Assembly (NCBI GenBank): GCA_011389865.1
Contig: JAABTL010000018.1
Location: forward strand, 1 to 55,547
Source of the DNA: Trueperaceae bacterium
Lineage (GTDB): Bacteria; Deinococcota; Deinococci; Deinococcales; Trueperaceae
Length of the DNA stretch: 55,547 nt
Reading direction: 5' to 3'
This document shows positions 1-55,547 of the stretch, piece by piece; position 1 is the first letter of the stretch, and the number at the start of each line of letters is the position of its first letter. The position numbers and the translations under genes were made by a program. The notes under the pieces are model-generated. The model searched no databases. It saw only the letters and a list, made by a program, of their open reading frames with translations, and had not been told where the DNA came from.

Positions 1-969
1 GGCGCGAGCCAGGCGCTGGGCGAGCTCGGTGACCTCCCCCCAGGCGGCCGCGACCCTGCGTTCCTCCTCGGCCGTGGGCGCGCGCTCTGCCGAACTCAGC
101 GCCCGGGCGCCGGCCGCCAGCGCCGGTGCGGCGTCGTCGAGCGCACGGGTCACGTCGTCGACGCGGTCCCGCAGGCCGGTGATCGCGGTCTGGAGGTCGG
201 CGGCGGCCGCCGCCAGGTAGGGTTGCCCCCCGCCCCGTACGCCGATGACAGCCCCGTGCTCGAGGCCGGCCTGGGCGTCTCGGCGCCGCTCGTCGTCGCG
301 CCGCGCGACGTCCATGAGCAGCGTCCCGAGCGGCGTGTGGATGCGCCGCAGGTGGTTGTGGAGGGAGCGCTCGAAGTCGATCGTCACGTCGTCCAGCGTG
401 AGGAGGTAGCGGGCGGCCTCCTCGCCCTCCTGGTCCAACTCGAACGCGTACGCGTTGACGAGTTCGCCCGAGCGGAAGTGCAGCCGACCGCGCCGCTCGC
501 CCGAGCGGACGAACAGCGAGCAGGTCTTGCGCTCGAGCTGCAGCAACTGCAGCAGCGTAGCCAGCGGGACGCCGGTCACCCGGCCACGCGCCGTCTCCGA
601 GCGGGCGTCGAGAACGTGCCGCGCCACCTGCGCGGCGGACGCGGGCTTCTGGACCACGCGCAGGACCCCGAGCTGTGGCGCTTCCCGGTGGATGCCCTCG
701 ACGGCGGCCGCCGTGAGGACGACGACGGGGAGGTTCGGGTGATGGTTGCGGACATGAGCGAGCACCGCGAAGCCGTCCTTCACGGGCATCGCGATGTCCG
801 TCACGACCACGTCGACGGGGTTCGAGGTGAGGAAGTCGATGGCCTCCTGGCCGTCGGCGACGACGGCCACCTCGAAGTCGGGCAGGTGATGGGGCAGCGC
901 CTGCTGCATGAGCCGGCGGACCGCGTGCTCGTCGTCCGCCAGCAGCACCGTCTTGGGGCTGCTGATCAC
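1..969 (-). CDS. Receiver + DUF4388 response regulator, partial at left edge
   Basis: Start is GTG at 969, overlapping the upstream regulator's stop by 4 bp (GTGA). All 323 visible codons are open and the frame runs off the left edge, so the C-terminus is missing. Residues about 5-120 are a CheY-like receiver: acidic pocket ADDE (11-14), phosphoacceptor Asp58 in VVVTDIAMP, and a KP pair in VVQKPAS. About 130-250 follow the DUF4388 pattern (GVPLATLLQLLQLERKT, then GRLHFRSGELVNAY). Residues after about 260 are Ala-rich and likely helical or coiled coil. The architecture is the same as the next gene upstream, so the two are tandem paralogues. DUF4388 regulators are often linked to motility or surface behaviour, but the output here is unknown. 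No DNA-binding domain is visible. Confidence 0.85.
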   Translation of the reverse strand, partial: MISSPKTVLLADDEHAVRRLMQQALPHHLPDFEVAVVADGQEAIDFLTSNPVDVVVTDIAMPVKDGFAVLAHVRNHHPNLPVVVLTAAAVEGIHREAPQLGVLRVVQKPASAAQVARHVLDARSETARGRVTGVPLATLLQLLQLERKTCSLFVRSGERRGRLHFRSGELVNAYAFELDQEGEEAARYLLTLDDVTIDFERSLHNHLRRIHTPLGTLLMDVARRDDERRRDAQAGLEHGAVIGVRGGGQPYLAAAAADLQTAITGLRDRVDDVTRALDDAAPALAAGARALSSAERAPTAEEERRVAAAWGEVTELAQRLARA

Positions 970-2486
970 GTCGCCGGCCGCTCCTCCCGGAGGTCCCCCG
1001 CCGCGGGATCGCTGGCCATCGCGTCGAAGAGGCCGTCGACGCGGCCGAGGATCTCGCGGGCCAGCTGCGCGACCTCGTCGCGGAAGCGCTCGAGGTCGCG
1101 ACGCCGCTGCTCGCGCTGCGCGTTCGCCTCGTCGAAGCGCCGCTGCGCCTCGCGGAAGGCATCGATCTCCGAGGCGACGGCCGCCAGCGCCTCGTCCGCC
1201 GCCTTGGCGCGCCGAGCCAGACGCTCGATCGCGGCGAGCATGGCGCGAACGTGCCCATCGGGTTCTCCGGGCGACGGTGGCGCCGGTGTTGCTGGCGGCG
1301 TCGTCGGCGCCGATGGTGCCGGCACCGCGGTCGCTTCGCCGTCGCCGCCGAGGTCGCCCGGCAGCTCGGTGGCCGTCGATCCGGTCACGGGTTCCGGGCC
1401 TCGGTCCGGCACGCCACTTGGCGCAGGTTCATCGAGCAGGATCGAGTCGTCTACCCTGTCCGGTTCGTCGACCGTGGCGAGCGCGGGTTCGGCCGGCGTG
1501 TCCGCTCCGGCCGGCGGGGCCGGCGGCGAAGCGTCCGCGGCGGGGGGCGCAGGGGCATCGTCGGCGATGGCAGCGGCGAACGCCGCGGGATCGTCGGCGG
1601 CGCCGAGCTTCTCGGGGTCGACGAGCGCGGCCTCCTCGGGTGTGGGCTCATCGTTCTGGCTTCCACCCGGTCCCTCCGGCGGGTCGCCGACCGGCGCATC
1701 GGCGTGGATACCGACCGCGCCGTCGAACGGGATGGGGTTCTGCGCGTCCGCTTGCGCCAGCGTGGGCGCCTCGTCGGCCGGCGAAGCGCCTGCGTCGCGT
1801 TCGTGGTCCCGGTCCTGGGCCGAGGCCAACTCCACCAGCAAGAGCTGCATGGGGGTGTGGATGATCCGACGCACGTTGGCGGGCGGCGGCTCGAACTCGA
1901 TCGAGGTGTCGGTCCAACCCAAGATGTCGTAGGCGGCGGCCTCGCCCTCGGCGCCGAAATCGTCCGAGAAGGCGTTGATGAGCCGCCCCGACTCGAAGTC
2001 GAGCTGGCCCCGGCGGCGACCGGCGGTCACGACGACCTTGCAGGAGCGACGCTCGGCCTCGATGAGCTGTAGGACGCCGGAGAGCGGGATGCCCTCGATC
2101 AGGCCGCGGTCGACGCGCTCGATCTCCTCGAGCACGCACGCGGCCACGTCCTGGTAGCTGGCGGGCTTGCGCAACACCCGCAGCCCGCCATAACCGGCCA
2201 GGCGCTGGTCGAGCATGGACCCCACCATGCCCGACAGCACCACCACCGGCAGCGCCGAGCGCTGGTTGGTGACGTAGGCGATCAGCGCGAAGCCGTCCAT
2301 GACCGGCATCGCCAGGTCGGTGACGAGCACGTCGACCGGTCGCCGCTCCAGCTCCTGGACCGCCTCGAGCCCGTTGCCGGCGGTCACCACGTCGAACAGG
2401 TCGAGCACGGTCGACAGCCCGTCGCTCAGCACCCGTAGGATGCCAGGGTCGTCGTCGACGATCAAGACGGTCTTGCGTCCACTCAC
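966..2486 (-). CDS. Receiver + DUF4388 response regulator with Pro/Ala-rich linker and C-terminal coiled coil
   Basis: The GTG at 2486 is preferred because GGAGG lies 8 nt upstream; an in-frame GTG at 2501 would add five residues. The 506-aa protein has a receiver at residues 1-120 (DDD at 11-13, Asp57 in VLVTDLAMP, Lys in LRKPAS). A DUF4388 domain follows at about 130-230 (SGVLQLIEAERRSCKV, GQLDFESGRLINAF). Next comes a roughly 180-residue Pro/Ala/Asp-rich low-complexity linker, then a charged C-terminal coiled coil of about 80 residues. Its stop overlaps the start of the following paralogue, so the pair is one translationally coupled unit. The long linker and coiled coil suggest a scaffolding output rather than DNA binding; that is inference. 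Confidence 0.85.
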   Translation of the reverse strand: MSGRKTVLIVDDDPGILRVLSDGLSTVLDLFDVVTAGNGLEAVQELERRPVDVLVTDLAMPVMDGFALIAYVTNQRSALPVVVLSGMVGSMLDQRLAGYGGLRVLRKPASYQDVAACVLEEIERVDRGLIEGIPLSGVLQLIEAERRSCKVVVTAGRRRGQLDFESGRLINAFSDDFGAEGEAAAYDILGWTDTSIEFEPPPANVRRIIHTPMQLLLVELASAQDRDHERDAGASPADEAPTLAQADAQNPIPFDGAVGIHADAPVGDPPEGPGGSQNDEPTPEEAALVDPEKLGAADDPAAFAAAIADDAPAPPAADASPPAPPAGADTPAEPALATVDEPDRVDDSILLDEPAPSGVPDRGPEPVTGSTATELPGDLGGDGEATAVPAPSAPTTPPATPAPPSPGEPDGHVRAMLAAIERLARRAKAADEALAAVASEIDAFREAQRRFDEANAQREQRRRDLERFRDEVAQLAREILGRVDGLFDAMASDPAAGDLREERPAT

Positions 2487-2581
2487 GGCGGTCGCCTCCA
2501 CGTGTCACGCATGTCCCCCCACTGTCGAACGCCGGAGCAGCGTGCGTGATGAACAATCTCATCCGTGCCCGCGTTCGGCGT

Positions 2582-4447
2582 TCAGCGTTCGGCGTCGGCC
2601 AGCCTCGTGGCGTCGTCGACGTACAGCGCCCGGTAGGTCTCGAGGTGCAGCGTCACGCGTTGCAGGTACTCGCGCGTCTCGAGCGCATCGATGTGGCGGT
2701 ACAGCTCGTCCTTGTCGCCGTCCACGAGGTCGCCGGCGAACAGGCGCCCGATGTACCCCTGGCCGCGGTTGTACGACGCGATCGCCAGCTCGAGATCGCC
2801 GTCGAAGTGGTCGATCAGCCAGCGCAGGTAGTAGGCCCCGTAGCGCACGTTGTCATCGGGGTCGAACGGGTCGCCGGCAGGCTCGCGTTGCAGCTCGGCC
2901 AACCAGGTCCAGGTCGACGGGATCACCTGCATCAGGCCCTGGGCGTTCGAGCTCGACACGGCCACCGGGGAGAAGGCCGACTCCTGCCGCATCACTGCCC
3001 ATACGAGCTCGGGCTCCACCCCGAACGCCGCGGCATGGGCCTCGACCGACTCGGGGTAGGCCCGGGGGTACGCCAGGCGCCACACCCGCGGGTCGCGGTC
3101 GCCGGCGTCGAGCAGCGCCTGGGCGGCGCGCTGGCTCTGACGGTACTCGCCGTGGTGGGTCTGCAGCGCCTCGGCCAGCGCGACGACGTCCGCGCGCGCC
3201 TCGGCGTCGGCGCGGCCGGCGGCCCCGCGCAGCGCGAACAGCAGTTCCCCGCGGGCGGCCTCGGGGTCTTGCACGGTCATGAGGGCGCGGGCGAGCTCCA
3301 GGGCCGCGCCCGCGCCCGCGGAAGCCTCGTCCGGGTCGCTCGCTGCCGGCACCTCCTGCGGGACGTCGAGCGAGCCGCCCAGCAGCAGCGCGAAGAAGGA
3401 CTGCGGTGGGAGCAGCGCCTCGGCCCGGGCGGCGCTGGTGGGGTCGCCGGCGCGGGACGCCAGGACGAGGGCGCGGTAGGCGGCATCGTCGGCCAGCGAC
3501 CGATCGCCGGTCGCGGCGATGCGCAGGTAGACGTCGATGGCGTCCGCAACGCGCCCGCGCACCTCGAGCCAGCCGCTGGCGACCCACATCCGCGATGCCT
3601 GGCCGGTCGCGAGCAGGTGGGCGACGGCGTCGTCGATGCGCCCCTCGCGGGCGGCGATCAGCCCCCGGCCGTAGGCGCCCGTCGTGCCGCCGAGGGCCGC
3701 GAACGCCGCGTCGGCATCGGCCCAGCGCTCGAGCGAGAACAGCGACCAGGCCTCGCCCTCGAGCGCCGAACGGTCGCCGGGCACCTCGGCGAGCCAGCGC
3801 CTGAAGGCGTCGAGCGCCTCCCCGTGCCGCCCGAGGGTGCGCAGCGCGGGGGCCTCGATCGAGGGGGCCACGCGCCCGTCGAGCGCCTGCAGCGCGCGGG
3901 TGGCCATGTTCGCCTGAAGGTAGGCGTTGGCGCGGCGGTAGGGATCGGGCTCGAGCCGCTCGATGCCGTCGATCGCGGCTTGGCTGGGTAGCGCCAGCCG
4001 GTACGCGGCCAGCGCACGCTCTGCGGCGCCCGCGGTGCCGGCCGCGGCCGCGGCCTCGGCGACGGTGCCGATCTCGGCGTGCAGCGCGCGGCGGGCCGCC
4101 CGCTCCAGCGGATCGTCGATGCGCAGCTCGAGCACCCGCTCGAACCACGCCAGGCGCTCCGCCGCGGGTAGGGCATCGTTCCGCGCCAGCAGTCGCGCCA
4201 CCCGGTACGCCAGGTAGCCATCGAACTCATCGGCGGCGGCGACCAGGCCCGCGACGTCGTCGGCGCGCAGCAGCGCCTGCACCCGCCCGTACGCCTCGAG
4301 CGGCGGGTGGCCGTAGGGATCGACCAGGGCGACGTGGATGGGGGGCCGGGGCACACGCGGCGCGGCCGGCCAGGCCAGCCACGCGATCGCCGACACCACC
4401 AGAAGCGTGGCGAGGGCGAGGAGGCCGCGGCGAGGCAAGTGCTGCAT
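2582..4447 (-). CDS. slt: Lytic transglycosylase, Slt70-like
   Basis: This 621-aa exported peptidoglycan enzyme would cleave the MurNAc-GlcNAc bond non-hydrolytically. Residues about 8-30 are a single hydrophobic signal or anchor segment (LLALATLLVVSAIAWLAW). Residues 50-440 are Ala/Arg/Leu-rich helices resembling the superhelical U domain of soluble lytic transglycosylases. The catalytic SLT domain is C-terminal: catalytic Glu in AVMRQESAF, then AQGLMQVIPSTW and the substrate-groove motif ASYNRGQGYIGR. The length matches Slt70-type enzymes. There is no Shine-Dalgarno; TAGCCT ends 6 nt before the ATG, which suggests a leaderless mRNA. It appears monocistronic. Confidence 0.9.
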   Translation of the reverse strand: MQHLPRRGLLALATLLVVSAIAWLAWPAAPRVPRPPIHVALVDPYGHPPLEAYGRVQALLRADDVAGLVAAADEFDGYLAYRVARLLARNDALPAAERLAWFERVLELRIDDPLERAARRALHAEIGTVAEAAAAAGTAGAAERALAAYRLALPSQAAIDGIERLEPDPYRRANAYLQANMATRALQALDGRVAPSIEAPALRTLGRHGEALDAFRRWLAEVPGDRSALEGEAWSLFSLERWADADAAFAALGGTTGAYGRGLIAAREGRIDDAVAHLLATGQASRMWVASGWLEVRGRVADAIDVYLRIAATGDRSLADDAAYRALVLASRAGDPTSAARAEALLPPQSFFALLLGGSLDVPQEVPAASDPDEASAGAGAALELARALMTVQDPEAARGELLFALRGAAGRADAEARADVVALAEALQTHHGEYRQSQRAAQALLDAGDRDPRVWRLAYPRAYPESVEAHAAAFGVEPELVWAVMRQESAFSPVAVSSSNAQGLMQVIPSTWTWLAELQREPAGDPFDPDDNVRYGAYYLRWLIDHFDGDLELAIASYNRGQGYIGRLFAGDLVDGDKDELYRHIDALETREYLQRVTLHLETYRALYVDDATRLADAER

Positions 4448-4453
4448 GCGGCC

Positions 4454-4459
4454 AGGCTA
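4454..4459 (-). promoter_or_regulatory. -10 element for leaderless slt
   Basis: On the minus strand TAGCCT ends 6 nt before the slt ATG, with no Shine-Dalgarno between. Transcription would begin at or next to the start codon. The same geometry recurs at many starts in the window. Confidence 0.55.
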
Positions 4460-4544
4460 CCCGGGGGGCCTGAAGGGGCGCTGAGAGGTGGTTCACCAGG
4501 CTGCTCGCGAGGGGGGAGACCGCTGCAGGGGCGGGCGATGAAGA

Positions 4545-4712
4545 CCGTCCAGGACGCGATGCGCTTCAGGAAACGCCGTCCAGGACACGCGCCGTTCTCA
4601 CCCGCCGCGCCCCAGACACGAGGCAATCGTGGGAAGCGCGTGGTGGACGTGAGGCAAGGGCCGAAGTGGCGTTCAGGACGCGGGCCGATCGCGCCATGTT
4701 CGTTCTGGACGG
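4545..4712. repeat. Repeated 11-mers in the proVWX upstream region
   Basis: CCGTCCAGGAC occurs at 4545-4555 and again at 4576-4586. GCGTTCAGGAC lies at 4669-4679, and CCGTCCAGAAC reads on the opposite strand at 4702-4712, overlapping the predicted -35. They lie in a 506-bp gene-free stretch (4448-4953). They could be binding sites for a regulator of the osmoprotectant operon; this is inference. Confidence 0.4.
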
Positions 4713-4734
4713 CACGCGACCAGATGAGTAGTGT
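4706..4734 (+). promoter_or_regulatory. Candidate proVWX promoter
   Basis: TGGACG (4706-4711), a 17-bp spacer and TAGTGT (4729-4734) form a plausible housekeeping promoter. It leaves a leader of about 210 nt before the TTG start at 4954. Confidence 0.4.
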
Positions 4735-4751
4735 GTTAGGGTCGAGGCCGT

Positions 4752-4870
4752 AGGGCGTACGCCCTCTCATCCCCCCACGGCCCTCCGAGGCCACCGTGCA
4801 GCGCGTGGCGCGCGCCAACGGCTTCGGAGAGACCGGCTTGGGTTCGCCGACCGGGACGCGCGAGCGTCCC
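4752..4870 (+). promoter_or_regulatory. Palindrome and hairpin in the proVWX leader
   Basis: A perfect 14-bp palindrome AGGGCGTACGCCCT sits at 4752-4765, just after the expected transcription start, and is a possible operator. A second element at 4853-4870 has 7-bp arms GGGACGC/GCGTCCC around a GCGA tetraloop. No known riboswitch was recognised. The rest of 4448-4953 shows nothing coding. Confidence 0.35.
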
Positions 4871-4953
4871 GTCAGCTCAGGCGCCCGCGGCCAAGCCGCC
4901 CGCGCGTTCGTCGCCCGCTACGCCGATGTCGCCGAAGAGAGACAGGTACCCAG

Positions 4954-6189
4954 TTGATCCGCGTCGAATCACTCAACAAGGTGTTCGGGCCGCAGCCCGA
5001 CGAGGCGCTGCGGCTCCTCGCCGAGGGCCGCAGCAAGGACGAGATCCGCGAGGCCACCGGTGACGTCATCGGCGTCCAGGACGTTTCGTTCGAGCTGAAG
5101 CCGGGCGAGTTCTTCGTCATCATGGGGCTCTCGGGCTCCGGCAAGTCGACGCTGCTCCGGTGCATCAACCGCCTGATCGCGCCGACCTCCGGGCGGGTGC
5201 TGCTACAGACCGACGACGGTGAGGTCGACGTCGCCCAGGCGGGGCCGCGTGAGCTGCGCCGCCTGCGGCAGGAGCACCTGGCGATGGTCTTCCAGCGCTT
5301 CGGCCTGCTGCCGCACCGGAGCGTCCGCGACAACGTCGCCTACGGCCTCGAGGTGCAGCGGGTCGGCCACGCGGAGCGCGTCCGCCGCGCCGACGAGACG
5401 CTCGAGATGGTCGGCCTCGGTGGCTGGGGCGACATGCTGCCGTCGGCGCTGTCGGGCGGCATGCAGCAGCGCGTCGGGCTGGCGCGCGCGCTCGCGACGG
5501 GCGCCAAGGTGCTGCTGATGGACGAGCCCTTCAGCGCGCTCGATCCGCTGATCAAGATGCAGATGCAAGAAGAGATGATCCGCCTGCAGCGTCAGCTGGG
5601 GAGGACGATCATCTTCATCACCCACGACCTCGACGAGGCCCTGCGGCTCGGCGACCGCATCGCCATCATGGACGACGGGCGCTTCGTGCAGGTCGGCGCG
5701 CCCGAGAAGATCGTCACCGAGCCGCGCACGCCCTACGTGGCCGACTTCGTCGCCCACGCCGACCCCACCGGCGTCATCACCGCCGGCACCGTCGCCGTGC
5801 CCCCCGAGCACCAGCGGGTCGACGAGCTGCGACGGGAGCCCGGCTCCCGCGTGCTCGCGCACCGCACCCAGGCCGACGTCGAGATCGAGGTCGCGGACGA
5901 CGGCCGCGTGCTCGGCATGCGCGCCGACGGTGCGGGCGCCGAGCTCGTGCCGATCGATACGTTGCTGGCCGAGGAGGCCCCGACCTCCCGCTACCGCGAC
6001 CGGGCCGCGGTCGTCCACGCCGACCGCACGCTGCGCACCCTGCTGGCGGCGCGCAACGTCTGCAACCTGCCGGTGCTGGTGGTCGACGACGAGGAGCGCC
6101 TGATCGGCCTCGTCACGGAGCGTGAGATCATCCACGCGATCATCGAGAAGCGTGGCCACAACGGCGACACGAACGGGGTGACCGCGTGA
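4954..6189 (+). CDS. proV: Glycine betaine/proline ABC transporter ATPase
   Basis: This is the cytoplasmic ATPase of a type I osmoprotectant importer of the ProU/OpuA family. The start is TTG at 4954, which gives the usual N-terminus IRVESLNKVFG; the nearby ATG at 4926 is out of frame. Visible motifs are Walker A GLSGSGKST (about residue 56), Q-loop VFQRFGLLPH, signature LSGGMQQRVGLARAL, Walker B VLLMDEPFSALDPL and switch His in FITHDLDEAL. The C-terminal 110 residues include a CBS-like segment (VCNLPVLVVDDEERLIGLVTE); in OpuA this region senses ionic strength. At 411 aa it is close to E. coli ProV. It overlaps proW by 4 bp. Confidence 0.93.
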   Translation: MIRVESLNKVFGPQPDEALRLLAEGRSKDEIREATGDVIGVQDVSFELKPGEFFVIMGLSGSGKSTLLRCINRLIAPTSGRVLLQTDDGEVDVAQAGPRELRRLRQEHLAMVFQRFGLLPHRSVRDNVAYGLEVQRVGHAERVRRADETLEMVGLGGWGDMLPSALSGGMQQRVGLARALATGAKVLLMDEPFSALDPLIKMQMQEEMIRLQRQLGRTIIFITHDLDEALRLGDRIAIMDDGRFVQVGAPEKIVTEPRTPYVADFVAHADPTGVITAGTVAVPPEHQRVDELRREPGSRVLAHRTQADVEIEVADDGRVLGMRADGAGAELVPIDTLLAEEAPTSRYRDRAAVVHADRTLRTLLAARNVCNLPVLVVDDEERLIGLVTEREIIHAIIEKRGHNGDTNGVTA

Positions 6190-7055
6190 ACGCGCTGCTG
6201 ACCGACGCCGTCTTCGACCCGATCCGCATCCCGCTCGACGACTGGTTCAACGACTTCATCAACTGGCTCACGTTCAACTACCGGCCGACGTTCCAGGCGA
6301 TGAAGGTCCCCGTGGAGGGCCTGCTCGACGGCGTCAGCGCCGTGCTGCTATGGCTGCCGCCGATCGCGTTCATCGCCCTGGTGGCCATCATGGCGTGGCG
6401 CGTCGCGGGCTGGCGCATCGGCGCGTTGGCGGCCGTGTCGTTCACGCTCATCGGCATGGTGGGGCTGTGGGACCTGACGATGGTGACGCTGTCGATGGTC
6501 GCCGCGTCGGTGCTGGTGTGCCTCATCATCGGGCTGCCGTTCGGCATCCTCGCCGCTCGCAGCGATCGCTTCCAGGCGGCCCTGCGCCCCGTGCTCGACG
6601 TGATGCAGACGACGCCGGCCTTCGTGTACCTGGTGCCGGTGGTCATGCTGTTCTCGATCGGCACGGTGGCGGGGGTGATCGCCACGATCATCTTCGCGCT
6701 GCCGCCGCTCATCCGGCTGACCGATCTGGGCATCCGGCAGGTGCCGGAAGACGTGATCGAGGCCGCCGAGGCGTTCGGCTCCAGCGAACGCGAGGTGCTG
6801 TTCAAGGTGCGGCTGCCGCTGGCGCTGCCGACGATCATGGCCGGCATCAACCAGACGATCATGCTGGCGCTGTCGATGGTCGTGATCGCGGCGCTGATCG
6901 GCGCCGGCGGCCTCGGCCGACCCGTCGTCGAGGGCCTCAACGCCCTGCGCATCGGCCAGGCCGGCATCGGCGGGCTCGCCATCGTGCTGCTCGCCATCGT
7001 GCTCGATCGGCTGACGCAGGCCTTCGGCGAGGGCGGGGCCGCGAAGCGTGGCTGA
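6186..7055 (+). CDS. proW: Glycine betaine/proline ABC transporter permease
   Basis: This is the inner-membrane permease of the importer, 289 aa, with GTG start overlapping the proV stop (GTGA). After an amphipathic N-terminus (PLDDWFNDFINWL) come about six or seven hydrophobic helices. The binding-protein-dependent permease loop is visible as EAAEAFGSSEREVLFKVRLP followed by LPTIMAGINQTIMLALSMVVI. It resembles ProW/OpuAB and has no fused binding domain; the periplasmic protein is separate (7215). Order and spacing support one proV-proW-proX operon. Confidence 0.93.
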   Translation: MNALLTDAVFDPIRIPLDDWFNDFINWLTFNYRPTFQAMKVPVEGLLDGVSAVLLWLPPIAFIALVAIMAWRVAGWRIGALAAVSFTLIGMVGLWDLTMVTLSMVAASVLVCLIIGLPFGILAARSDRFQAALRPVLDVMQTTPAFVYLVPVVMLFSIGTVAGVIATIIFALPPLIRLTDLGIRQVPEDVIEAAEAFGSSEREVLFKVRLPLALPTIMAGINQTIMLALSMVVIAALIGAGGLGRPVVEGLNALRIGQAGIGGLAIVLLAIVLDRLTQAFGEGGAAKRG

Positions 7056-7214
7056 CGCGCGACCCAGCGCGTTCGTCGGTGGATGCACCACGCTCGGCCC
7101 GAGAGCCTGTTATGGTGGTCCAACGCGCAGGAAATCTGCGCGCTGAATGATCAAGCTGCCGCGACGGCAGCGCCGACCGCGACGAAGTCGTCCGTTCTCG
7201 AGAAAGGAACCAAG

Positions 7215-8243
7215 ATGCGTACACGTTTGATCTCCATCGCCCTGGCGGCGTTGGTGGCCTTCGCCGGCCTCGCCAGCGCCCAAGCCGAACGCCCCGGCGA
7301 GGGCGTCACGCTCGAGCCCGCGATCGCCGGCTGGGACGACGCCCGCCCCGTGCAGGCGATCTTCGACCAGATGCTCGAGGAGCTCGGCTACACGGTCGAG
7401 CGCCCGATCATGCTGGACAACCCGTTCTTCTACACCGCCGTCGCCCTGGGCGACGTCGACTTCTGGACCTCCGGCTGGTTCCCGCTGCACAACGCCCAGC
7501 TGCCCCCGAACTTCTTCGACACCGCCAGCATCGCCGGCACGATCATCCCCGCCGGCGGTTCGCAGGGCTACCTGGTGACGAAGTCGGCGGCCGAGGAGTT
7601 CGGCATCACCTCGCTCGAGGACTTCAAGCGCCCCGAGGTCAAGGCCGCCTTCGACCGCAACGGTGACGGCAAGGCCGACCTCGTCGCCTGCCCGCCGGGC
7701 TGGGGCTGCGAGACCGTCATCGAGCACCACCTCGACGCCTACGACCTGCGCGACCACGTCAACGACATCAAGGCCGCCTACAACCCGGCGTTCGCGGACG
7801 CGCTGGCGGACTACCGCAGCGGCCAGCCGGTGCTGTACTACACCTGGACCCCGAACTTCACCGTCTTCCAGATGGTGCCCGGCGTCGATTCCGTGTGGAT
7901 CAACGTGCCGGAGATCGTCCCCAACGAGGCGCAGGAAGGCTTCGAGGAGTTCATGGTCATCTCGGACCTCGAGGGCGGCGTCACCGACCCCGTCCTGATG
8001 GGCTTCGTGGCCGACGACATCCAGGCCGTGGCCAACAACGACTTCCTGGAGGCCAACCCGGCCGCCGCCAGCATCCTCGCGAACGTGCAGATCCCGGTGG
8101 GGGACGTCTCCGAGATGACCCTGCGCATCTCCGAGGGTGAGGACACCGACGAGGACGTCGACGCGATGGCCGCCGAGTGGATCGAGGCCAACCGGGCGCA
8201 GGTCGACGCCTGGCTCGAGGAGGCGCGCGCCGCCGCGAACTGA
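7215..8243 (+). CDS. proX: Glycine betaine-binding protein, ProX type
   Basis: This 342-aa secreted solute-binding protein feeds the ProVW importer. The ATG at 7215 is preferred over upstream in-frame codons because AGAAAGGA precedes it and a signal peptide follows at once (basic MRTR, hydrophobic core, cleavage near ASAQA). No lipobox Cys is present. Aromatic residues expected for quaternary-amine cages occur in DFWTSGWFPLHN and YYTWTPN, as in E. coli ProX. It is clearly different in sequence from the two binding proteins at 11051 and 12401. The gap to proW is about 160 bp, so it may also have its own promoter. A strong hairpin follows downstream. Confidence 0.9.
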   Translation: MRTRLISIALAALVAFAGLASAQAERPGEGVTLEPAIAGWDDARPVQAIFDQMLEELGYTVERPIMLDNPFFYTAVALGDVDFWTSGWFPLHNAQLPPNFFDTASIAGTIIPAGGSQGYLVTKSAAEEFGITSLEDFKRPEVKAAFDRNGDGKADLVACPPGWGCETVIEHHLDAYDLRDHVNDIKAAYNPAFADALADYRSGQPVLYYTWTPNFTVFQMVPGVDSVWINVPEIVPNEAQEGFEEFMVISDLEGGVTDPVLMGFVADDIQAVANNDFLEANPAAASILANVQIPVGDVSEMTLRISEGEDTDEDVDAMAAEWIEANRAQVDAWLEEARAAAN

Positions 8244-8304
8244 GCCGCCGGTACGCCGGCGCGCTGGCCTGCCGGTGCGCCGGCACGCCCGCACGCGTGA
8301 TCGC

Positions 8305-8330
8305 GTGGCCCGCCCGAGAGGGCGGGCCAC
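8305..8330 (+). terminator. Hairpin terminator after proX
   Basis: A perfect 11-bp stem GTGGCCCGCCC/GGGCGGGCCAC with a GAGA loop starts 61 nt after the proX stop. The following bases are not U-rich, so efficiency is uncertain. Confidence 0.6.
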
Positions 8331-8470
8331 GTTGCGTGGGGACGCGAGCCGCGGCGCCGACCGCGGCGGCCCCGCGAGTCGCGATCGTGCCTCGGTCGGT
8401 CCCGGGACCTGCGCCCCGGGACGCTTCTCATCCGAACGCGTTAGAATTGGGCCACAAACGGCGCGACCGT

Positions 8471-8534
8471 GCGGCTTGCTTCCAGGTGAGGCAAGCCGCT
8501 TCCTAGCCCGACGTTCCCGGCCCCGAGCGGGGCC
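8471..8534 (+). promoter_or_regulatory. Two hairpins in the gfh1 leader
   Basis: GCGGCTTGC (8471-8479) pairs perfectly with GCAAGCCGC (8491-8499). A short second stem GGCCCC-GAGC-GGGGCC spans 8519-8534. They sit between a TAGAAT box near 8444 and the gfh1 Shine-Dalgarno GGAGG (8539-8543). The leader could be regulated by structure. Apart from this, the 306-bp gap 8244-8549 holds only the proX terminator. Confidence 0.4.
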
Positions 8535-8549
8535 CCCTGGAGGCATGCC

Positions 8550-9038
8550 ATGGCCACCCGCACCGTTCGCCTCACCCAAGAGGGTTACGACCGCCTCAAG
8601 GCGACCCTCGCGCAGGAGTACGTCCGTCTCGAGGAGGCGACCCGCATCCTGCGTGAGCTGACCGGCTCCAGCGACGACTACGACGACTCCGGGCTGGAGG
8701 AGGCGAAGCAGGAGAAGGGTCGCATCGAGAACCGCATCGACGACCTCGAGGACCAGCTCGCCCGCGCCGAGATCATCCACAACACGGACCACGGCCGGGT
8801 CGAACTCGGCGACCGCGTCCTGCTGCGGGACGAGGCCACGTCGGCCGAGATGCGGGTCCAGGTCGTGTCGCCGATCGAGGCGGGCGTGCTCGAGGGCGAC
8901 GTGCCCAAGGTCTCGGACGAGTCGCCGCTCGGGCGCGCGATCATCGGGCGGAACGTCGGCGAGACGGCGGAGGTCACCATCGGCGCCAACGCCAAGCGCT
9001 ACACGATCGTCGAGGTCAACGAGCCACAGGTCGCTTAG
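8550..9038 (+). CDS. gfh1: Gfh1-type GreA homologue (RNA polymerase secondary-channel factor)
   Basis: The protein is 162 aa. Residues 1-75 are the coiled-coil N-terminal domain and about 80-160 the FKBP-like GreA/GreB C-terminal domain (VVSPIEAGVLEGDVPKVSDESPLGRAI). The coiled-coil tip reads SSDDYDDSGLEEAKQEK: four Asp in place of the GreA tip, which carries one Asp and one Glu in GDLKENAEY. This four-Asp tip and flanking sequence match Thermus Gfh1 as I recall it. Gfh1 binds the RNA polymerase secondary channel and inhibits transcription rather than stimulating RNA cleavage. An automatic GreA label would be misleading. A Shine-Dalgarno GGAGG precedes the ATG by 6 nt. The stop overlaps the convergent gene's stop. 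Confidence 0.87.
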   Translation: MATRTVRLTQEGYDRLKATLAQEYVRLEEATRILRELTGSSDDYDDSGLEEAKQEKGRIENRIDDLEDQLARAEIIHNTDHGRVELGDRVLLRDEATSAEMRVQVVSPIEAGVLEGDVPKVSDESPLGRAIIGRNVGETAEVTIGANAKRYTIVEVNEPQVA

Positions 9039-10156
9039 ACCCGGCCGTCGCCCTTCGCCACCTCGGGCCGCTCGGTGAGCGCTCGCAGGGCGGTCGTCCC
9101 GTCGAGCACGCCGAGGACCCGGTCGTTCTTGCCCACGACCGCCACCGGTCCGCCCACGTCGGCGATCGCCGCCAGCGCCTCGCCGAGCGTAGCCTCGGCC
9201 GCAACTCGGCCGACGGCACTCGCGTCGACACGGCCGCGCGCCTCCTCGACCCGCTCCGTGGCGTGGGGGGTCGCGAACTTCAGGGCGTCGCGGGCCCGCA
9301 GCACGCGGGAGCGATCCACGTCTTCCACGAAGGCGCGCACGTAGTCGTCGGCGGGGCGGGTGACGATCTCCACCGGCGTCCCGACCTGCACCAGGAAGCC
9401 GTCCTTGAGCACGGCCACCCGGTCGCCGAGCCGCAGGGCCTCGTCGAGGTCGTGGGTGATGAACACGATCGTCTTGCTCAGCTCCTGCTGCAGCCGCACG
9501 AGCTCGCCCTGCATCTCGCGGCGGATCAGGGGATCCAGCGCGCTGAACGCCTCGTCCATCAGCAGCACCTCGGGGTCGGTGCACAGCGCCCGCGCCAGGC
9601 CGACGCGCTGCTGCATGCCCCCCGAGAGCTCACGGGGCAGGGCCTGCTCGTAGCCGGCCAGGCCCACCCGCTCGATCCAGGCGCTCGCCTTCTCTCGGCG
9701 CTCCGCGAGGCTCACGCCCTGCACGCGCAGCCCGAAGGTCACGTTGGCGAGGACCGTCCGGTGGGGCAGCAGGCCGAAGCGCTGGAACACCATGCCCATC
9801 TTGTGGCGCCGCATGTCGCGAAGCGCGCGCGGGCCGAGTGCCAGGACGTCCTCGCCGTCGAGGCGCACGTGGCCGGTGGTCGGTTCGATCAGCCGGTTGA
9901 GGCAGCGCACGAGCGTCGACTTGCCGCTGCCGGAGAGCCCCATGACGACGAAGGTCTCGCCGCGCTCGACCCGCAGGCTGATGTCCCGCAGCCCGACGGT
10001 GTGGCCGGTACGCGCGAGGATGTCGTCCTTGGAGACGCCCTCGCGCAGCAGCGGGACGATCGACTGGGGGTCGTGACCGAACACCTTGGAGAGGTCCTCG
10101 ACCTCGATGTGGGCCTCCGCACCGTTGGGGGCCGCCTCCTGGGAGGTGATCGTCAT
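9035..10156 (-). CDS. proV: Second glycine betaine ABC transporter ATPase
   Basis: The 373-aa ATPase is a paralogue of the proV at 4954. Motifs: Walker A GLSGSGKST, Q-loop VFQRFGLLPH, signature LSGGMQQRVGLARAL, Walker B VLLMDEAFSALDPL and FITHDLDEAL. Walker B has DEA where the first copy has DEP. The C-terminal regulatory tail is shorter and contains at most one CBS-like motif (LGEALAAIADVGGPVAVVGKNDRVLGVLD). It is the last gene of a minus-strand operon: binding protein, binding protein, permease, ATPase. Its TAA overlaps the TAG of gfh1 on the other strand. Confidence 0.92.
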   Translation of the reverse strand: MTITSQEAAPNGAEAHIEVEDLSKVFGHDPQSIVPLLREGVSKDDILARTGHTVGLRDISLRVERGETFVVMGLSGSGKSTLVRCLNRLIEPTTGHVRLDGEDVLALGPRALRDMRRHKMGMVFQRFGLLPHRTVLANVTFGLRVQGVSLAERREKASAWIERVGLAGYEQALPRELSGGMQQRVGLARALCTDPEVLLMDEAFSALDPLIRREMQGELVRLQQELSKTIVFITHDLDEALRLGDRVAVLKDGFLVQVGTPVEIVTRPADDYVRAFVEDVDRSRVLRARDALKFATPHATERVEEARGRVDASAVGRVAAEATLGEALAAIADVGGPVAVVGKNDRVLGVLDGTTALRALTERPEVAKGDGRV

Positions 10157-10159
10157 GTG

Positions 10160-11041
10160 TCAGCGCCCCTTCACGGTGGGGTCCCAGCGGCGGCTGTAGC
10201 CGGCCGTGATGCGGTCCATGACGATCGCCACGAACACGATGGCGAGACCGGCCTCGAGCCCCAGCCCGACGTTGCCGCGTTGCAGGCCGCGCAGTACCTC
10301 CTGGCCGAGTCCGCGGGCGCCGATCATCGACGCCAGGACCACCATCGCGAGCGCCATCATGATCGTCTGGTTGACGCCGGCCATGATCGTCGGCAGCGCC
10401 AGCGGCAGCCGCACCCAGGTGAGCGTCTGGCGCTCCGAGGCGCCGAAGGCCTGGGCGGCCTCCAGCACCTCGGCGTCGACCAGCCGCAGGCCGAGGTCGG
10501 TGAGGCGGATGATGGGCGGCACGGCGTAGACGAAGGTGGCGATGATGGCCGCCACGTTCCCCAGGCCGAAGAACATGACCACGGGCACCAGGTAGACGAA
10601 GCTCGGCATCGTCTGCATGCCGTCGAGGAGCGGCCTGAGCAGTGTCTTGAGGCGGTCGCTGCGGGCCATGGCGATGCCGATCGGGATGCCGATGATGATG
10701 GTGAACAGCGTCGCGATCAGCATGATCGCCAGCGTGGTCATCATCTCGGACCACAGCCCGAACGTGCCGACCAGCACCAGCAGGCCAGACAGGCTGACGG
10801 CCGGCCAGATGCGCCGCCCGCTCGCGTGCCACACGAGCGCCGCGACGAGCAACACCACCAGCCACCAGGGCAGGGCGGCGAGCCCGCGCTCGACGCGGAC
10901 CAGCAGGAGCAGCACCGTGTCGGTGATGCCGCGGAACACGTCGCCGTAGGTGGCGACCAGCCAACTCACACCGTCGTTCGTCCAGCCGCGCAGCGGGATG
11001 CGCCAGGCCTCGGGGAACGGCTGCGTCAGGAAGGGGGGCAC
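10160..11041 (-). CDS. proW: Second glycine betaine ABC transporter permease
   Basis: This 293-aa ProW-family permease has GTG start at 11041, only 9 bp after the upstream binding-protein gene. It shows the N-terminal amphipathic segment (WRIPLRGWTNDGVSWL), multiple helices, and the EAA loop EAAQAFGASERQTLTWVRLPLALPTIMAGVNQT. It is collinear with the permease at 6186 but clearly diverged. It ends 3 bp before the ATPase start, so the two are probably co-translated. Confidence 0.92.
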   Translation of the reverse strand: MPPFLTQPFPEAWRIPLRGWTNDGVSWLVATYGDVFRGITDTVLLLLVRVERGLAALPWWLVVLLVAALVWHASGRRIWPAVSLSGLLVLVGTFGLWSEMMTTLAIMLIATLFTIIIGIPIGIAMARSDRLKTLLRPLLDGMQTMPSFVYLVPVVMFFGLGNVAAIIATFVYAVPPIIRLTDLGLRLVDAEVLEAAQAFGASERQTLTWVRLPLALPTIMAGVNQTIMMALAMVVLASMIGARGLGQEVLRGLQRGNVGLGLEAGLAIVFVAIVMDRITAGYSRRWDPTVKGR

Positions 11042-11050
11042 GGGTTGGGT

Positions 11051-12115
11051 CTACTGCTCCAGCCCGGCCTGCACGCGCGCAGCGGTCTCTTCGTCGAGCC
11101 AGGCAGACCAGACCTCAGGCTGCTCGTGCAGGAACGCCTCGGCTGCGTCCATGGGCCCGCCGTCGGTGTCCTGCATGAACGCCAGCAGGGCGCTCACGCG
11201 GTCGGACGGCATCTCCATGGCGTTCAGGAAGGCCTCGATCTCCGGGCTGACCTCGTCCTTGAAGCGCGAACCCAGGCCCACCACGACCGTCGACGCCGGA
11301 TAGGCGCAGGCCTCCTCCAGCAACTCGGGCGTCCCGGCCTCGATCAGGGCCACCATCCGCGCCCAGCACGCGTCGCTGTACGGCGGTTCCTCCAGGCGCA
11401 GCATGTCGAGCTTGCCCAGGACCCAGGTGGGGGCCCAGTAGTAGCCGAGCCAGGGCTCGCCGCGCAGGTACGCGCCCTCCATCGAGGACGCCAGGGCCAC
11501 GCTGGTGCCGGGGTTGAAGTTCGTGAAGTGCTCCGTCAGGCCGTAGGCGTGCAGCTTGGCGGTGTTGATGAGCTCGCACTGCCAGCCGATGATGCAGTTG
11601 TGGAAGCGCCCGAGCTCGGGCTGCTCGGGGTCGCGGAACAGCTCGGCGTAGCGTGGGAGGTCGAAGACGCTGCGCAGGTCGGGCGCGAGCGGCTCGATGC
11701 CGCGCTCGGGGTCGCCCTCCACCAGGTAGCGGGGCACGTACCAGGCCTGGACGGCGTCGTCGAACATGACGCCCAGCTGTTCGACGGTGCCGGCGGCGAC
11801 CGCCGGGTCCCAGATGTCTGCGCTGTTGTCGAGCCAGACCTCCATGGTGACGTCCACGTCGCCGCGGATGGCACCCTGGAGCAAGGGGGCCGTGGAGCCG
11901 GGGATGGCGTCGGTGTTGCAGCCGAAGCCCAGCTCGAGGATCGTGCGTGCGATGCCGTTGATGACCTGAACGCTGTCCCAATCGACTTCGGCGAAGACGA
12001 TCGTGCGGCTCACGCCGCCGCAGTCGGGCGCCTGGGCATGTGCGGCGCCGCCCACGAGCAGCGCCAGGAGTAGCAGTGCCGCGATGACGCGGCTTCGCGC
12101 GGTCTTGGCATGCAT
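11051..12115 (-). CDS. Quaternary-amine ABC substrate-binding protein, copy B
   Basis: The 354-aa secreted binding protein starts at ATG 12115 with AAAGGA upstream and a signal peptide ending near AHAQA. It belongs to the OpuAC/ProX-like family. Markers shared with the next gene upstream include [37 protein letters not shown] and [23 protein letters not shown]. Trp/Tyr clusters could form an aromatic cage for betaine, choline or carnitine; the ligand cannot be read from sequence. It lies next to the permease and is likely its direct partner. Confidence 0.87.
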   Translation of the reverse strand: MHAKTARSRVIAALLLLALLVGGAAHAQAPDCGGVSRTIVFAEVDWDSVQVINGIARTILELGFGCNTDAIPGSTAPLLQGAIRGDVDVTMEVWLDNSADIWDPAVAAGTVEQLGVMFDDAVQAWYVPRYLVEGDPERGIEPLAPDLRSVFDLPRYAELFRDPEQPELGRFHNCIIGWQCELINTAKLHAYGLTEHFTNFNPGTSVALASSMEGAYLRGEPWLGYYWAPTWVLGKLDMLRLEEPPYSDACWARMVALIEAGTPELLEEACAYPASTVVVGLGSRFKDEVSPEIEAFLNAMEMPSDRVSALLAFMQDTDGGPMDAAEAFLHEQPEVWSAWLDEETAARVQAGLEQ

Positions 12116-12272
12116 GGCAACATCCTTTCGAGCGGACGGAGCGGGCGCGGGCGCGAATCGCCGGCGCCTGTGCGTCTCACCCCCAAGGGGCCCGCTCGAT
12201 GAGGGGCGGGCGACGACGCCCAACGTGAGGCGAGTCGCGCAAGGGCGCGGGGGTTACGACGCTCGACACGGT

Positions 12273-12278
12273 GATTGT
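12273..12278 (-). promoter_or_regulatory. -10 box for the second osmoprotectant operon
   Basis: TACAAT on the minus strand stands out in a GC-rich gap between the two binding-protein genes. No good -35 is visible. It would give copy B, permease and ATPase their own promoter with a leader of about 150 nt. Confidence 0.4.
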
Positions 12279-12295
12279 ACCACCCGACCACGAGA

Positions 12296-12340
12296 CCGGC
12301 GGGCCCGGCACCCACGGTCGTTGGGCGACGGGCCCGCCGG
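12296..12340 (-). terminator. Hairpin after binding-protein copy A
   Basis: Perfect 11-bp arms CCGGCGGGCCC (12296-12306) and GGGCCCGCCGG (12330-12340) are separated by 23 nt, about 60 bp past the copy A stop. It probably terminates or attenuates transcription between the two paralogues. Confidence 0.5.
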
Positions 12341-12400
12341 GGCCTCCTGCCGAGGCGGTCGGGCGGCTACGTACGAAGCTTCAGCGAAGCGCGCCGCCCT

Positions 12401-13474
12401 TCATTCGAGGGCGCCGCGAACCCGTTCGGTCACGGCCGGGTCGACGTCCGCCAGCCAGGCGCCCCACACGTCGGGGCTCTCGCGCATGAAGGCGAGCGCG
12501 GCCTCCTGCGTGCCGGCGTCGTTGGCCTCCATGAAGGCGAGCATCTCGTTGATGGTCGCGGTCTGCAGGTAGAAGGCGTCGAGGAAGGACTCGATCGGCG
12601 CCGGAATCGTGTCCGCGAACGCGGAGCCGAGGCCGACGGCGGCGACGACCACCGGGTAGTCGCAGGCGTCGGTGGCCAGTTGCGGGGTGTCCGCCTCCGC
12701 CATGGCGTTCATGTGGGCGAAGCAGGCGTCGTCGTAGGGCGGCTCCTCGAGGCGCAGCATGTCGAGGCGTCCCATGATGCCGGTCGGCTCCCAGTAGTAG
12801 CCGAGCCACGGCTCGCCGAGCGTGTAGGCGGTCTGCATGGTCGTCTCGAGCGCGATGCCGGTGCCGGGCCGGAAGTTGGTGAAGTGGTCCTCGAGCTCGT
12901 ACACGACCATCTTCACGTTGTTGATGCCCTCGCAGTACCAGCCGATCACGCAGTTGTAGAAGCGCCCCTTGTCGGGCTGCTCGGGGTCGCGGAACAGGTC
13001 GGCGTAGCGCGGCAGGTCGGTCACGGCGCGCAGGTCGGGCGCCAGCGGCTCGATGCCGCGCTCGGCGTCGCCCTCGACCAGGTAGCGCGGCACGTAGAAG
13101 CCCTGCGCGGCGTCGTCGAACACGTGGCTCAGCTCGCGGATCTCGCCGGCGGCCAGCGCCTCGTGCCAGAACTCGGGGGTGTTGTCGACCCAGACCTCCA
13201 TGTCGACGTCGACGTCACCGCGGATCAGTCCCTGCAGGATCGGCAGGGTGGCGCCTGGGATGGCGTCGGTGGCGCATCCGAAGCCCTCCTCGAGCACGAA
13301 GCGCGCGAGGTCGGTGAGGATGTCGGCGCTGTCGTAGCCGAGTTCGCCGAAGACGATGGGGCGGTCGAAGCCGGCGCAGTCGCCGGCATCTTGGGCGAAG
13401 GCAGGCGCCCCGGCGAGCAGGGCGAGCGTCAGGGAGGCCGTCAGCAGGCGGCGGAGGCGTCGGTGCGTGGTCAT
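12401..13474 (-). CDS. Quaternary-amine ABC substrate-binding protein, copy A
   Basis: The 357-aa protein starts at ATG 13474, with GAAGGGGA upstream and a signal peptide ending near AFAQD. It is a close paralogue of the adjacent copy B: shared motifs include [37 protein letters not shown] and [23 protein letters not shown]. It lies at the head of the cluster, divergent from lysS. A hairpin and a new -10 box separate it from copy B, so the two may be expressed differently and could widen the substrates fed to one ProVW pair. Confidence 0.87.
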
Positions 13475-13698
13475 GGGGATTCCCCTTCCGGAGGCCCGCG
13501 CGGGCGTGAACCGTGCGGTTCTCGGCGCGGATCGGCGTGGGCTGCGGCGTGGGTGCGCCGCGGTGGCCGAGTCGGACGTTTCGAGGGTACACCAAGCGTC
13601 GACCGCCCACGGTGGCTTCGGCTGCGGTCGCTGCGGCCGGCGAGGTGCCGGCGGAACCGGGCGGTGGGCGCGCGGCATGGCGCGCCCGCGCCCGCGCG

Positions 13699-13704
13699 TA
13701 CAAT
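13699..13704 (+). promoter_or_regulatory. -10 element for leaderless lysS
   Basis: TACAAT ends 7 nt before the lysS ATG, leaving no room for a Shine-Dalgarno. Confidence 0.6.
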
Positions 13705-13711
13705 CGGCGGC

Positions 13712-15211
13712 ATGGCGGAGAAGAGCCTGCAAGAGCAGCGCGAGCAGCGTCTGCGCAACCTCGCGAGCCTCGAGGAGCGCGGCTTCGAGGCGTACCCCTA
13801 CGCCTTCGCGCCGACGACCACGGCCGCCGCGCTGCGCGCGGCGCACGAGGGCGGCGGACCGGGCGACGCCTGGCCCGACGAGGACGTGACGGTGGCCGGC
13901 CGCGCCATGACGGTCCGCAACATGGGTAAGGTCACCTTCGCCACCCTGCGCGACGCCAGCGGCGACCTGCAGGTCTACCTCCAGCGCGACCGGCTGGGCG
14001 ACGCCTACGGCGCCGCCAAGAAGATCGACATCGGCGACTGGCTCGAGGTGCGCGGCCACCCGTTCGTCACCAAGACCGGCGAGCTGACCGTCGACGCGGC
14101 CGCCTGGCGGCCGCTGGTCAAATCGCTGCGGCCGCTGCCCGACAAGTTCCACGGCCTCGCCGACAAGGAGGCGCGCTACCGGCAGCGCCACCTCGACCTG
14201 ATGGTCGACCCCGGCGTGCGCCGCGCGTTCGAGCTGCGCTCGCGGGCGATCGCCTTCATCCGCCGCTACCTCGACGACCTCGGCTTCCTCGAGGTCGAGA
14301 CGCCCGTGCTGCAGGCGGTCCCCGGCGGCGCGGAGGCGCGCCCGTTCGTCACCCACCACAACGCCCTCGACCACGACTTCCACCTGCGGATCAGCCTGGA
14401 GCTCTACCTCAAGCGGCTCATCGTCGGCGGCTTCGACGCCGTCTACGAGATCGGGCGCAACTTCCGCAACGAGGGCATCAGCTACAAGCACAACCCCGAG
14501 TACACGATGCTCGAGCTCTACTGGGTCGGCAGGGACTACCTCGACATCCTCGCGCTGGTCGAACGGATGTACGCCCGGCTCGTCCAGGAACTGACCGGCT
14601 CGATGACGATCCCGTACCAGGGCCGGGTGCTCGACTTCACGCCGCCCTGGCCCCGCGTCGACTACACCGGTGAGCTCGCGCGGCGCGCCGGCATCGACTT
14701 CGCCGTGCTCGACGAGCCGCGGCTGCGCGCGTGGGTCGCCGAGCGCTACCCGGGCGCCGGCGCCGGCGCCACCCCGCCGCTCGCCGAGCAGCCCTTCCAC
14801 CTGCTGCTCGCCAAGCTCTACGACATCCACGTCGAGCCGCACCTCGAGCAGCCCACCTTCGTCATGGACCACCCGCTGGCGATCAGCCCGCTGGCGAAGA
14901 GGCACCGGTCGCGGCCTGGGCTGGTCGAACGCTTCGAGCCGGTGGCCGTCGGGATGGAGCTCGGCAACGCCTTCAGCGAGCTCAACGACCCGGTCGATCA
15001 GCGCGGGCGCTTCGAGGAGCAAGCGGCCCGCAGGGCCGCTGGCGACGAAGAAGCGCACCCGATCGACGAGGAGTTCCTCGAGGCCCTGGAGTACGGCATG
15101 CCGCCCACGGGTGGCCTCGGCCTCGGCATCGACCGCCTGGCGATGCTGCTCGCGGACGTGCCCTCCATCCGCGACGTCATCCTCTTCCCGCTGCTGCGGC
15201 CGCAGGGGTGA
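13712..15211 (+). CDS. lysS: Lysyl-tRNA synthetase, class II
   Basis: The 499-aa enzyme charges tRNA-Lys. Residues about 55-150 are the OB-fold anticodon-binding domain ([21 protein letters not shown]). Class II motif 2 is [20 protein letters not shown] and motif 3 is [30 protein letters not shown]. The length fits the bacterial family. The mRNA is predicted leaderless. Its stop overlaps the GTG of a nucleotidyltransferase gene by 4 bp, which couples a core gene to what looks like a toxin-antitoxin module. Confidence 0.96.
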
Positions 15212-15687
15212 GCGTGGAGCGGACGACGCTCGTGAAGCTGTTCGTGGCGCTAGCGGCCGAAGAGGTCGACTACGTCCTCGTCGGCGGCGTGGCCGTCAAC
15301 CTGCACGGCATCGTGCGGGCGACCGAGGACGCCGATCTCTTCGTGCGCCCGGACGAGGAGAACGTCGCGCGTCTGCGCCGCGCGCTGCACCGCGTGACCG
15401 GCGACCGTGAGGTCGACGGCATCCGGGCTGAGGACCTCGTTGGTGCCTACCCCGTCGTTCGCTACGTGTCTCCCGACGGGCGGCTGACGGTCGACATCCT
15501 CTCGCGGCTCGGCGAGCGGTTCGCCTACGGCGACCTCGAGGCCGAGGTCGTGCAACTCGCTGGCGTCGACGTTCGGGTCGCGTCCCCGGCGACCCTGTGG
15601 CGCATGAAGCGCGACACCGCGCGCGCGGTCGACGCCGAGGACGCGGCGCGCCTGCAGGCGGCCTTCCACCTCGGGGAGGAGCCCTGA
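15208..15687 (+). CDS. Nucleotidyltransferase-fold protein, AbiEii/MenT-like candidate toxin
   Basis: The 159-aa protein has GTG start at 15208 overlapping the lysS stop. The nucleotidyltransferase core is visible: [23 protein letters not shown] supplies the GG turn and the catalytic DxD-type acids, and LTVDIL gives the third Asp. The length and the immediately following 88-aa partner resemble nucleotidyltransferase toxin-antitoxin pairs of the AbiEii or MenT type, which modify tRNA or other RNAs. The substrate here is unknown. A housekeeping role cannot be excluded. Confidence 0.68.
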
Positions 15688-15953
15688 TGCCCGTTCACCG
15701 CTACCGAGCGATCGAGGACGTTCCCCCCGCGCCGGTGCTCGATGCCCGCGACCCGGTCACCGCTGGTCGCGCGCTCGATCACGTGGAGGCGATGACCGCC
15801 GATCTGCCGCCGCTGTTCGCCGCCGGCGTCTACCGCTACGCCTCGATCGAGGCCGCCGAGGCCGACCGCGAACGTGCGTTGCGCGCCCGCATGCGTGGCC
15901 TAAGGGCGACGCGCCGGCGCCTAAGGGCGACGCGCGCCGGGGTCGAGCGATGA
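15687..15953 (+). CDS. Small charged protein, candidate antitoxin partner
   Basis: The 88-aa protein starts with ATG overlapping the nucleotidyltransferase stop by 1 bp. It begins PVHRYRAIEDVPPAPVLDARD and has a central segment with FAAGVYRYASIEAAEADRERA. From memory, small proteins with this YRSxEEM / GVxRYxSxEEA pattern often sit beside such nucleotidyltransferases. The C-terminus is very Arg-rich and ends in a duplicated LRATRRR-like heptad caused by a 21-bp tandem repeat. Antitoxin function is inference from size and coupling. Confidence 0.58.
   Translation: MPVHRYRAIEDVPPAPVLDARDPVTAGRALDHVEAMTADLPPLFAAGVYRYASIEAAEADRERALRARMRGLRATRRRLRATRAGVER
15899..15940 (+). repeat. 21-bp tandem duplication in the small partner gene
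   Basis: CCTAAGGGCGACGCGC occurs at 15899 and again at 15920 in the same frame. Period is 21 bp, with 16 bp identical, giving LRATRRR then LRATRAG. This looks like a slipped-strand duplication. Confidence 0.8.
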
Positions 15954-16243
15954 GCGGCTCCGGCTGGGCCTGGTTCGCCTTCGCGCTGCTGCAGTTGGCG
16001 GTGGCCGGCTACGCGCTCGCCGCGGCGGCGACGTGGCGGGGCGAGCGCCTGTTCCCGGCGCCGGGGCGGCCGCTCGGCCGCGTCCCGGCCGTGGCCGCGG
16101 CCGTCGGCGTGGCGGCGGCCACCTGGTTCCTCGCGTGGGTGCGCGACTCGGAGTTCAGTCGTTACGTGGGTACGGGCGCCCTGATGATCGCGGCGATCGT
16201 GCTGCTCGCGCTGCTGCTGCGGCAGCACGCGCGCGAGGAGTGA
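15950..16243 (+). CDS. Small membrane protein, three helices
   Basis: The 97-aa protein starts at an ATG overlapping the previous stop (ATGA). It has hydrophobic segments at about 5-27, 44-63 and 73-91 (WAWFAFALLQLAVAGYALAA, VPAVAAAVGVAAATWFLAWV, GALMIAAIVLLALLL). I do not recognise the family. Overlap places it in the lysS-nucleotidyltransferase-partner transcription unit, but nothing shows it takes part in the toxin-antitoxin module. A GC-rich stretch with weak hairpins (16244-16334) separates it from the convergent peptidase gene. Confidence 0.65.
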   Translation: MSGSGWAWFAFALLQLAVAGYALAAAATWRGERLFPAPGRPLGRVPAVAAAVGVAAATWFLAWVRDSEFSRYVGTGALMIAAIVLLALLLRQHAREE

Positions 16244-16334
16244 CGCGGCGCGCGATCGCGCTGGCGGGCCCGATCCGGCGCGCGAGCGACGGGGCGCGCC
16301 GGCGCCGGCGCTCCGGCGCGGCCGGTGCCCGTCC

Positions 16335-18008
16335 TCAGCCTTCCTCCTCCGCCATCCTGGCGCTGACGAGTTCGGCGAGTCGCGCCACGAGCGGTCGGTC
16401 GAAGCCGAACTCGATCCCCGCGGCCGCGAACGCCTCGTCGATCGGCCGGGTACCGCCGAGCGCCAGCATGCGCTTGTAGCCGGCGAGCGCCTCGGCGGGG
16501 TCGTGCAGCGCGCGCTCGTAGAGCTGCAGCGCGCCGATGTACGCCAGGCCGTACTCCAGGTAGTAGAAGGGGAACTGGAACAGGTGGATGACGTGCCAGC
16601 CCTTGGTGCGGGCGCGCTCGAGACCGCGCCAGTCGACCCCGGTGTCGAAGCGGTCCTGTAGCTCGTTCCAGGCGGCGTCGATGCCCTCCACCGTCAGCGA
16701 CTCGGCGGGCTGCTGGTAGATCCAGTGCTGGATGGCGTCGATCTGGCAGATCGACACCAGCAGGCCGAACACCCGGTCGAGCAGCATCGCCTCGGACCGC
16801 TTCGCGTCCGCCTCGTCGTAGAAGCCGCCACGGTCGCGCGCTAGGACGGGCAGCGTGAGCAGCTCCATGCCGAAGGAGGCGAGCTCGGCCACCTCCATCC
16901 TCTCGACGCCGTGCTTGAGGAGCGGCCAGGCGCGCTCGGTGGCGATCGAGTGGAAGGCGTGGCCGGCCTCGTGCCGCATCGTCAGGAGGTCGCCGTCGGT
17001 GCCGACGGCGCTCCAGTAGATGTAGGGGCGCTGGGAGACGGGGAAGTAGCTCTGGTAGCCGAGGCCGGGGACCTTGTTGGCGCGCGGCTCGAGGTCCATC
17101 CAGCCGTCCAGGAGCGTCTCGAAGTCGGCGCCCAGCTCCGGGTCGAGCGCCCGGAACATGCTGGCGAGGCCTCGCTCCAGCTCGCCGACGTCGGAGAACG
17201 GCTTCAGGGGCGGCCGTCCCTCGGGGTCGGCCCGCAGGTCCCAGGGTCGCAGGGTATCGATGCCCATCCGCCGCCGGCGCGCCTCGCGGCGCTCCCGCAG
17301 CCGCGGCACCAGCTCCTGCGCCACCGCCTCGTGCAGGGCCAGCGCGTCGTCGGGGGTGTACTCGTGACGGTGCATGGCGCGCCACTGGTAGGCGCGGTAG
17401 TCGGGGAGGTCGGCGTTGTGCGCGATCGTCTCGCGCAGCCGCGCGAACTCCAAGAAGAGCGCGTCGAGGTCGGCGCGCTGCGCCTCCTTACCAGCGTCGA
17501 TCGCGCGCCACGCCCGCTCGCGCAGGTCGCGGTCGGGTTCCTCGAGTTTGGCGCTCGCCGCGGCGACGGTCAGCTCCTGGCCGTCGAGCACGACGCGCGT
17601 GCGGCCGGCGATCTCGCCGTAACGCTGCCGTAGCGAGGCCTCCTCGGCCTGCAGCGGCACGTTGGCGTCGCGGTAGAGCGCGACGGCGTCGCGCATCGCG
17701 GCCCAGGCGGGGGCGAGCGCGGCGGGCGGGGCGTAGTCGCCCACCGCCAGCAGCTTGCGGTTGAGCGCGTCGCTCAGGGGCTCGATGCGCGGCAGCACCT
17801 CGCCGACGAACGCGAGGTAGGCGGCCTTGGCCCCCTCGTCCGCGGTGTCCTCGTCCTTGGCGCGGCTCAGGCCCGCGTAGGCCTCCCACACCTCGCGCTC
17901 GATCGCGTCGACGTCGAGCAGGAACTGCGGCACGCCGTCGGCGTCGAGGGGGCGGTCGACGAGCGCCGTCAGGCGCGGTTCCAGTGCTTCCCAAGTGAGC
18001 GGGGTCAT
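16335..18008 (-). CDS. M3-family oligoendopeptidase (PepF-like)
   Basis: This cytoplasmic zinc metallopeptidase would degrade short peptides. The start at 18008 gives MTPLTWEALE; it follows a TATCCT box by 5 nt and needs no upstream codons. The 557-aa protein is mainly helical with the M3 catalytic motif MRHEAGHAFHSIATE (HExxH) at about residue 360 and a downstream Glu-rich helix with the third zinc ligand. Length matches oligoendopeptidase F. No signal peptide. It is divergent from the GH13 gene, with near mirror-image promoters. Confidence 0.88.
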   Translation of the reverse strand: MTPLTWEALEPRLTALVDRPLDADGVPQFLLDVDAIEREVWEAYAGLSRAKDEDTADEGAKAAYLAFVGEVLPRIEPLSDALNRKLLAVGDYAPPAALAPAWAAMRDAVALYRDANVPLQAEEASLRQRYGEIAGRTRVVLDGQELTVAAASAKLEEPDRDLRERAWRAIDAGKEAQRADLDALFLEFARLRETIAHNADLPDYRAYQWRAMHRHEYTPDDALALHEAVAQELVPRLRERREARRRRMGIDTLRPWDLRADPEGRPPLKPFSDVGELERGLASMFRALDPELGADFETLLDGWMDLEPRANKVPGLGYQSYFPVSQRPYIYWSAVGTDGDLLTMRHEAGHAFHSIATERAWPLLKHGVERMEVAELASFGMELLTLPVLARDRGGFYDEADAKRSEAMLLDRVFGLLVSICQIDAIQHWIYQQPAESLTVEGIDAAWNELQDRFDTGVDWRGLERARTKGWHVIHLFQFPFYYLEYGLAYIGALQLYERALHDPAEALAGYKRMLALGGTRPIDEAFAAAGIEFGFDRPLVARLAELVSARMAEEEG

Positions 18009-18010
18009 GC

Positions 18011-18076
18011 GGCAGGATACCCGCCGGCCGGCGGTACGCCGACCCGGCGGGTATCCCGGCCCGGCGGTATCCTGCC
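18011..18076. promoter_or_regulatory. Divergent mirror-image leaderless promoters
   Basis: The arm at 18011-18027 and the arm at 18061-18076 are inverted repeats (GGCAGGATACC(C)GCCGG). Each carries TATCCT reading outward: minus strand 18019-18014, plus strand 18068-18073. In both directions the box ends exactly 5 nt before the ATG. Both genes would be leaderless and could share a regulator that recognises the repeat. Confidence 0.65.
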
Positions 18077-18078
18077 CC

Positions 18079-19527
18079 ATGGCCGCCGACGTCCACACGC
18101 CCGACTGGGTCAAGCACGCCGTCTTCTACCAGGTGTTCCCCGATCGCTTCGCCCGCAGCGGGCGCGTACCGCAGCCCTCCGGGCTGGAGCCGTGGCACAC
18201 CCCGCCCACCGTGCACGGCTACAAGGGCGGCGACCTCTACGGCGTGGCGGACCGGCTCGACCACCTCGCCGGCCTCGGTGTCACGGCCATCTACCTCAAC
18301 CCGGTCTTCGCGTCGGGGAGCAACCACCGCTACCACACCCACGACTACCTCACGGTCGACCCCATGCTCGGCGGTGACGACGCCCTGCGCGCCCTGCTCG
18401 ACGCTGCCCATGCCCGCGGCATGCGGGTCATCCTCGACGGCGTCTTCAACCACGCCTCCCGCGGCTTCCTCCCGTTCCACGACCTGATGGAGAACGGCGA
18501 GGCGAGCCCCTACCGCGACTGGTTCCACGTCGGGGGCTTCCCGCTCGGTGCCTACGGCGAGGGGGACGGCGCCCGCCGCTACGAGGCCTGGTGGGACCTG
18601 CCGGCGCTGCCGAAGCTCAACACGGCCACGCCGGAGGCCCGCGAGTACCTCATGACGGTCGCCGAGCACTGGCTGCGCTTCGGCGCCGACGGCTGGCGTC
18701 TCGACGTCCCCAACGAGATCGACGACGACGCCTTCTGGCGCGAGTTCCGGCGCCGCTGCCGGGCGGTGAACCCCGAGGCGTACCTGGTGGGCGAGATCTG
18801 GGACGACGCCAGCCGCTGGCTGCAGGGCGATCAGTTCGACGCGGTGATGAACTACCCGGTCGCCAAGGCGATCCTCGGATTCGCGGCGCGCGAGATCGAC
18901 GTCGAGGAGGTCGCCAAGTGCGGCTACGCGGCGGTGCCGCCGCTGACCGCCGAGGGGTTCGCCAAGGCGCTGCGCGCCGAGCTCGGGCGCCACCCGCGGG
19001 CGGTCGTGGAGGCGCAGCTCAACCTGCTCGGCTCGCACGACACGCCACGCCTCGCGCGCGTCGTGCGCGGCGACGCCGACGCGGTGCGGCTGGCGCAGTT
19101 GCTCCTGTTCGCGCTCCCCGGCGCCCCCTGCGTCTACTACGGCGACGAGATCGGCCTCGACGGCGGCCACGACCCCGCTTGCCGCGAGGCGTTCCCCTGG
19201 GATCGCGCCGACGCCTGGGACCGCGAGCGGCTCGGCTGGGTCCGCGACCTGGCGAAGCTGCGCCACGCGCACCCCGCCCTGCGGACGGGCGACACGGAAC
19301 TGCCCTACGCGCACCACGGCGTCGTCGCTCTCCGCCGCCGCCTGGGCGACGACGACCTGCTGGTGGTGGTGAACCAGCGCGACGCGGACGCGCACGCGCG
19401 CGTGCCGGTCACCGGTCTTCAGGCCGGCGTCCGGTCGCCGCTGCTCGGCGCCGCGGCCGTCGACGTCGAAGATGGGCTGGCGCACGTGCGGCTGCCCGCG
19501 CGGGGCGGGGTGATCGTCGCGTTGTAG
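18079..19527 (+). CDS. GH13 alpha-amylase-family glycosidase (cyclomaltodextrinase/neopullulanase-like)
   Basis: The 482-aa enzyme has the GH13 (beta/alpha)8 barrel: VFYQVFPDRFARSG, DGVFNHASR (region I), GADGWRLDVPNEI with the nucleophile Asp (region II), EAYLVGEIWDD with the acid/base Glu (region III) and LLGSHDTPR (region IV). The KGGDLYGVADRLDHLAGLG segment is typical of the neopullulanase/cyclomaltodextrinase subgroup, but their N-terminal domain is absent. No signal peptide, so it probably acts on intracellular maltodextrins. The start is the ATG 5 nt after TATCCT. Confidence 0.88.
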   Translation: MAADVHTPDWVKHAVFYQVFPDRFARSGRVPQPSGLEPWHTPPTVHGYKGGDLYGVADRLDHLAGLGVTAIYLNPVFASGSNHRYHTHDYLTVDPMLGGDDALRALLDAAHARGMRVILDGVFNHASRGFLPFHDLMENGEASPYRDWFHVGGFPLGAYGEGDGARRYEAWWDLPALPKLNTATPEAREYLMTVAEHWLRFGADGWRLDVPNEIDDDAFWREFRRRCRAVNPEAYLVGEIWDDASRWLQGDQFDAVMNYPVAKAILGFAAREIDVEEVAKCGYAAVPPLTAEGFAKALRAELGRHPRAVVEAQLNLLGSHDTPRLARVVRGDADAVRLAQLLLFALPGAPCVYYGDEIGLDGGHDPACREAFPWDRADAWDRERLGWVRDLAKLRHAHPALRTGDTELPYAHHGVVALRRRLGDDDLLVVVNQRDADAHARVPVTGLQAGVRSPLLGAAAVDVEDGLAHVRLPARGGVIVAL

Positions 19528-19542
19528 CTGCGCCGGGCGCCG

Positions 19543-20280
19543 TCAGCGGTACTCGGGGTTCGGGTGGTCGAAGCGGCAGCCCGCCGCCCAGGCGCTGCGC
19601 TGGTTGCCGTGCGCCGGGATGCCGCCGGCGTCCTTGAGCATTCGCGCGAGGTGCAGCAGGTTCCAGGTCATGAAGGTGGTGTTGCGCTGGGTGAAGTCGT
19701 TGTCGAAACCGGCGCGGCGACCGTCGTCGAGCTCGTCTCCGTAACTGGGCCCCGGGCCGGCCTCGCCGATCCAGCCGGCGTCCGCCTGCGGCGGCACGGT
19801 GTACCCGAGGTGCTGCAGGGCGTACAGCACGCCCATCGCCACGTGCTTGACGCCGTCCTCGTTGCCGGTCACCAGGACCCCGCCGACCTTGCCGTAGAAG
19901 GCGTACTGCCCGTGCTGGTTGAGGTCACCCGACTGGGCGTAGAGGCGCTCGATCACCCGCGAACAGGTCGAGGAGCGCTCGCCGAGCCAGATGGGGGTGC
20001 CGAGCACCAGGATGTCGGCCTCGCGCACCTGCTCGAACAGCCCGGGCCAGTCGTCACGAGCCGCGCCGTGCTCGGTCATGTCGGGGTACACGCCGGGCGC
20101 GAGCAGGAGGTCCTCGGCGCGGACGTGCGTCACGCGCACCCCCTGGGCGGCCATGATGGCCTGTGACACCTCCATCAGCGTCTGCGTGTGCGACGGCGCG
20201 GGCGAGCGCTTGAGGGTGCAGTTGACGAAGACAGCGCGCAGGTCGTCGTAGCGGGCGGGCGGGGCACTGGGCTCGGTCAT
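19543..20280 (-). CDS. Flavodoxin-like NAD(P)H-dependent oxidoreductase
   Basis: The 245-aa protein has the flavodoxin fold of the NADPH-dependent FMN reductase group: VNCTLKRSPAPSHTQTLM is the phosphate-binding loop after strand 1, and ADILVLGTPIWLGERSS matches strand 3 and its flavin-contact loop. The C-terminus (NTTFMTWNLLHLARMLKD) is typical of this subgroup. Cytoplasmic, physiological substrate unknown. The start at 20280 is preceded by CAACCT and 5 nt, a degenerate form of the leaderless box, and no Shine-Dalgarno. It is convergent with the GH13 gene (15-bp gap). Confidence 0.8.
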   Translation of the reverse strand: MTEPSAPPARYDDLRAVFVNCTLKRSPAPSHTQTLMEVSQAIMAAQGVRVTHVRAEDLLLAPGVYPDMTEHGAARDDWPGLFEQVREADILVLGTPIWLGERSSTCSRVIERLYAQSGDLNQHGQYAFYGKVGGVLVTGNEDGVKHVAMGVLYALQHLGYTVPPQADAGWIGEAGPGPSYGDELDDGRRAGFDNDFTQRNTTFMTWNLLHLARMLKDAGGIPAHGNQRSAWAAGCRFDHPNPEYR

Positions 20281-20328
20281 GCCCCAGGTTGGCACGCGCC
20301 TGCGCTCTTGCCGTTCGCCGCTTGGCGG

Positions 20329-20354
20329 GTACCGGGGGCGGACGCCCCCGGTAC
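20329..20354 (-). terminator. Hairpin terminator after glnK
   Basis: A perfect 12-bp inverted repeat GTACCGGGGGCG/CGCCCCCGGTAC with a 2-nt centre lies 15 bp beyond the glnK stop. There is no U-tract. Confidence 0.6.
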
Positions 20355-20368
20355 ACACGTGCGACGCC

Positions 20369-20722
20369 TCAGGCGCCGACGGGCGTGAGCGCCTCGGTGT
20401 CCTCCTCGCCGGTGCGGATGCGCACGACGCGCTCCAGCGGCTGCACGAAGATCTTGCCGTCGCCGACGTTGCCCGTCCGGGCGGACGCCACGATCGCGTC
20501 GAGCGTGGTCTGCACGAAGGGCTCGGAGACGGCGATCTTCAGCTCGATCTTCTCGCGGAACTCGACGACGAACTGGGCGCCGCGGTACTGCTCGGTGATG
20601 CCGGCCTGGCCCCCGTGGCCGCTGACGCGGCTGATGGTGATGCCGCGGACGCCGGCCTTGAACAGCGCCTCCTTGACGGCGGGGAGCCGGTCCGGGCGGA
20701 CGATGGCGGTGATGAGCTTCAT
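20369..20722 (-). CDS. glnK: PII nitrogen-regulatory protein
   Basis: This 117-aa trimeric signalling protein senses 2-oxoglutarate and ATP/ADP and gates AmtB. The PII signature is clear: MKLITAIVRPDRLPAVKEAL at the N-terminus, ARTGNVGDGKIFV in the B-loop, and RIRTGEEDTEA. In the T-loop, YRGAQFVVEF has Phe at position 51 where enteric PII has the uridylylated Tyr51, and Ala49 where cyanobacterial PII has phosphorylated Ser. Neither known modification can occur at those sites. The gene lies 18 bp after amtB, in the usual amtB-glnK pair. Confidence 0.95.
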   Translation of the reverse strand: MKLITAIVRPDRLPAVKEALFKAGVRGITISRVSGHGGQAGITEQYRGAQFVVEFREKIELKIAVSEPFVQTTLDAIVASARTGNVGDGKIFVQPLERVVRIRTGEEDTEALTPVGA

Positions 20723-20739
20723 CCTGGGTCTCCTGGGGG

Positions 20740-22026
20740 TCAGTCGCCCGCGCCCAGCAGGACGGGGTCGTTGAGGGAGTCGGCGTTGACGTAGGCGAGG
20801 GCGCCGTGCTCGGCGGCGTCGAGGCCGGTGACCTCCTCGTGGGCGGAGACCCGCAGGCCCATGACCGCCTTGAGCGCCGTGAACAGCGCGAAGCTGGCGA
20901 CGAACGCCACGCCCGCGTAGGCGAGCGTCCCGAGGAGCTGGGTGAAGAGGTTGGCGCCGCCGAAGACGCCGACGGCGAGGGTGCCCCACACGCCTGCGGT
21001 CCCGTGGGCGGAGACGGCGCCGACGGGGTCGTCGATCTTGAGACGGTCGAGCAGCAGGATCGAGTAGGTCACGAGCACGCCGCCGATGGCCCCAGCGACG
21101 ACCGCCCAGATGCCGTCGATCACGTCGGGGCCCGCCGTGATCGACACGAGGCCGGCGATCACGCCGTTGAGCGTCATCGAGAAGTCGGGCTTCTTGAAGA
21201 TCGCCCAGCTGAGGAACAGCGCCGCGAACGCGCCGCCGGCGGCGCCGAGGTTGGTGTTGAGGAAGACGGTCGCGATCGCCTGCGCGTCGGCGGCGCTGCT
21301 GAACATCAGCTGCGAGCCGCCGTTGAAGCCGAACCAGCCGATCCACAGGAGGAAGACGCCGACGCCGGCCAGCGGCAGGTTGTGGCCCGGCATCGCGACG
21401 ATGCGCGAGCCCACGTAGCGGCCGATGCGCGGTCCCACGGCCAGCACGCCGCCCAGGGCGGCGAAGCCGCCGACCGCGTGCACGACGGAGGAGCCGGCGA
21501 AGTCGTAGAAGCCCATCTCGGCGAGCCAGCCGCCGCCCCAGTGCCAGGCGCCCAAGAACGGGTAGATGATCGCCGTCATGACCAGCGCGAACACCAGGTA
21601 GGCGCCGAACTTCATGCGCCCGCCGATCGCGCCGGAGACGATCGTCGCGGCGGTGGCCGCGAACACCATCTGGAAGAAGAAGTCCGCCGAGCCCGGGTAC
21701 GGGTCGGCCTCGTAGCCCGAGATGAAGAACGGCGCGCCGTACATGATCGAGAAGCCGACGGCCCAGAAGGCGAGGCCAGCGATCGCGAAGGTCGCGAAGT
21801 TCTTCATGAAGATGTTGATCGCGTTCTTCGAGCCGTGGAGGCCGGCCTCGAGCAGCGCGAAGCCGGGCTTCATGTGGATGACGAGCACGGCGCACATGAG
21901 CAGCGCGAAGGTGTCGAGGGCGTAGGCCAGGTCGGCGATCGACTCGCCCTGGGCGAACGCCGTGCCGAGGAGCGGGGTCGAGACCAGAACCGCGGTCCGG
22001 ACCCAAGGGACCAGCGAGTGACGCAT
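20740..22026 (-). CDS. amtB: Ammonium transporter
   Basis: The 428-aa Amt/Mep/Rh channel moves ammonium across the inner membrane. AGGAGG precedes the ATG, a signal-like N-terminus ends near TAFAQ, and eleven helices follow. Diagnostic residues: MCAVLVIHMKPGFALLEAG, the twin pore His in SSVVHAVGG and VSAHGTAGVWG, and GWFGFNGGS. Gene order amtB then glnK fits nitrogen-limited induction and PII gating. The upstream region (22027-22230) is unusually AT-rich for the window. Confidence 0.95.
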   Translation of the reverse strand: MRHSLVPWVRTAVLVSTPLLGTAFAQGESIADLAYALDTFALLMCAVLVIHMKPGFALLEAGLHGSKNAINIFMKNFATFAIAGLAFWAVGFSIMYGAPFFISGYEADPYPGSADFFFQMVFAATAATIVSGAIGGRMKFGAYLVFALVMTAIIYPFLGAWHWGGGWLAEMGFYDFAGSSVVHAVGGFAALGGVLAVGPRIGRYVGSRIVAMPGHNLPLAGVGVFLLWIGWFGFNGGSQLMFSSAADAQAIATVFLNTNLGAAGGAFAALFLSWAIFKKPDFSMTLNGVIAGLVSITAGPDVIDGIWAVVAGAIGGVLVTYSILLLDRLKIDDPVGAVSAHGTAGVWGTLAVGVFGGANLFTQLLGTLAYAGVAFVASFALFTALKAVMGLRVSAHEEVTGLDAAEHGALAYVNADSLNDPVLLGAGD

Positions 22027-22148
22027 GGGGACCTCCTGTGGGGGGTTCGCGCGCCGACCGGCGCGCGGGATGGCCGACAGGTTATGCGCCGACGTGCAAG
22101 ATGTCAAGCGCGATCGGGACGTGTGGCCGAAATGCGCCGCTCCCTTGA

Positions 22149-22182
22149 CCTTGATTCCAAGGATATGTGCAAAGCGTACACC
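22149..22182 (-). promoter_or_regulatory. amtB-glnK upstream region with candidate operator and promoter
   Basis: An inverted repeat CCTTG-ATTC-CAAGG lies at 22149-22162. On the minus strand TATCCT (22165-22160) could be a -10. Just upstream TTGGTGTACGCTTTGCA (GG at 22182-22181, ten bases, GC at 22170-22169) has the spacing of a sigma-54 promoter. Which one is used cannot be decided here. Confidence 0.3.
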
Positions 22183-22230
22183 AAGATCTGGACGTTTGGT
22201 CGATTCAGGCGTGACACCAGGCACACAGAA

Positions 22231-22261
22231 CGCCCGCCGGCGCGTTCGGTACCGGCGGGCG
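22231..22261 (-). terminator. Hairpin terminator downstream of the thymidylyltransferase gene
   Basis: Perfect 10-bp arms CGCCCGCCGG (22231-22240) and CCGGCGGGCG (22252-22261) lie about 108 bp past the stop at 22369. A weaker GC hairpin follows near 22270-22290. The rest of 22262-22368 shows nothing coding. Confidence 0.5.
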
Positions 22262-22368
22262 TGGAGGGCGGTGCGCCCGAAGGGCGGCGCGCTTCGTCAC
22301 TCGGGTTGCTCGATCGGCGCGAGCGGCCCGAGCAGGCCGCCCCGGTGGCGGACGGGGTCTCCTTCCGC

Positions 22369-23433
22369 CTACTGCTGCAGTTCGATGCGACTCTTGTCGC
22401 CGACGATCAACCGGTGGGCGCTCGGGCGCGCCGAGACGCCGGCCACCACCACGTCCTCGCCGATCAGGCTCCCCTGGATGCGGGCGCCGACGTCGCGCAC
22501 CGTGGTCCCCTCGCCGACGACCGCGTACTCGATCTCGGCGCGCTGCACGCGCGCGCCGCTGCCCAGGGTGGTGAAGGGGCCGACGTACGCGTCGATGACC
22601 AGCGCCCCGGCCGCGATCAGCGCCGGCCCGAACACCGTGGAGCGCCGCACGACGGCACCCGGCTCGACGACCACGTCGCCGACGATCTCCGACTCCTCGA
22701 TCTCGCCCTCGAGCGAGCGCCGCCGCTCGAGCAGCAGCAGCCGGTTGGCGTCCAGGATGTCCTCGGCCCTGCCGGTGTCCTTCCACCAGCCCTCGACCTC
22801 CACCGGCGTCACGCGCTTGCCGTCCGCGATGAGGCGCGCGATCGCGTCGGTGATCTGGTACTCGCCCTTGGCGCCGGGCTCGAGGCCCTCGATGGCGTCG
22901 TGGATGCCGGCGTCGAACACGTACACGCCGGCGACGGCCAGGTCGGACGGCGGGTCGGCGGGCTTCTCGACCAGCCTGGTGATGCGGCCGTCCTCGATCA
23001 CCGCCACGCCGAACGCCCGCGGGTCCTCGACCCGCACCAGCGCCAGCACGGCGTTCACGCCGTCGTCCGGGCGGAACGCGTCGACGAAGGGCTGGATGCC
23101 GCGCTCGAAGAGGTTGTCGCCGAGGTACATGACGAAGGGGTCGTCGGCCAGGAACGGCCGCGCCACCGCGACCGCGTGCGCCAGCCCCTGCGGCGGGTCC
23201 TGGAGCACGTAGGTGTAGGCGGCGCCGCGGTAGCCCTCGAGCGTCTGCTTCAGGTGGTCGATCGTGTCGTGCGACACGACGATCCCGATCTCGCGGATGC
23301 CCGCGTCGATCAGGTCGTCGACGGCGTAGTGGATGAGCGGTTTGCCGGCCACGCGGATGGTCGGCTTGGGGCGCAGGCTCGTGATCGGCTGCAGCCGCGT
23401 GCCGAGGCCCGCGGCCAGGATGAGGCCTTTCAT
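22369..23433 (-). CDS. Glucose-1-phosphate thymidylyltransferase, long (StrD-like) form
   Basis: The 354-aa enzyme couples dTTP to glucose-1-phosphate, the entry to dTDP-deoxysugars. The nucleotidyltransferase signature is LILAAGLGTRLQPIT with KPLIHY; FVMYLGDNLF supplies the metal-binding Asp, and GEYQITDAI is the sugar-contact loop. Residues 250-350 form a left-handed beta-helix of hexapeptide-like repeats (IVGDVVVEPGAVVRRSTVFG), characteristic of the long form. GGGAGG precedes the ATG. No other dTDP-sugar genes lie nearby. Confidence 0.88.
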   Translation of the reverse strand: MKGLILAAGLGTRLQPITSLRPKPTIRVAGKPLIHYAVDDLIDAGIREIGIVVSHDTIDHLKQTLEGYRGAAYTYVLQDPPQGLAHAVAVARPFLADDPFVMYLGDNLFERGIQPFVDAFRPDDGVNAVLALVRVEDPRAFGVAVIEDGRITRLVEKPADPPSDLAVAGVYVFDAGIHDAIEGLEPGAKGEYQITDAIARLIADGKRVTPVEVEGWWKDTGRAEDILDANRLLLLERRRSLEGEIEESEIVGDVVVEPGAVVRRSTVFGPALIAAGALVIDAYVGPFTTLGSGARVQRAEIEYAVVGEGTTVRDVGARIQGSLIGEDVVVAGVSARPSAHRLIVGDKSRIELQQ

Positions 23434-23479
23434 GGTGGAACCTCCCGTGACGCCAGCCTACCGCGGACCGAGACGGGAC

Positions 23480-23695
23480 CTACTTGCGGCCGGTGATCAT
23501 GAGGAGCGCGCCGGCCACGATGCCGCCGCCGGCCACCCAGGGCAGCCACGGGAGCGATTGCTCGGCCTGCACGCCGATCTCCAGGTCGCCGATCTCCAGG
23601 CCGGCGCGGTCGACGAACACGCCAGAGAGCTGCAGCACGATCAGCGTGACGCCAGCCAAGACGAGCACGAGTCCCAAGACGGCTTGCGGTTTCAT
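23480..23695 (-). CDS. Small two-helix membrane protein (DUF3185-like)
   Basis: The 71-aa protein has hydrophobic helices at about residues 5-22 (VLGLVLVLAGVTLIVLQ) and 50-68 (LPWVAGGGIVAGALLMI), a short acidic loop between them and a basic GRK end. Layout and size resemble the DUF3185 family, though the match is by pattern only. AGGAGG lies upstream of the ATG at 23695. A TACGCT box about 20 bp further out could be its promoter. It reads divergently from the GldC-like gene and is 46 bp upstream of the thymidylyltransferase. Confidence 0.68.
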   Translation of the reverse strand: MKPQAVLGLVLVLAGVTLIVLQLSGVFVDRAGLEIGDLEIGVQAEQSLPWLPWVAGGGIVAGALLMITGRK

Positions 23696-23742
23696 GGACA
23701 CCTCCTGGCACCAGCGTACGCCTCCATCTCCGGATGCTTGGG

Positions 23743-23748
23743 TACGAT
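23743..23748 (+). promoter_or_regulatory. -10 element for the leaderless GldC-like gene
   Basis: TACGAT ends 7 nt before the ATG at 23756; no Shine-Dalgarno. Confidence 0.5.
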
Positions 23749-23755
23749 GCCCGCC

Positions 23756-24166
23756 ATGACCCGCACCTCCGAGATCCGCCTCGCCGTGCACAGTGGCGCC
23801 GACGGCGTCACCGACATCCGCTGGGAGGCCGACGACGCCCCCGATCCCGGCGAGCAAGCCGCCGAGGCGATGATCCTCGCGCTGTGGGACGGCCAGCGGC
23901 GCAACGCGATGCGCATCGACCTGTGGACGCCACGCCTCACCGTCGACGACATGAACGACTTCGTCTACCAGACGCTGCTGTCGCTGGGCGACAGCTACCA
24001 CCGTGCGACCGGCAACGACGACCTGATGGCCGAGATCAAGGGCTTCGCGCGCGCCTTCGCGCAGCGCGCGTCCGGTGCCGAGCAGCGGGCCGCCGTCGAG
24101 CAGCGGGCCGCTGGCGAGCGGCCGGGCACCCCCGAGTCCGGTGGCTCCGGCGGGCGGCGAGGCTAG
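23756..24166 (+). CDS. GldC-family protein
   Basis: The 136-aa protein matches the GldC pattern as I know it from gliding Bacteroidetes: SEIRLAVHSGADGVTDIRWEADD, an AEAMILALWD strand, RIDLWTPRLTVDDMNDF and a C-terminal helix with LGDSYHRATG. Homologues occur in non-gliding bacteria, where the role is unknown. The last 35 residues are a low-complexity tail with GAEQRAAVEQRAAGE repeats. Cytoplasmic. Predicted leaderless, with no clear operon partner. Confidence 0.72.
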   Translation: MTRTSEIRLAVHSGADGVTDIRWEADDAPDPGEQAAEAMILALWDGQRRNAMRIDLWTPRLTVDDMNDFVYQTLLSLGDSYHRATGNDDLMAEIKGFARAFAQRASGAEQRAAVEQRAAGERPGTPESGGSGGRRG

Positions 24167-24224
24167 GGAACCCGGTCGCGGAGCGATGGTGGGCTGCGTC
24201 GCAGCCGAGCCGGCCGCCACGACC

Positions 24225-24230
24225 TAGGCT
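24225..24230 (+). promoter_or_regulatory. -10 element for the leaderless beta-propeller gene
   Basis: TAGGCT ends 5 nt before the ATG at 24236; no Shine-Dalgarno. Confidence 0.5.
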
Positions 24231-24235
24231 CCGTC

Positions 24236-25591
24236 ATGCATCAAGCCTCGCGTAGCTCCGCGCCCGCCGCTCGCCGCCGACACGGTTGGGGCCTTGTCCT
24301 TCGGTGCGCCCTCATCGCGGTCGTGGGCGCCATGGCCTTCGCGGCCGCGCAGCCGGGCCCGAGCCCCGCCGGCTGGATCGCCTACGTCGATGCCGATGGT
24401 CGACCGGCGGTTCGCGACCCGCGTGACGGCGGTCCGCCCGTGGCCTTCGGCGGCGGCCTCGAGCGCGCCCAGTTCCCGGTGTGGTCCAGCGACGGCAACC
24501 GCCTCGCCGTCATCGTCGGGGACATCGCCGGCGGGCGTGTGGACCTGATCGACGTGGCGCGTGGCGACGCTCCGACCACCATCTATCGACCGTCGGGACG
24601 CTCGCCGATCTACCTCGCCTGGTCGCCCGACGACCGCACGCTCGCCGTGTTGGCCAACCGCGCGGGCGGCGGGCTGGCGCTCGACCTCGTCGACGTTTCG
24701 CGCGCCCTGAACGGCGAACCCGATGCGGTCCGTGCCTTCGCGCAGGGCGCGCCGTTCTACTGGTCGTGGTCGCGCACCGGCCGCTCGCTGCTGGTGCACG
24801 TCGACGTCATGGGACCGACGCGGCTGGCCGGCGTGACCGGCATCGACGCCTTCGAGGTGCGGCGCCCGCTGCCCGACCCGGGCGCGTTCCAGTCGCCGGC
24901 CTTCTCGGCATCCGAGCGCTACGTGGCGTACGCGACGCTCACCGCCGGTGGCGAGCGCAGGGTGGTCGTGGCACCCAACCCCGAACTCCCCGCGGCCGGG
25001 CTCTTCACCCGCACGCTGCCGCACCGGGGCCAGGCCGCGCTGGCGTGGCGACCCGGGAGCGAACAGCTGGCCGTCCAGAGCGCAGCGGTGCCGGCCCCCC
25101 ACGCCTACGGCCCCGTCGACCTGCTCGACGTCGCGACCGGCGAGGTGACGCGCCTGACCGACGACCCGGTGGTCGCCTCCTGGTGGTCGCCCGACGGGCG
25201 CTGGCTGGCGACGCTCTCGCCCGTGGGCGGCGGCGGCGACCGCACGGTCCAGGCGTCGGCCGGCGCCGGGACGACGGGCGCCGGCGCGGCGCAGCTGGTG
25301 GATCAGCGCGTGCAACGCGGCAACCTCCTGCTGTCGCTCAAGGTCGTCGACGCCGATACGCTGCAGACATGGGTTCTGGGGGCCTTCGTGCCCTCGCCGA
25401 CGTTCGCCGGGCAGTACCTGCCGTTCTTCGACCAGTACGCCCGCTCGCACCGCCTGTGGTCGCCCGACTCGGACGCGCTGGTGATGCCCGCCGTCGACGA
25501 GGACGGCGCGGTGCAGGTGGTGGTGTTCGGCGTCGACGGCGACGTCACCCCGCTCGGGCCCGGCGACATGCCGGCGTGGAACGTGCGCTGA
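24236..25591 (+). CDS. Secreted TolB/WD40-like beta-propeller protein
   Basis: The 451-aa protein has a long basic N-terminus and a signal segment (VLRCALIAVVGAMAFAAAQ), then repeated propeller blades with the TolB-type SPDxR hallmark: PVWSSDGNRLAVI, LAWSPDDRTLAVL, ASWWSPDGRWLATL and RLWSPDSDALVMP. At least five blades can be picked out. No catalytic motif is seen, so it is likely a periplasmic or surface protein-interaction scaffold. No tol/pal genes lie nearby. Confidence 0.75.
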   Translation: MHQASRSSAPAARRRHGWGLVLRCALIAVVGAMAFAAAQPGPSPAGWIAYVDADGRPAVRDPRDGGPPVAFGGGLERAQFPVWSSDGNRLAVIVGDIAGGRVDLIDVARGDAPTTIYRPSGRSPIYLAWSPDDRTLAVLANRAGGGLALDLVDVSRALNGEPDAVRAFAQGAPFYWSWSRTGRSLLVHVDVMGPTRLAGVTGIDAFEVRRPLPDPGAFQSPAFSASERYVAYATLTAGGERRVVVAPNPELPAAGLFTRTLPHRGQAALAWRPGSEQLAVQSAAVPAPHAYGPVDLLDVATGEVTRLTDDPVVASWWSPDGRWLATLSPVGGGGDRTVQASAGAGTTGAGAAQLVDQRVQRGNLLLSLKVVDADTLQTWVLGAFVPSPTFAGQYLPFFDQYARSHRLWSPDSDALVMPAVDEDGAVQVVVFGVDGDVTPLGPGDMPAWNVR

Positions 25592-25616
25592 GCGCTCGCG
25601 CGGCGGCTTGCCGCGC

Positions 25617-25622
25617 TAGGAT
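25617..25622 (+). promoter_or_regulatory. -10 element for the leaderless amidase gene
   Basis: TAGGAT ends 6 nt before the ATG at 25629; no Shine-Dalgarno. Confidence 0.55.
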
Positions 25623-25628
25623 CCGCGC

Positions 25629-26963
25629 ATGCGTGAGTGGCTGCTGGGGTCCGCCTCCGCGATGGCGCGTTCGGTTGCCAGGGGCGAGATCGGCGCCGAG
25701 GAGCTGCTGGATGCCCAGCTCGCTCGCCTGGCCGAAGTCGACGCGCTCGTGCACGCCGTCGTCCACCTCGACGACGATGGCGCGCGACGGGCGGCGCGCG
25801 CGGCCGACGCCCAGCGCGCGGCGCGCCGGCCGCTCGCGCCCCTGCACGGGGTGCCGATCACCGTCAAGGACTGGATCGACGTGCGGGGCCTCCCGTGCAG
25901 CGGTGGCGAGGTCGCGCGGTTGGGTCGCATCGCCCCCGCCGACGCCACCGCGGTCGCGCGGTTGCGGGCGGCGGGGGCGATCGTGCTCGGCAAGACGAAC
26001 GTCGGCGAGCGAAGCGAGGCGTTCGGCGCGACGCTCAACCCGCACGATCCGACCCGGACCCCCACTGGGAGCAGTTCCGGCGAGGCGGCGCTGGTGGCGG
26101 CCGCAGGCTCCGCCTTGGGCCTCGGCTCGGATTCGGGCGGCTCGTTGCGGCAGCCGGCTCACGCCTGCGGCTGCGTCGCGCTGCGGCCCACGACCGGGCG
26201 GGTCCCGTTGACCGGCCACGTACCCGTCATCACGCCCATGCTCGACCCGCGAACCGTGATCGGCCCGATCGCCCGGCGCGTGGAGGACCTGGCCCTCGCG
26301 CTACGGCTGCTCGAGGGGCCCGACCACGTCGATCCCAGCGTCGTGCCGATGCCGCTCGGCGATCCCACCGAGGTCGACCTGCGCGGCCTGCGCATCGCGT
26401 GGTGGGACGAGCAGCCGGACTGCGATCCGACGCCGGAGACGCGCCGCACGGTGGCCACCGCCGCGGGCTGGCTCGCGGCCGCGGGCGCGACCGTCGTGGC
26501 CACGCGCCCCGCCGGCCTCGAGCGCGTCTACCCCCTCACGCGCGCGTACTGGTCCCTGCCGGAGTCGGACGACGCCGAGGCCTGGGTGCCCACGGCGACC
26601 ACCGACCTCGACGGCGCCGCCGCTCTCGACGGCGCTGCCGTCCAGCGGTTCCGGTTCGAGTGGGACGTCTTCCGCCGAGACATGGCCCGCTTCATGGGGT
26701 CCTTCGACGCGGTGCTGACGCCTACGGCCGCGTGGCCGGCGGTCCGCCACGGCGAGCCCACCGGGTCGATCGCGCCGACCCTGACCTTCAGCCTGACCGG
26801 GCAGCCGGCGGCCGTGGTGCCCTGCGGCCGCGACGAGGATGGTATGCCGATCGGCGTCCAGGTAGCGGCCCGCGTCGGCCGCGATGACGTCGCGCTCGCG
26901 GTGGCGGCGGCGCTCGAGGCGGCGGGCGGCGGTTGGTGGTTGCCGGCGGGCGTGACCGCCTGA
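25629..26963 (+). CDS. Amidase signature family enzyme
   Basis: The 444-aa cytoplasmic amidase has the Ser-cisSer-Lys triad: Lys in HGVPITVKDWID (about residue 79), the Gly/Ser-rich core PTGSSSGEAALVAAAGSALGLG, and the nucleophile Ser in SDSGGSLRQPAHACG. The family includes GatA, but no gatB or gatC lies nearby and the C-terminus differs, so a catabolic amide hydrolase is likelier. The substrate is unknown. It ends 5 bp before the convergent aguB. Confidence 0.85.
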   Translation: MREWLLGSASAMARSVARGEIGAEELLDAQLARLAEVDALVHAVVHLDDDGARRAARAADAQRAARRPLAPLHGVPITVKDWIDVRGLPCSGGEVARLGRIAPADATAVARLRAAGAIVLGKTNVGERSEAFGATLNPHDPTRTPTGSSSGEAALVAAAGSALGLGSDSGGSLRQPAHACGCVALRPTTGRVPLTGHVPVITPMLDPRTVIGPIARRVEDLALALRLLEGPDHVDPSVVPMPLGDPTEVDLRGLRIAWWDEQPDCDPTPETRRTVATAAGWLAAAGATVVATRPAGLERVYPLTRAYWSLPESDDAEAWVPTATTDLDGAAALDGAAVQRFRFEWDVFRRDMARFMGSFDAVLTPTAAWPAVRHGEPTGSIAPTLTFSLTGQPAAVVPCGRDEDGMPIGVQVAARVGRDDVALAVAAALEAAGGGWWLPAGVTA

Positions 26964-26968
26964 CGGCG

Positions 26969-27932
<964 letters not shown>

Positions 27933-27940
<8 letters not shown>

Positions 27941-28997
27941 CGGCGACCTCCCCCGCGGGCTGCTGCTGCGTCACGCAGTGCCAGGCGCCGCCGCCGGTGA
28001 CCAGCGCACGGGCCGGGAGCCCGATCACCTCGCGGTCCGCGAAGAGCGGGCGCAGGATCTCGAGGGCGCGGCCGTCGTGGACGTCGCCGTAGGTCGGCAC
28101 GATGACGACGCCGTTCGCCACGTACCAGTTGGCGTAGCTGGCCGCCAGGCGGCGACCGTCGAACTCGAGCCGGGCCTTGGGCAGCGGCAGTTCGACGACG
28201 CGGTAGGGCTGGCCGTCGGGATCCGTGAGCTCGCGCAGCGCCGCCAGGTTGCGCTGCATGGGCGCGAAGTTGGCGTCGCCCTCGTCGTCGGTGACGGCGC
28301 AGACGATCGTGCGGTCGCCGGCGAAGCGGACGATCGTGTCGACGTGGCCGTCGGTGTGGTCGCCCTCGAGGCCCTCGTCGAGCCAGATCACGTGGCGCAC
28401 GCCGAGGCCGGCGCGCAGGAGCGCCTCGGTGTCCGCTTCGTCGAGCTGGGGGTTGCGCGTATCCGTCAGCATGCACGAGCGCGTGGTGATGAGCATGCCC
28501 TCGTCGTCGACCTCGATCGCGCCGCCCTCGAGGACGAAGTCGAAGGCGAAGCGGCGCATGCCGAGGTCGCGGGCGACCGCCTCCGGCACGCGGTCATCGT
28601 GGGCGAAGGCGTACTTGCCGCCCCAGGCGTTGAAGCGCCAGTCGGTCAGGGCGACGCGTGCGTAGCCGTCGACGACGAAGGTGGGCCCGTTGTCGCGGAA
28701 CCAGGCGTCGTCCAGCGGCACCCGGTGGAAGCGGACGCGGGCCAGGTCGGCAGCCGCTGCTCCGAGGCGCCGGCGGGCGTCGTCCTCGGCCTCCTCGTCG
28801 CGGACGTTGACGACCACCGGCTCGAAGCGCGCCAGCGTCGCGATCAGCCCAGTGAACTCCGCGCGCACGGCGCCGAGCTGACCCTCCCACAGGTCGTCGT
28901 TCGACGGCCACGAGGTCCAGGTGGCGGCGTGCGGGCCCCACTCGGCGGGCATGCGGAAGCCGAGGTCGGCGGGGGTGGGGTGGTCGAGGTGCAGCAT
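27933..28997 (-). CDS. aguA: Agmatine deiminase
   Basis: The 354-aa enzyme converts agmatine to N-carbamoylputrescine and ammonia. The start at 28997 has CCAGGAG upstream. Guanidino-deiminase motifs are MPAEWGPHAATWTSWP near the N-terminus, DDAWFRDNGPTFVV, GLEGDHTDGHVD with the catalytic His/Asp, and the nucleophile Cys in GGGAWHCVTQQQP at the C-terminus. It is the first gene of the aguA-aguB pair. Confidence 0.94.
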
Positions 28998-29044
28998 CGT
29001 GGGTCTCCTGGAGCGCCGGACGCGACGCCCGAGCTCGGAACCTG

Positions 29045-29050
29045 ACGGTA
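29045..29050 (-). promoter_or_regulatory. Candidate -10 for aguAB
   Basis: TACCGT on the minus strand lies about 47 bp upstream of the aguA ATG, leaving a leader that contains the Shine-Dalgarno. No clear -35. Confidence 0.3.
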
Positions 29051-29150
29051 GCACCTGGTTCGCCTCCCCGGCGCCCCGGGCACGGCAATGGTTCGTCGTG
29101 GCATGGCAACGGGCCCCCGAGCTGCGCCCGGCACCCTTGTCGTGCCTGGC

Positions 29151-30008
29151 TCAGCCCTTGACGGCGCCCTGCGTGAGGCCGCTGACGATGTAGCGGTTGA
29201 CGACCAGTGCGAACACGATGATCGGCAGGATGATCAGCGTGCCGTACGCCGCGACGACGCCGTACTGCGCGCCGACGTCGGCGCCGCCGACGAAGCGGGT
29301 GATGCCCACCGTGAGCGGTTGCGCGTCGTAGCCGGCGAGGAAGAAGGCGAACAGGAACTCGTTGTAGCTGATGATGAACGCCAGGATCGCGGCCGCGTTG
29401 AGGCCCGGCAGCACCATCGGCAGGCAGATGCGCCAGAACACGCCGAAGGGGCTGGCGCCGTCGATGACGGCGGCCTCCTCGACCTCGGTCGGGATGCCCG
29501 CGAAGAAGCCGAGCATGAGCCACACGATGAAGGGCATCTGCATGGCCAGGTGCGCAAGCACGACGCCCACCAGCGTGCCCGTGAGGCCGACGCGAGCGAA
29601 GAACAGGTACATGGGCAGCGCCAGCACCACGTACGGCAGGAAACGCGTCGACAGCACGCTGAACACGATCGCGTTGCGTGCGCGCGGAGAGACGAGCTTC
29701 GTGATGCCGTAAGCCATCGGCGTGCACACGACCAGCACCACGAACAACGCGCTGAAAGAGATGATCATGCTGTTGCGCAAGAAATGGAGGTAGTTCCCCT
29801 GGCTGAAGCTGCGTTCGTAGTTCGCCCAGGTGAACCCGTCCAACGACAGCAGCTGAGGGATGCTCTGGAAGAGAGACGAGTCCTTGAGCGAACCCAGAAG
29901 CATGACGATCACCGGCAGGACGCAGATGGCCATCCAGCCGATCAGGAACAGGTACCGCAACGCGAGTCCACCGTGCTCGGCCATACGCGGGAATCGAGGC
30001 GCGGTCAC
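29151..30008 (-). CDS. Sugar ABC transporter permease, MalG-like
   Basis: The 285-aa inner-membrane permease of a carbohydrate importer has GTG start 3 bp after the partner permease. About six helices are visible, and the EAA loop reads EEAAVIDGASPFGVFWRICLPMVLPGL. It is the last gene of a three-gene transport operon (binding protein, MalF-like, MalG-like). No ATPase is encoded in the island, so a shared MsmX/UgpC-type ATPase elsewhere is expected. Confidence 0.92.
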   Translation of the reverse strand: MTAPRFPRMAEHGGLALRYLFLIGWMAICVLPVIVMLLGSLKDSSLFQSIPQLLSLDGFTWANYERSFSQGNYLHFLRNSMIISFSALFVVLVVCTPMAYGITKLVSPRARNAIVFSVLSTRFLPYVVLALPMYLFFARVGLTGTLVGVVLAHLAMQMPFIVWLMLGFFAGIPTEVEEAAVIDGASPFGVFWRICLPMVLPGLNAAAILAFIISYNEFLFAFFLAGYDAQPLTVGITRFVGGADVGAQYGVVAAYGTLIILPIIVFALVVNRYIVSGLTQGAVKG

Positions 30009-30011
30009 GGC

Positions 30012-30902
30012 TCAGTTCCCCAGGTCGCCGAGACGGGCGACGCGCATGTACACGAGCGACAGTATGGAGACGATGATCAGCATCGTGAACGAGATCGCGT
30101 TGGCTACGCCCATGTCGGAGTTCGAGATGCCCTCGTTGTAGACGAGCAGACTGAGCACGTTCGTCGTTCTGCCGGGACCTCCGCCGGTGAGTGCGAATAC
30201 GGTATCGAACTCGCGAAACGCCGAGGTCAGCTGGATGAGCGCGACGAACCCGATGTGGTAGCGGATCAGGGGGAGCTTGATCAGCGCAAGCGCGCGCCAC
30301 CCGCCCGCGCCGTCGACCTCAGCGGACTCGAGGAGCTCCTCCGGGACGGTGGCCAGGGCCGCGTAGAAGATCAGCACCGCCAGCGGCGTGAGGCGCCAAG
30401 CGTTCGTGACGATCGTCGCCCACATGGCGGTGTCCTGCGAGATCAACCACATGGGCCCGTCCGCACCGAAGAGCCCGAGCACGAAATTCACGAGGCCGTA
30501 CTCGGGCTCCCACACGTAGAGCCGCCCCATCATGCCCACGACCACCTGGGTGGCGACGAAGGGCACGAGGTAGAACGCCATGAAGAAGCGGGCAGCGGAG
30601 GTGCCACGGATGCCGCGCGTGCTCATCACGCTCGCCACCGCCAGCCCGGCGATCACGGAGAGGATGGTACAGCCGACGGAGAACACGAGGGTCGAGCGCA
30701 CCGACAGGTGGAACAGCGGGTCCTGCAGAAGTCTGGCATAGTTGTCCAGGCCCACGAACACCTGGTCGTGCATGCGGTACATGCGCAGCCGGTGGAGGCT
30801 GATCCAGAACGCCTGCACGACGGGTACCCCCAGGACGACCCCCCCGGCGATGACGCCGGGGAGGATGAAAGCCCAAGGGTTGAAGTGGCGGCGGCTCGAC
30901 AC
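30012..30902 (-). CDS. Sugar ABC transporter permease, MalF/UgpA-like
   Basis: This 296-aa permease has GTG start 7 bp downstream of the binding-protein gene. It has a short N-terminus, six helices, and the EAA loop ELLESAEVDGAGGWRALALIKLPLI. GGGPGRTTNVLSLLVYN is typical of the UgpA/MalF family. It pairs with the downstream MalG-like permease to form the membrane channel. Confidence 0.92.
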   Translation of the reverse strand: MSSRRHFNPWAFILPGVIAGGVVLGVPVVQAFWISLHRLRMYRMHDQVFVGLDNYARLLQDPLFHLSVRSTLVFSVGCTILSVIAGLAVASVMSTRGIRGTSAARFFMAFYLVPFVATQVVVGMMGRLYVWEPEYGLVNFVLGLFGADGPMWLISQDTAMWATIVTNAWRLTPLAVLIFYAALATVPEELLESAEVDGAGGWRALALIKLPLIRYHIGFVALIQLTSAFREFDTVFALTGGGPGRTTNVLSLLVYNEGISNSDMGVANAISFTMLIIVSILSLVYMRVARLGDLGN

Positions 30903-30909
30903 GCGTGCC

Positions 30910-32268
30910 TCAGCGGAAGCCGGACTCGGTGAAGATCCGCTCCATCGCGTCGGCCCAGCGGTTCTGCGCCTGTTCGGGGGTCATGACGTCGAAGAGGACG
31001 TCCGCCGCGAACTCGCCCGCCGGGTTGTACATGGCGGCGCCGTACTCGGCCACGTGCTGCCGCGGGAAGCCGTACGCCATCTGCTCCTGGAACACCGGCA
31101 GGAAGGTGTCGTAGAAGTCGTACGAGCCGAGCACTTCGGGGTCGGTGAACTGCTCCGAGCGCGCGAACATGGCGGTGCGGAGGTTGAACTCGGCCGCCTG
31201 CTCTTCGAGCAGCCACTGGATGAACTTGAACGCCTCCGCCTTGTTGGGCGTGTCGAAGATCAGCATGCCGCCGCCGCCGATGAACGACCGGCCGATCGGC
31301 AGGTCCTTGCGGTTGCCCGGCCACTGCGGCAGAACCGCGTAGCCGATGTTGCCGGCCGTGGGGGCGTCGCCGCCGTCGATCGTGAGGACGCCCTCGGGCC
31401 AGAGCTCGGCGGTCGCCAAGCGGCCCTCTGCGAAGAACGAGAGATGCTCGAGGAAGTCCCACGTCTGCGCCTGCGGCGGGAAGGTGTCTTCGACCAACTT
31501 CTTCCAGTATGCGACGCCTTCGAGCAGGATCGGGTCGCGGAGGTCGCTGGTGTACGTGTCGTCCCAGCCGTCGAGGCCGAGGGAGTACACGATCGCGAGG
31601 AACGCGCGTGCCATGCCGCCCGGCGGCTTGATCGACGCCGAGTAGCCGAACAGCGGCTGCGTGAGGGTCTCGCCCGCGACCGTGGCGCCGGCCGGGCGGG
31701 TGAAGAACACGGCGATGTCGTAGAGCTCTTCCCAGGTGTTGGGCGCGACCAGCGGCCGGCCGTACTCCTCCTGGAACGCAGCCTGCTCGTCCGGGTGCTG
31801 GAACCAGTCCAGGCGGTAGGCGTAGATCGGCGTCTGCGGGTTGCGCGCGATCGCAACGATCTCACCGGGCCTCAGGATCGGGCTGATCATGTGGGATTCG
31901 ATGACCGACTGCGAGTACTGATCGATGTCGAACCCGAACTCCTCGATCAGGTCGTCGAGGCCCGCGACCTTCTCATGGTAGTAGCCGAACCAACCGGGGC
32001 TGTGGTAGCCCATGTCGTAGTAGTTCGTGTTGGCCTGCGCCTCGAGCTGCATCTTCTGCCACAGCTGGGTGGGCGGCAGGACCTCCATGAGGATCTCCAC
32101 GCCGGTCAGCTCCTCGTAGAGGGGGATGAAGTACTCCTCGAGGGCCTCGACGTGCGGGCCGGGGTGCTCGGCGAGACGCAGGGTGGTCTGCGCGTGCGCT
32201 GATGCCAGCAGGCCGAAGACGACCGCCAGGGACAACGCGAGGGACCAAAGTCGATGATTACGCAACAT
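30910..32268 (-). CDS. Carbohydrate ABC transporter substrate-binding protein (family 1)
   Basis: The 452-aa secreted protein starts at ATG 32268 with GGAGGTAAGC upstream and a signal peptide ending near AHAQT. It shows family 1 markers: TLRLAEHPGPHVEALEEYF, NTWEELYDIAVFF in the hinge region, and PNKAEAFKFIQWLLEEQAA. There is no lipobox. The ligand is probably a sugar or polyol, given the adjoining aldolase and kinases, but it cannot be read from sequence. First gene of the transport operon, divergent from the aldolase. Confidence 0.9.
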   Translation of the reverse strand: MLRNHRLWSLALSLAVVFGLLASAHAQTTLRLAEHPGPHVEALEEYFIPLYEELTGVEILMEVLPPTQLWQKMQLEAQANTNYYDMGYHSPGWFGYYHEKVAGLDDLIEEFGFDIDQYSQSVIESHMISPILRPGEIVAIARNPQTPIYAYRLDWFQHPDEQAAFQEEYGRPLVAPNTWEELYDIAVFFTRPAGATVAGETLTQPLFGYSASIKPPGGMARAFLAIVYSLGLDGWDDTYTSDLRDPILLEGVAYWKKLVEDTFPPQAQTWDFLEHLSFFAEGRLATAELWPEGVLTIDGGDAPTAGNIGYAVLPQWPGNRKDLPIGRSFIGGGGMLIFDTPNKAEAFKFIQWLLEEQAAEFNLRTAMFARSEQFTDPEVLGSYDFYDTFLPVFQEQMAYGFPRQHVAEYGAAMYNPAGEFAADVLFDVMTPEQAQNRWADAMERIFTESGFR

Positions 32269-32308
32269 GCTTACCTCCAGGAACGCCGCGTTGTGCTCGT
32301 AGTCGTGA

Positions 32309-32329
32309 CGGCACATGAATACAGTGCCG
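32309..32329. promoter_or_regulatory. Candidate operator in the sugar-transporter leader
   Basis: Inverted repeat CGGCAC-N9-GTGCCG lies between the predicted transcription start and the binding-protein start codon, where a repressor could block elongation. No regulator gene is present in the island. Confidence 0.35.
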
Positions 32330-32386
32330 CATCCGTTGTCACCGGTGAACGGCGCACGGTACGAACGCAAGCGTGGTTCGCTAGCG

Positions 32387-32416
32387 ATTGTACGGGTCAA
32401 GGGACCGCCGTGTCCA
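32387..32416 (-). promoter_or_regulatory. Promoter of the sugar ABC transporter operon
   Basis: Minus-strand TGGACA (32416-32411), an 18-bp spacer and TACAAT (32392-32387) form one of the best promoters in the window. It predicts a leader of about 110 nt. Confidence 0.6.
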
Positions 32417-32507
32417 CATTCGCAGGTGCCGTGCAGGTACACATATCCTGCGCCGTTTGGCCACCCAAGCGCGCGATGCCGGCTCCGGCCCGGTTCGAAC
32501 GAAGTGC

Positions 32508-32513
32508 TAGCCT
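32508..32513 (+). promoter_or_regulatory. -10 element for the leaderless aldolase gene
   Basis: TAGCCT ends 6 nt before the ATG at 32520; no Shine-Dalgarno. Confidence 0.55.
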
Positions 32514-32519
32514 CGTTCC

Positions 32520-33782
32520 ATGCCTGAGACCCCAGAGACCCACCGATTGGACACCGATGCCCTCGCGCTCGCGTTGGCCCCAGCCGACGAGCGCGCCGAG
32601 CGAGCGCGCGCCCTCCGTGCCACGGCCGAGGCGATGGGCGTGTGGCCGGCGAGCATTCGCCCCGTGTACGACGCCCTCGCGGAACGCCGGATCGCGCCGT
32701 TGACCGTTCCCGCGATGAACCTGCGCGGCCTGACGTACCCGGTCGCTCGGGCCGCCTGGCGCGCCGCCCTGAAGCTGGAGGCCGCGCCACTGCTGTTCGA
32801 GCTGGCGCCCGTCGAAGCGACGATCGGCGATCAGCCGCTCGCCGAGTACGGCGCCATGGTCTTGGCCGCGGCGGCTCGCGAGGGTCATCGCGGCCCCGTG
32901 TTTCTGCAGGCCGACCACGTCGAGGTCGCCGATGACACGCCCGCCTCGCGCGAGCGCGCCCGCGCCCTTTGCAGTGAGGCCTGGGACGCCGGTTTCCGCC
33001 AGATCGACATCGACGCGGCCGCGCTGACGAAGGACGAGGGAGAACCCGAGGCGCGGCTGGCCGCGAACGCAGCGGCGACCGCCGAGCTAGCGGCGTTCGT
33101 GCACACGCTCGACCCGGAGGTCGTCGTGGGCGGCGAGGTAGGGGAGATCGGCGGTGCCAACACCACGGTCGAGGAGCTGCGCACCTTCCTCGACGGCGTC
33201 CGGGCGCAGTTGGGCTCAGGACCGGGCCGCCTCGGCAAGGTGAGCGTGCAGACCGGCACGCGCCACGGCGGGGTCGTCATGGCGGATGGTCGAATCGGGG
33301 TCATGGACGTAGACTTCGCCGCGGCCGCCGAGTTGGCTCGCGTGGCCACCGACGAGTACGGCCTCCCCGGCATCGTCCAGCATGGCGCCTCGACGCTGAC
33401 GGTCGAACAGTGGGCGCGCCTGCCTGCCGCGGGCGTCCATGAGGTGCATCTTGCCGCGGGCATCCAGAACGTCGTGATGGACGACGCGGCGATGCCGGCG
33501 GCCTTGACCGCGCGCATGCGCGCCGCCCTCGCGCAGCCGATGGCACGCGCCGAACACGGACCCGATGACGCGGAGCGCGAGGACTTGAGCGACGAGCAGC
33601 TGTGGATCGAGAACCGCTGGCACGCCTGGGGGGTGTTCAAGGCCGACCTCTGGACGCTGCCCGAACCCGTCCTGGCTTCGCTGGGTGAGTCGGCGCAAGG
33701 CTGGTTCGAGCGGGCCTTCGCGGCCTTGGGGATCGCCGGCCGCGTCGAGGACGTGGCGCGGTTGTGGCCGCCGGCCCGTTGA
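32520..33782 (+). CDS. Class II (zinc) sugar-phosphate aldolase family protein
   Basis: The 420-aa protein has the metal-binding pattern of class II fructose/tagatose-bisphosphate aldolases: VFLQADHVEV, GEVGEIGG, TGTRHGGVV and GIVQHGAS supply the usual zinc and phosphate contacts. It is longer than FbaA (about 360 aa), with an N-terminal helical extension and a C-terminal tail of about 80 residues. It likely cleaves a ketose phosphate made by the nearby kinases; the exact sugar is unknown. It overlaps the PfkB-type kinase gene. Confidence 0.75.
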   Translation: MPETPETHRLDTDALALALAPADERAERARALRATAEAMGVWPASIRPVYDALAERRIAPLTVPAMNLRGLTYPVARAAWRAALKLEAAPLLFELAPVEATIGDQPLAEYGAMVLAAAAREGHRGPVFLQADHVEVADDTPASRERARALCSEAWDAGFRQIDIDAAALTKDEGEPEARLAANAAATAELAAFVHTLDPEVVVGGEVGEIGGANTTVEELRTFLDGVRAQLGSGPGRLGKVSVQTGTRHGGVVMADGRIGVMDVDFAAAAELARVATDEYGLPGIVQHGASTLTVEQWARLPAAGVHEVHLAAGIQNVVMDDAAMPAALTARMRAALAQPMARAEHGPDDAEREDLSDEQLWIENRWHAWGVFKADLWTLPEPVLASLGESAQGWFERAFAALGIAGRVEDVARLWPPAR

Positions 33783-34693
33783 CGACGGCACCGCCGATCG
33801 TCGGCCTCGGGATGGTCACGATCGACGTGTTGGCCCAAGTGCCTCACCTCCCTGGCCCAGACGAGGTCTTCGAGATCCCTCTCGTCGAGGTGCACGGTGG
33901 CGGACCCGTCGCTAGCGCGATGGCCGCCGCAGCGCGCCTCGGGACGGCGAGCGCCGTGGTCGGGAGCGTGGGCGATGACGCCTGGGGAGATTGGATCGTC
34001 GCCGGGCTGAAGGGCGTCGGTGTCGACACGGCATACCTGGTCCAGCGCGCTGGAGAGGCGTCGCCCCGTTCGGTCGTGCTCGTCGAGGGCGGCACCGGGC
34101 GGCGGTCGATCATGTACAGCACGGGAGGCGCTCTCCGTCTGGCGGTCGACGAGTTGCCGTGGGACTGGCTACGCGAGGCTCGCGTGATCCACCTCGATGG
34201 CGTCCATCCGGCGGCCGCCTTGGCGGCCGCGCGGGCGGCACGCGAGGCTGGGGTGATGGTCTCTTACGACGGCGGTGCGGGGCCCTTCTGGCCCGGTCTG
34301 GACGATCTCCTTCCCCTGGTCGACGTACTCATCGTGGCCAAGGACTTCGCCATGCGCTACACGGGGCACGACGACGTCGCCGACGCGGCACGCGAGTTGG
34401 CACGTTTCGGCGCCAGTCACGTGGTGATCACGGACGGAACCCGGGGCGCTTGGTCGTGGGTGGACGGGGGCGCTTGGCACCAGCCAGCCTTCGCGGTGGA
34501 CGTCGTCGACACGACGGGAGCCGGTGACGCGTTCCATGGTGGCTATCTCCACGCAGTCCTCGCCGGGGAGAATGCAGATCGCTGTCTGCGGTTCGCGAGC
34601 GCCGTGGGCGCGCTGGCCTGCACCCGATTGGGGGGGCGAGCGGGTCTGCCGAGTCGCGATGAGGTGGAGGCCTTCCTCGATCGTCACCGGTGA
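33779..34693 (+). CDS. PfkB-family carbohydrate kinase
   Basis: This ribokinase-like kinase is 304 aa from the TTG at 33779, which overlaps the aldolase stop as TTGA. An in-frame GTG at 33764 (309 aa) is the alternative. The first strand is IVGLGMVTIDVLAQVP, the substrate Gly motif HGGGPVASAMAAAARLG, and the C-terminal signature VVDTTGAGDAFHGGYLHAVL contains the catalytic Asp and anion hole. It probably phosphorylates a sugar or sugar phosphate next to the aldolase step. It is convergent with the FGGY kinase. Confidence 0.88.
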   Translation: MTTAPPIVGLGMVTIDVLAQVPHLPGPDEVFEIPLVEVHGGGPVASAMAAAARLGTASAVVGSVGDDAWGDWIVAGLKGVGVDTAYLVQRAGEASPRSVVLVEGGTGRRSIMYSTGGALRLAVDELPWDWLREARVIHLDGVHPAAALAAARAAREAGVMVSYDGGAGPFWPGLDDLLPLVDVLIVAKDFAMRYTGHDDVADAARELARFGASHVVITDGTRGAWSWVDGGAWHQPAFAVDVVDTTGAGDAFHGGYLHAVLAGENADRCLRFASAVGALACTRLGGRAGLPSRDEVEAFLDRHR

Positions 34694-34776
34694 CCGCGAC
34701 GGCCCTGCGTTGCGGCGCGGCACACCGCGTGCGGTCCGGCGCCGCGAGGCGTTGCGGTCAGCGAGTGCTGCTGCGG

Positions 34777-36279
34777 CTACAGAGGTCCGAAGCGCTGCTC
34801 GTACAGCGCGCGGTACTCGGATGCGACGGGCTCGTACTCGGCGCGCAGTTCGTCCGGCGCGACGACCGTCCTACCTCGGAGCCGCGGTAGGTCGTCGGCG
34901 GCGGTGCCGATCAGGCCGACGGCCATGCCGCCGACGAGCGCGGCGCCGAAGGCGGCGGCTTCGTCGACGTCGGGCACCCACATGGGGCGACCCACGAAGG
35001 CAGACTTGATCTCGAGCCACAGGTCCGAGCGTGCGCCGCCGCCGACGGCGGTGATGGCGTCGATGCGCTGGTCTGCGATGCGGCTCATGGTCGAGACGTT
35101 GACCTCGAACCAGAACGAGCATCCTTCGAAGGCGGCGCGGATCAGGTCGGCGCGGCCGTGGTACGCGCGCAGGCCGAGGAGTTCGGCGGCCTGATCACGT
35201 CGGTTGTACGGTTCGCCGGTGCCTTCCAGGAACGGCAGCACGCGGACCCCGTTGGCGCCCGGCGGGCTCTGGCGCGCGGCCTCGACGATCGCGGCCACGG
35301 GCGTCGAGCCGTCCTCGTCGACGCCGTGCAGTGTCTTCGACAGCCACGCGAGGAACCCGCCCGCCGACGGCAGGTGGCCCGAAAGGATGAAGCGGCCCGG
35401 CGCCGCGTGCGGATAGCACTCGTAACGTCCTTCGAGCGTCTCCCGATAGGTGAGCGGACCGCTCACCACGGTCTTGATGGCCTCGGCGGTACCGGTGGAA
35501 TCCATGATGCCGCCCGGCTCGACCAGGCCACAGCCGACCCCGGCACAGGGATGGTCGTGCCCGGCGTTGACGACCGGTGTTCCGCCGGGGAGGCCCACGC
35601 GACGCGCGACCTCGGGGAGGAGACCGCCGGCAACGGTAGCCGTCGGCAACGGCCGCGGCAGGTTGTCGGCCGTGAGGCCGAGGGCGGCGAGGACCTCGGG
35701 GGCCCACGTTCCCTCGTTCCGGTCGTACATGCCGGTGCGAGCCGCGAGTGACGGGGCGGCGCACGCGTTGCCGGTCAGAAGGTGCACGCAGTAGTCGGCC
35801 ATGCACAGCCACCGCTGGGCGCGCGATGCGTCCACCAGGTCGTGGGACCGCAGCCAGTGGATGCGGAACGCCGTGCAGATGTCGTCGTCGACCATGCCGG
35901 TGAGGTCGTACCAGCGGTCGACGGGAATACCGAACTCGGGGCGGTAGTTGTGCGTGCGGCGATCGAACCAGGTCGGGCAGAAACTCGCTGGCGCGCCGTC
36001 GGCATCGATGGCAACGACGCTTTCTCCGATGGCGGCGACGGCGATGGCGGCGACTTCCGCGCCGGACGGCAGCGCCGTGGCGATCTCGGCCAGGCCTTCC
36101 GCGATGCCTGCCTCGACGACCCCGAGGTCGAACTCGGCGTGGCCAGGTGCCGGGCGGTGGATCACCATGTCGCGCTGGACGACCCGGAGCACGTGTCCGT
36201 CCGTCGTGGTGGCGAGCAGCTTCAGGTTCGTGGTCCCGACGTCGATGCCGACGAGGACCTTGGTGGCAGACGGGATCAC
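34777..36279 (-). CDS. FGGY-family carbohydrate kinase
   Basis: The 500-aa kinase uses GTG at 36279 here because it overlaps the upstream stop as GTGA; an in-frame GTG at 36300 would add 7 residues. The ATP-binding N-terminus is VLVGIDVGTTNLKLL, substrate contacts include TWFDRRTHNYRPEFG, VNAGHDHPCAGVGCG is in the hinge, and DAITAVGGGARSDLWLEIKSAFVGRP is the C-terminal signature. FGGY kinases act on glycerol, xylulose, ribulose or fuculose; this one is not close enough to any to name. The small protein upstream is translationally coupled to it. Confidence 0.9.
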   Translation of the reverse strand: MIPSATKVLVGIDVGTTNLKLLATTTDGHVLRVVQRDMVIHRPAPGHAEFDLGVVEAGIAEGLAEIATALPSGAEVAAIAVAAIGESVVAIDADGAPASFCPTWFDRRTHNYRPEFGIPVDRWYDLTGMVDDDICTAFRIHWLRSHDLVDASRAQRWLCMADYCVHLLTGNACAAPSLAARTGMYDRNEGTWAPEVLAALGLTADNLPRPLPTATVAGGLLPEVARRVGLPGGTPVVNAGHDHPCAGVGCGLVEPGGIMDSTGTAEAIKTVVSGPLTYRETLEGRYECYPHAAPGRFILSGHLPSAGGFLAWLSKTLHGVDEDGSTPVAAIVEAARQSPPGANGVRVLPFLEGTGEPYNRRDQAAELLGLRAYHGRADLIRAAFEGCSFWFEVNVSTMSRIADQRIDAITAVGGGARSDLWLEIKSAFVGRPMWVPDVDEAAAFGAALVGGMAVGLIGTAADDLPRLRGRTVVAPDELRAEYEPVASEYRALYEQRFGPL

Positions 36280-36569
36280 GATGCCGTCGGCTCGAGCCAC
36301 TTCGACACCCGGCGGCGGCTCCAGAGCCCACGTCTCTCGACGGCTGACGCGGCGGTGATCGCGCTCACTGCGGAGTCGAGGGCGGGCACGTTGCCGAAGA
36401 TGCGGGCGTATCCATCCTTCGGCTCCTCTGCAGCAGCGATATGCGCACCCCCGAGAGGTGCGCGGATGAACTCGGCCACCACCTTGGTGCCCATGCGGGT
36501 GGCAGCGCCAACGGCGCAGTCACGATTCAGGCGACGGCCTACGGGCGCCTGGACGGGTACGAAGGGCAT
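36276..36569 (-). CDS. Unrecognised 97-aa protein coupled to the FGGY kinase
   Basis: ATG at 36569 is preceded by GGAG at suitable spacing, and the stop overlaps the kinase GTG. The protein has a core AAATRMGTKVVAEFIRAPLG, then AHIAAAEEPKDGYARIFGNV and a helix PALDSAVSAITAASAVE. The strand-turn-G-N-V-x-A-V pattern is faintly like bacterial microcompartment (BMC) shell domains of the EutS/PduU type, but the match is weak and no other shell genes are visible. Coupling suggests a role in the same sugar pathway. I cannot assign a function. Confidence 0.5.
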   Translation of the reverse strand: MPFVPVQAPVGRRLNRDCAVGAATRMGTKVVAEFIRAPLGGAHIAAAEEPKDGYARIFGNVPALDSAVSAITAASAVERRGLWSRRRVSKWLEPTAS

Positions 36570-36884
36570 CGGGTACTCCGTTCTGCGAAGAAGCGAAAGC
36601 GTCTGTTGACGCAGCCTTCGTGTTGAACCTGGGCTACCGTAACATCGCGGACGGGGGCGTCCTTGGACGGAGATCGCGATGTCCGCGCGGTCGTCGGTGA
36701 TCCACTGCGGTATCGGGCTGACGAGCGCCACCGAAGAGCTCCTGGGCCCGGTCGAGATCCGCCACGAAAGGTAGAGTGGAGTACGCTTCTTGGGCAGCAG
36801 AGCACGCCGGCGATGCGGTGCACGGCAGGATTCGCGACCCGAAGGCCCGCTGCCGACCAGATCGAGCAACGCCAAGACCATGCC
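36570..36884. other. Divergent intergenic region of the two FGGY kinase units
   Basis: This 315-bp gap holds both promoters. An inverted repeat GCGTC-TGTT-GACGC lies at 36599-36612, close to the minus-strand unit. TAGAGT and TACGCT boxes near 36772-36791 are possible -10 elements for the plus-strand kinase. No reading frame looks coding. Confidence 0.35.
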
Positions 36885-38459
36885 ATGAGCCATCCACCCG
36901 ATCTCGGCCCCCCCACCCTCCTCGGCCTCGACCTCGGCAGCTCGAGCCTCAAGGCGCTGCTGCTCGACCTCGACGGCCGCGTGCTCGCCGAGCGCAGCGC
37001 GGCCTACCCCACCCATGCGCCGGCGCCCGGTTGGGCCGAGCAGGACCCCGACGACTGGTGGGCGGCCGCCGGCGAGGCGACACGCGGGGTGCTTGCCGAC
37101 GTCGGCGACGGCGGTGACGTTCCCCGGGCCGACGTCGTCGGGATCGGCCTCAGCGGCCAGATGCACACCTTCGTCCTGCTCGACGCGGCGGGGGAGACGG
37201 TGCGGCCCGCGATCACCTGGATGGACACCCGCGCCGCGGGCCTGCTTCCGGAGGTCGAGGCGACGATCGACGAGGCCGGCCTGCGCGACGAGCTCGCCAA
37301 CCCCGTCGTCCTGGGGCTGACGCTGCCGCCCCTGGCGTGGCTACGTGACCACGAGCCAGAGGTACTGGCGCGCGCCCGGACCCTGCTGCTCGCCAAGGAC
37401 GCGCTGCGTCAACGGTTGACGGGCGAGTTCGGCAGCGAGCCCACCGACGGCTCCGCCACCCTGTTGTTCGACGTCGCGCGCCGCCGCTGGTCGGGGGCGA
37501 CGCTGGAGGCGTTCGGCCTGGATCCCGCGCTCATGCCGGCGCTCGGCGAGCCCGACGCGGCGGCGGGCCGGCTGACGCCCGATGCCGCCCGGCACCTCGG
37601 CCTGCGGGCGGGCATTCCGGTGGCGTTCGGTGCCGGCGACCAGCAGGCCGCCGCGGTCGGCACCGGCACCGTCCTCCCCGGCCAGGCACAGCTGATGGTC
37701 GGCACCGGCGCGCAGGCGCTGGTCGTCGAGGCGGCGCCTCCCGCCGGCGAACTCACCGGCCTGCACGCCTTCTGCCACGCGCGCGGCTGGCTGCGGCAGG
37801 CCAGCGTGAACAACGCCGGCGTCGCGCTCGACTGGGCGCGAACCCTGCTAGGGCTCTCCTGGGACGACCTCTACGGCGCGCTCGGCGACGCCGCGCCCGA
37901 GGCGGCGCCGCTGTTCCTGCCGTACCTGACCGGCGAGCGCGCGCCGCTGATGAAGGGCCACGCCCGCGGCGGCTGGCTCGGCCTGGAACCGGGCCACGGC
38001 CGCGAGGCGCTCGCGCGGGCGGCCGTGGCCGGCGTCGCGGTGGCGATCGCCGATGGGGTGCGCGCGCTGCCCCGGGCCGCGGACCGGGGCGCGCACGAAG
38101 ACCGTCGCGGTCCCGCCGACCGTCGCGTGCGCGCCGGTCTGCGCGTCCGCGCCGCCGGCGGCGGCCTACGGAACCCGGTGTTCGCCCAGGCCGTCGCGGA
38201 TGCCTCCGGCGCGACGCTCGAGCTGCTCGACGCCTCCGGCGCCTCGGCCGTCGGCGCAGCGCTGCTCGGTGGGGTGGCCTCCGGCGCGTTCGCCGACCTG
38301 GACGCGGCCGTGGCGCGCGCGCCGCTCGCGATCGCAGCCACAGTGGCGCCGCGGCCCGAACGGGCGGTCGCCTGGGCAAGGCTGCGCGAGCGGATGCACG
38401 CGCTCGACACGCTGGGGCTGCACGAGGCGGTGGCCGGGGGCGAGACGGCCACGGCCTAG
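36885..38459 (+). CDS. xylB: Xylulokinase-like FGGY kinase
   Basis: The 524-aa kinase matches XylB: LLGLDLGSSSLKALLLDLDG at the N-terminus, VGIGLSGQMHTFVLLD and PAITWMDTRA for the sugar site, GAGDQQAAAVGTGT for the catalytic Asp region, FLPYLTGERAPLMKGHARGGWLG, and VRAAGGGLRNPVFAQAVADASG. Residues about 390-425 are unusually Arg-rich and charged compared with other XylB proteins, though the frame stays open. The ATG at 36885 has no obvious Shine-Dalgarno. It is divergent from the other FGGY kinase unit. Confidence 0.87.
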   Translation: MSHPPDLGPPTLLGLDLGSSSLKALLLDLDGRVLAERSAAYPTHAPAPGWAEQDPDDWWAAAGEATRGVLADVGDGGDVPRADVVGIGLSGQMHTFVLLDAAGETVRPAITWMDTRAAGLLPEVEATIDEAGLRDELANPVVLGLTLPPLAWLRDHEPEVLARARTLLLAKDALRQRLTGEFGSEPTDGSATLLFDVARRRWSGATLEAFGLDPALMPALGEPDAAAGRLTPDAARHLGLRAGIPVAFGAGDQQAAAVGTGTVLPGQAQLMVGTGAQALVVEAAPPAGELTGLHAFCHARGWLRQASVNNAGVALDWARTLLGLSWDDLYGALGDAAPEAAPLFLPYLTGERAPLMKGHARGGWLGLEPGHGREALARAAVAGVAVAIADGVRALPRAADRGAHEDRRGPADRRVRAGLRVRAAGGGLRNPVFAQAVADASGATLELLDASGASAVGAALLGGVASGAFADLDAAVARAPLAIAATVAPRPERAVAWARLRERMHALDTLGLHEAVAGGETATA

Positions 38460-38488
38460 CGCCGCATGGAAGCGCGATCGGCATCGGG

Positions 38489-38494
38489 TAACCT
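38489..38494 (+). promoter_or_regulatory. -10 element for the HEPN/MNT operon
   Basis: TAACCT is followed by a short leader of about 12 nt with Shine-Dalgarno GAGGAGG ahead of the ATG at 38513. Confidence 0.45.
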
Positions 38495-38512
38495 GATCCG
38501 AGGAGGCAGCGG

Positions 38513-38908
38513 ATGGCGCAGCGCAGCGGTGACTGGTTCGCACAGGCGGAGCACGACCTCGGGCACGCGCGTGCGGCCGCCAGCGAGGTGCGCTTCGACT
38601 GGGCGTGCTTCGCCGCGCACCAGGCGGCCGAGAAGGCGGTGAAGGCGCTCCACCTCCACCACCGGCAGGAGGCGTGGGGCCACGTGGTCGCCCGGCTCCT
38701 GGCGCAGTTGCCCCCGGTGGCGGCGGCGAGCCCGGAGCTGATCGATGCCGCCAAGGTGCTCGACGCCTTCTACATCCCGACGCGCTACCCGGACAGCCAC
38801 CCGGAGGGACCGCCCTTCAGCCACTACGGCCGATTCCAAGGGGAGGAGGCGATCCGGCATGCGGGCGCGATCCTCGAGTTCGTCCGTGCGGCGCTGGCCG
38901 GCGACTGA
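38513..38908 (+). CDS. HEPN-domain protein, candidate RNase toxin
   Basis: The 131-aa all-helical protein starts with the HEPN hallmark GDWFAQAEHDLGHARAA and FAAHQAAEKAVKALHLH. The segment DAFYIPTRYPDSHPEGPPF contains Arg-x4-His (RYPDSH), the metal-independent RNase motif of HEPN toxins. It is followed by an overlapping MNT nucleotidyltransferase, the classic HEPN/MNT pair in which MNT neutralises HEPN by nucleotide transfer. The Tyr two residues after the His, modified in the characterised RX4HXY systems, is absent here. Confidence 0.85.
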   Translation: MAQRSGDWFAQAEHDLGHARAAASEVRFDWACFAAHQAAEKAVKALHLHHRQEAWGHVVARLLAQLPPVAAASPELIDAAKVLDAFYIPTRYPDSHPEGPPFSHYGRFQGEEAIRHAGAILEFVRAALAGD

Positions 38909-39248
38909 CGTCGTCGAGGCAGCGGGCAGGGCGTGGGCCGCCTCCGTCGCCGCGGCCGATGCGCGGGTGGTCGCGATCGGCTGCTTCGGCTCCTTCGCCC
39001 GAGGCGACGACGGCTTTGGCAGCGACCTCGACCTCATCGCGATCGTCGATGGCCCCAAGCCACGGCCGACGGCGCCGGTCTGGTCCACCGCCGGGCTGCC
39101 GGTGCCGGCCGACCTGCTCGTCTACGAAGTCGCGGAGTGGCACGCCCTCATGACCGGCGGCGGTCGCATGGCGCGAACGCTGCGGCGCGAGGCCCGCTGG
39201 TGGGTGGGCAGGCCGCCCGATCCCGGCGCGTCCGAGCGCGCCTCCTGA
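38859..39248 (+). CDS. MNT minimal nucleotidyltransferase, candidate antitoxin
   Basis: The protein is 129 aa from ATG 38859, which has AGGAGG 9 nt upstream inside the HEPN gene. The in-frame GTG at 38886 (120 aa) would remove a Ser/Arg-rich N-terminus and is a real alternative. The active site is IGCFGSFARGDDGFGSDLDLI: GS motif then DxD metal ligands. It overlaps the HEPN gene by 50 bp, so translation is coupled. Confidence 0.83.
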   Translation: MRARSSSSSVRRWPATDVVEAAGRAWAASVAAADARVVAIGCFGSFARGDDGFGSDLDLIAIVDGPKPRPTAPVWSTAGLPVPADLLVYEVAEWHALMTGGGRMARTLRREARWWVGRPPDPGASERAS

Positions 39249-39265
39249 CGGCCCAGCGTCTCTGT

Positions 39266-39271
39266 TACGCT
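39266..39271 (+). promoter_or_regulatory. Candidate -10 for speA
   Basis: TACGCT lies 50 bp upstream of the TTG start. The leader contains a GGCCGTACGGGCC near-palindrome and the Shine-Dalgarno GAGGAGG. Confidence 0.35.
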
Positions 39272-39321
39272 GATGGGCCGTCGGCCGTACGGGCCGGCGT
39301 CCGTCCCAGAGGAGGCCCGCA

Positions 39322-41247
39322 TTGGCCCAAGTCGTCCCCGAAGCCCCGTTCAAGACCGACGACGCGGAGGAGCTGTACGCCGTCTCCTCGTGGGCCAGCG
39401 GCTACTTCGAGGTCGGCAGCGATGGCGACATGCAGGTGCTGCAGCGCGGCGCCGAGGCCTCGAGGGTCTCGTTGCCCGCCGTCGTCGAGGGGCTCAAGGC
39501 CGAGGGGCGCACGCTGCCGGTCATCCTGCGCTTCCCGCAGATCATCGAGGACCGGCTCGACCGGATCAACCATTCCTTCCAGGCCTCGATCCACGAGGCC
39601 GGTTACAAGGCGCGCTACCAGGGCGTCTACCCGATCAAGGTCAACCAGCGGCGCGTGGTCGTCGAGACGATCGCCGAGTACGGCGCCCGCTACGCCACCG
39701 GCCTGGAGGCCGGCAGCAAGGCCGAGTTGGCGCTGATCCTGGTGCAGGACACGCACCCCGACGCGCTGATCTGCTGCAACGGCTTCAAGGACGACGACTT
39801 CATCCGCCTCGCGCTGTGGGGCCGCAAGCTCGGCAAGAACGTCATGATCACGCTCGAGAAGCCGAGCGAGCTCGAGCGCGTGCTGCGGGTCAGCGCCGAG
39901 ATGGGCGTGGAGCCCGCGGTCGGCATCCGCTTCAAGCTGCACGCCAAGGGCGCCGGCGCCTGGGAGGCGTCGGGTGGCGACGAGGCCAAGTTCGGCCTGA
40001 CCGCCACCGAGCTCATCCACGCCGTGGCGCGCTTGGCGTCCCTAGGGAAGCTAGGCGCATTGCAGATGATCCACTGCCACGTCGGCAGCCAGCTCACCGA
40101 CGTGCGCCGGATCAAGGTGGCGGTGCGCGAGGCGGCGCAGGTCTACGTCGACGTCGTCAACATGGGGGCCGACGTCCGCTACCTCAACGTCGGTGGCGGC
40201 CTCGGGGTCGACTACGACGGCTCCAAGACGAACTTCTACGCCAGCGCCAACTACGGCATCAGCGAGTACGCCGACACGGTCGTGTACACGATCAAGGAGA
40301 CCTGCGACGACGGCGAGGCGCCGCACCCGGTCATCGTCACCGAGTCCGGGCGGGCGCTGACGGCGCATCATGCGCTGATCGTGCTGCCCGTGATCGACGC
40401 GATCGGCCCCACCCGCGCGACCTACGAGCTGCCGCCCCTCGAGGGCGAGGTGCACGCGGTGGTGCGCGACATGCAGGAACTCGCGCGCGACATCAACCTG
40501 AAGAACTACCGCGAGGTGTTCAACGAGGCGGTGTCGAACAAGGACACCATGCACAGCCTCTTCGACCTCGGCTACATCACCCTGCTCGAGCGGGCGCACG
40601 TGGAGCAGCTCTACCACCGCACGCTCCTGCGCATCGCCAAGGTCATCGAGCAGCTCGACTACGTGCCCGAGGAGCTCGAGGCGCTGCCCAAGCGGCTCGC
40701 GGACCAGTACGTCGTCAACTTCAGCCTCTTCCAGGGCATGCCCGACCACTGGGCGATCCAGCAGCTCTTCCCGATCGTGCCGCTGCACCGCCTGCAGGAG
40801 GAGCCGAACCGCGAGGCGACGCTCGTCGACATCAGCTGCGACAGCGACGGCAAGATCGCCAAGTTCATCGACCTGCGCGACGTGCGCGCCACGCTCCCGG
40901 TGCACGACCTCGTGCCCGGGCGGCCGTACTACCTCGGCGCCTTCCTCACCGGCGCCTACCAGGACGTGCTGGCCAACAACCACAACCTCTTCGGCCGCAT
41001 GAACGAGGCCCACGTGCGCCTGGACGGCAAGGGCGGCTGGCGGCTGGAGCGCTTCGTCAACGGGCAGAAGGCGCGGCGCGTCATCGAGAACATGGGCTAC
41101 GAGACCGCGGAGCTCCACGGCTGGCTGCAGGACGAGATCCGCGAGGCGGAGCGTTCCGGCGTCAAGCTGTCCGACGAGGCCAAGCGCGAGATGACCGAGC
41201 TCTACGACGCGGAGCTGGTGGGGTACACGTACCTCGAACAGGTCTAG
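39322..41247 (+). CDS. speA: Biosynthetic arginine decarboxylase
   Basis: The 641-aa PLP enzyme converts arginine to agmatine. The start is TTG at 39322 with AGAGGAGG upstream. The alanine-racemase-like barrel comes first, with the PLP Lys in VYPIKVNQRRVV; MIHCHVGSQLTDVRRIK and YLNVGGGLGVDYDG are phosphate and ring contacts; DISCDSDGKIAKF and FLTGAYQDVLANNHNLFGR belong to the C-terminal barrel. Size and motifs match SpeA. Its product is the substrate of AguA (27933). Confidence 0.95.
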   Translation: MAQVVPEAPFKTDDAEELYAVSSWASGYFEVGSDGDMQVLQRGAEASRVSLPAVVEGLKAEGRTLPVILRFPQIIEDRLDRINHSFQASIHEAGYKARYQGVYPIKVNQRRVVVETIAEYGARYATGLEAGSKAELALILVQDTHPDALICCNGFKDDDFIRLALWGRKLGKNVMITLEKPSELERVLRVSAEMGVEPAVGIRFKLHAKGAGAWEASGGDEAKFGLTATELIHAVARLASLGKLGALQMIHCHVGSQLTDVRRIKVAVREAAQVYVDVVNMGADVRYLNVGGGLGVDYDGSKTNFYASANYGISEYADTVVYTIKETCDDGEAPHPVIVTESGRALTAHHALIVLPVIDAIGPTRATYELPPLEGEVHAVVRDMQELARDINLKNYREVFNEAVSNKDTMHSLFDLGYITLLERAHVEQLYHRTLLRIAKVIEQLDYVPEELEALPKRLADQYVVNFSLFQGMPDHWAIQQLFPIVPLHRLQEEPNREATLVDISCDSDGKIAKFIDLRDVRATLPVHDLVPGRPYYLGAFLTGAYQDVLANNHNLFGRMNEAHVRLDGKGGWRLERFVNGQKARRVIENMGYETAELHGWLQDEIREAERSGVKLSDEAKREMTELYDAELVGYTYLEQV

Positions 41248-41257
41248 CCGGGCCGAT

Positions 41258-41282
41258 CGCGCGCGCGCGCCCGCGCGCGCGC
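41258..41282. repeat. Alternating CG tract
   Basis: Two runs of CG dinucleotides (41258-41270 and 41272-41282), separated by one base, lie just after the speA stop. Low complexity with possible Z-DNA tendency; likely no specific function. Confidence 0.6.
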
Positions 41283-41317
41283 CCGCGCCCGGCCGCCGGC
41301 CTCCGCTGCCACATGAA

Positions 41318-41350
41318 CGGCGGCCCCAGGGAAGATCCCCGGGGCCGCCG
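41318..41350. terminator. Bidirectional hairpin between convergent speA and DOMON genes
   Basis: Perfect 10-bp arms CGGCGGCCCC (41318-41327) and GGGGCCGCCG (41341-41350). It can terminate either strand. Confidence 0.6.
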
Positions 41351-41376
41351 ACTCGTTCGGGGCGTGGCTGCTCAGG

Positions 41377-41943
41377 TCAGAAGACGAAGTCCTCGATGTA
41401 GAACGCGCCGCCGCGGTTGCTGCGCTCGTGCGCGCGCTCGATGTCCATGGTGTTGCCGTGGGCCAGCATGAAGATCATGGGTTCGCCCGGGACGATGTCG
41501 ACGTCGGTCTCCTCGCCGGTGGCCAGGTGACGCGAGAACTCCACCGTCCACACGTCGTCCTCGTGCACGGCGGCGAACGCGCTCAGCGAGTTGCTGCCGC
41601 CCTCGTCCTCGTCGAGTTCTGGCGCGCCGCGCGCACCGGACTGGTAGGCGTCGTAGGCGACGGCCTCACCGTCGACGATGGCGAACATGAGTTCGTCGGC
41701 GCCGGCCTTGCGGTTGGACTGCTCGCTGAGCCAGCCCACGCCGGACCAGCCGCGGGCCTCCATCGTGTAGCCCATGTACAGCGTGTCGCCGTCGATCGTC
41801 CAGTACAGGACGGCGCCGGAGTCGTGCTCGAGGGTGTTGGCGTACTCGCCGTCGGCGATCGCACCGTCGATCGCGGGCTGGGCCAGCGCGACGGTGCCGA
41901 CGAGGGCGAGCGCGAGAGCGGTCACGAGAAGTTTCTTGATCAT
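41377..41943 (-). CDS. Secreted DOMON-like domain protein
   Basis: The 188-aa protein starts at ATG 41943 with AGGAGG upstream and a signal peptide ending near VALAQ. The mature part is a beta-rich domain: IDGAIADGEYANTLEHDSG, VLYWTIDGDTLYMGYTMEARGWSGVG, DELMFAIVDGEAVAYDAYQS, and VWTVEFSRHLATGEETDVDI. This is the pattern of DOMON / cytochrome b561-type heme- or sugar-binding domains. No CxxCH is present, so any heme would be b-type. It is the last gene of an operon with two paralogous membrane proteins; a redox or sensing complex is possible. Confidence 0.75.
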   Translation of the reverse strand: MIKKLLVTALALALVGTVALAQPAIDGAIADGEYANTLEHDSGAVLYWTIDGDTLYMGYTMEARGWSGVGWLSEQSNRKAGADELMFAIVDGEAVAYDAYQSGARGAPELDEDEGGSNSLSAFAAVHEDDVWTVEFSRHLATGEETDVDIVPGEPMIFMLAHGNTMDIERAHERSNRGGAFYIEDFVF

Positions 41944-41970
41944 GGAATGCCTCCTAAGGGGCGGAACGGG

Positions 41971-42426
41971 TCAGTCCTTCACCCAGGCGGTGAGACCGAC
42001 GGCGAGGCCCACCGCGCCCACGTGGGTGTGGGCGAGTCCGGCGAGCACGGGGCGGTAGGGGACCTGCATGGACTCGAGGAACCCGCTGATGCTGAACAGC
42101 GAGACGCCGAGGTCGCTGGCGTTGAAGACGAGGTGCAGCAGGGCGCCGAGGAGCCCGGTGAGGAACGCGACGGCCATGCCGCCGACGAAGGCGTAGGTCA
42201 GCCACTTGCGGGTGGAGAAGAACATGGCGATCGCCAGCGGCGTGCCGATGATGGACACCCAGGCGGGGATCAGCGCCGTCCAGTGCGTCAGGGTCTGATG
42301 ATCGATCACCCAGTGCTCGACCCCGTAGAACACGAGGCCGAAGGCGGCGATCAGCAGGAAGAGGTTCTGCAGGAACGCGAGCGTGCGCTCGTCGTCGGTC
42401 TGGGCGCGCATCAAACGCTGGATCAT
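41971..42426 (-). CDS. Four-helix membrane protein, copy 2
   Basis: The 151-aa integral membrane protein has helices at about residues 17-42, 54-72, 75-102 and 126-149. It is a paralogue of the next gene upstream. Shared features: His after helix 1 (HWVIDH versus VIGHW), His at the end of helix 3 (GALLHLVFN versus GAYYHWLWN), and the helix 4 motif RPVLAGLAHTHVGAVGLA versus RPILAALAYTNMGVTGLA. The paired His in helices could bind heme, but this is inference. AGGTGA-type ribosome site overlaps the upstream stop. Confidence 0.73.
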   Translation of the reverse strand: MIQRLMRAQTDDERTLAFLQNLFLLIAAFGLVFYGVEHWVIDHQTLTHWTALIPAWVSIIGTPLAIAMFFSTRKWLTYAFVGGMAVAFLTGLLGALLHLVFNASDLGVSLFSISGFLESMQVPYRPVLAGLAHTHVGAVGLAVGLTAWVKD

Positions 42427-42435
42427 GTCGTCACC

Positions 42436-42879
42436 TCACCTGGCCCTGTAGATGCAGGCTAGACCGGTCACGCCCATGTTGGTGTAGGCCAACGCGGCGA
42501 GGATGGGGCGGAAGCCGTGGAAGTTCTCCATCGCGGGCGTGAAGTTCCAGTCGATCTCGCCCGCGTCCATCATGTTCCACAGCCAGTGGTAGTAGGCGCC
42601 CAGGATACCGGTGACGATCAAGACCAGCATCGTGACGATGAAGGCGATGCGGACCCAGGGCGTGGTGCGGTCGAAGAAGATCCAGGCGATGAAGACCACG
42701 CCCGGGATGGTCACGTAGAAGGGGATCTGCGACTGGAAGGTGGGCAGCCAGTGGCCGATGACGTACAGCTCGAGCGCGTAGCCCAACATGCCACCGAACA
42801 CGAGGAACATGAGCACCATGCGCACGATCTCGAGCGCGCGGCCCGTGTTCGTGGTGGCGGCGCGGAAGGCGGGGATCAT
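42436..42879 (-). CDS. Four-helix membrane protein, copy 1
   Basis: The 147-aa protein has helices at about 21-44 (VLMFLVFGGMLGYALELYV), 55-70, 74-102 and 124-144. It is homologous to the following gene, as described there, and carries conserved His in VIGHW and YYHWLWN plus an extra aromatic-rich loop DWNFTPAMENFHGFRP. I do not recognise a named family. Its ATG overlaps the stop of a 23-codon upstream frame (ATGA), so translation may be coupled. Confidence 0.73.
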   Translation of the reverse strand: MIPAFRAATTNTGRALEIVRMVLMFLVFGGMLGYALELYVIGHWLPTFQSQIPFYVTIPGVVFIAWIFFDRTTPWVRIAFIVTMLVLIVTGILGAYYHWLWNMMDAGEIDWNFTPAMENFHGFRPILAALAYTNMGVTGLACIYRAR

Positions 42880-42947
42880 GCCGTGCCGCCGTACGGGTGG
42901 CCGCGCTGGTGCGCGCGGGCGTCTTGGCTCGTCTGCAGATCCCTCAC
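42876..42947 (-). CDS. 23-codon upstream reading frame
   Basis: GTG at 42947 has GGGAGG 6 nt upstream, the best ribosome site of this operon. The peptide MRDLQTSQDARAHQRGHPYGGTA is hydrophilic and ends in a stop overlapping the membrane-protein ATG. The downstream ATG lacks its own Shine-Dalgarno, so this frame may serve translational coupling rather than make a functional peptide. Confidence 0.5.
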   Translation of the reverse strand: MRDLQTSQDARAHQRGHPYGGTA

Positions 42948-43024
42948 GGTGGACCTCCCAAGGGAATCGGGCCCCTGCGGGAAGCTCGGCTAGCCCCGCG
43001 CATCGGCCCGTCTCGATGCAAGCG

Positions 43025-43030
43025 ATTGTA
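43025..43030 (-). promoter_or_regulatory. -10 of the DOMON/membrane-protein operon
   Basis: Minus-strand TACAATCGCTTG matches the -10 context of the sugar-transporter promoter (TACAATCGCT at 32392). No consensus -35 is present. Confidence 0.5.
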
Positions 43031-43154
43031 GCCTAAGCCCCTCTTCAGGATGGTCCACAGGGGCATTCGTCGGGGTCGATGCGTCTTCATCTTCCGGTCA
43101 CGCACCACGCCCGGCGCCCCGCCTCGAGTCACCGGGCCACCGTCGCCCATGTCG

Positions 43155-43183
43155 TTGACAACGCGCGCGCCAGGCCGCATCCT
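43155..43183 (+). promoter_or_regulatory. Promoter with perfect -35
   Basis: TTGACA (43155-43160), exactly 17 bp, CATCCT (43178-43183). It is the only perfect -35 hexamer I noticed with correct spacing. Transcription would start near 43190, just before two strong hairpins. Confidence 0.6.
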
Positions 43184-43212
43184 GGGGGCGCCACGGGGAG
43201 TCCTGATGGCGT

Positions 43213-43276
43213 GTGAACGGACGGCCCGAAGGGCCGACCGTTCACCTGGAGTTTCTCGCCTGCGGCGAGAAACTCC
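43213..43276 (+). ncRNA. Tandem-hairpin element, candidate structured leader or small RNA
   Basis: Hairpin 1 (43213-43245): 8-bp and 6-bp stems GTGAACGG/CCGTTCAC and CGGCCC/GGGCCG around one A-A mismatch, GAA loop. Hairpin 2 (43248-43276): perfect 13-bp stem GGAGTTTCTCGCC/GGCGAGAAACTCC with a TGC loop. They are 2 nt apart, about 25 nt after a strong promoter and about 205 nt before the deoxyhypusine-synthase-family gene. No U-tract follows. Read through, this is a long 5' leader; terminated, a small RNA. The rest of 43031-43482 shows nothing convincing. Confidence 0.5.
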
Positions 43277-43482
43277 CGTGTGTTCGGCGCCTTCCGGTTG
43301 GGCCGGCGCTGCGCACGGGTGCCGCGATCCGGTGGGTTCGCGGAGCCAGGTGTTCGCCACCGCGCGAACGCACGTAAGGCTCCGATGACCGACGCCGACC
43401 GCGGACGCGGCGGCCGAGCGGCGCGCGTGGCTCGTGACCCCCACGACCCTGAGCGCGATCGCACCACGTGGAGGGACCGACC

Positions 43483-44568
43483 ATGAGCCACAACACCCCG
43501 AGCAAGCCCGAACTCCTGCAGACCGTCGTGCGCCACCTCGACATCAAGCAGGTCGACGTCACGCCGTTGGTCGACATGATGGGCGAGACCGCCTTCAGTG
43601 CCCGCGACCTGGCGCGCGCCGGCCGCATCCTCGACATGATGGTGCGCGACCCCGAGGCCGGCGTCATCCTGACGCTGGCGGGCTCGATCGTCTCCGCCGG
43701 CCAGAAGCAGGTGATCGTCGACCTGCTGCGCGCCAACATGGTCGACGCCATCGTCTCCACCGGCGCCAACGTCGTCGACCAGGACTTCTTCGAGGCCCTC
43801 GGGTTCCGCCACTACCAGGGCGACAAGTTCGCCAGCGACGCCGTCCTGCGCGAGCTGATGATCGACCGCATCTACGACACCTACATCGACGAGGAGCAGC
43901 TGCGCACCTGCGACGACACCGTGCTCCAGATCGCGGAGACCCTCACGCCGGGGACGTACTCCAGCCGCGAGTTCCTGCGCGAGATGGGTCGCTACCTCGC
44001 GGAGCGCGACCTCGGGGCCGACAGCATCCTGCGGACGGCCTTCGAGCTCGACGTGCCGGTGTTCGTGCCGGCGTTCAGCGACTGCTCCGCCGGCTTCGGC
44101 CTGGTGGCCCACCAGGTCCGCCACCCCGGGGCGCACGTGGCGATCGACAGCGTGAAGGACTTCCGCGAGCTGACGGACATCAAGGTGCACCAGGGCACCA
44201 CCGGCATCTTCATGATCGGCGGCGGCGTGCCCAAGAACTTCGTGCAGGACATCGTCGTCTCCGCCGAGTTCCTCGGCTTCGAGGCCGAGATGCACAAGTA
44301 CGCGGTGCAGCTCACCGTCGCGGACGAGCGCGACGGCGCCCTCTCCGGCTCGACCCTGAAGGAGGCGAGCAGCTGGGGCAAGGTCGACCTGGCCTTCGAG
44401 CAGATGGTGTACGGCGAGGCGACCGTCACGCTGCCGCTGGTCGCCGGCTACGCCTGGCACAAGCGCGGCTGGGAGGGGCGCGCCCCGCGGCGCTACGCGC
44501 GCTTGTGGGACGCCGCGGCGCCGACCGCGCGCCAGCCGACGGCGACGCCAGCGGGCGTCAGCGGGTAG
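43483..44568 (+). CDS. Deoxyhypusine synthase family protein
   Basis: The 361-aa protein starts at ATG 43483, with GGAGGG upstream. NAD- and substrate-site motifs of deoxyhypusine synthase are present: GVILTLAGSIVSAGQKQ, AIVSTGANVVDQDFFEAL, GFGLVAHQ, GIFMIGGGVPKNFVQD, and the catalytic Lys in KEASSWGKVDLA. Bacteria lack eIF5A, and bacterial members often act as homospermidine synthases or on unknown targets. With speA and aguAB in the window a polyamine role is likely. The last 76 bp overlap the convergent MBL gene. Confidence 0.85.
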   Translation: MSHNTPSKPELLQTVVRHLDIKQVDVTPLVDMMGETAFSARDLARAGRILDMMVRDPEAGVILTLAGSIVSAGQKQVIVDLLRANMVDAIVSTGANVVDQDFFEALGFRHYQGDKFASDAVLRELMIDRIYDTYIDEEQLRTCDDTVLQIAETLTPGTYSSREFLREMGRYLAERDLGADSILRTAFELDVPVFVPAFSDCSAGFGLVAHQVRHPGAHVAIDSVKDFRELTDIKVHQGTTGIFMIGGGVPKNFVQDIVVSAEFLGFEAEMHKYAVQLTVADERDGALSGSTLKEASSWGKVDLAFEQMVYGEATVTLPLVAGYAWHKRGWEGRAPRRYARLWDAAAPTARQPTATPAGVSG

Positions 44569-45311
44569 CGCGCGCCGTCGACGCCGATCTCGAGGTTCGC
44601 GAAGCGGCTCCGAGCGCACGCCACGTCGGGGCCGTGCTCGTCGAAGTCGTGCGGCAGATGCACCAGCACCAGCCGGCCCGCGCCGGCCTCGACGGCGACC
44701 TGCGCCGCCTGGCAGGGCGAGGCGTGCATGGGGGTCTCGCCGGCGGCCTCGTGCAGCAGGAGGTCGGCATCGCGGGCGAGGTCGACGATGGTGGGGTCGT
44801 AGGTCGTGTCGCACGAGTACGCCACCACGGCGCCGCTGGCGGCCTCGATGCGCAGGCCGATGACCGGGACCGAGTGCGTCCCCGGGGACGCCGTGATGCG
44901 CAAGTCGGCGTTCTGCAGCACGAGTGCGCCCACCTCGTGCGGCACCACCTGTGGCGCGATGCCGGCGTAGCCGGGCCAGTCGCCGGTGTCGAACGCTTCG
45001 TGCAGGCGCACCGCCTGGGCGACGGCGGGGCCGATGCCGATGACGGGCAGCGGCGTGCGCCGACCGGCGAGCCACAGGCGCTCGACCATCAGCGGCAGGC
45101 CGCCGACGTGGTCGGCGTGCTCGTGGGTGACGATGAGCGCCGTCACCCGCATGGGGTCCAGGCCCTGGGCGAGCAGCCGCTGCACGACGTCGCCGCCGCA
45201 GTCGATCACCACGATGCCGGAGGGCCCCTCGAGGGCCAGCATGGTGGTGGTGCGGCTGCCGTCGCTGAACGCGGCGCCCGATCCCAGGACGTGGACGACC
45301 TCCACGGACAT
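44493..45311 (-). CDS. Metallo-beta-lactamase-fold hydrolase (RNase Z-like)
   Basis: The 272-aa protein starts at ATG 45311 with GGAGGGGG upstream and a TATCAT box at 45343-45338. The MBL zinc motif is LIVTHEHADHVGGLP; other ligands lie in SPGTHSVPV, AYSCDTTYD and LVLVHLPHD. The layout resembles RNase Z/ElaC-type and PhnP-like phosphodiesterases, but the flexible tRNA-binding arm of RNase Z is not evident. The substrate is unknown. The 3' end lies inside the convergent deoxyhypusine-synthase-family gene. Confidence 0.82.
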   Translation of the reverse strand: MSVEVVHVLGSGAAFSDGSRTTTMLALEGPSGIVVIDCGGDVVQRLLAQGLDPMRVTALIVTHEHADHVGGLPLMVERLWLAGRRTPLPVIGIGPAVAQAVRLHEAFDTGDWPGYAGIAPQVVPHEVGALVLQNADLRITASPGTHSVPVIGLRIEAASGAVVAYSCDTTYDPTIVDLARDADLLLHEAAGETPMHASPCQAAQVAVEAGAGRLVLVHLPHDFDEHGPDVACARSRFANLEIGVDGARYPLTPAGVAVGWRAVGAAASHKRA

Positions 45312-45359
45312 GACCCCCTCCGAACCGCTCTCCAGCGATGATAGGGGCCGTTCGGTCCG

Positions 45360-46025
45360 CTACTCGGTACGGATGCCCACGCGGTCGACGGGCGCCGCCA
45401 GCCGTCGCGCGTAGGCGCGCTCGAGCCCGGCGAACAGGCGCAGGCTGGACTGCATCAGCGGGCCGATCGCGAGGGCGAACACCAGGGTGCCCACGCCGAC
45501 GGTGCCGCCGAGCAGCCAGCCGCTGGTCAACACGACGATCTCGACCAGCGTGCGCGCGCGCCGCACCGTGACCCGCAGCAGCTTGGCCAGCGCCAGCGCG
45601 AAGCCGTCGCGCGGACCCGCGCCGAGGCCGCCGGTGAGGTAGAGGCCGGTCGCGATGCCGTTGAGGACCAACCCCGCGCCGAAGAGCGCCGCGCCGTCGA
45701 GCCAGCCGCGCGCCTGCGGGAAGGCGGGATGCGCCAGGAAGAGGTCGACCCACGCGCCGATGAACACCATGTTCATCACCGTGCCGAGGCCGGGCCGCAC
45801 CTTCGCCACCACGGCCGAGAAGGCCAGCAGCGCGAAGCCGGCAGCGATCATCGCCTGGCCGATCGTCAGCGGCGTGCGCAGCGAGACGCCCTCGTGGAAG
45901 ACGTCCCAGGGACCCAGCCCCACGCCCGCGCGGAGCATCAGCGCGATGCTGAAGCCGAACAGCGCGAGGCCGAGGTTGACGTGGACGAAGCGGAGCGGGA
46001 AGAGGAGCCAGCGGCGTCTGCTCAC
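45360..46025 (-). CDS. YczE/YitT-type membrane protein
   Basis: This 221-aa integral membrane protein has about five or six helices. Family markers are VHVNLGLALFGFSIALMLRAGVGLGPWDVFHEG and, in a second half-repeat, GIATGLYLTGGLGAGPRDGFALAL. This AGxGxGPxD pattern is typical of the YczE/YyaS/YitT group, whose function is poorly defined. GTG start at 46025, 8 bp after the ABC exporter, so likely in its operon, though a TAGATT box 5 nt upstream could also give a leaderless transcript. Confidence 0.8.
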   Translation of the reverse strand: MSRRRWLLFPLRFVHVNLGLALFGFSIALMLRAGVGLGPWDVFHEGVSLRTPLTIGQAMIAAGFALLAFSAVVAKVRPGLGTVMNMVFIGAWVDLFLAHPAFPQARGWLDGAALFGAGLVLNGIATGLYLTGGLGAGPRDGFALALAKLLRVTVRRARTLVEIVVLTSGWLLGGTVGVGTLVFALAIGPLMQSSLRLFAGLERAYARRLAAPVDRVGIRTE

Positions 46026-46033
46026 GGGCGAAT

Positions 46034-47857
<1,824 letters not shown>

Positions 47858-47863
47858 CGTGCG

Positions 47864-47869
47864 AGGTTA
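47864..47869 (-). promoter_or_regulatory. -10 element for the leaderless ABC exporter
   Basis: TAACCT on the minus strand ends 6 nt before the ATG at 47857; no Shine-Dalgarno. Confidence 0.5.
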
Positions 47870-47881
47870 CGACGCGTGACG

Positions 47882-47887
47882 TACCCT
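47882..47887 (+). promoter_or_regulatory. -10 element for the flavin reductase gene
   Basis: TACCCT lies 55 bp upstream of the ATG at 47943, with AGGAGG in the leader. It is only 12 bp from the opposing exporter -10, so the two promoters abut. Confidence 0.4.
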
Positions 47888-47942
47888 GCGGGTCGTCGCG
47901 CGGCCGCCGCCCCCCGCGGAAGGCCGCCAGGAGGACCCCCGC

Positions 47943-48443
47943 ATGCCCATCGATCCCGACCGGTTCCGACAGACGCTGGGGAGACTCCCCACCGGCATCA
48001 CCGTGGTCACCTTCGCGAGGCCCGATGGGGTCGCCGGCGGCGCTTCCCCCTTCGGGACCGTCCACGGCATCACGGTCAACTCGTTCACCTCGCTGTCGCT
48101 CGTGCCGCCGCTGGTGGGGGTGGCGATCGACGTGAAGGCTCGCGCCCACGCGCTGCTGCCGGCGCTGGCGCGCTACGGCGTCAGCATCCTGTCGGCGGAT
48201 CAGGCCGGCATCTCGGACCACTTCGCCGGTCGACCCGTGCCCCTCGCGGACGACCCCTTCGAGGAGCTCGACGGGTACCCGGTGATCGGGGCCGCCGCCG
48301 CGCAGCTGGTGTGCGTGGTGGTCGACCAGGTGCCGGTCGGCGACCACACGCTGGTGGTCGGCCGCGTGGACCACGCGCGCGTCGCCGACACCGGTTCGCT
48401 CGCCTACGTGCGCGGGCGCTACGGACGCGTCGAGCCGGTCTGA
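47943..48443 (+). CDS. Flavin reductase-like domain protein
   Basis: The 166-aa FMN-binding split-barrel protein resembles HpaC/RutF-type flavin reductases: FRQTLGRLPTGITVVTF at the N-terminus, HGITVNSFTSLSLVPPLVGVAI at the flavin site, and HTLVVGRVDHARV near the end. It would supply reduced flavin or act as a small oxidoreductase. No partner monooxygenase is adjacent. Cytoplasmic. Confidence 0.87.
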   Translation: MPIDPDRFRQTLGRLPTGITVVTFARPDGVAGGASPFGTVHGITVNSFTSLSLVPPLVGVAIDVKARAHALLPALARYGVSILSADQAGISDHFAGRPVPLADDPFEELDGYPVIGAAAAQLVCVVVDQVPVGDHTLVVGRVDHARVADTGSLAYVRGRYGRVEPV

Positions 48444-48461
48444 CGGCGGCCCTCCCGCGGC

Positions 48462-49322
48462 TCAGAGCGCGCGCAGCGTAGCCAGGTCGCGCGCGTGCCC
48501 CAGGCCGTCGTCGCCCAGGGGGGTCTCCAGCACCATGGGCACGTCGCCCCAGCGCGGGTCGGCCAGCCAGCGGGCGAAGGCCCCGCGACCGAGCTCGCCC
48601 TCGCCGATCGAGGCGTGGCGGTCCTTGTGGCTGCCGAGCCCGAAGAGGCTGTCGTTGAGGTGGACGGCGGCCACCCGCTCGAGCGTGACCGTGCGCGCCA
48701 CCTCCTCGACGAAGGCGGCGTAGCCTTCGTCGCCGCGCAGGTCGTAGCCGGCGGCGAACGCGTGGCAGGTGTCGAGGCAGACGCCCACGCGCTCGGGCGC
48801 GTCCACCCGCGCCACGATCGCGGCGAGTTGCTCGAGCCGCGAGCCGAGCACCGTGCCCTGGCCGGCGGTGTTCTCCAGCAGCACCCGCGCGCTGGCATCC
48901 GGGAGCGCCGCGTGCACGGCGTCGAGCGCACGGGCGATGCCGTCGAGCCCGACGTCCTCGCCGGTGCCCAGGTGGGCGCCCGGGTGCAGCACCAGGCCAG
49001 GCACCCCCAGGAGGGTGCAGCGTTCGAGCTCGTCGCGCAACGCGAGGCGCGACTTCTCGTGCACGTCGGGCTTCGGGCTGCACAGGTTGATCAGGTAGCC
49101 GGCGTGGGCCACCAGCGGCAGCGGCGCCGGCGCGGACGGGCCGGGGGTCGCGGCGTGGGCCGTCCGGAAGGCGTCGATCTCCGCGTCGGGCAGCGGCTTC
49201 GCCCGCCAGGTGTTGGCGTTCTTGACGAACACCTGCAGGGCGTCGCAGCCGAGCTCGGCGGCGCGGGGGAAGGCGGTCGAGACGCCGCCGGCGGTGGACA
49301 CGTGGGCTCCGAGTCGGGGCAT
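48462..49322 (-). CDS. nfo: Endonuclease IV
   Basis: The 286-aa zinc AP endonuclease cuts at abasic sites in base-excision repair. Motifs: LGAHVSTAGGV, VAHAGYLINLCSP, VLHPGAHLG, VLLENTAGQG, GVCLDTCHAFAAGYDL, HLNDSLFGLGSHKDRHASIG, MVLETPLGDDG; these carry the His, Glu and Asp ligands of the trinuclear zinc site. Leaderless: TACCCT ends 5 nt before its ATG. It is divergent from nucS and shares the promoter palindrome. Confidence 0.95.
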   Translation of the reverse strand: MPRLGAHVSTAGGVSTAFPRAAELGCDALQVFVKNANTWRAKPLPDAEIDAFRTAHAATPGPSAPAPLPLVAHAGYLINLCSPKPDVHEKSRLALRDELERCTLLGVPGLVLHPGAHLGTGEDVGLDGIARALDAVHAALPDASARVLLENTAGQGTVLGSRLEQLAAIVARVDAPERVGVCLDTCHAFAAGYDLRGDEGYAAFVEEVARTVTLERVAAVHLNDSLFGLGSHKDRHASIGEGELGRGAFARWLADPRWGDVPMVLETPLGDDGLGHARDLATLRAL

Positions 49323-49327
49323 GCGAC

Positions 49328-49337
49328 AGGGTACCCT
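49328..49337. promoter_or_regulatory. Single palindromic -10 serving nfo and nucS
   Basis: AGGGTACCCT is a perfect palindrome, so TACCCT reads on both strands from overlapping bases. The nfo ATG and the nucS GTG each begin exactly 5 nt from its edges. Only 20 bp separate the two start codons. Confidence 0.65.
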
Positions 49338-49342
49338 CGGGC

Positions 49343-50095
49343 GTGCTGCTCGAGGCCCTCCACGACCCGCGGGACGACGAGCTCGTCGAGTTCCTGCGCG
49401 AGCACCTGCGCGCCGGCCAGGCGCTGGTCCAGGTGGTCGGCACCTGCGAGGTCAGCTACGTGGGCCGGGCGGCCTCCTTCGCCGACGCCGGCGACCTGCT
49501 GGTGATGGTCAAGCCCGACGGCTCCATCCAGGTGCACCGCGACCGGGGGGTGAAGCCGGTCAACTGGCAGCCGCGCACCGACGACCTGTGGATCGGTCTC
49601 GACGACGGCCAGGCGGTGCTGGTGGCCGAACGCCGCACGCCCGAGGAGACCCTACGGGTGGTGTTCCTCGAGGTGGCGCTGGCCCAGGCGCTGCACTTGC
49701 GCGAGGAGATCGCCTTCGTGCTGCGCGGCAGCGAGGCGCAGATGCAGGCGGCGCTGGCGCGCGAGCCCGAGCTGATCGAGCCGGGCCTGACGGTGCTCGA
49801 CCGCGAGCTCCCGACCGACGTCGGCGGCATCGACCTGTTCGCACGCGACCGTGACGGCCGCCTGGTCGTCGTCGAGCTCAAGCGCGCGAAGGGCACGCAG
49901 GAGGCGGTGCACCAGCTGGGGCGCTACGTCACCAGCGTGCGACGCTTCACCGGCGAGCCGGTGCGCGGGATCCTGGCGGCGCCCGCGATCACCCGGCCCG
50001 CGCTGGCGCAGCTCAACGCCGCCGGGCTCGAGTTCGTCGAGGTGACCGCGCTGCCCGAGGCCGACGAGGGGATCGACCAGCCCTCGCTCTTCTGA
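49343..50095 (+). CDS. nucS: NucS/EndoMS mismatch-specific endonuclease
   Basis: The 250-aa protein starts with a leaderless GTG. It matches EndoMS/NucS, which makes double-strand cuts at mismatches: Arg42 in YVGRAAS, Asn74-Trp75-Gln76 in VNWQPR, and the nuclease site Asp164 (GGIDLFA), Glu178 and Lys180 (VVVELKRAK). These sit within one or two positions of the archaeal residues I recall. The C-terminus ends DQPSLF, a good match to a sliding-clamp-binding peptide. Divergent from nfo. Confidence 0.93.
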   Translation: MLLEALHDPRDDELVEFLREHLRAGQALVQVVGTCEVSYVGRAASFADAGDLLVMVKPDGSIQVHRDRGVKPVNWQPRTDDLWIGLDDGQAVLVAERRTPEETLRVVFLEVALAQALHLREEIAFVLRGSEAQMQAALAREPELIEPGLTVLDRELPTDVGGIDLFARDRDGRLVVVELKRAKGTQEAVHQLGRYVTSVRRFTGEPVRGILAAPAITRPALAQLNAAGLEFVEVTALPEADEGIDQPSLF

Positions 50096-50153
50096 CCGCC
50101 GCCGAAGAAGGCGTCCCGCTGTGGCGCCCGCAGAGGCGCCCGAAGCCACCGCC

Positions 50154-51239
50154 TCACCGGAACACCCAGCCGTACTGTGTGGGCCACGGCGGCGCCACCT
50201 CGCCGGCGCCCGCGGCGCGCAGCTCCCGCGCCGCGTGGATCGCCCACTGCGGGTCGTCCAGCAGCGCCTTGCCGAGCAGCACGAGGTCGGCTTTGCCCTC
50301 GCGGACGATCGCGTCCGCCTGGGCCGCCGTCGTGATGCGACCCACCGCGCCGCTGGCGACGCCGGCCTCGCGCCGCACGCGCTCCGCGAACGGCACCTGG
50401 TAGCCGGGCGCCACCGGGACCTTCACGCCCGCCACGGCGCCGCCGCTGGAGCAGTCGACGAGGTCGACGCCCAGGCCGGCCAGCTCGCCCGCGAGGCGCA
50501 CGCTGTCCTCCGCGCTCCAGCCGCCCTCGACCCAGTCGCTGGCCGAGATGCGCAGCAGTAGCGGCTTGGCCTCGGGCAGCGCGGCGCGCACGGCCCGCAC
50601 GACCTCGCGCAGCAGCCGGCTGCGGCCCTCGAAGCCCCCGCCATAGCCGTCGTCGCGCGTGTTCACCAGCGGCGACAGGAACTGGTGGATCAGGTACCCG
50701 TGGGCGGCGTGGATCTCGACGGCGTCGAAGCCGGCGGCGTCCGCGCGGGCGGCGGCGTCGGCGAACGCCGTCACCACCCGGGCGATGCCGTCCTCGTCGA
50801 GGGCCGTCGGCGCGCGCAGCCTCGGGGAGAAGGGCTCGCTGGTCGGCCCCACCACCGGCCAGCCGCCGTCCTCGTCCGCGACGGCCCCCTGCCGTGGTGC
50901 CCACGGGCGGTGGGTCGATGCCTTGCGTCCCGCGTGCGCCAGCTGCACGGCCGACGCCGCGCCCTGCGAGCGCACGAAGTCGGTGACGCGGCGCAGGCCG
51001 TCGACCTGGTCGTCGCGCCACACGCCGAGATCAGAGGGCGAGATGCGGCCGCGGGCCTCGACGGCGGTCGCCTCGACGACCACCAGGCCGACGCCGCCCG
51101 TCGCCCGCGCGCCGAGGTGCACGAGGTGCCAATCGTCGGCGCGGCCGTCCTCGGCGCTGTAGGTGCACATGGGCGACATCGCCACGCGGTTGCGCAGGCG
51201 CGCGTCGCGCAGGCGGAGCGGTTCGAAGAGGTGGGGCAT
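50154..51239 (-). CDS. namA: Old Yellow Enzyme-type NADH:flavin oxidoreductase (NamA/YqjM-like)
   Basis: The 361-aa FMN enzyme would reduce activated C=C bonds. Motifs: LRNRVAMSPMCTYSAEDG with the YqjM-type Cys, VVEATAVEARGRIS, AVQLAHAGRKA, DAVEIHAAHGYLIHQFLSPLVN with the substrate His pair, DLVDCSSGG, and LGKALLDDPQWAIHAAREL. The CTYSAEDG motif places it in the thermophilic-like YqjM class. A CATCCT box lies 6 nt before the ATG, and no Shine-Dalgarno is seen. Confidence 0.9.
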   Translation of the reverse strand: MPHLFEPLRLRDARLRNRVAMSPMCTYSAEDGRADDWHLVHLGARATGGVGLVVVEATAVEARGRISPSDLGVWRDDQVDGLRRVTDFVRSQGAASAVQLAHAGRKASTHRPWAPRQGAVADEDGGWPVVGPTSEPFSPRLRAPTALDEDGIARVVTAFADAAARADAAGFDAVEIHAAHGYLIHQFLSPLVNTRDDGYGGGFEGRSRLLREVVRAVRAALPEAKPLLLRISASDWVEGGWSAEDSVRLAGELAGLGVDLVDCSSGGAVAGVKVPVAPGYQVPFAERVRREAGVASGAVGRITTAAQADAIVREGKADLVLLGKALLDDPQWAIHAARELRAAGAGEVAPPWPTQYGWVFR

Positions 51240-51313
51240 GCGCCCAGGATGACCCGGGAACGGGGCGACCGTGCCCGCACGGGCCCGCGGGGTCGCCGGG
51301 CCGCGGCGCGCCG

Positions 51314-52486
51314 TCAGTCCTCGCCGGGTCGCTCCACCGGTCGCGCGTGGTCGCCGGCGTCGTCGTCGCCGCCGACCGCGCCGACCACGATGCCGTCGAG
51401 GTCGGTGACCAGCTCGGGACGCCCGGCGACGAGGGCCAGGAAGGCGTCGACCACGCGCGGCGCGAACCAGCGGCCGCGCTGCCGGCGGATCTCCTCGACC
51501 GCCTCGGCCAGCGGCCAGGCGTGCTTGTAGGGGCGCTCGTGGATCAGCGTGTCGAACACGTCGGCGACGGCCACGATCTGGCCGACCAGCGGGATGTCGT
51601 CGCCGCGCAGCCCGCGGGGGTAGCCGCTGCCGTCCCAGCGCTCGTGGTGGTAGGCCGCGATGCGCTCGGCCATCACGATCAGCCGCGAGCGACCCTGGGA
51701 CAGCAGCCGCGAGCCGACCGCGACGTGCTCCTTCATCTGCGAGAACTCGTCGTCGGTCAGGCGACCCGGTTTCAGCAGGATGTGGTCGGGGATGCCGATC
51801 TTGCCCACGTCGTGCAGCGGCGCGGCGCGGTGCAGGAGCTCCACCTCCTCCTCGGGCAGGCCCAACCGCTCGCCGACCAGCGCCGCGAGGAGCCCCACGC
51901 GTTGGGCGTGGCGGCCGGTGGCATGGTCGCGGTACTCGGCCGCCGACGCCAGGCGCTCCAGCGCGTCGAGGCGCGCGGCCTCCAGCTCGATCGTCCGCTC
52001 GCGCACCAGTTCCTCGAGGCGGCCGGCGTGGTCGCGCAGCTGCAGGTGAAGGTAGCGGGTCCGCAGGAGGTTGCCCACCCGCAACTGGATCTGCTCCTTG
52101 CGGAAAGGCTTGGTCACGAAGTCCTGCGCGCCGCGCACGAGGGCCTCGTGCTCCGCCGCGGGCTGCAGGTCGGCCGTCAGCACCAGGATCGGAAGGAAGT
52201 CGCCCTGCGGCGTCGCGGCGGTGACGCGTTCGATCAGCTGCAGACCGCCCAGACCCGGCATGTGCAGGTCGGTGCACAGGAGATCGAACGGCGCGTGCTG
52301 GCGCAGACCGTGCTCGAAGAGCGTCCACGCCTCGAGTGGATCCGTGGTCGCCGTCACCTGGCGATGCCCGAAGGACCGCAGGATGCGTTCCAGCAGGACG
52401 GTGTTGGCGGGCTCGTCGTCCACGACCAGGATGCGCGCGTCGTTCGCGTAACGAAGGACTTCGTCGACTCCCGCGGGCGCTCGCAT
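51314..52486 (-). CDS. Response regulator with HD-GYP phosphodiesterase output
   Basis: The 390-aa protein has a receiver at residues 15-135 (VVDDE, phosphoacceptor Asp in LCTDLHMPG, Lys in VTKPF), a short coiled coil, and an HD-GYP domain at about 175-350: [28 protein letters not shown] (contains HHER and GYP) and [16 protein letters not shown] domains hydrolyse cyclic di-GMP, so it would lower c-di-GMP in response to phosphorylation. No histidine kinase is adjacent. Confidence 0.93.
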
Positions 52487-52493
52487 GCCCGCG

Positions 52494-52499
52494 ACGATA
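52494..52499 (-). promoter_or_regulatory. -10 element for the leaderless HD-GYP gene
   Basis: TATCGT on the minus strand ends 7 nt before the ATG at 52486; no Shine-Dalgarno. Confidence 0.5.
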
Positions 52500-52612
52500 A
52501 CGGCGGACGCGCGCCGCAGCCGTCGGCGGCCTCACAGAGGACGTGGGTCGGGCGCCCGAACGTCCGGTCCGGGTGGCGGCATCCTTCACCCCGCCCCGAC
52601 GAAGCCCGTTGC

Positions 52613-52618
52613 TAGACT
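52613..52618 (+). promoter_or_regulatory. -10 element for the FtsB-like gene
   Basis: TAGACT ends 9 nt before the ATG at 52628; near-leaderless. Confidence 0.45.
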
Positions 52619-52627
52619 CGGGGGCGC

Positions 52628-53080
52628 ATGGCCTCGCCGCGTGAAGCTCCGTTCGGCCCGTTGCGGTTCAGCGCGCCTTCCGTGGGCGAGGCGCCGGCGG
52701 TTCGGCGTGGCGCGACGCGTGTCGTGCCGCCGGACGACCCCTCGCGCGACCCCCGCCGCCCGGTCCGCGTCGCCCGCGGCGTGTCGGCGGTCGTGGTGGT
52801 GATCGCGCTCGTCGGGCTCCTGCAGGCGGGGGTGATGATCGCCATCGAGTCACGCCGGTTGTGGACGGCCGATCGCGAGATCGCCCGGCTCGACCGCGAG
52901 GTCGCCGAGCTGCGCCGCGAGACGGCCGACCTGATCGAGATCGCCGGCCGTGGCGACGACGAGCGCTTCCGCGAGCACCTGGCGCGGCGCCAGGGCTACG
53001 TCTACCCGGACGAGACCCGCTACGTGATCGTCCCCCCGCCCGCCTCGCTGCTCGACGACCGCCCGGCCGCGCGCCCCTGA
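52628..53080 (+). CDS. FtsB/DivIC-like septum formation protein
   Basis: The 150-aa bitopic membrane protein has a 45-residue basic cytoplasmic N-terminus, one helix (GVSAVVVVIALVGLLQAGVM), a heptad coiled coil (IARLDREVAELRRETADL) and a conserved-looking extracytoplasmic end, RRQGYVYPDETRYVI. That order and the GYV-P-E motif are typical of FtsB/DivIC, which links FtsL and FtsQ in the divisome. The long N-terminus is unusual for FtsB. The carboxyltransferase gene follows 23 bp downstream. Confidence 0.75.
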   Translation: MASPREAPFGPLRFSAPSVGEAPAVRRGATRVVPPDDPSRDPRRPVRVARGVSAVVVVIALVGLLQAGVMIAIESRRLWTADREIARLDREVAELRRETADLIEIAGRGDDERFREHLARRQGYVYPDETRYVIVPPPASLLDDRPAARP

Positions 53081-53103
53081 GCCGCGCGCACGAGGAGCCG
53101 ACC

Positions 53104-54657
53104 GTGCCCGACGACACCCTCGCGTGGATGAACGAGCTGACGGCCGACATGGAGGAGCGCCGCAAGCGCGCGCAGCGCGGCGGGGGGCCCGAGCGCGTGA
53201 AGCGACAGCACGACGCCGGCAAGCTCACCGCCCGCGAACGCCTCGACGCGCTGCTCGACGATGGCACCTTCGTGGAGCTGGGGGCCTTCGTGGAGCCGAA
53301 CGAGCGCGGGCTCGACGCCCCGGGCGAGGGCGTCGTGACGGGCTACGGCGAGATCGACGGGCGCCGCGTGTTCGTGTTCAGCCAGGACTTCACCGTGCTG
53401 GGTGGCAGCCTCGGCAAGATGCACGCCGCCAAGATCTGCCGCGTCATGGACCTGGCGGCGAGGGGCGGCTTCCCGATCGTCGGCCTGAACGACTCCGCGG
53501 GCGCGCGCATCCAGGAGGGCGTCGACGCCCTGTCGGGCTACGGCGAGGTGTTCGCGCGCAACGCCAACTACTCGGGGGTGGTGCCGCAGGTGTCCGCCGT
53601 GCTCGGACCGTGCGCAGGCGGGGCCGTGTACAGCCCGGCGCTGACCGACTTCGTGCTGATGTCGCGCAGCAGCGGCACCATGTTCATCACCGGCCCGGAC
53701 GTCGTCAAGGCCGTGACCAAGCAGACGGTCAGCGTGCAGGAGCTCGGTGGCGCCGACGTGCACGCGCGCCTCAGCGGCGTCGCCCACCTGGTGGAGGACG
53801 ACGACCGCACGGTCCTCGCACGCGTCCGCGAGCTCCTCGCCTACCTGCCCTCGTCCGCCCGCGGCCAGCCGCCGCGGCGCACCACGCGCGACCCCGACGA
53901 CCGGCGGCTGCCGCAGCTCGCCACGATCGTGCACCCCGATCCGCAGCGCGCCTACCCCATGCGCGAGGTGATCGTCGCGGTGGTCGACGACGGCCGCTTC
54001 CTCGAGATCCAGCCCGAGTTCGCCCGCAACATCGTCGTCGGCTTCGCCCACCTCGGGGGTCGCGCGGTCGGCATCGTCGCCAACGACCCGCGCCAGCTCG
54101 CGGGCACCCTGACGATCGACGCCTCGGACAAGGCCGCCCGCTTCGTCCGGACCTGCGACGCGTTCAACGTGCCGGTGGTGACGTTCGTCGACGTCACCGG
54201 CTTCCTGCCGGGCGTGGCGCAGGAGCACGGCGGCATCATCCGGCACGGTGCCAAGATGCTCTACGCCTACGCGGAGGCGACCGTGCCGAAGCTGACCGTG
54301 ATCGTGCGCAAGAGCTACGGCGGCGCCTACCTGGCGATGAGCTCGCGCGACATGGGCGCCGACGTGGTGCTCGCCTGGCCGACGGCCGCGGTCGCGGTCA
54401 TGGGTGCCGACGGCGCGGCCAACGTCCTGCACAAGCGCGAGATCGAGAAGTCATCCGACCCCGCCGCCACCCGCGCGCGCTTCGTCGAGGACTACCGGCG
54501 CGAGTTCGACCACCCGTTCAAGGCCGCCGGCCGCGGTTACATCGACGACGTCATCGACCCCGCCGACACGCGAGCGCACCTGGTGCGGCACCTCGCCATG
54601 CTCGAGGGCAAGCGCGAGGAGCGGCCGTTCCGCAAGCACGGCAACGTGCCGCTGTAG
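53104..54657 (+). CDS. Acyl-CoA (propionyl-CoA-type) carboxylase carboxyltransferase subunit
   Basis: The 517-aa protein has GTG start with GAGGAG upstream. It has both halves of the biotin-dependent carboxyltransferase fold. N-terminal: HDAGKLTARERLDALLDDGT, FSQDFTVLGGSLGKMHAAK, NDSAGARIQEGVDALSGYG. C-terminal: IVANDPRQLAG, VPVVTFVDVTGFLPGVAQEHGGIIRHGAKM, VIVRKSYGGAYLAMSS. Length and motifs fit PccB/MmdA-type subunits rather than AccD. No biotin carboxylase or BCCP gene is in view. A sodium-pumping methylmalonyl-CoA decarboxylase subunit is an alternative. Confidence 0.88.
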   Translation: MPDDTLAWMNELTADMEERRKRAQRGGGPERVKRQHDAGKLTARERLDALLDDGTFVELGAFVEPNERGLDAPGEGVVTGYGEIDGRRVFVFSQDFTVLGGSLGKMHAAKICRVMDLAARGGFPIVGLNDSAGARIQEGVDALSGYGEVFARNANYSGVVPQVSAVLGPCAGGAVYSPALTDFVLMSRSSGTMFITGPDVVKAVTKQTVSVQELGGADVHARLSGVAHLVEDDDRTVLARVRELLAYLPSSARGQPPRRTTRDPDDRRLPQLATIVHPDPQRAYPMREVIVAVVDDGRFLEIQPEFARNIVVGFAHLGGRAVGIVANDPRQLAGTLTIDASDKAARFVRTCDAFNVPVVTFVDVTGFLPGVAQEHGGIIRHGAKMLYAYAEATVPKLTVIVRKSYGGAYLAMSSRDMGADVVLAWPTAAVAVMGADGAANVLHKREIEKSSDPAATRARFVEDYRREFDHPFKAAGRGYIDDVIDPADTRAHLVRHLAMLEGKREERPFRKHGNVPL

Positions 54658-54700
54658 GCCGCGGCGCGCGATGGGGCGCCTAGCCAAACAGTGGTATTGG

Positions 54701-54706
54701 TACCCT
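54701..54706 (+). promoter_or_regulatory. -10 element for the mscS gene
   Basis: TACCCT lies about 41 bp upstream of the ATG at 54748, in an AT-richer patch, with AGGAGG in the leader. Confidence 0.4.
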
Positions 54707-54747
54707 GCCGTCGTCGCGCGGCCTTGCAGGTCGCGCCAGGAGGTTTC

Positions 54748-55547
54748 ATGGACGTCGATCAACTCGTCGACCTCGGGCTCAACGTCATCGCTGCCGTCGC
54801 GGTCCTCGTCGTCGGCTGGCTGGTGGCCGGCTGGGTCGAGCGCCTGGTGCGCTCGAGCACGAAGCGCAACCAGCGCCTCGACGCGGCCCTCGTCTCGGTG
54901 CTGGCGCGGATCGCCCGCTGGGGCGTCCTCGTCTTCACGCTCATCGCCGTGCTCGACCGCTTCGGGGTCCAGACGACCAGCCTCGTCGCCCTGTTCGGTG
55001 CGGCCGGCCTGGCGATCGGCCTGGCCCTGCAGGGCGCGCTGTCGAACGTCGCGGCCGGCGTGATGATCCTCAGCCTGCGCCCGTTCACCATCGGCGACGC
55101 CGTCGACATCGGCGGCAGCATGGGTTCGGTGGAGGACGTCGGCCTCTTCGCCACCAAGATGCGGAGCTTCGAGGGCGTGCCCATGTTCATGCCCAACGCG
55201 CGCATCTGGGGCAACGAGATCAAGAACTTCAGTCGCGCCGAGCGGCGGCGCATCGACCTGACGGTCGGCGTCGGCTACGGTGACGATCTCGACCACGCGC
55301 TGGGCGTGTTGGCCGCGATCGTGGCCGCCGAGCCGCGCGTGCTGACGGATCCGGAGCCGCTCATCAAGGTCACGGCCCTGGGTGACAGCTCGGTCGACCT
55401 GCTCGTGCGGGTGTGGACGCTGCCGGCCGACTTCCTCGCGACCCAGATGGACCTGACCAAGACGATCAAGCAACGCTTCGACCGCGAGGACATCAACATC
55501 CCCTTCCCGCAGCGGGACGTGCACCTCATCCGCGAGCCCGCCGCCTG
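54748..55547 (+). CDS. mscS: MscS-family mechanosensitive channel, stop codon cut by the right edge
   Basis: 266 codons are visible, and the window ends on TG, probably the first two bases of a TGA stop, so the protein is likely complete. The start has AGGAGG upstream. Helices occur at about 10-32 and 54-75. The pore helix is VALFGAAGLAIGLALQGALSNVAAGVMIL with the Ala/Gly pattern of MscS TM3, followed by the beta domain (RPFTIGDAVDIGGSMGSVEDVGLF). It would release solutes on hypo-osmotic shock, complementing the two betaine importers. Confidence 0.93.
   Translation, partial: MDVDQLVDLGLNVIAAVAVLVVGWLVAGWVERLVRSSTKRNQRLDAALVSVLARIARWGVLVFTLIAVLDRFGVQTTSLVALFGAAGLAIGLALQGALSNVAAGVMILSLRPFTIGDAVDIGGSMGSVEDVGLFATKMRSFEGVPMFMPNARIWGNEIKNFSRAERRRIDLTVGVGYGDDLDHALGVLAAIVAAEPRVLTDPEPLIKVTALGDSSVDLLVRVWTLPADFLATQMDLTKTIKQRFDREDINIPFPQRDVHLIREPAA

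Follow-up and report, generated by a model that had tools for sequence, protein, structure and literature searches.

The window, which is the whole 55,547-nucleotide stretch of Trueperaceae bacterium DNA analyzed here (contig JAABTL010000018.1), contains a compact operon of three genes, A, B, and D, whose products probably constitute a membrane-bound electron-transfer module; we put the probability of this reading at roughly 0.6. A and B, two paralogous four-helix membrane proteins, are putative quinone-reactive subunits, and D, an exported protein of the DOMON fold, is a putative periplasmic heme carrier. In the proposed mechanism, A and B, as two copies of one four-helix bundle, would form an eight-helix membrane unit. 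The site comprising Glu37, His43, and His98 at the periplasmic face would react with quinone, or hold a b heme beside a quinone site, and A and B would exchange electrons with menaquinone at the outer face. D, as a DOMON heme b protein, would carry electrons between the A/B site and a redox enzyme in the periplasm. For one lineage of Thermus, this enzyme would be a TtrB-TtrA molybdenum/iron-sulfur pair that has lost its own NrfD-type quinol anchor, TtrC. We infer both the physical complex of the three proteins and the direction of electron transfer.

The features of the locus are summarized in Table 1. The preliminary description had reported four closely packed frames on the minus strand together with several sequence motifs, and their coordinates, spacing, and motifs were as first noted. 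The A-B-D operon stands alone between a divergent gene upstream and a convergent gene downstream of D, the latter lying beyond a strong inverted repeat. Judging from its sequence, this repeat is a probable transcript end after D that would be common to the convergent gene too. A long run of alternating CG lies between D and the convergent gene. A motif search of A, B, and D found no CxxCH in any of the three.

Table 1. Features of the A-B-D locus and its surroundings, in positions of the window.
Feature	Position	Strand	Description
GGGAGG ribosome-binding site of the leader	42954-42959	minus	From sequence
23-codon GTG leader frame	42876-42947	minus	Stop overlaps the A start codon (ATGA)
Gene A	42436-42879	minus	147-aa four-helix membrane protein; start overlapped by leader stop (ATGA)
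Gene B	41971-42426	minus	151-aa paralogue of A; A-B gap 9 nt
Gene D	41377-41943	minus	Exported DOMON-fold protein; B-D gap 27 nt
G+C-rich inverted repeat CGGCGGCCCCGGGG...CCTGGGGCCGCCG	41318-41350	minus	3' of D; read directly from sequence
Alternating CG run	41255-41290		Between D and the convergent gene
Convergent gene	39322-41247		Arginine decarboxylase (reading of translation)
Divergent gene	43468-44568		Deoxyhypusine-synthase-like (reading of translation)

The 23-codon frame had been described as leading the operon. The frame is present and overlaps the start of A, but it is not part of the complex. It is restricted to the genus of the window, where all four trio-carrying genomes possess such a frame (16, 23, 23, and 26 codons) with a GTG start, an upstream GGGAGG, and a stop overlapping the A start. 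The encoded peptides differ among the four genomes except between the two closest relatives, and a peptide function was rejected because the sequence is not conserved beyond the nearest relative. In the window, no GGGAGG-like site occurs within 16 bases upstream of A, and three of the four leader-bearing genomes have no clear ribosome-binding site of A itself; in all the other genera checked, a GGAGG-type site directly precedes A. Its likeliest role is that of a leader for ribosome loading or translational coupling, and not that of a subunit.

A and B share 33% identity (E 5e-16), and the profile-profile probability of 99.9% indicates that they are paralogues. Glu37, His43, Pro53, Gly91, Gly94, His98, Asn102, Arg124, Pro125, Leu127, and Gly136 were invariant over all aligned A and B sequences. 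Moreover, Glu37, His43, Gly94, His98, and Pro125 were unchanged in 20 of 20 sampled superfamily members, distant relatives included (the lowest pairwise identity in the related superfamily alignment, A8, was about 18%). B has Glu37, His43, His98, and Asn102 in common with A, and carries in addition the invariant His38 and His133 and the nearly invariant His135. The AlphaFold2 model of A (pLDDT 92.7) contains helices at residues 11–40, 48–69, 74–105, and 126–143, with His43 predicted to fall in the loop that follows helix 1 and His98 to lie some two turns deep. The positive-inside rule applied to the loop charges predicts that both termini are inside and that Glu37, His43, and His98 are at the outer (periplasmic) face, the predicted side of Asn102 too. 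The Glu/His/His set is also retained in stand-alone relatives that have no DOMON partner. A heme, quinone, or metal site would each fit these residues.

We found no known family for A and B. No member had a credible Pfam match, the NCBIfam matches were at chance level only, no sequence match was obtained in the PDB, and a Foldseek comparison of the A model with solved structures gave nothing significant (best E 0.62).

In regards to D, a signal peptide was recognized by eye, and the sequence matched the DOMON family (PF03351) with an E value of 1.2e-14 and 55.0 bits, above the gathering cut-off of 32.7. The score for EB_dh (PF09459) was 30.1 bits, under the Pfam cut-off of 33.3. The AlphaFold2 model of D (pLDDT 81) has the DOMON/cytochrome beta-sandwich fold, and its Foldseek matches include the DOMON domain of dopamine beta-hydroxylase (4zel, 2e-6), EbdC (2ivf_C, 1e-4), NxrC (2e-3), and the cytochrome domains of pyranose/cellobiose dehydrogenases, as well as 6jt6 (8e-5). 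A profile match to NxrC was also obtained (2.6e-6). His172 is invariant in D, and His40 and Met166 are nearly so. Some DOMON domains bind sugars instead of heme; we consider D a likely, still putative, b-heme carrier. The heme ligands of EbDH are Met/Lys (PMC8840923), and the axial ligands of D, with its His172, probably differ from those of the subfamily II gamma subunits. An equivalence of residues with the heme ligands of cellobiose dehydrogenase was unsupported by hhalign, which aligned 27 columns of D with that cytochrome without significance. By eye, the Met at the Met-ligand position of cellobiose dehydrogenase is not kept in D, and His172 may, by motif inspection, correspond to the His ligand. 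DOMON paralogues of D with no A/B directly beside them were observed at L163:3954-4553, L165:4248-4844, and L166:1184-1789, and from the reading of translations those of L163 and L165 lie near genes of heavy-metal (P-type ATPase or HMA) type.

The A-B pair was found in 31 of 111 Deinococcota genomes, and D follows it in each of the 30 whose contigs extend far enough; the remaining genome (G099) has a contig that stops 47 bases after B. The gaps within the trio were mostly −4 to 30 nt (89–126 nt in three genomes). The carriers recovered by name belong to Trueperaceae, Thermus, and Meiothermus, with a single Armatimonadetes MAG besides, and the order of A and B together with D is kept across them far more than by chance. 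The search beyond Deinococcota was a contig scan with one peptide pattern, by which some relatives may be missed. Among 43 genomes of the phylum to which the Armatimonadetes MAG belongs, A/B occurs in only one, and this copy was therefore probably transferred. The MAG has a TtrA (55% identity), whose contig stops before TtrB/TtrC. Upstream of its trio (L084:4149-6676) come an EB_dh heme-type protein and a hydrophobic, unassigned protein of 170 aa, and farther upstream lie genes for ABC-2 type transporters and for a YtkA-like protein. Plasmid-borne copies of A/B were looked for and none was found. A literature search, with small coverage of subscription journals, found no description of the A-B-D layout.

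The preliminary description had set three checks of its reading: conservation of the histidines in homologues, conservation of the gene order, and absence of a confident match of both membrane proteins to an unrelated known family. All three came out in its favor: His43 and His98 are invariant in every aligned A and B and in distant relatives, the gene order recurs across the genomes above, and the Pfam, NCBIfam, and PDB searches placed A and B in no known family.

The operons of Thermus link the trio to a redox enzyme. Ten Thermus genomes have A-B-D immediately after a Tat-exported TtrB-TtrA pair, resembling tetrathionate reductase, that is not accompanied by the NrfD-type anchor TtrC. Nine of the ten TtrC-less loci examined in detail run into A-B-D on the same strand, with gaps of 73–86 nt where measured, and the adjacency in G072, established by coordinates, brings the adjacent genomes to ten in all. 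In G096, A-B-D is on a contig other than that of the TtrC-less locus, and both parts are kept. Every one of the 12 genomes having the TtrC-less type of TtrA has A-B-D. By comparison, 13 of 13 TtrC-containing operons examined had the order TtrB-TtrC-TtrA, with TtrC of the NrfD type (9–10 helices), and A-B-D was not beside them; G071 and G072 carry both arrangements. In the tree, the TtrC-less TtrA sequences form one clade (support 100/100), and the loss of TtrC and the joining of A-B-D are therefore a single swap event. Because the swap is one evolutionary event, the ten adjacent genomes are not independent, and the Fisher P of 1e-5 should not be interpreted as though each of them counted separately. 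TtrA and TtrB each begin with a twin-arginine motif; together with the export of D and the predicted outer position of the A/B invariants, this would allow all parts to meet at one face of the membrane.

The TtrA-like enzyme has TtrA as its best NCBIfam match (E 4.5e-122), and its partner matches TtrB (7e-53); both scores are far below the equivalog cut-offs, so the substrate is unproven. Furthermore, a TtrA homologue was absent at E 1e-30 from the genome of the window and from most A-B-D genomes outside the TtrC-less lineage, which indicates that Ttr is not the general partner of the trio and that the trio has another partner there. Other molybdopterin enzymes are present in the genome of the window, none of them linked to the trio in this analysis.

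We compared the trio with known systems. NrfD-type anchors are described as a pair of four-helix repeats whose quinol site faces the outside (PMC8076601). Like the NrfD/PsrC/TtrC anchors, A and B together would partner periplasmic TtrB-TtrA and have two four-helix bundles with a conserved polar site on the outer side. They differ in being separate proteins (147 and 151 aa) with an invariant Glu/His/His set that would work with a DOMON protein. Genes A and B take the position of such an anchor, next to a periplasmic FeS/Mo enzyme, in Thermus only, in the one clade. Homology of A/B to NrfD/TtrC was rejected, since hhalign of alignment A4 against the Thermus TtrC alignment gave a probability of 0.1 (E 0.42). 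D resembles EbdC and NxrC, the heme b gamma subunits of subfamily II molybdenum enzymes (PMC8840923), in its DOMON/EB_dh fold, its profile match to NxrC, its export, and its position beside a Mo/FeS enzyme in some Thermus; it differs in its EB_dh score, in the two membrane subunits alongside it, and in an enzyme of the TtrA type and not of subfamily II. With tetrathionate reductase, TtrABC, the loci of the ten Thermus genomes share TtrA/TtrB as putative partner and divergent PhnD-like, histidine kinase (HK), and response regulator (RR) genes, whereas TtrC is missing from them, the scores are below the equivalog cut-offs, and the genome of the window lacks TtrA at the threshold above.

A profile search with A/B detected further four-helix proteins in Deinococcota. 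In four genomes (G045, G047, G078, and G079), an A/B relative directly follows a secreted cytochrome c with five CxxCH motifs, and in G045 and G078 a YceI-domain gene precedes the pentaheme cytochrome c and RR and HK genes adjoin. In G040, a member of another family, two tandem Rieske-domain proteins, at least one of which (the first) has a Tat signal by Pfam, are divergent from an A/B relative (L151:3526-5200). The recurrence of the A/B family beside different periplasmic electron carriers is the behavior expected of a membrane redox partner. The YceI/pentaheme cytochrome c/A-B-relative arrangement was observed in Thermus and related genomes at L154:2833-4581, L156:4669-8317, L155, L153, and L163:7346-9001; in L154 and L156 it has RR and HK genes as neighbors. 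It looks like an uncharacterized electron-transfer or redox-sensing operon. In G021, G005, and G061, a secreted helix-hairpin-helix protein (ComEA/PsbU-like) lies directly upstream of an A/B relative (L054:8655-9780, L149:2598-3551, and L152:5750-6737). We consider it possible, at somewhat less than even odds, that A/B and their distant relatives make up a superfamily, not described before, of four-helix oxidoreductases that act between quinone and periplasmic carriers through a Glu/His/His site and have been plugged into different periplasmic redox chains. These chains would include DOMON heme b, pentaheme cytochrome c, Rieske proteins, and TtrBA without its NrfD anchor.

Other readings of the same data were weighed. 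A and B may themselves be b-type cytochromes, in which His43 and His98 (in B, also His98 and His133) ligate heme b close to the periplasmic face. With a third heme in D, the result would be a wire like that of the eukaryotic cytochrome b561-DOMON proteins (CYBDOM) in a different fold. The two invariant outer-side His of each subunit, the extra invariant helix-4 His of B at a predicted depth similar to that of His98, and the DOMON partner are consistent with such a wire, and CYBDOM likewise pairs a DOMON domain with a small membrane part in which His residues are conserved. The trio is, however, unfused and bacterial, with four helices per subunit and another His pattern; no A/B member matches the Pfam b561 domain, which has four His heme ligands, and A has only two invariant His. 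In A of Trueperaceae, Asn or Tyr stands in place of the helix-4 His, and the predicted mismatch in depth between His43 and His98 would be unusual for a bis-His heme. In stand-alone relatives, Glu37 is conserved no less strictly than the His residues, which a quinone or metal site fits equally well. We regard a b-type cytochrome as unlikely, if a serious candidate. A rather improbable alternative is that TtrBA is a mere hitch-hiker beside A-B-D in Thermus, the trio being functionally unrelated and TtrBA using another NrfD protein. The association arose in one event only, and several Thermus genomes have A-B-D without adjacent TtrBA, but the same strand and short gaps were maintained in ten genomes, G096 kept both parts after their separation, and the trio accompanies the TtrC-less TtrA type in every genome that has it.

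The preliminary description had proposed a membrane-anchored redox or sensing complex in which duplicated subunits supply His ligands, and this is partly supported. The case for the redox complex is now much stronger through the TtrC swap and the cytochrome c and Rieske neighbors of distant homologues, a heme-ligating role of the His residues is one candidate beside a quinone or metal site, and the 23-codon frame drops out of the complex. A sensor that passes a periplasmic redox signal, the quinone state, or a metal signal to two-component systems is quite improbable. OmpR-type RR/HK pairs adjoin many of the distant A/B relatives, and in Trueperaceae g12 (L055:9558-12417) RR, HK, and Fur genes are directly upstream of A-B-D in one order and on the same strand, which suggests metal or redox control of the trio. 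In the window and at most other loci of the trio, however, no kinase is adjacent, and A/B have no cytoplasmic signaling domain. The PhnD/HK/LuxR set beside the Thermus trio also accompanies TtrBCA operons lacking A-B-D, which indicates that these two-component genes belong to Ttr. Least probable among these alternatives, and very unlikely, is a non-redox role of A/B as a metal or thiosulfate/sulfite-linked transporter or as an assembly factor for a sulfur locus. In most Thermus loci the gene that follows D directly encodes a YeeE-type sulfur transporter (Sulf_transp), a metal ion could be bound by Glu/His/His, and one A/B relative is near copper-type genes. Against this, YeeE was not seen beside D in the Trueperaceae, Meiothermus, and G096 loci, four helices are few for a transporter, and redox neighbors recur in unrelated contexts. 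Counting against the electron-transfer module, in turn, are the restricted partnership with Ttr, the occurrence of one swap only, the lack of a solved structure like A, and the frequent two-component and Fur neighbors, which would suit a sensor too.

To our knowledge, few types of membrane protein connect periplasmic enzymes with the quinone pool by electron transfer, namely NrfD, NapC/NapH, b-type cytochromes, and cytochrome bc. Thermus are hot-spring bacteria with culturable species, some of which are genetically tractable. If the electron-transfer module is correct, it would assign a role to a membrane family of Thermus and its relatives that lacks annotation, and would provide the poorly understood bacterial DOMON proteins with a further partner. 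A further, unrelated membrane type would then be able to replace NrfD under a molybdoenzyme, and these enzymes would be more modular than assumed.

Follow-up and report, generated by a model that had tools for sequence, protein, structure and literature searches.

The 20 bp that separate two divergent DNA-repair genes in the window (the whole 55,547-nt stretch of DNA that was analysed, from a genome of the Trueperaceae, a family within the Deinococcota) raise the question of whether a single -10 box can serve as promoter in both directions, and whether such an arrangement would set the two genes against each other.

The gene on the plus strand (49343..50095) starts with GTG and encodes a 250-aa EndoMS-type mismatch endonuclease, NucS, in which the N-terminal domain PF21003 (NucS_N) and the C-terminal domain PF01939 (NucS_C) were both found above cut-off. 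The model NF003270 also matched above cut-off, with residues 4-239 of NucS aligned to model positions 4-239, and this alignment, running from residue 4 at model position 4, supports the GTG start. On the minus strand (48462..49322), an open reading frame starting with ATG encodes a 286-aa deoxyribonuclease IV, Nfo, which scored 269.3 bits against TIGR00587 (cut-off 129.65) and whose ATG start aligned at all 27 of the loci where nfo is linked to nucS, the window's own locus counted. The names that an earlier interpretation of the letters alone (the sequence-only reading) had given to the two genes were borne out by these models.

The intergenic region and its two -10 boxes

The centre of the intergenic region (49323..49342) is occupied by the palindrome AGGGTACCCT (49328..49337), in which TACCCT can be read on each strand, at 49332-49337 on the plus strand and at 49333-49328 on the minus strand; it consists of two TANNNT boxes with a common central TA (T49332/A49333). 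The full order is CAT (49320-49322), GCGAC, the palindrome (49328-49337), CGGGC and GTG (49343-49345), and each box lies 5 nt from its start codon, the ATG of nfo (49322, minus strand) or the GTG of nucS (49343, plus strand), just as the sequence-only reading had described. The start codons are separated by 20 bp and the predicted first RNA bases lie 21 apart. No Shine-Dalgarno sequence was seen between box and start on either side, where the spacers consist only of GTCGC (nfo) or CGGGC (nucS), and a search of 49100-49600 for a sigma-70-type -35/-10 promoter found none.

The hexamer at 49332..49337 (+) is the predicted -10 box of nucS and the one at 49328..49333 (-) that of nfo, both on the strength of the genome-wide position signal described below. 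The pair are overlapping -10 elements on opposite strands, as in bidirectional promoters, and on both sides the distance from TANNNT to the start codon is in the range of about 5-8 nt that marks leaderless genes of the Deinococcota. Leaderless transcription is predicted to start at 49322 (-) for nfo, from position signal and conservation, and at 49343 (+) for nucS, from the same two lines of evidence and by analogy with nucS of M. smegmatis.

Our preferred reading, to which we give a probability of roughly 0.84, is that the site is a bidirectional -10-only promoter giving rise to two leaderless mRNAs. RNA polymerase with the housekeeping sigma factor would bind TACCCT in either orientation, and the bases just beyond the box would become +1, that is, the first bases of the start codon, either the GTG of nucS at 49343 or the ATG of nfo at 49322. 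Transcription would be weak and mostly independent in each direction, with no regulatory switch. That two leaderless mRNAs would leave one shared -10 box in opposite directions, as first proposed from the letters, is well supported by the genome-wide signal, the footprint in 28 genomes, published -10-only promoters and the leaderless nucS of M. smegmatis, from which we infer that both directions are transcribed, with 5' ends at the start codons.

The leaderless -10 signal in the genome

To place the two boxes in their genomic setting, a sample of 455,547 bases (20 segments of 20 kb each, together with the window) was examined, in which a codon-based gene caller predicted 309 genes. Of 308 genes, 40 had TANNNT 5-7 nt ahead of their first start codon, as against 2 for the control pattern ATNNNT and 7 for TNNNAT; gaps of 5, 6 and 7 nt were found in 11, 24 and 5 of the 308 genes, 6 nt being the commonest. 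Among the 47 divergent gene pairs of this sample, a box preceded the start of at least one gene in 21 and of both genes in 5, and only in nfo-nucS did the boxes overlap.

Such a signal is in keeping with what is described for the Deinococcus-Thermus group, where, in the available parts of PMC12340547 and PMC3160421 (Zheng et al. 2011), a TANNNT motif is placed a few bp before the start of about 30% of ORFs, with no recognisable -35 element. For D. radiodurans, the accessible text of PMC12340547 reports that the -10 motif alone suffices as promoter for leaderless expression, that promoters of this kind do not reach the strength of a -35/-10 promoter, and that expression turns aberrant when the box sits too near the start.

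Conservation of the boxes and origin of the overlap

We then searched 101 genomes for NucS, and matches were obtained in 37 of them (the window's own counted), 34 strong and 3 weak. The strong matches comprised 29 in the family, for which 39 genomes were sampled, and 5 elsewhere in the order. In 28 of these 29 family genomes nfo adjoins nucS in divergent orientation, the exception being G007, in which nfo lies about 9 kb from nucS. Across the 28 gene-pair genomes, TANNNT was found 5-7 nt before the ATG of nfo in all 28 and 5-8 nt before the start of nucS in 25, counts that lean toward the result in that, for L007, L010 and L012, a neighbouring in-frame GTG with a box was taken as the start. 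The three remaining nucS genes, all from a single genus, look leadered, because the box is 16-18 nt away and GGAGG precedes the start in two of the three; a distant box together with GGAGG is what would be expected of a promoter box and not of a translation signal. Outside the family, TANNNT was located 5-6 nt upstream of a possible start in four of the five order-level nucS genes, and among the four family genomes that have nfo and no full NucS, it was found 7 nt before the nfo start in two (G006, G020) and was absent within the tested range in the other two (G017, G025).

At two loci of genus g7 (L030, L031), 16 nt separate the nucS box from the start and GGAGG stands among them, which looks like a shift from a leaderless to a leadered mRNA with the box retained.

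The distance between the two genes is far less constant than the boxes, ranging from 20 bp (three species) to 208 bp, with a median of 56 bp over the 28 genomes. A single shared box occurs only in the window species and its two sister species, where the gap between the boxes is -2; in the other 25 genomes the boxes are 8 to 184 bp apart. Most relatives have a 7-nt gap at nfo, and the 5 nt found on both sides in the window are at the short end. In the three sister species (G000, G001, G002) all 20 intergenic bases are identical, while their fourfold sites in nfo and nucS differ by 12-19%; for each pair and gene, 20 unchanged bases would arise by chance with a probability of 0.01 to 0.07, and since the three species are closely related, this identity is modest evidence.

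In two other members of the genus the boxes are separate, 41 and 96 bp apart, and the shared box is therefore derived; on these comparisons it appears to be an overlap of two formerly separate boxes. The ancestor would have had two -10 boxes facing apart, as in the 25 of 28 genomes mentioned above, and in the ancestry of the window species and its two sisters the spacer would have shrunk until one TA was common to both boxes; a deletion from the TA of one box to the TA of the other would leave the observed sequence. The resulting 20 bp would be near the shortest intergenic region that leaves both hexamers intact. The site thus offers a clear natural case in which such a short region is probably the complete promoter for two genes and the separate-box state is still visible in relatives, and it illustrates how leaderless genes may let divergent promoters collapse onto each other.

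The first 74 nt of nfo (49249..49322, minus strand), which would lie upstream of the nucS box, on the -35 side of that promoter, are identical in the three sister species. The first 20 fourfold sites of nfo are invariant (P=0.005, for a run chosen post hoc), and a fixed window of the first 75 nt gave P=0.037. No synonymous constraint was found on the nucS side (P=0.75), and six other species groups showed no consistent effect; we regard the extra constraint at the 5' end of nfo as a weak hint.

Alternative explanations

From base composition (an estimate based on G+C), a 10-mer like this palindrome is expected about twice per genome, and it was found once in the 3.05-Mb genome, as was the reversed control pattern. 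The letters are therefore not unusual in themselves, and what lies beyond chance is the position of the palindrome and its conservation. Chance as a full explanation was ruled out by the conservation of the boxes across the 28 gene-pair genomes: the place of the palindrome relative to two start codons, and the fact that each box is kept in 25-28 of 28 genomes, leave this reading with next to no credence. The same conservation bears on the idea that the palindrome is an operator bound by a dimeric protein that regulates both genes, with an incidental likeness to -10 boxes. The perfect symmetry of the 10 bp and their place midway between the divergent genes would suit such a role, but in relatives without the palindrome its halves persist as TANNNT motifs at a fixed distance from their own starts, with 8-184 bp between them, the palindrome is single in the genome, and a second shared-box locus, described below, has other letters around the TA. 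The operator was rejected because each half is conserved and the whole palindrome is not, and we consider it very improbable. It is also rather improbable that the site drives a single gene, the second box being a by-product of symmetry and the gene behind it using another promoter. According to the available text of PMC10268837, -10 elements of E. coli often fire in both directions through mere near-symmetry, which lends this idea some weight; against it, each box is separately kept in relatives in which the two do not overlap, and no sigma-70-type promoter was found within 49100-49600.

The remaining alternative concerns the function of the overlap, namely that the shared box was selected as a switch by which transcription of one repair gene excludes that of the other. 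The geometry of a shared -10 box does mean, as the sequence-only reading had stated, that polymerase could occupy only one orientation at any instant, and this steric exclusion is physically unavoidable. The 20-bp region is moreover identical in three species, and in E. coli, as far as the accessible parts of PMC12825309 describe, one direction is repressed when the other is strongly activated. The same portions of that paper report that competition arises only under such strong activation, basal competition being too weak to matter at all five of the E. coli promoters that were tested; and -10-only promoters of D. radiodurans, as noted above, are weaker than -35/-10 promoters. Little competition between polymerases is expected at the nfo/nucS site, because -10-only promoters are weak, as at the basal E. 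coli promoters. No regulator site was seen at the locus, and an activator is neither known nor seen. We know of no reason why repair of abasic (AP) sites and mismatch cleavage should be anti-correlated. Exclusion is not a conserved trait, since 25 of the 28 genomes with the same gene pair keep their boxes apart and thus lack the exclusive geometry, and it was dropped as the leading reading once these separate boxes had been seen. The built-in exclusion between abasic-site repair and mismatch cleavage that had been proposed from the palindrome was not supported by these comparisons, in view of the separate boxes and of E. coli analogues that barely compete, and selection for a switch seems unlikely. 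Under the preferred reading of a bidirectional -10-only promoter, the nfo/nucS site would still allow a clean test of coupling between two genes through a shared -10 box.

Comparison with known promoters

Bidirectional promoters were reportedly defined as a class in a 2021 Nat Microbiol paper by Warman, Grainger and co-workers. Like the promoters described by Warman and Grainger in the available parts of PMC12825309 and PMC10268837, the nfo/nucS site has opposite-strand -10 elements with bases in common. In the accessible text of PMC10268837, the starts of such promoters lie 7-25 bp apart, 18 bp being the commonest distance, 10 and 23 bp also common and small variations allowed; the distance here is 21, as predicted from the start codons. 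The site appears to fit this published description, and its special feature is that, unlike in the bidirectional promoters described, both products are predicted to be leaderless mRNAs. With both RNAs predicted to be leaderless, the 20 bp would be the whole non-coding region, and the upstream side of each promoter would lie inside the other gene.

The TANNNT motif a few bp before the start likewise resembles the -10-motif leaderless promoters of the Deinococcus-Thermus group (PMC12340547, PMC3160421), although those papers, in their available parts, treat one-way promoters; the words divergent and bidirectional and the stem palindrom- do not occur in PMC12340547. The nearest parallel for the gene itself is nucS of M. 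smegmatis, which is transcribed from its own GTG (5'-RACE) with a TANNNT box upstream, according to the accessible portion of PMC12649562; unlike the NucS of the window, that protein is actinobacterial, and the same portion mentions no box shared with nfo. A literature search for leaderless genes in combination with bidirectional or overlapping divergent promoters, made by title and abstract and with most subscription papers outside its reach, returned no such case.

Distribution of NucS, MutS1 and MutL in the Trueperaceae

To learn how NucS is distributed relative to the canonical MutS1/MutL proteins, the 39 family genomes, many of the genomes compared being incomplete, were searched for all three. 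MutS1 was found above cut-off in 8 of them (a ninth has a MutS1 fragment at the edge of a contig) and MutL in 9. The genomes with MutS1 and/or MutL number 10 and are exactly the 10 that lack a strong NucS match, and neither protein was above cut-off in any of the 29 genomes with NucS. MutS1 was present in all five NucS genomes outside the family, in the same order. A survey of 2017, as far as its available text goes, lists seven Deinococcus-Thermus species with both systems (PMC5290159), and a literature search for Trueperaceae together with nucS found no paper.

This distribution suggests that NucS probably replaced MutSL in the Trueperaceae, outside the Actinobacteria and Archaea, and that mismatch repair in these bacteria probably depends mainly on NucS, in which case its expression would matter for their mutation rate. 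On a tree of MutS2 with 25 rows (25 genomes, picked from the 39 plus 3 outgroup genomes, with all NucS-lacking ones kept), the MutSL genomes fell into one nested group, which also holds the genome with unlinked nfo, G007.

In that genome (L088, L025), which groups with the MutSL genome G006 on the tree, NucS is present and no near TANNNT box was found; its nucS is possibly a separate gain.

Other loci with a shared box

A search of five genomes of the genus for two boxes with a common TA, at four spacings (6/6, 5/6, 5/5 and 6/7) and with reversed controls, gave 23 matches against 6 in the control. Because the control ignores the excess of one-sided leaderless genes, this comparison overstates the two-gene cases. 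When 21 of the 23 matches were inspected (G001:C48 and G002:C178 were left out), 9 proved to be clean two-gene cases, namely nfo/nucS in three species and six copies of one other pair over five species; most of the other matches had a plausible gene on one side only. Across the 39 family genomes, the 6/6 geometry gave 96 matches against 65 in the control, many of them in genomes in which the matched letters are AT-rich, and none of the 13 further family matches that were fetched was a clean two-gene case. The 18-bp class of shared box (TANNNTA) showed no excess among leaderless pairs in these 39 genomes (61 against 61 in the control).

The second shared-TA pair consists of a MOFRL/DUF4147 gene, glycerate-kinase-like by the enzyme name of the MOFRL family, facing a gene for a conserved protein of 98-99 aa without a Pfam match. 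It was found in all five members of the genus, at L096 1970-1997 (G000:C4:68469-68496) and at L097, L098, L110, L111 and L113, with two copies in G004. Shared-TA boxes might conceivably be where the shrinkage of intergenic regions repeatedly ends in a leaderless lineage, with the TA as a common point of failure and coupling, although we hold this generalisation to be doubtful. Were it true, a single substitution in the TA would silence both NucS mismatch repair and Nfo AP-site repair, a one-step double mutator, and the choice made by polymerase at the box would link the noise of nfo and nucS.

A near-identical shared-box stretch was also observed in three members of the genus, at L100 1995-2021 (G000:C11:147194-147220), L101 and L102. 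It is flanked by very short ORFs (30/42 and 25/46 aa) or, at L101, by a long open frame of doubtful coding, and may possibly represent a conserved small-ORF or RNA element.
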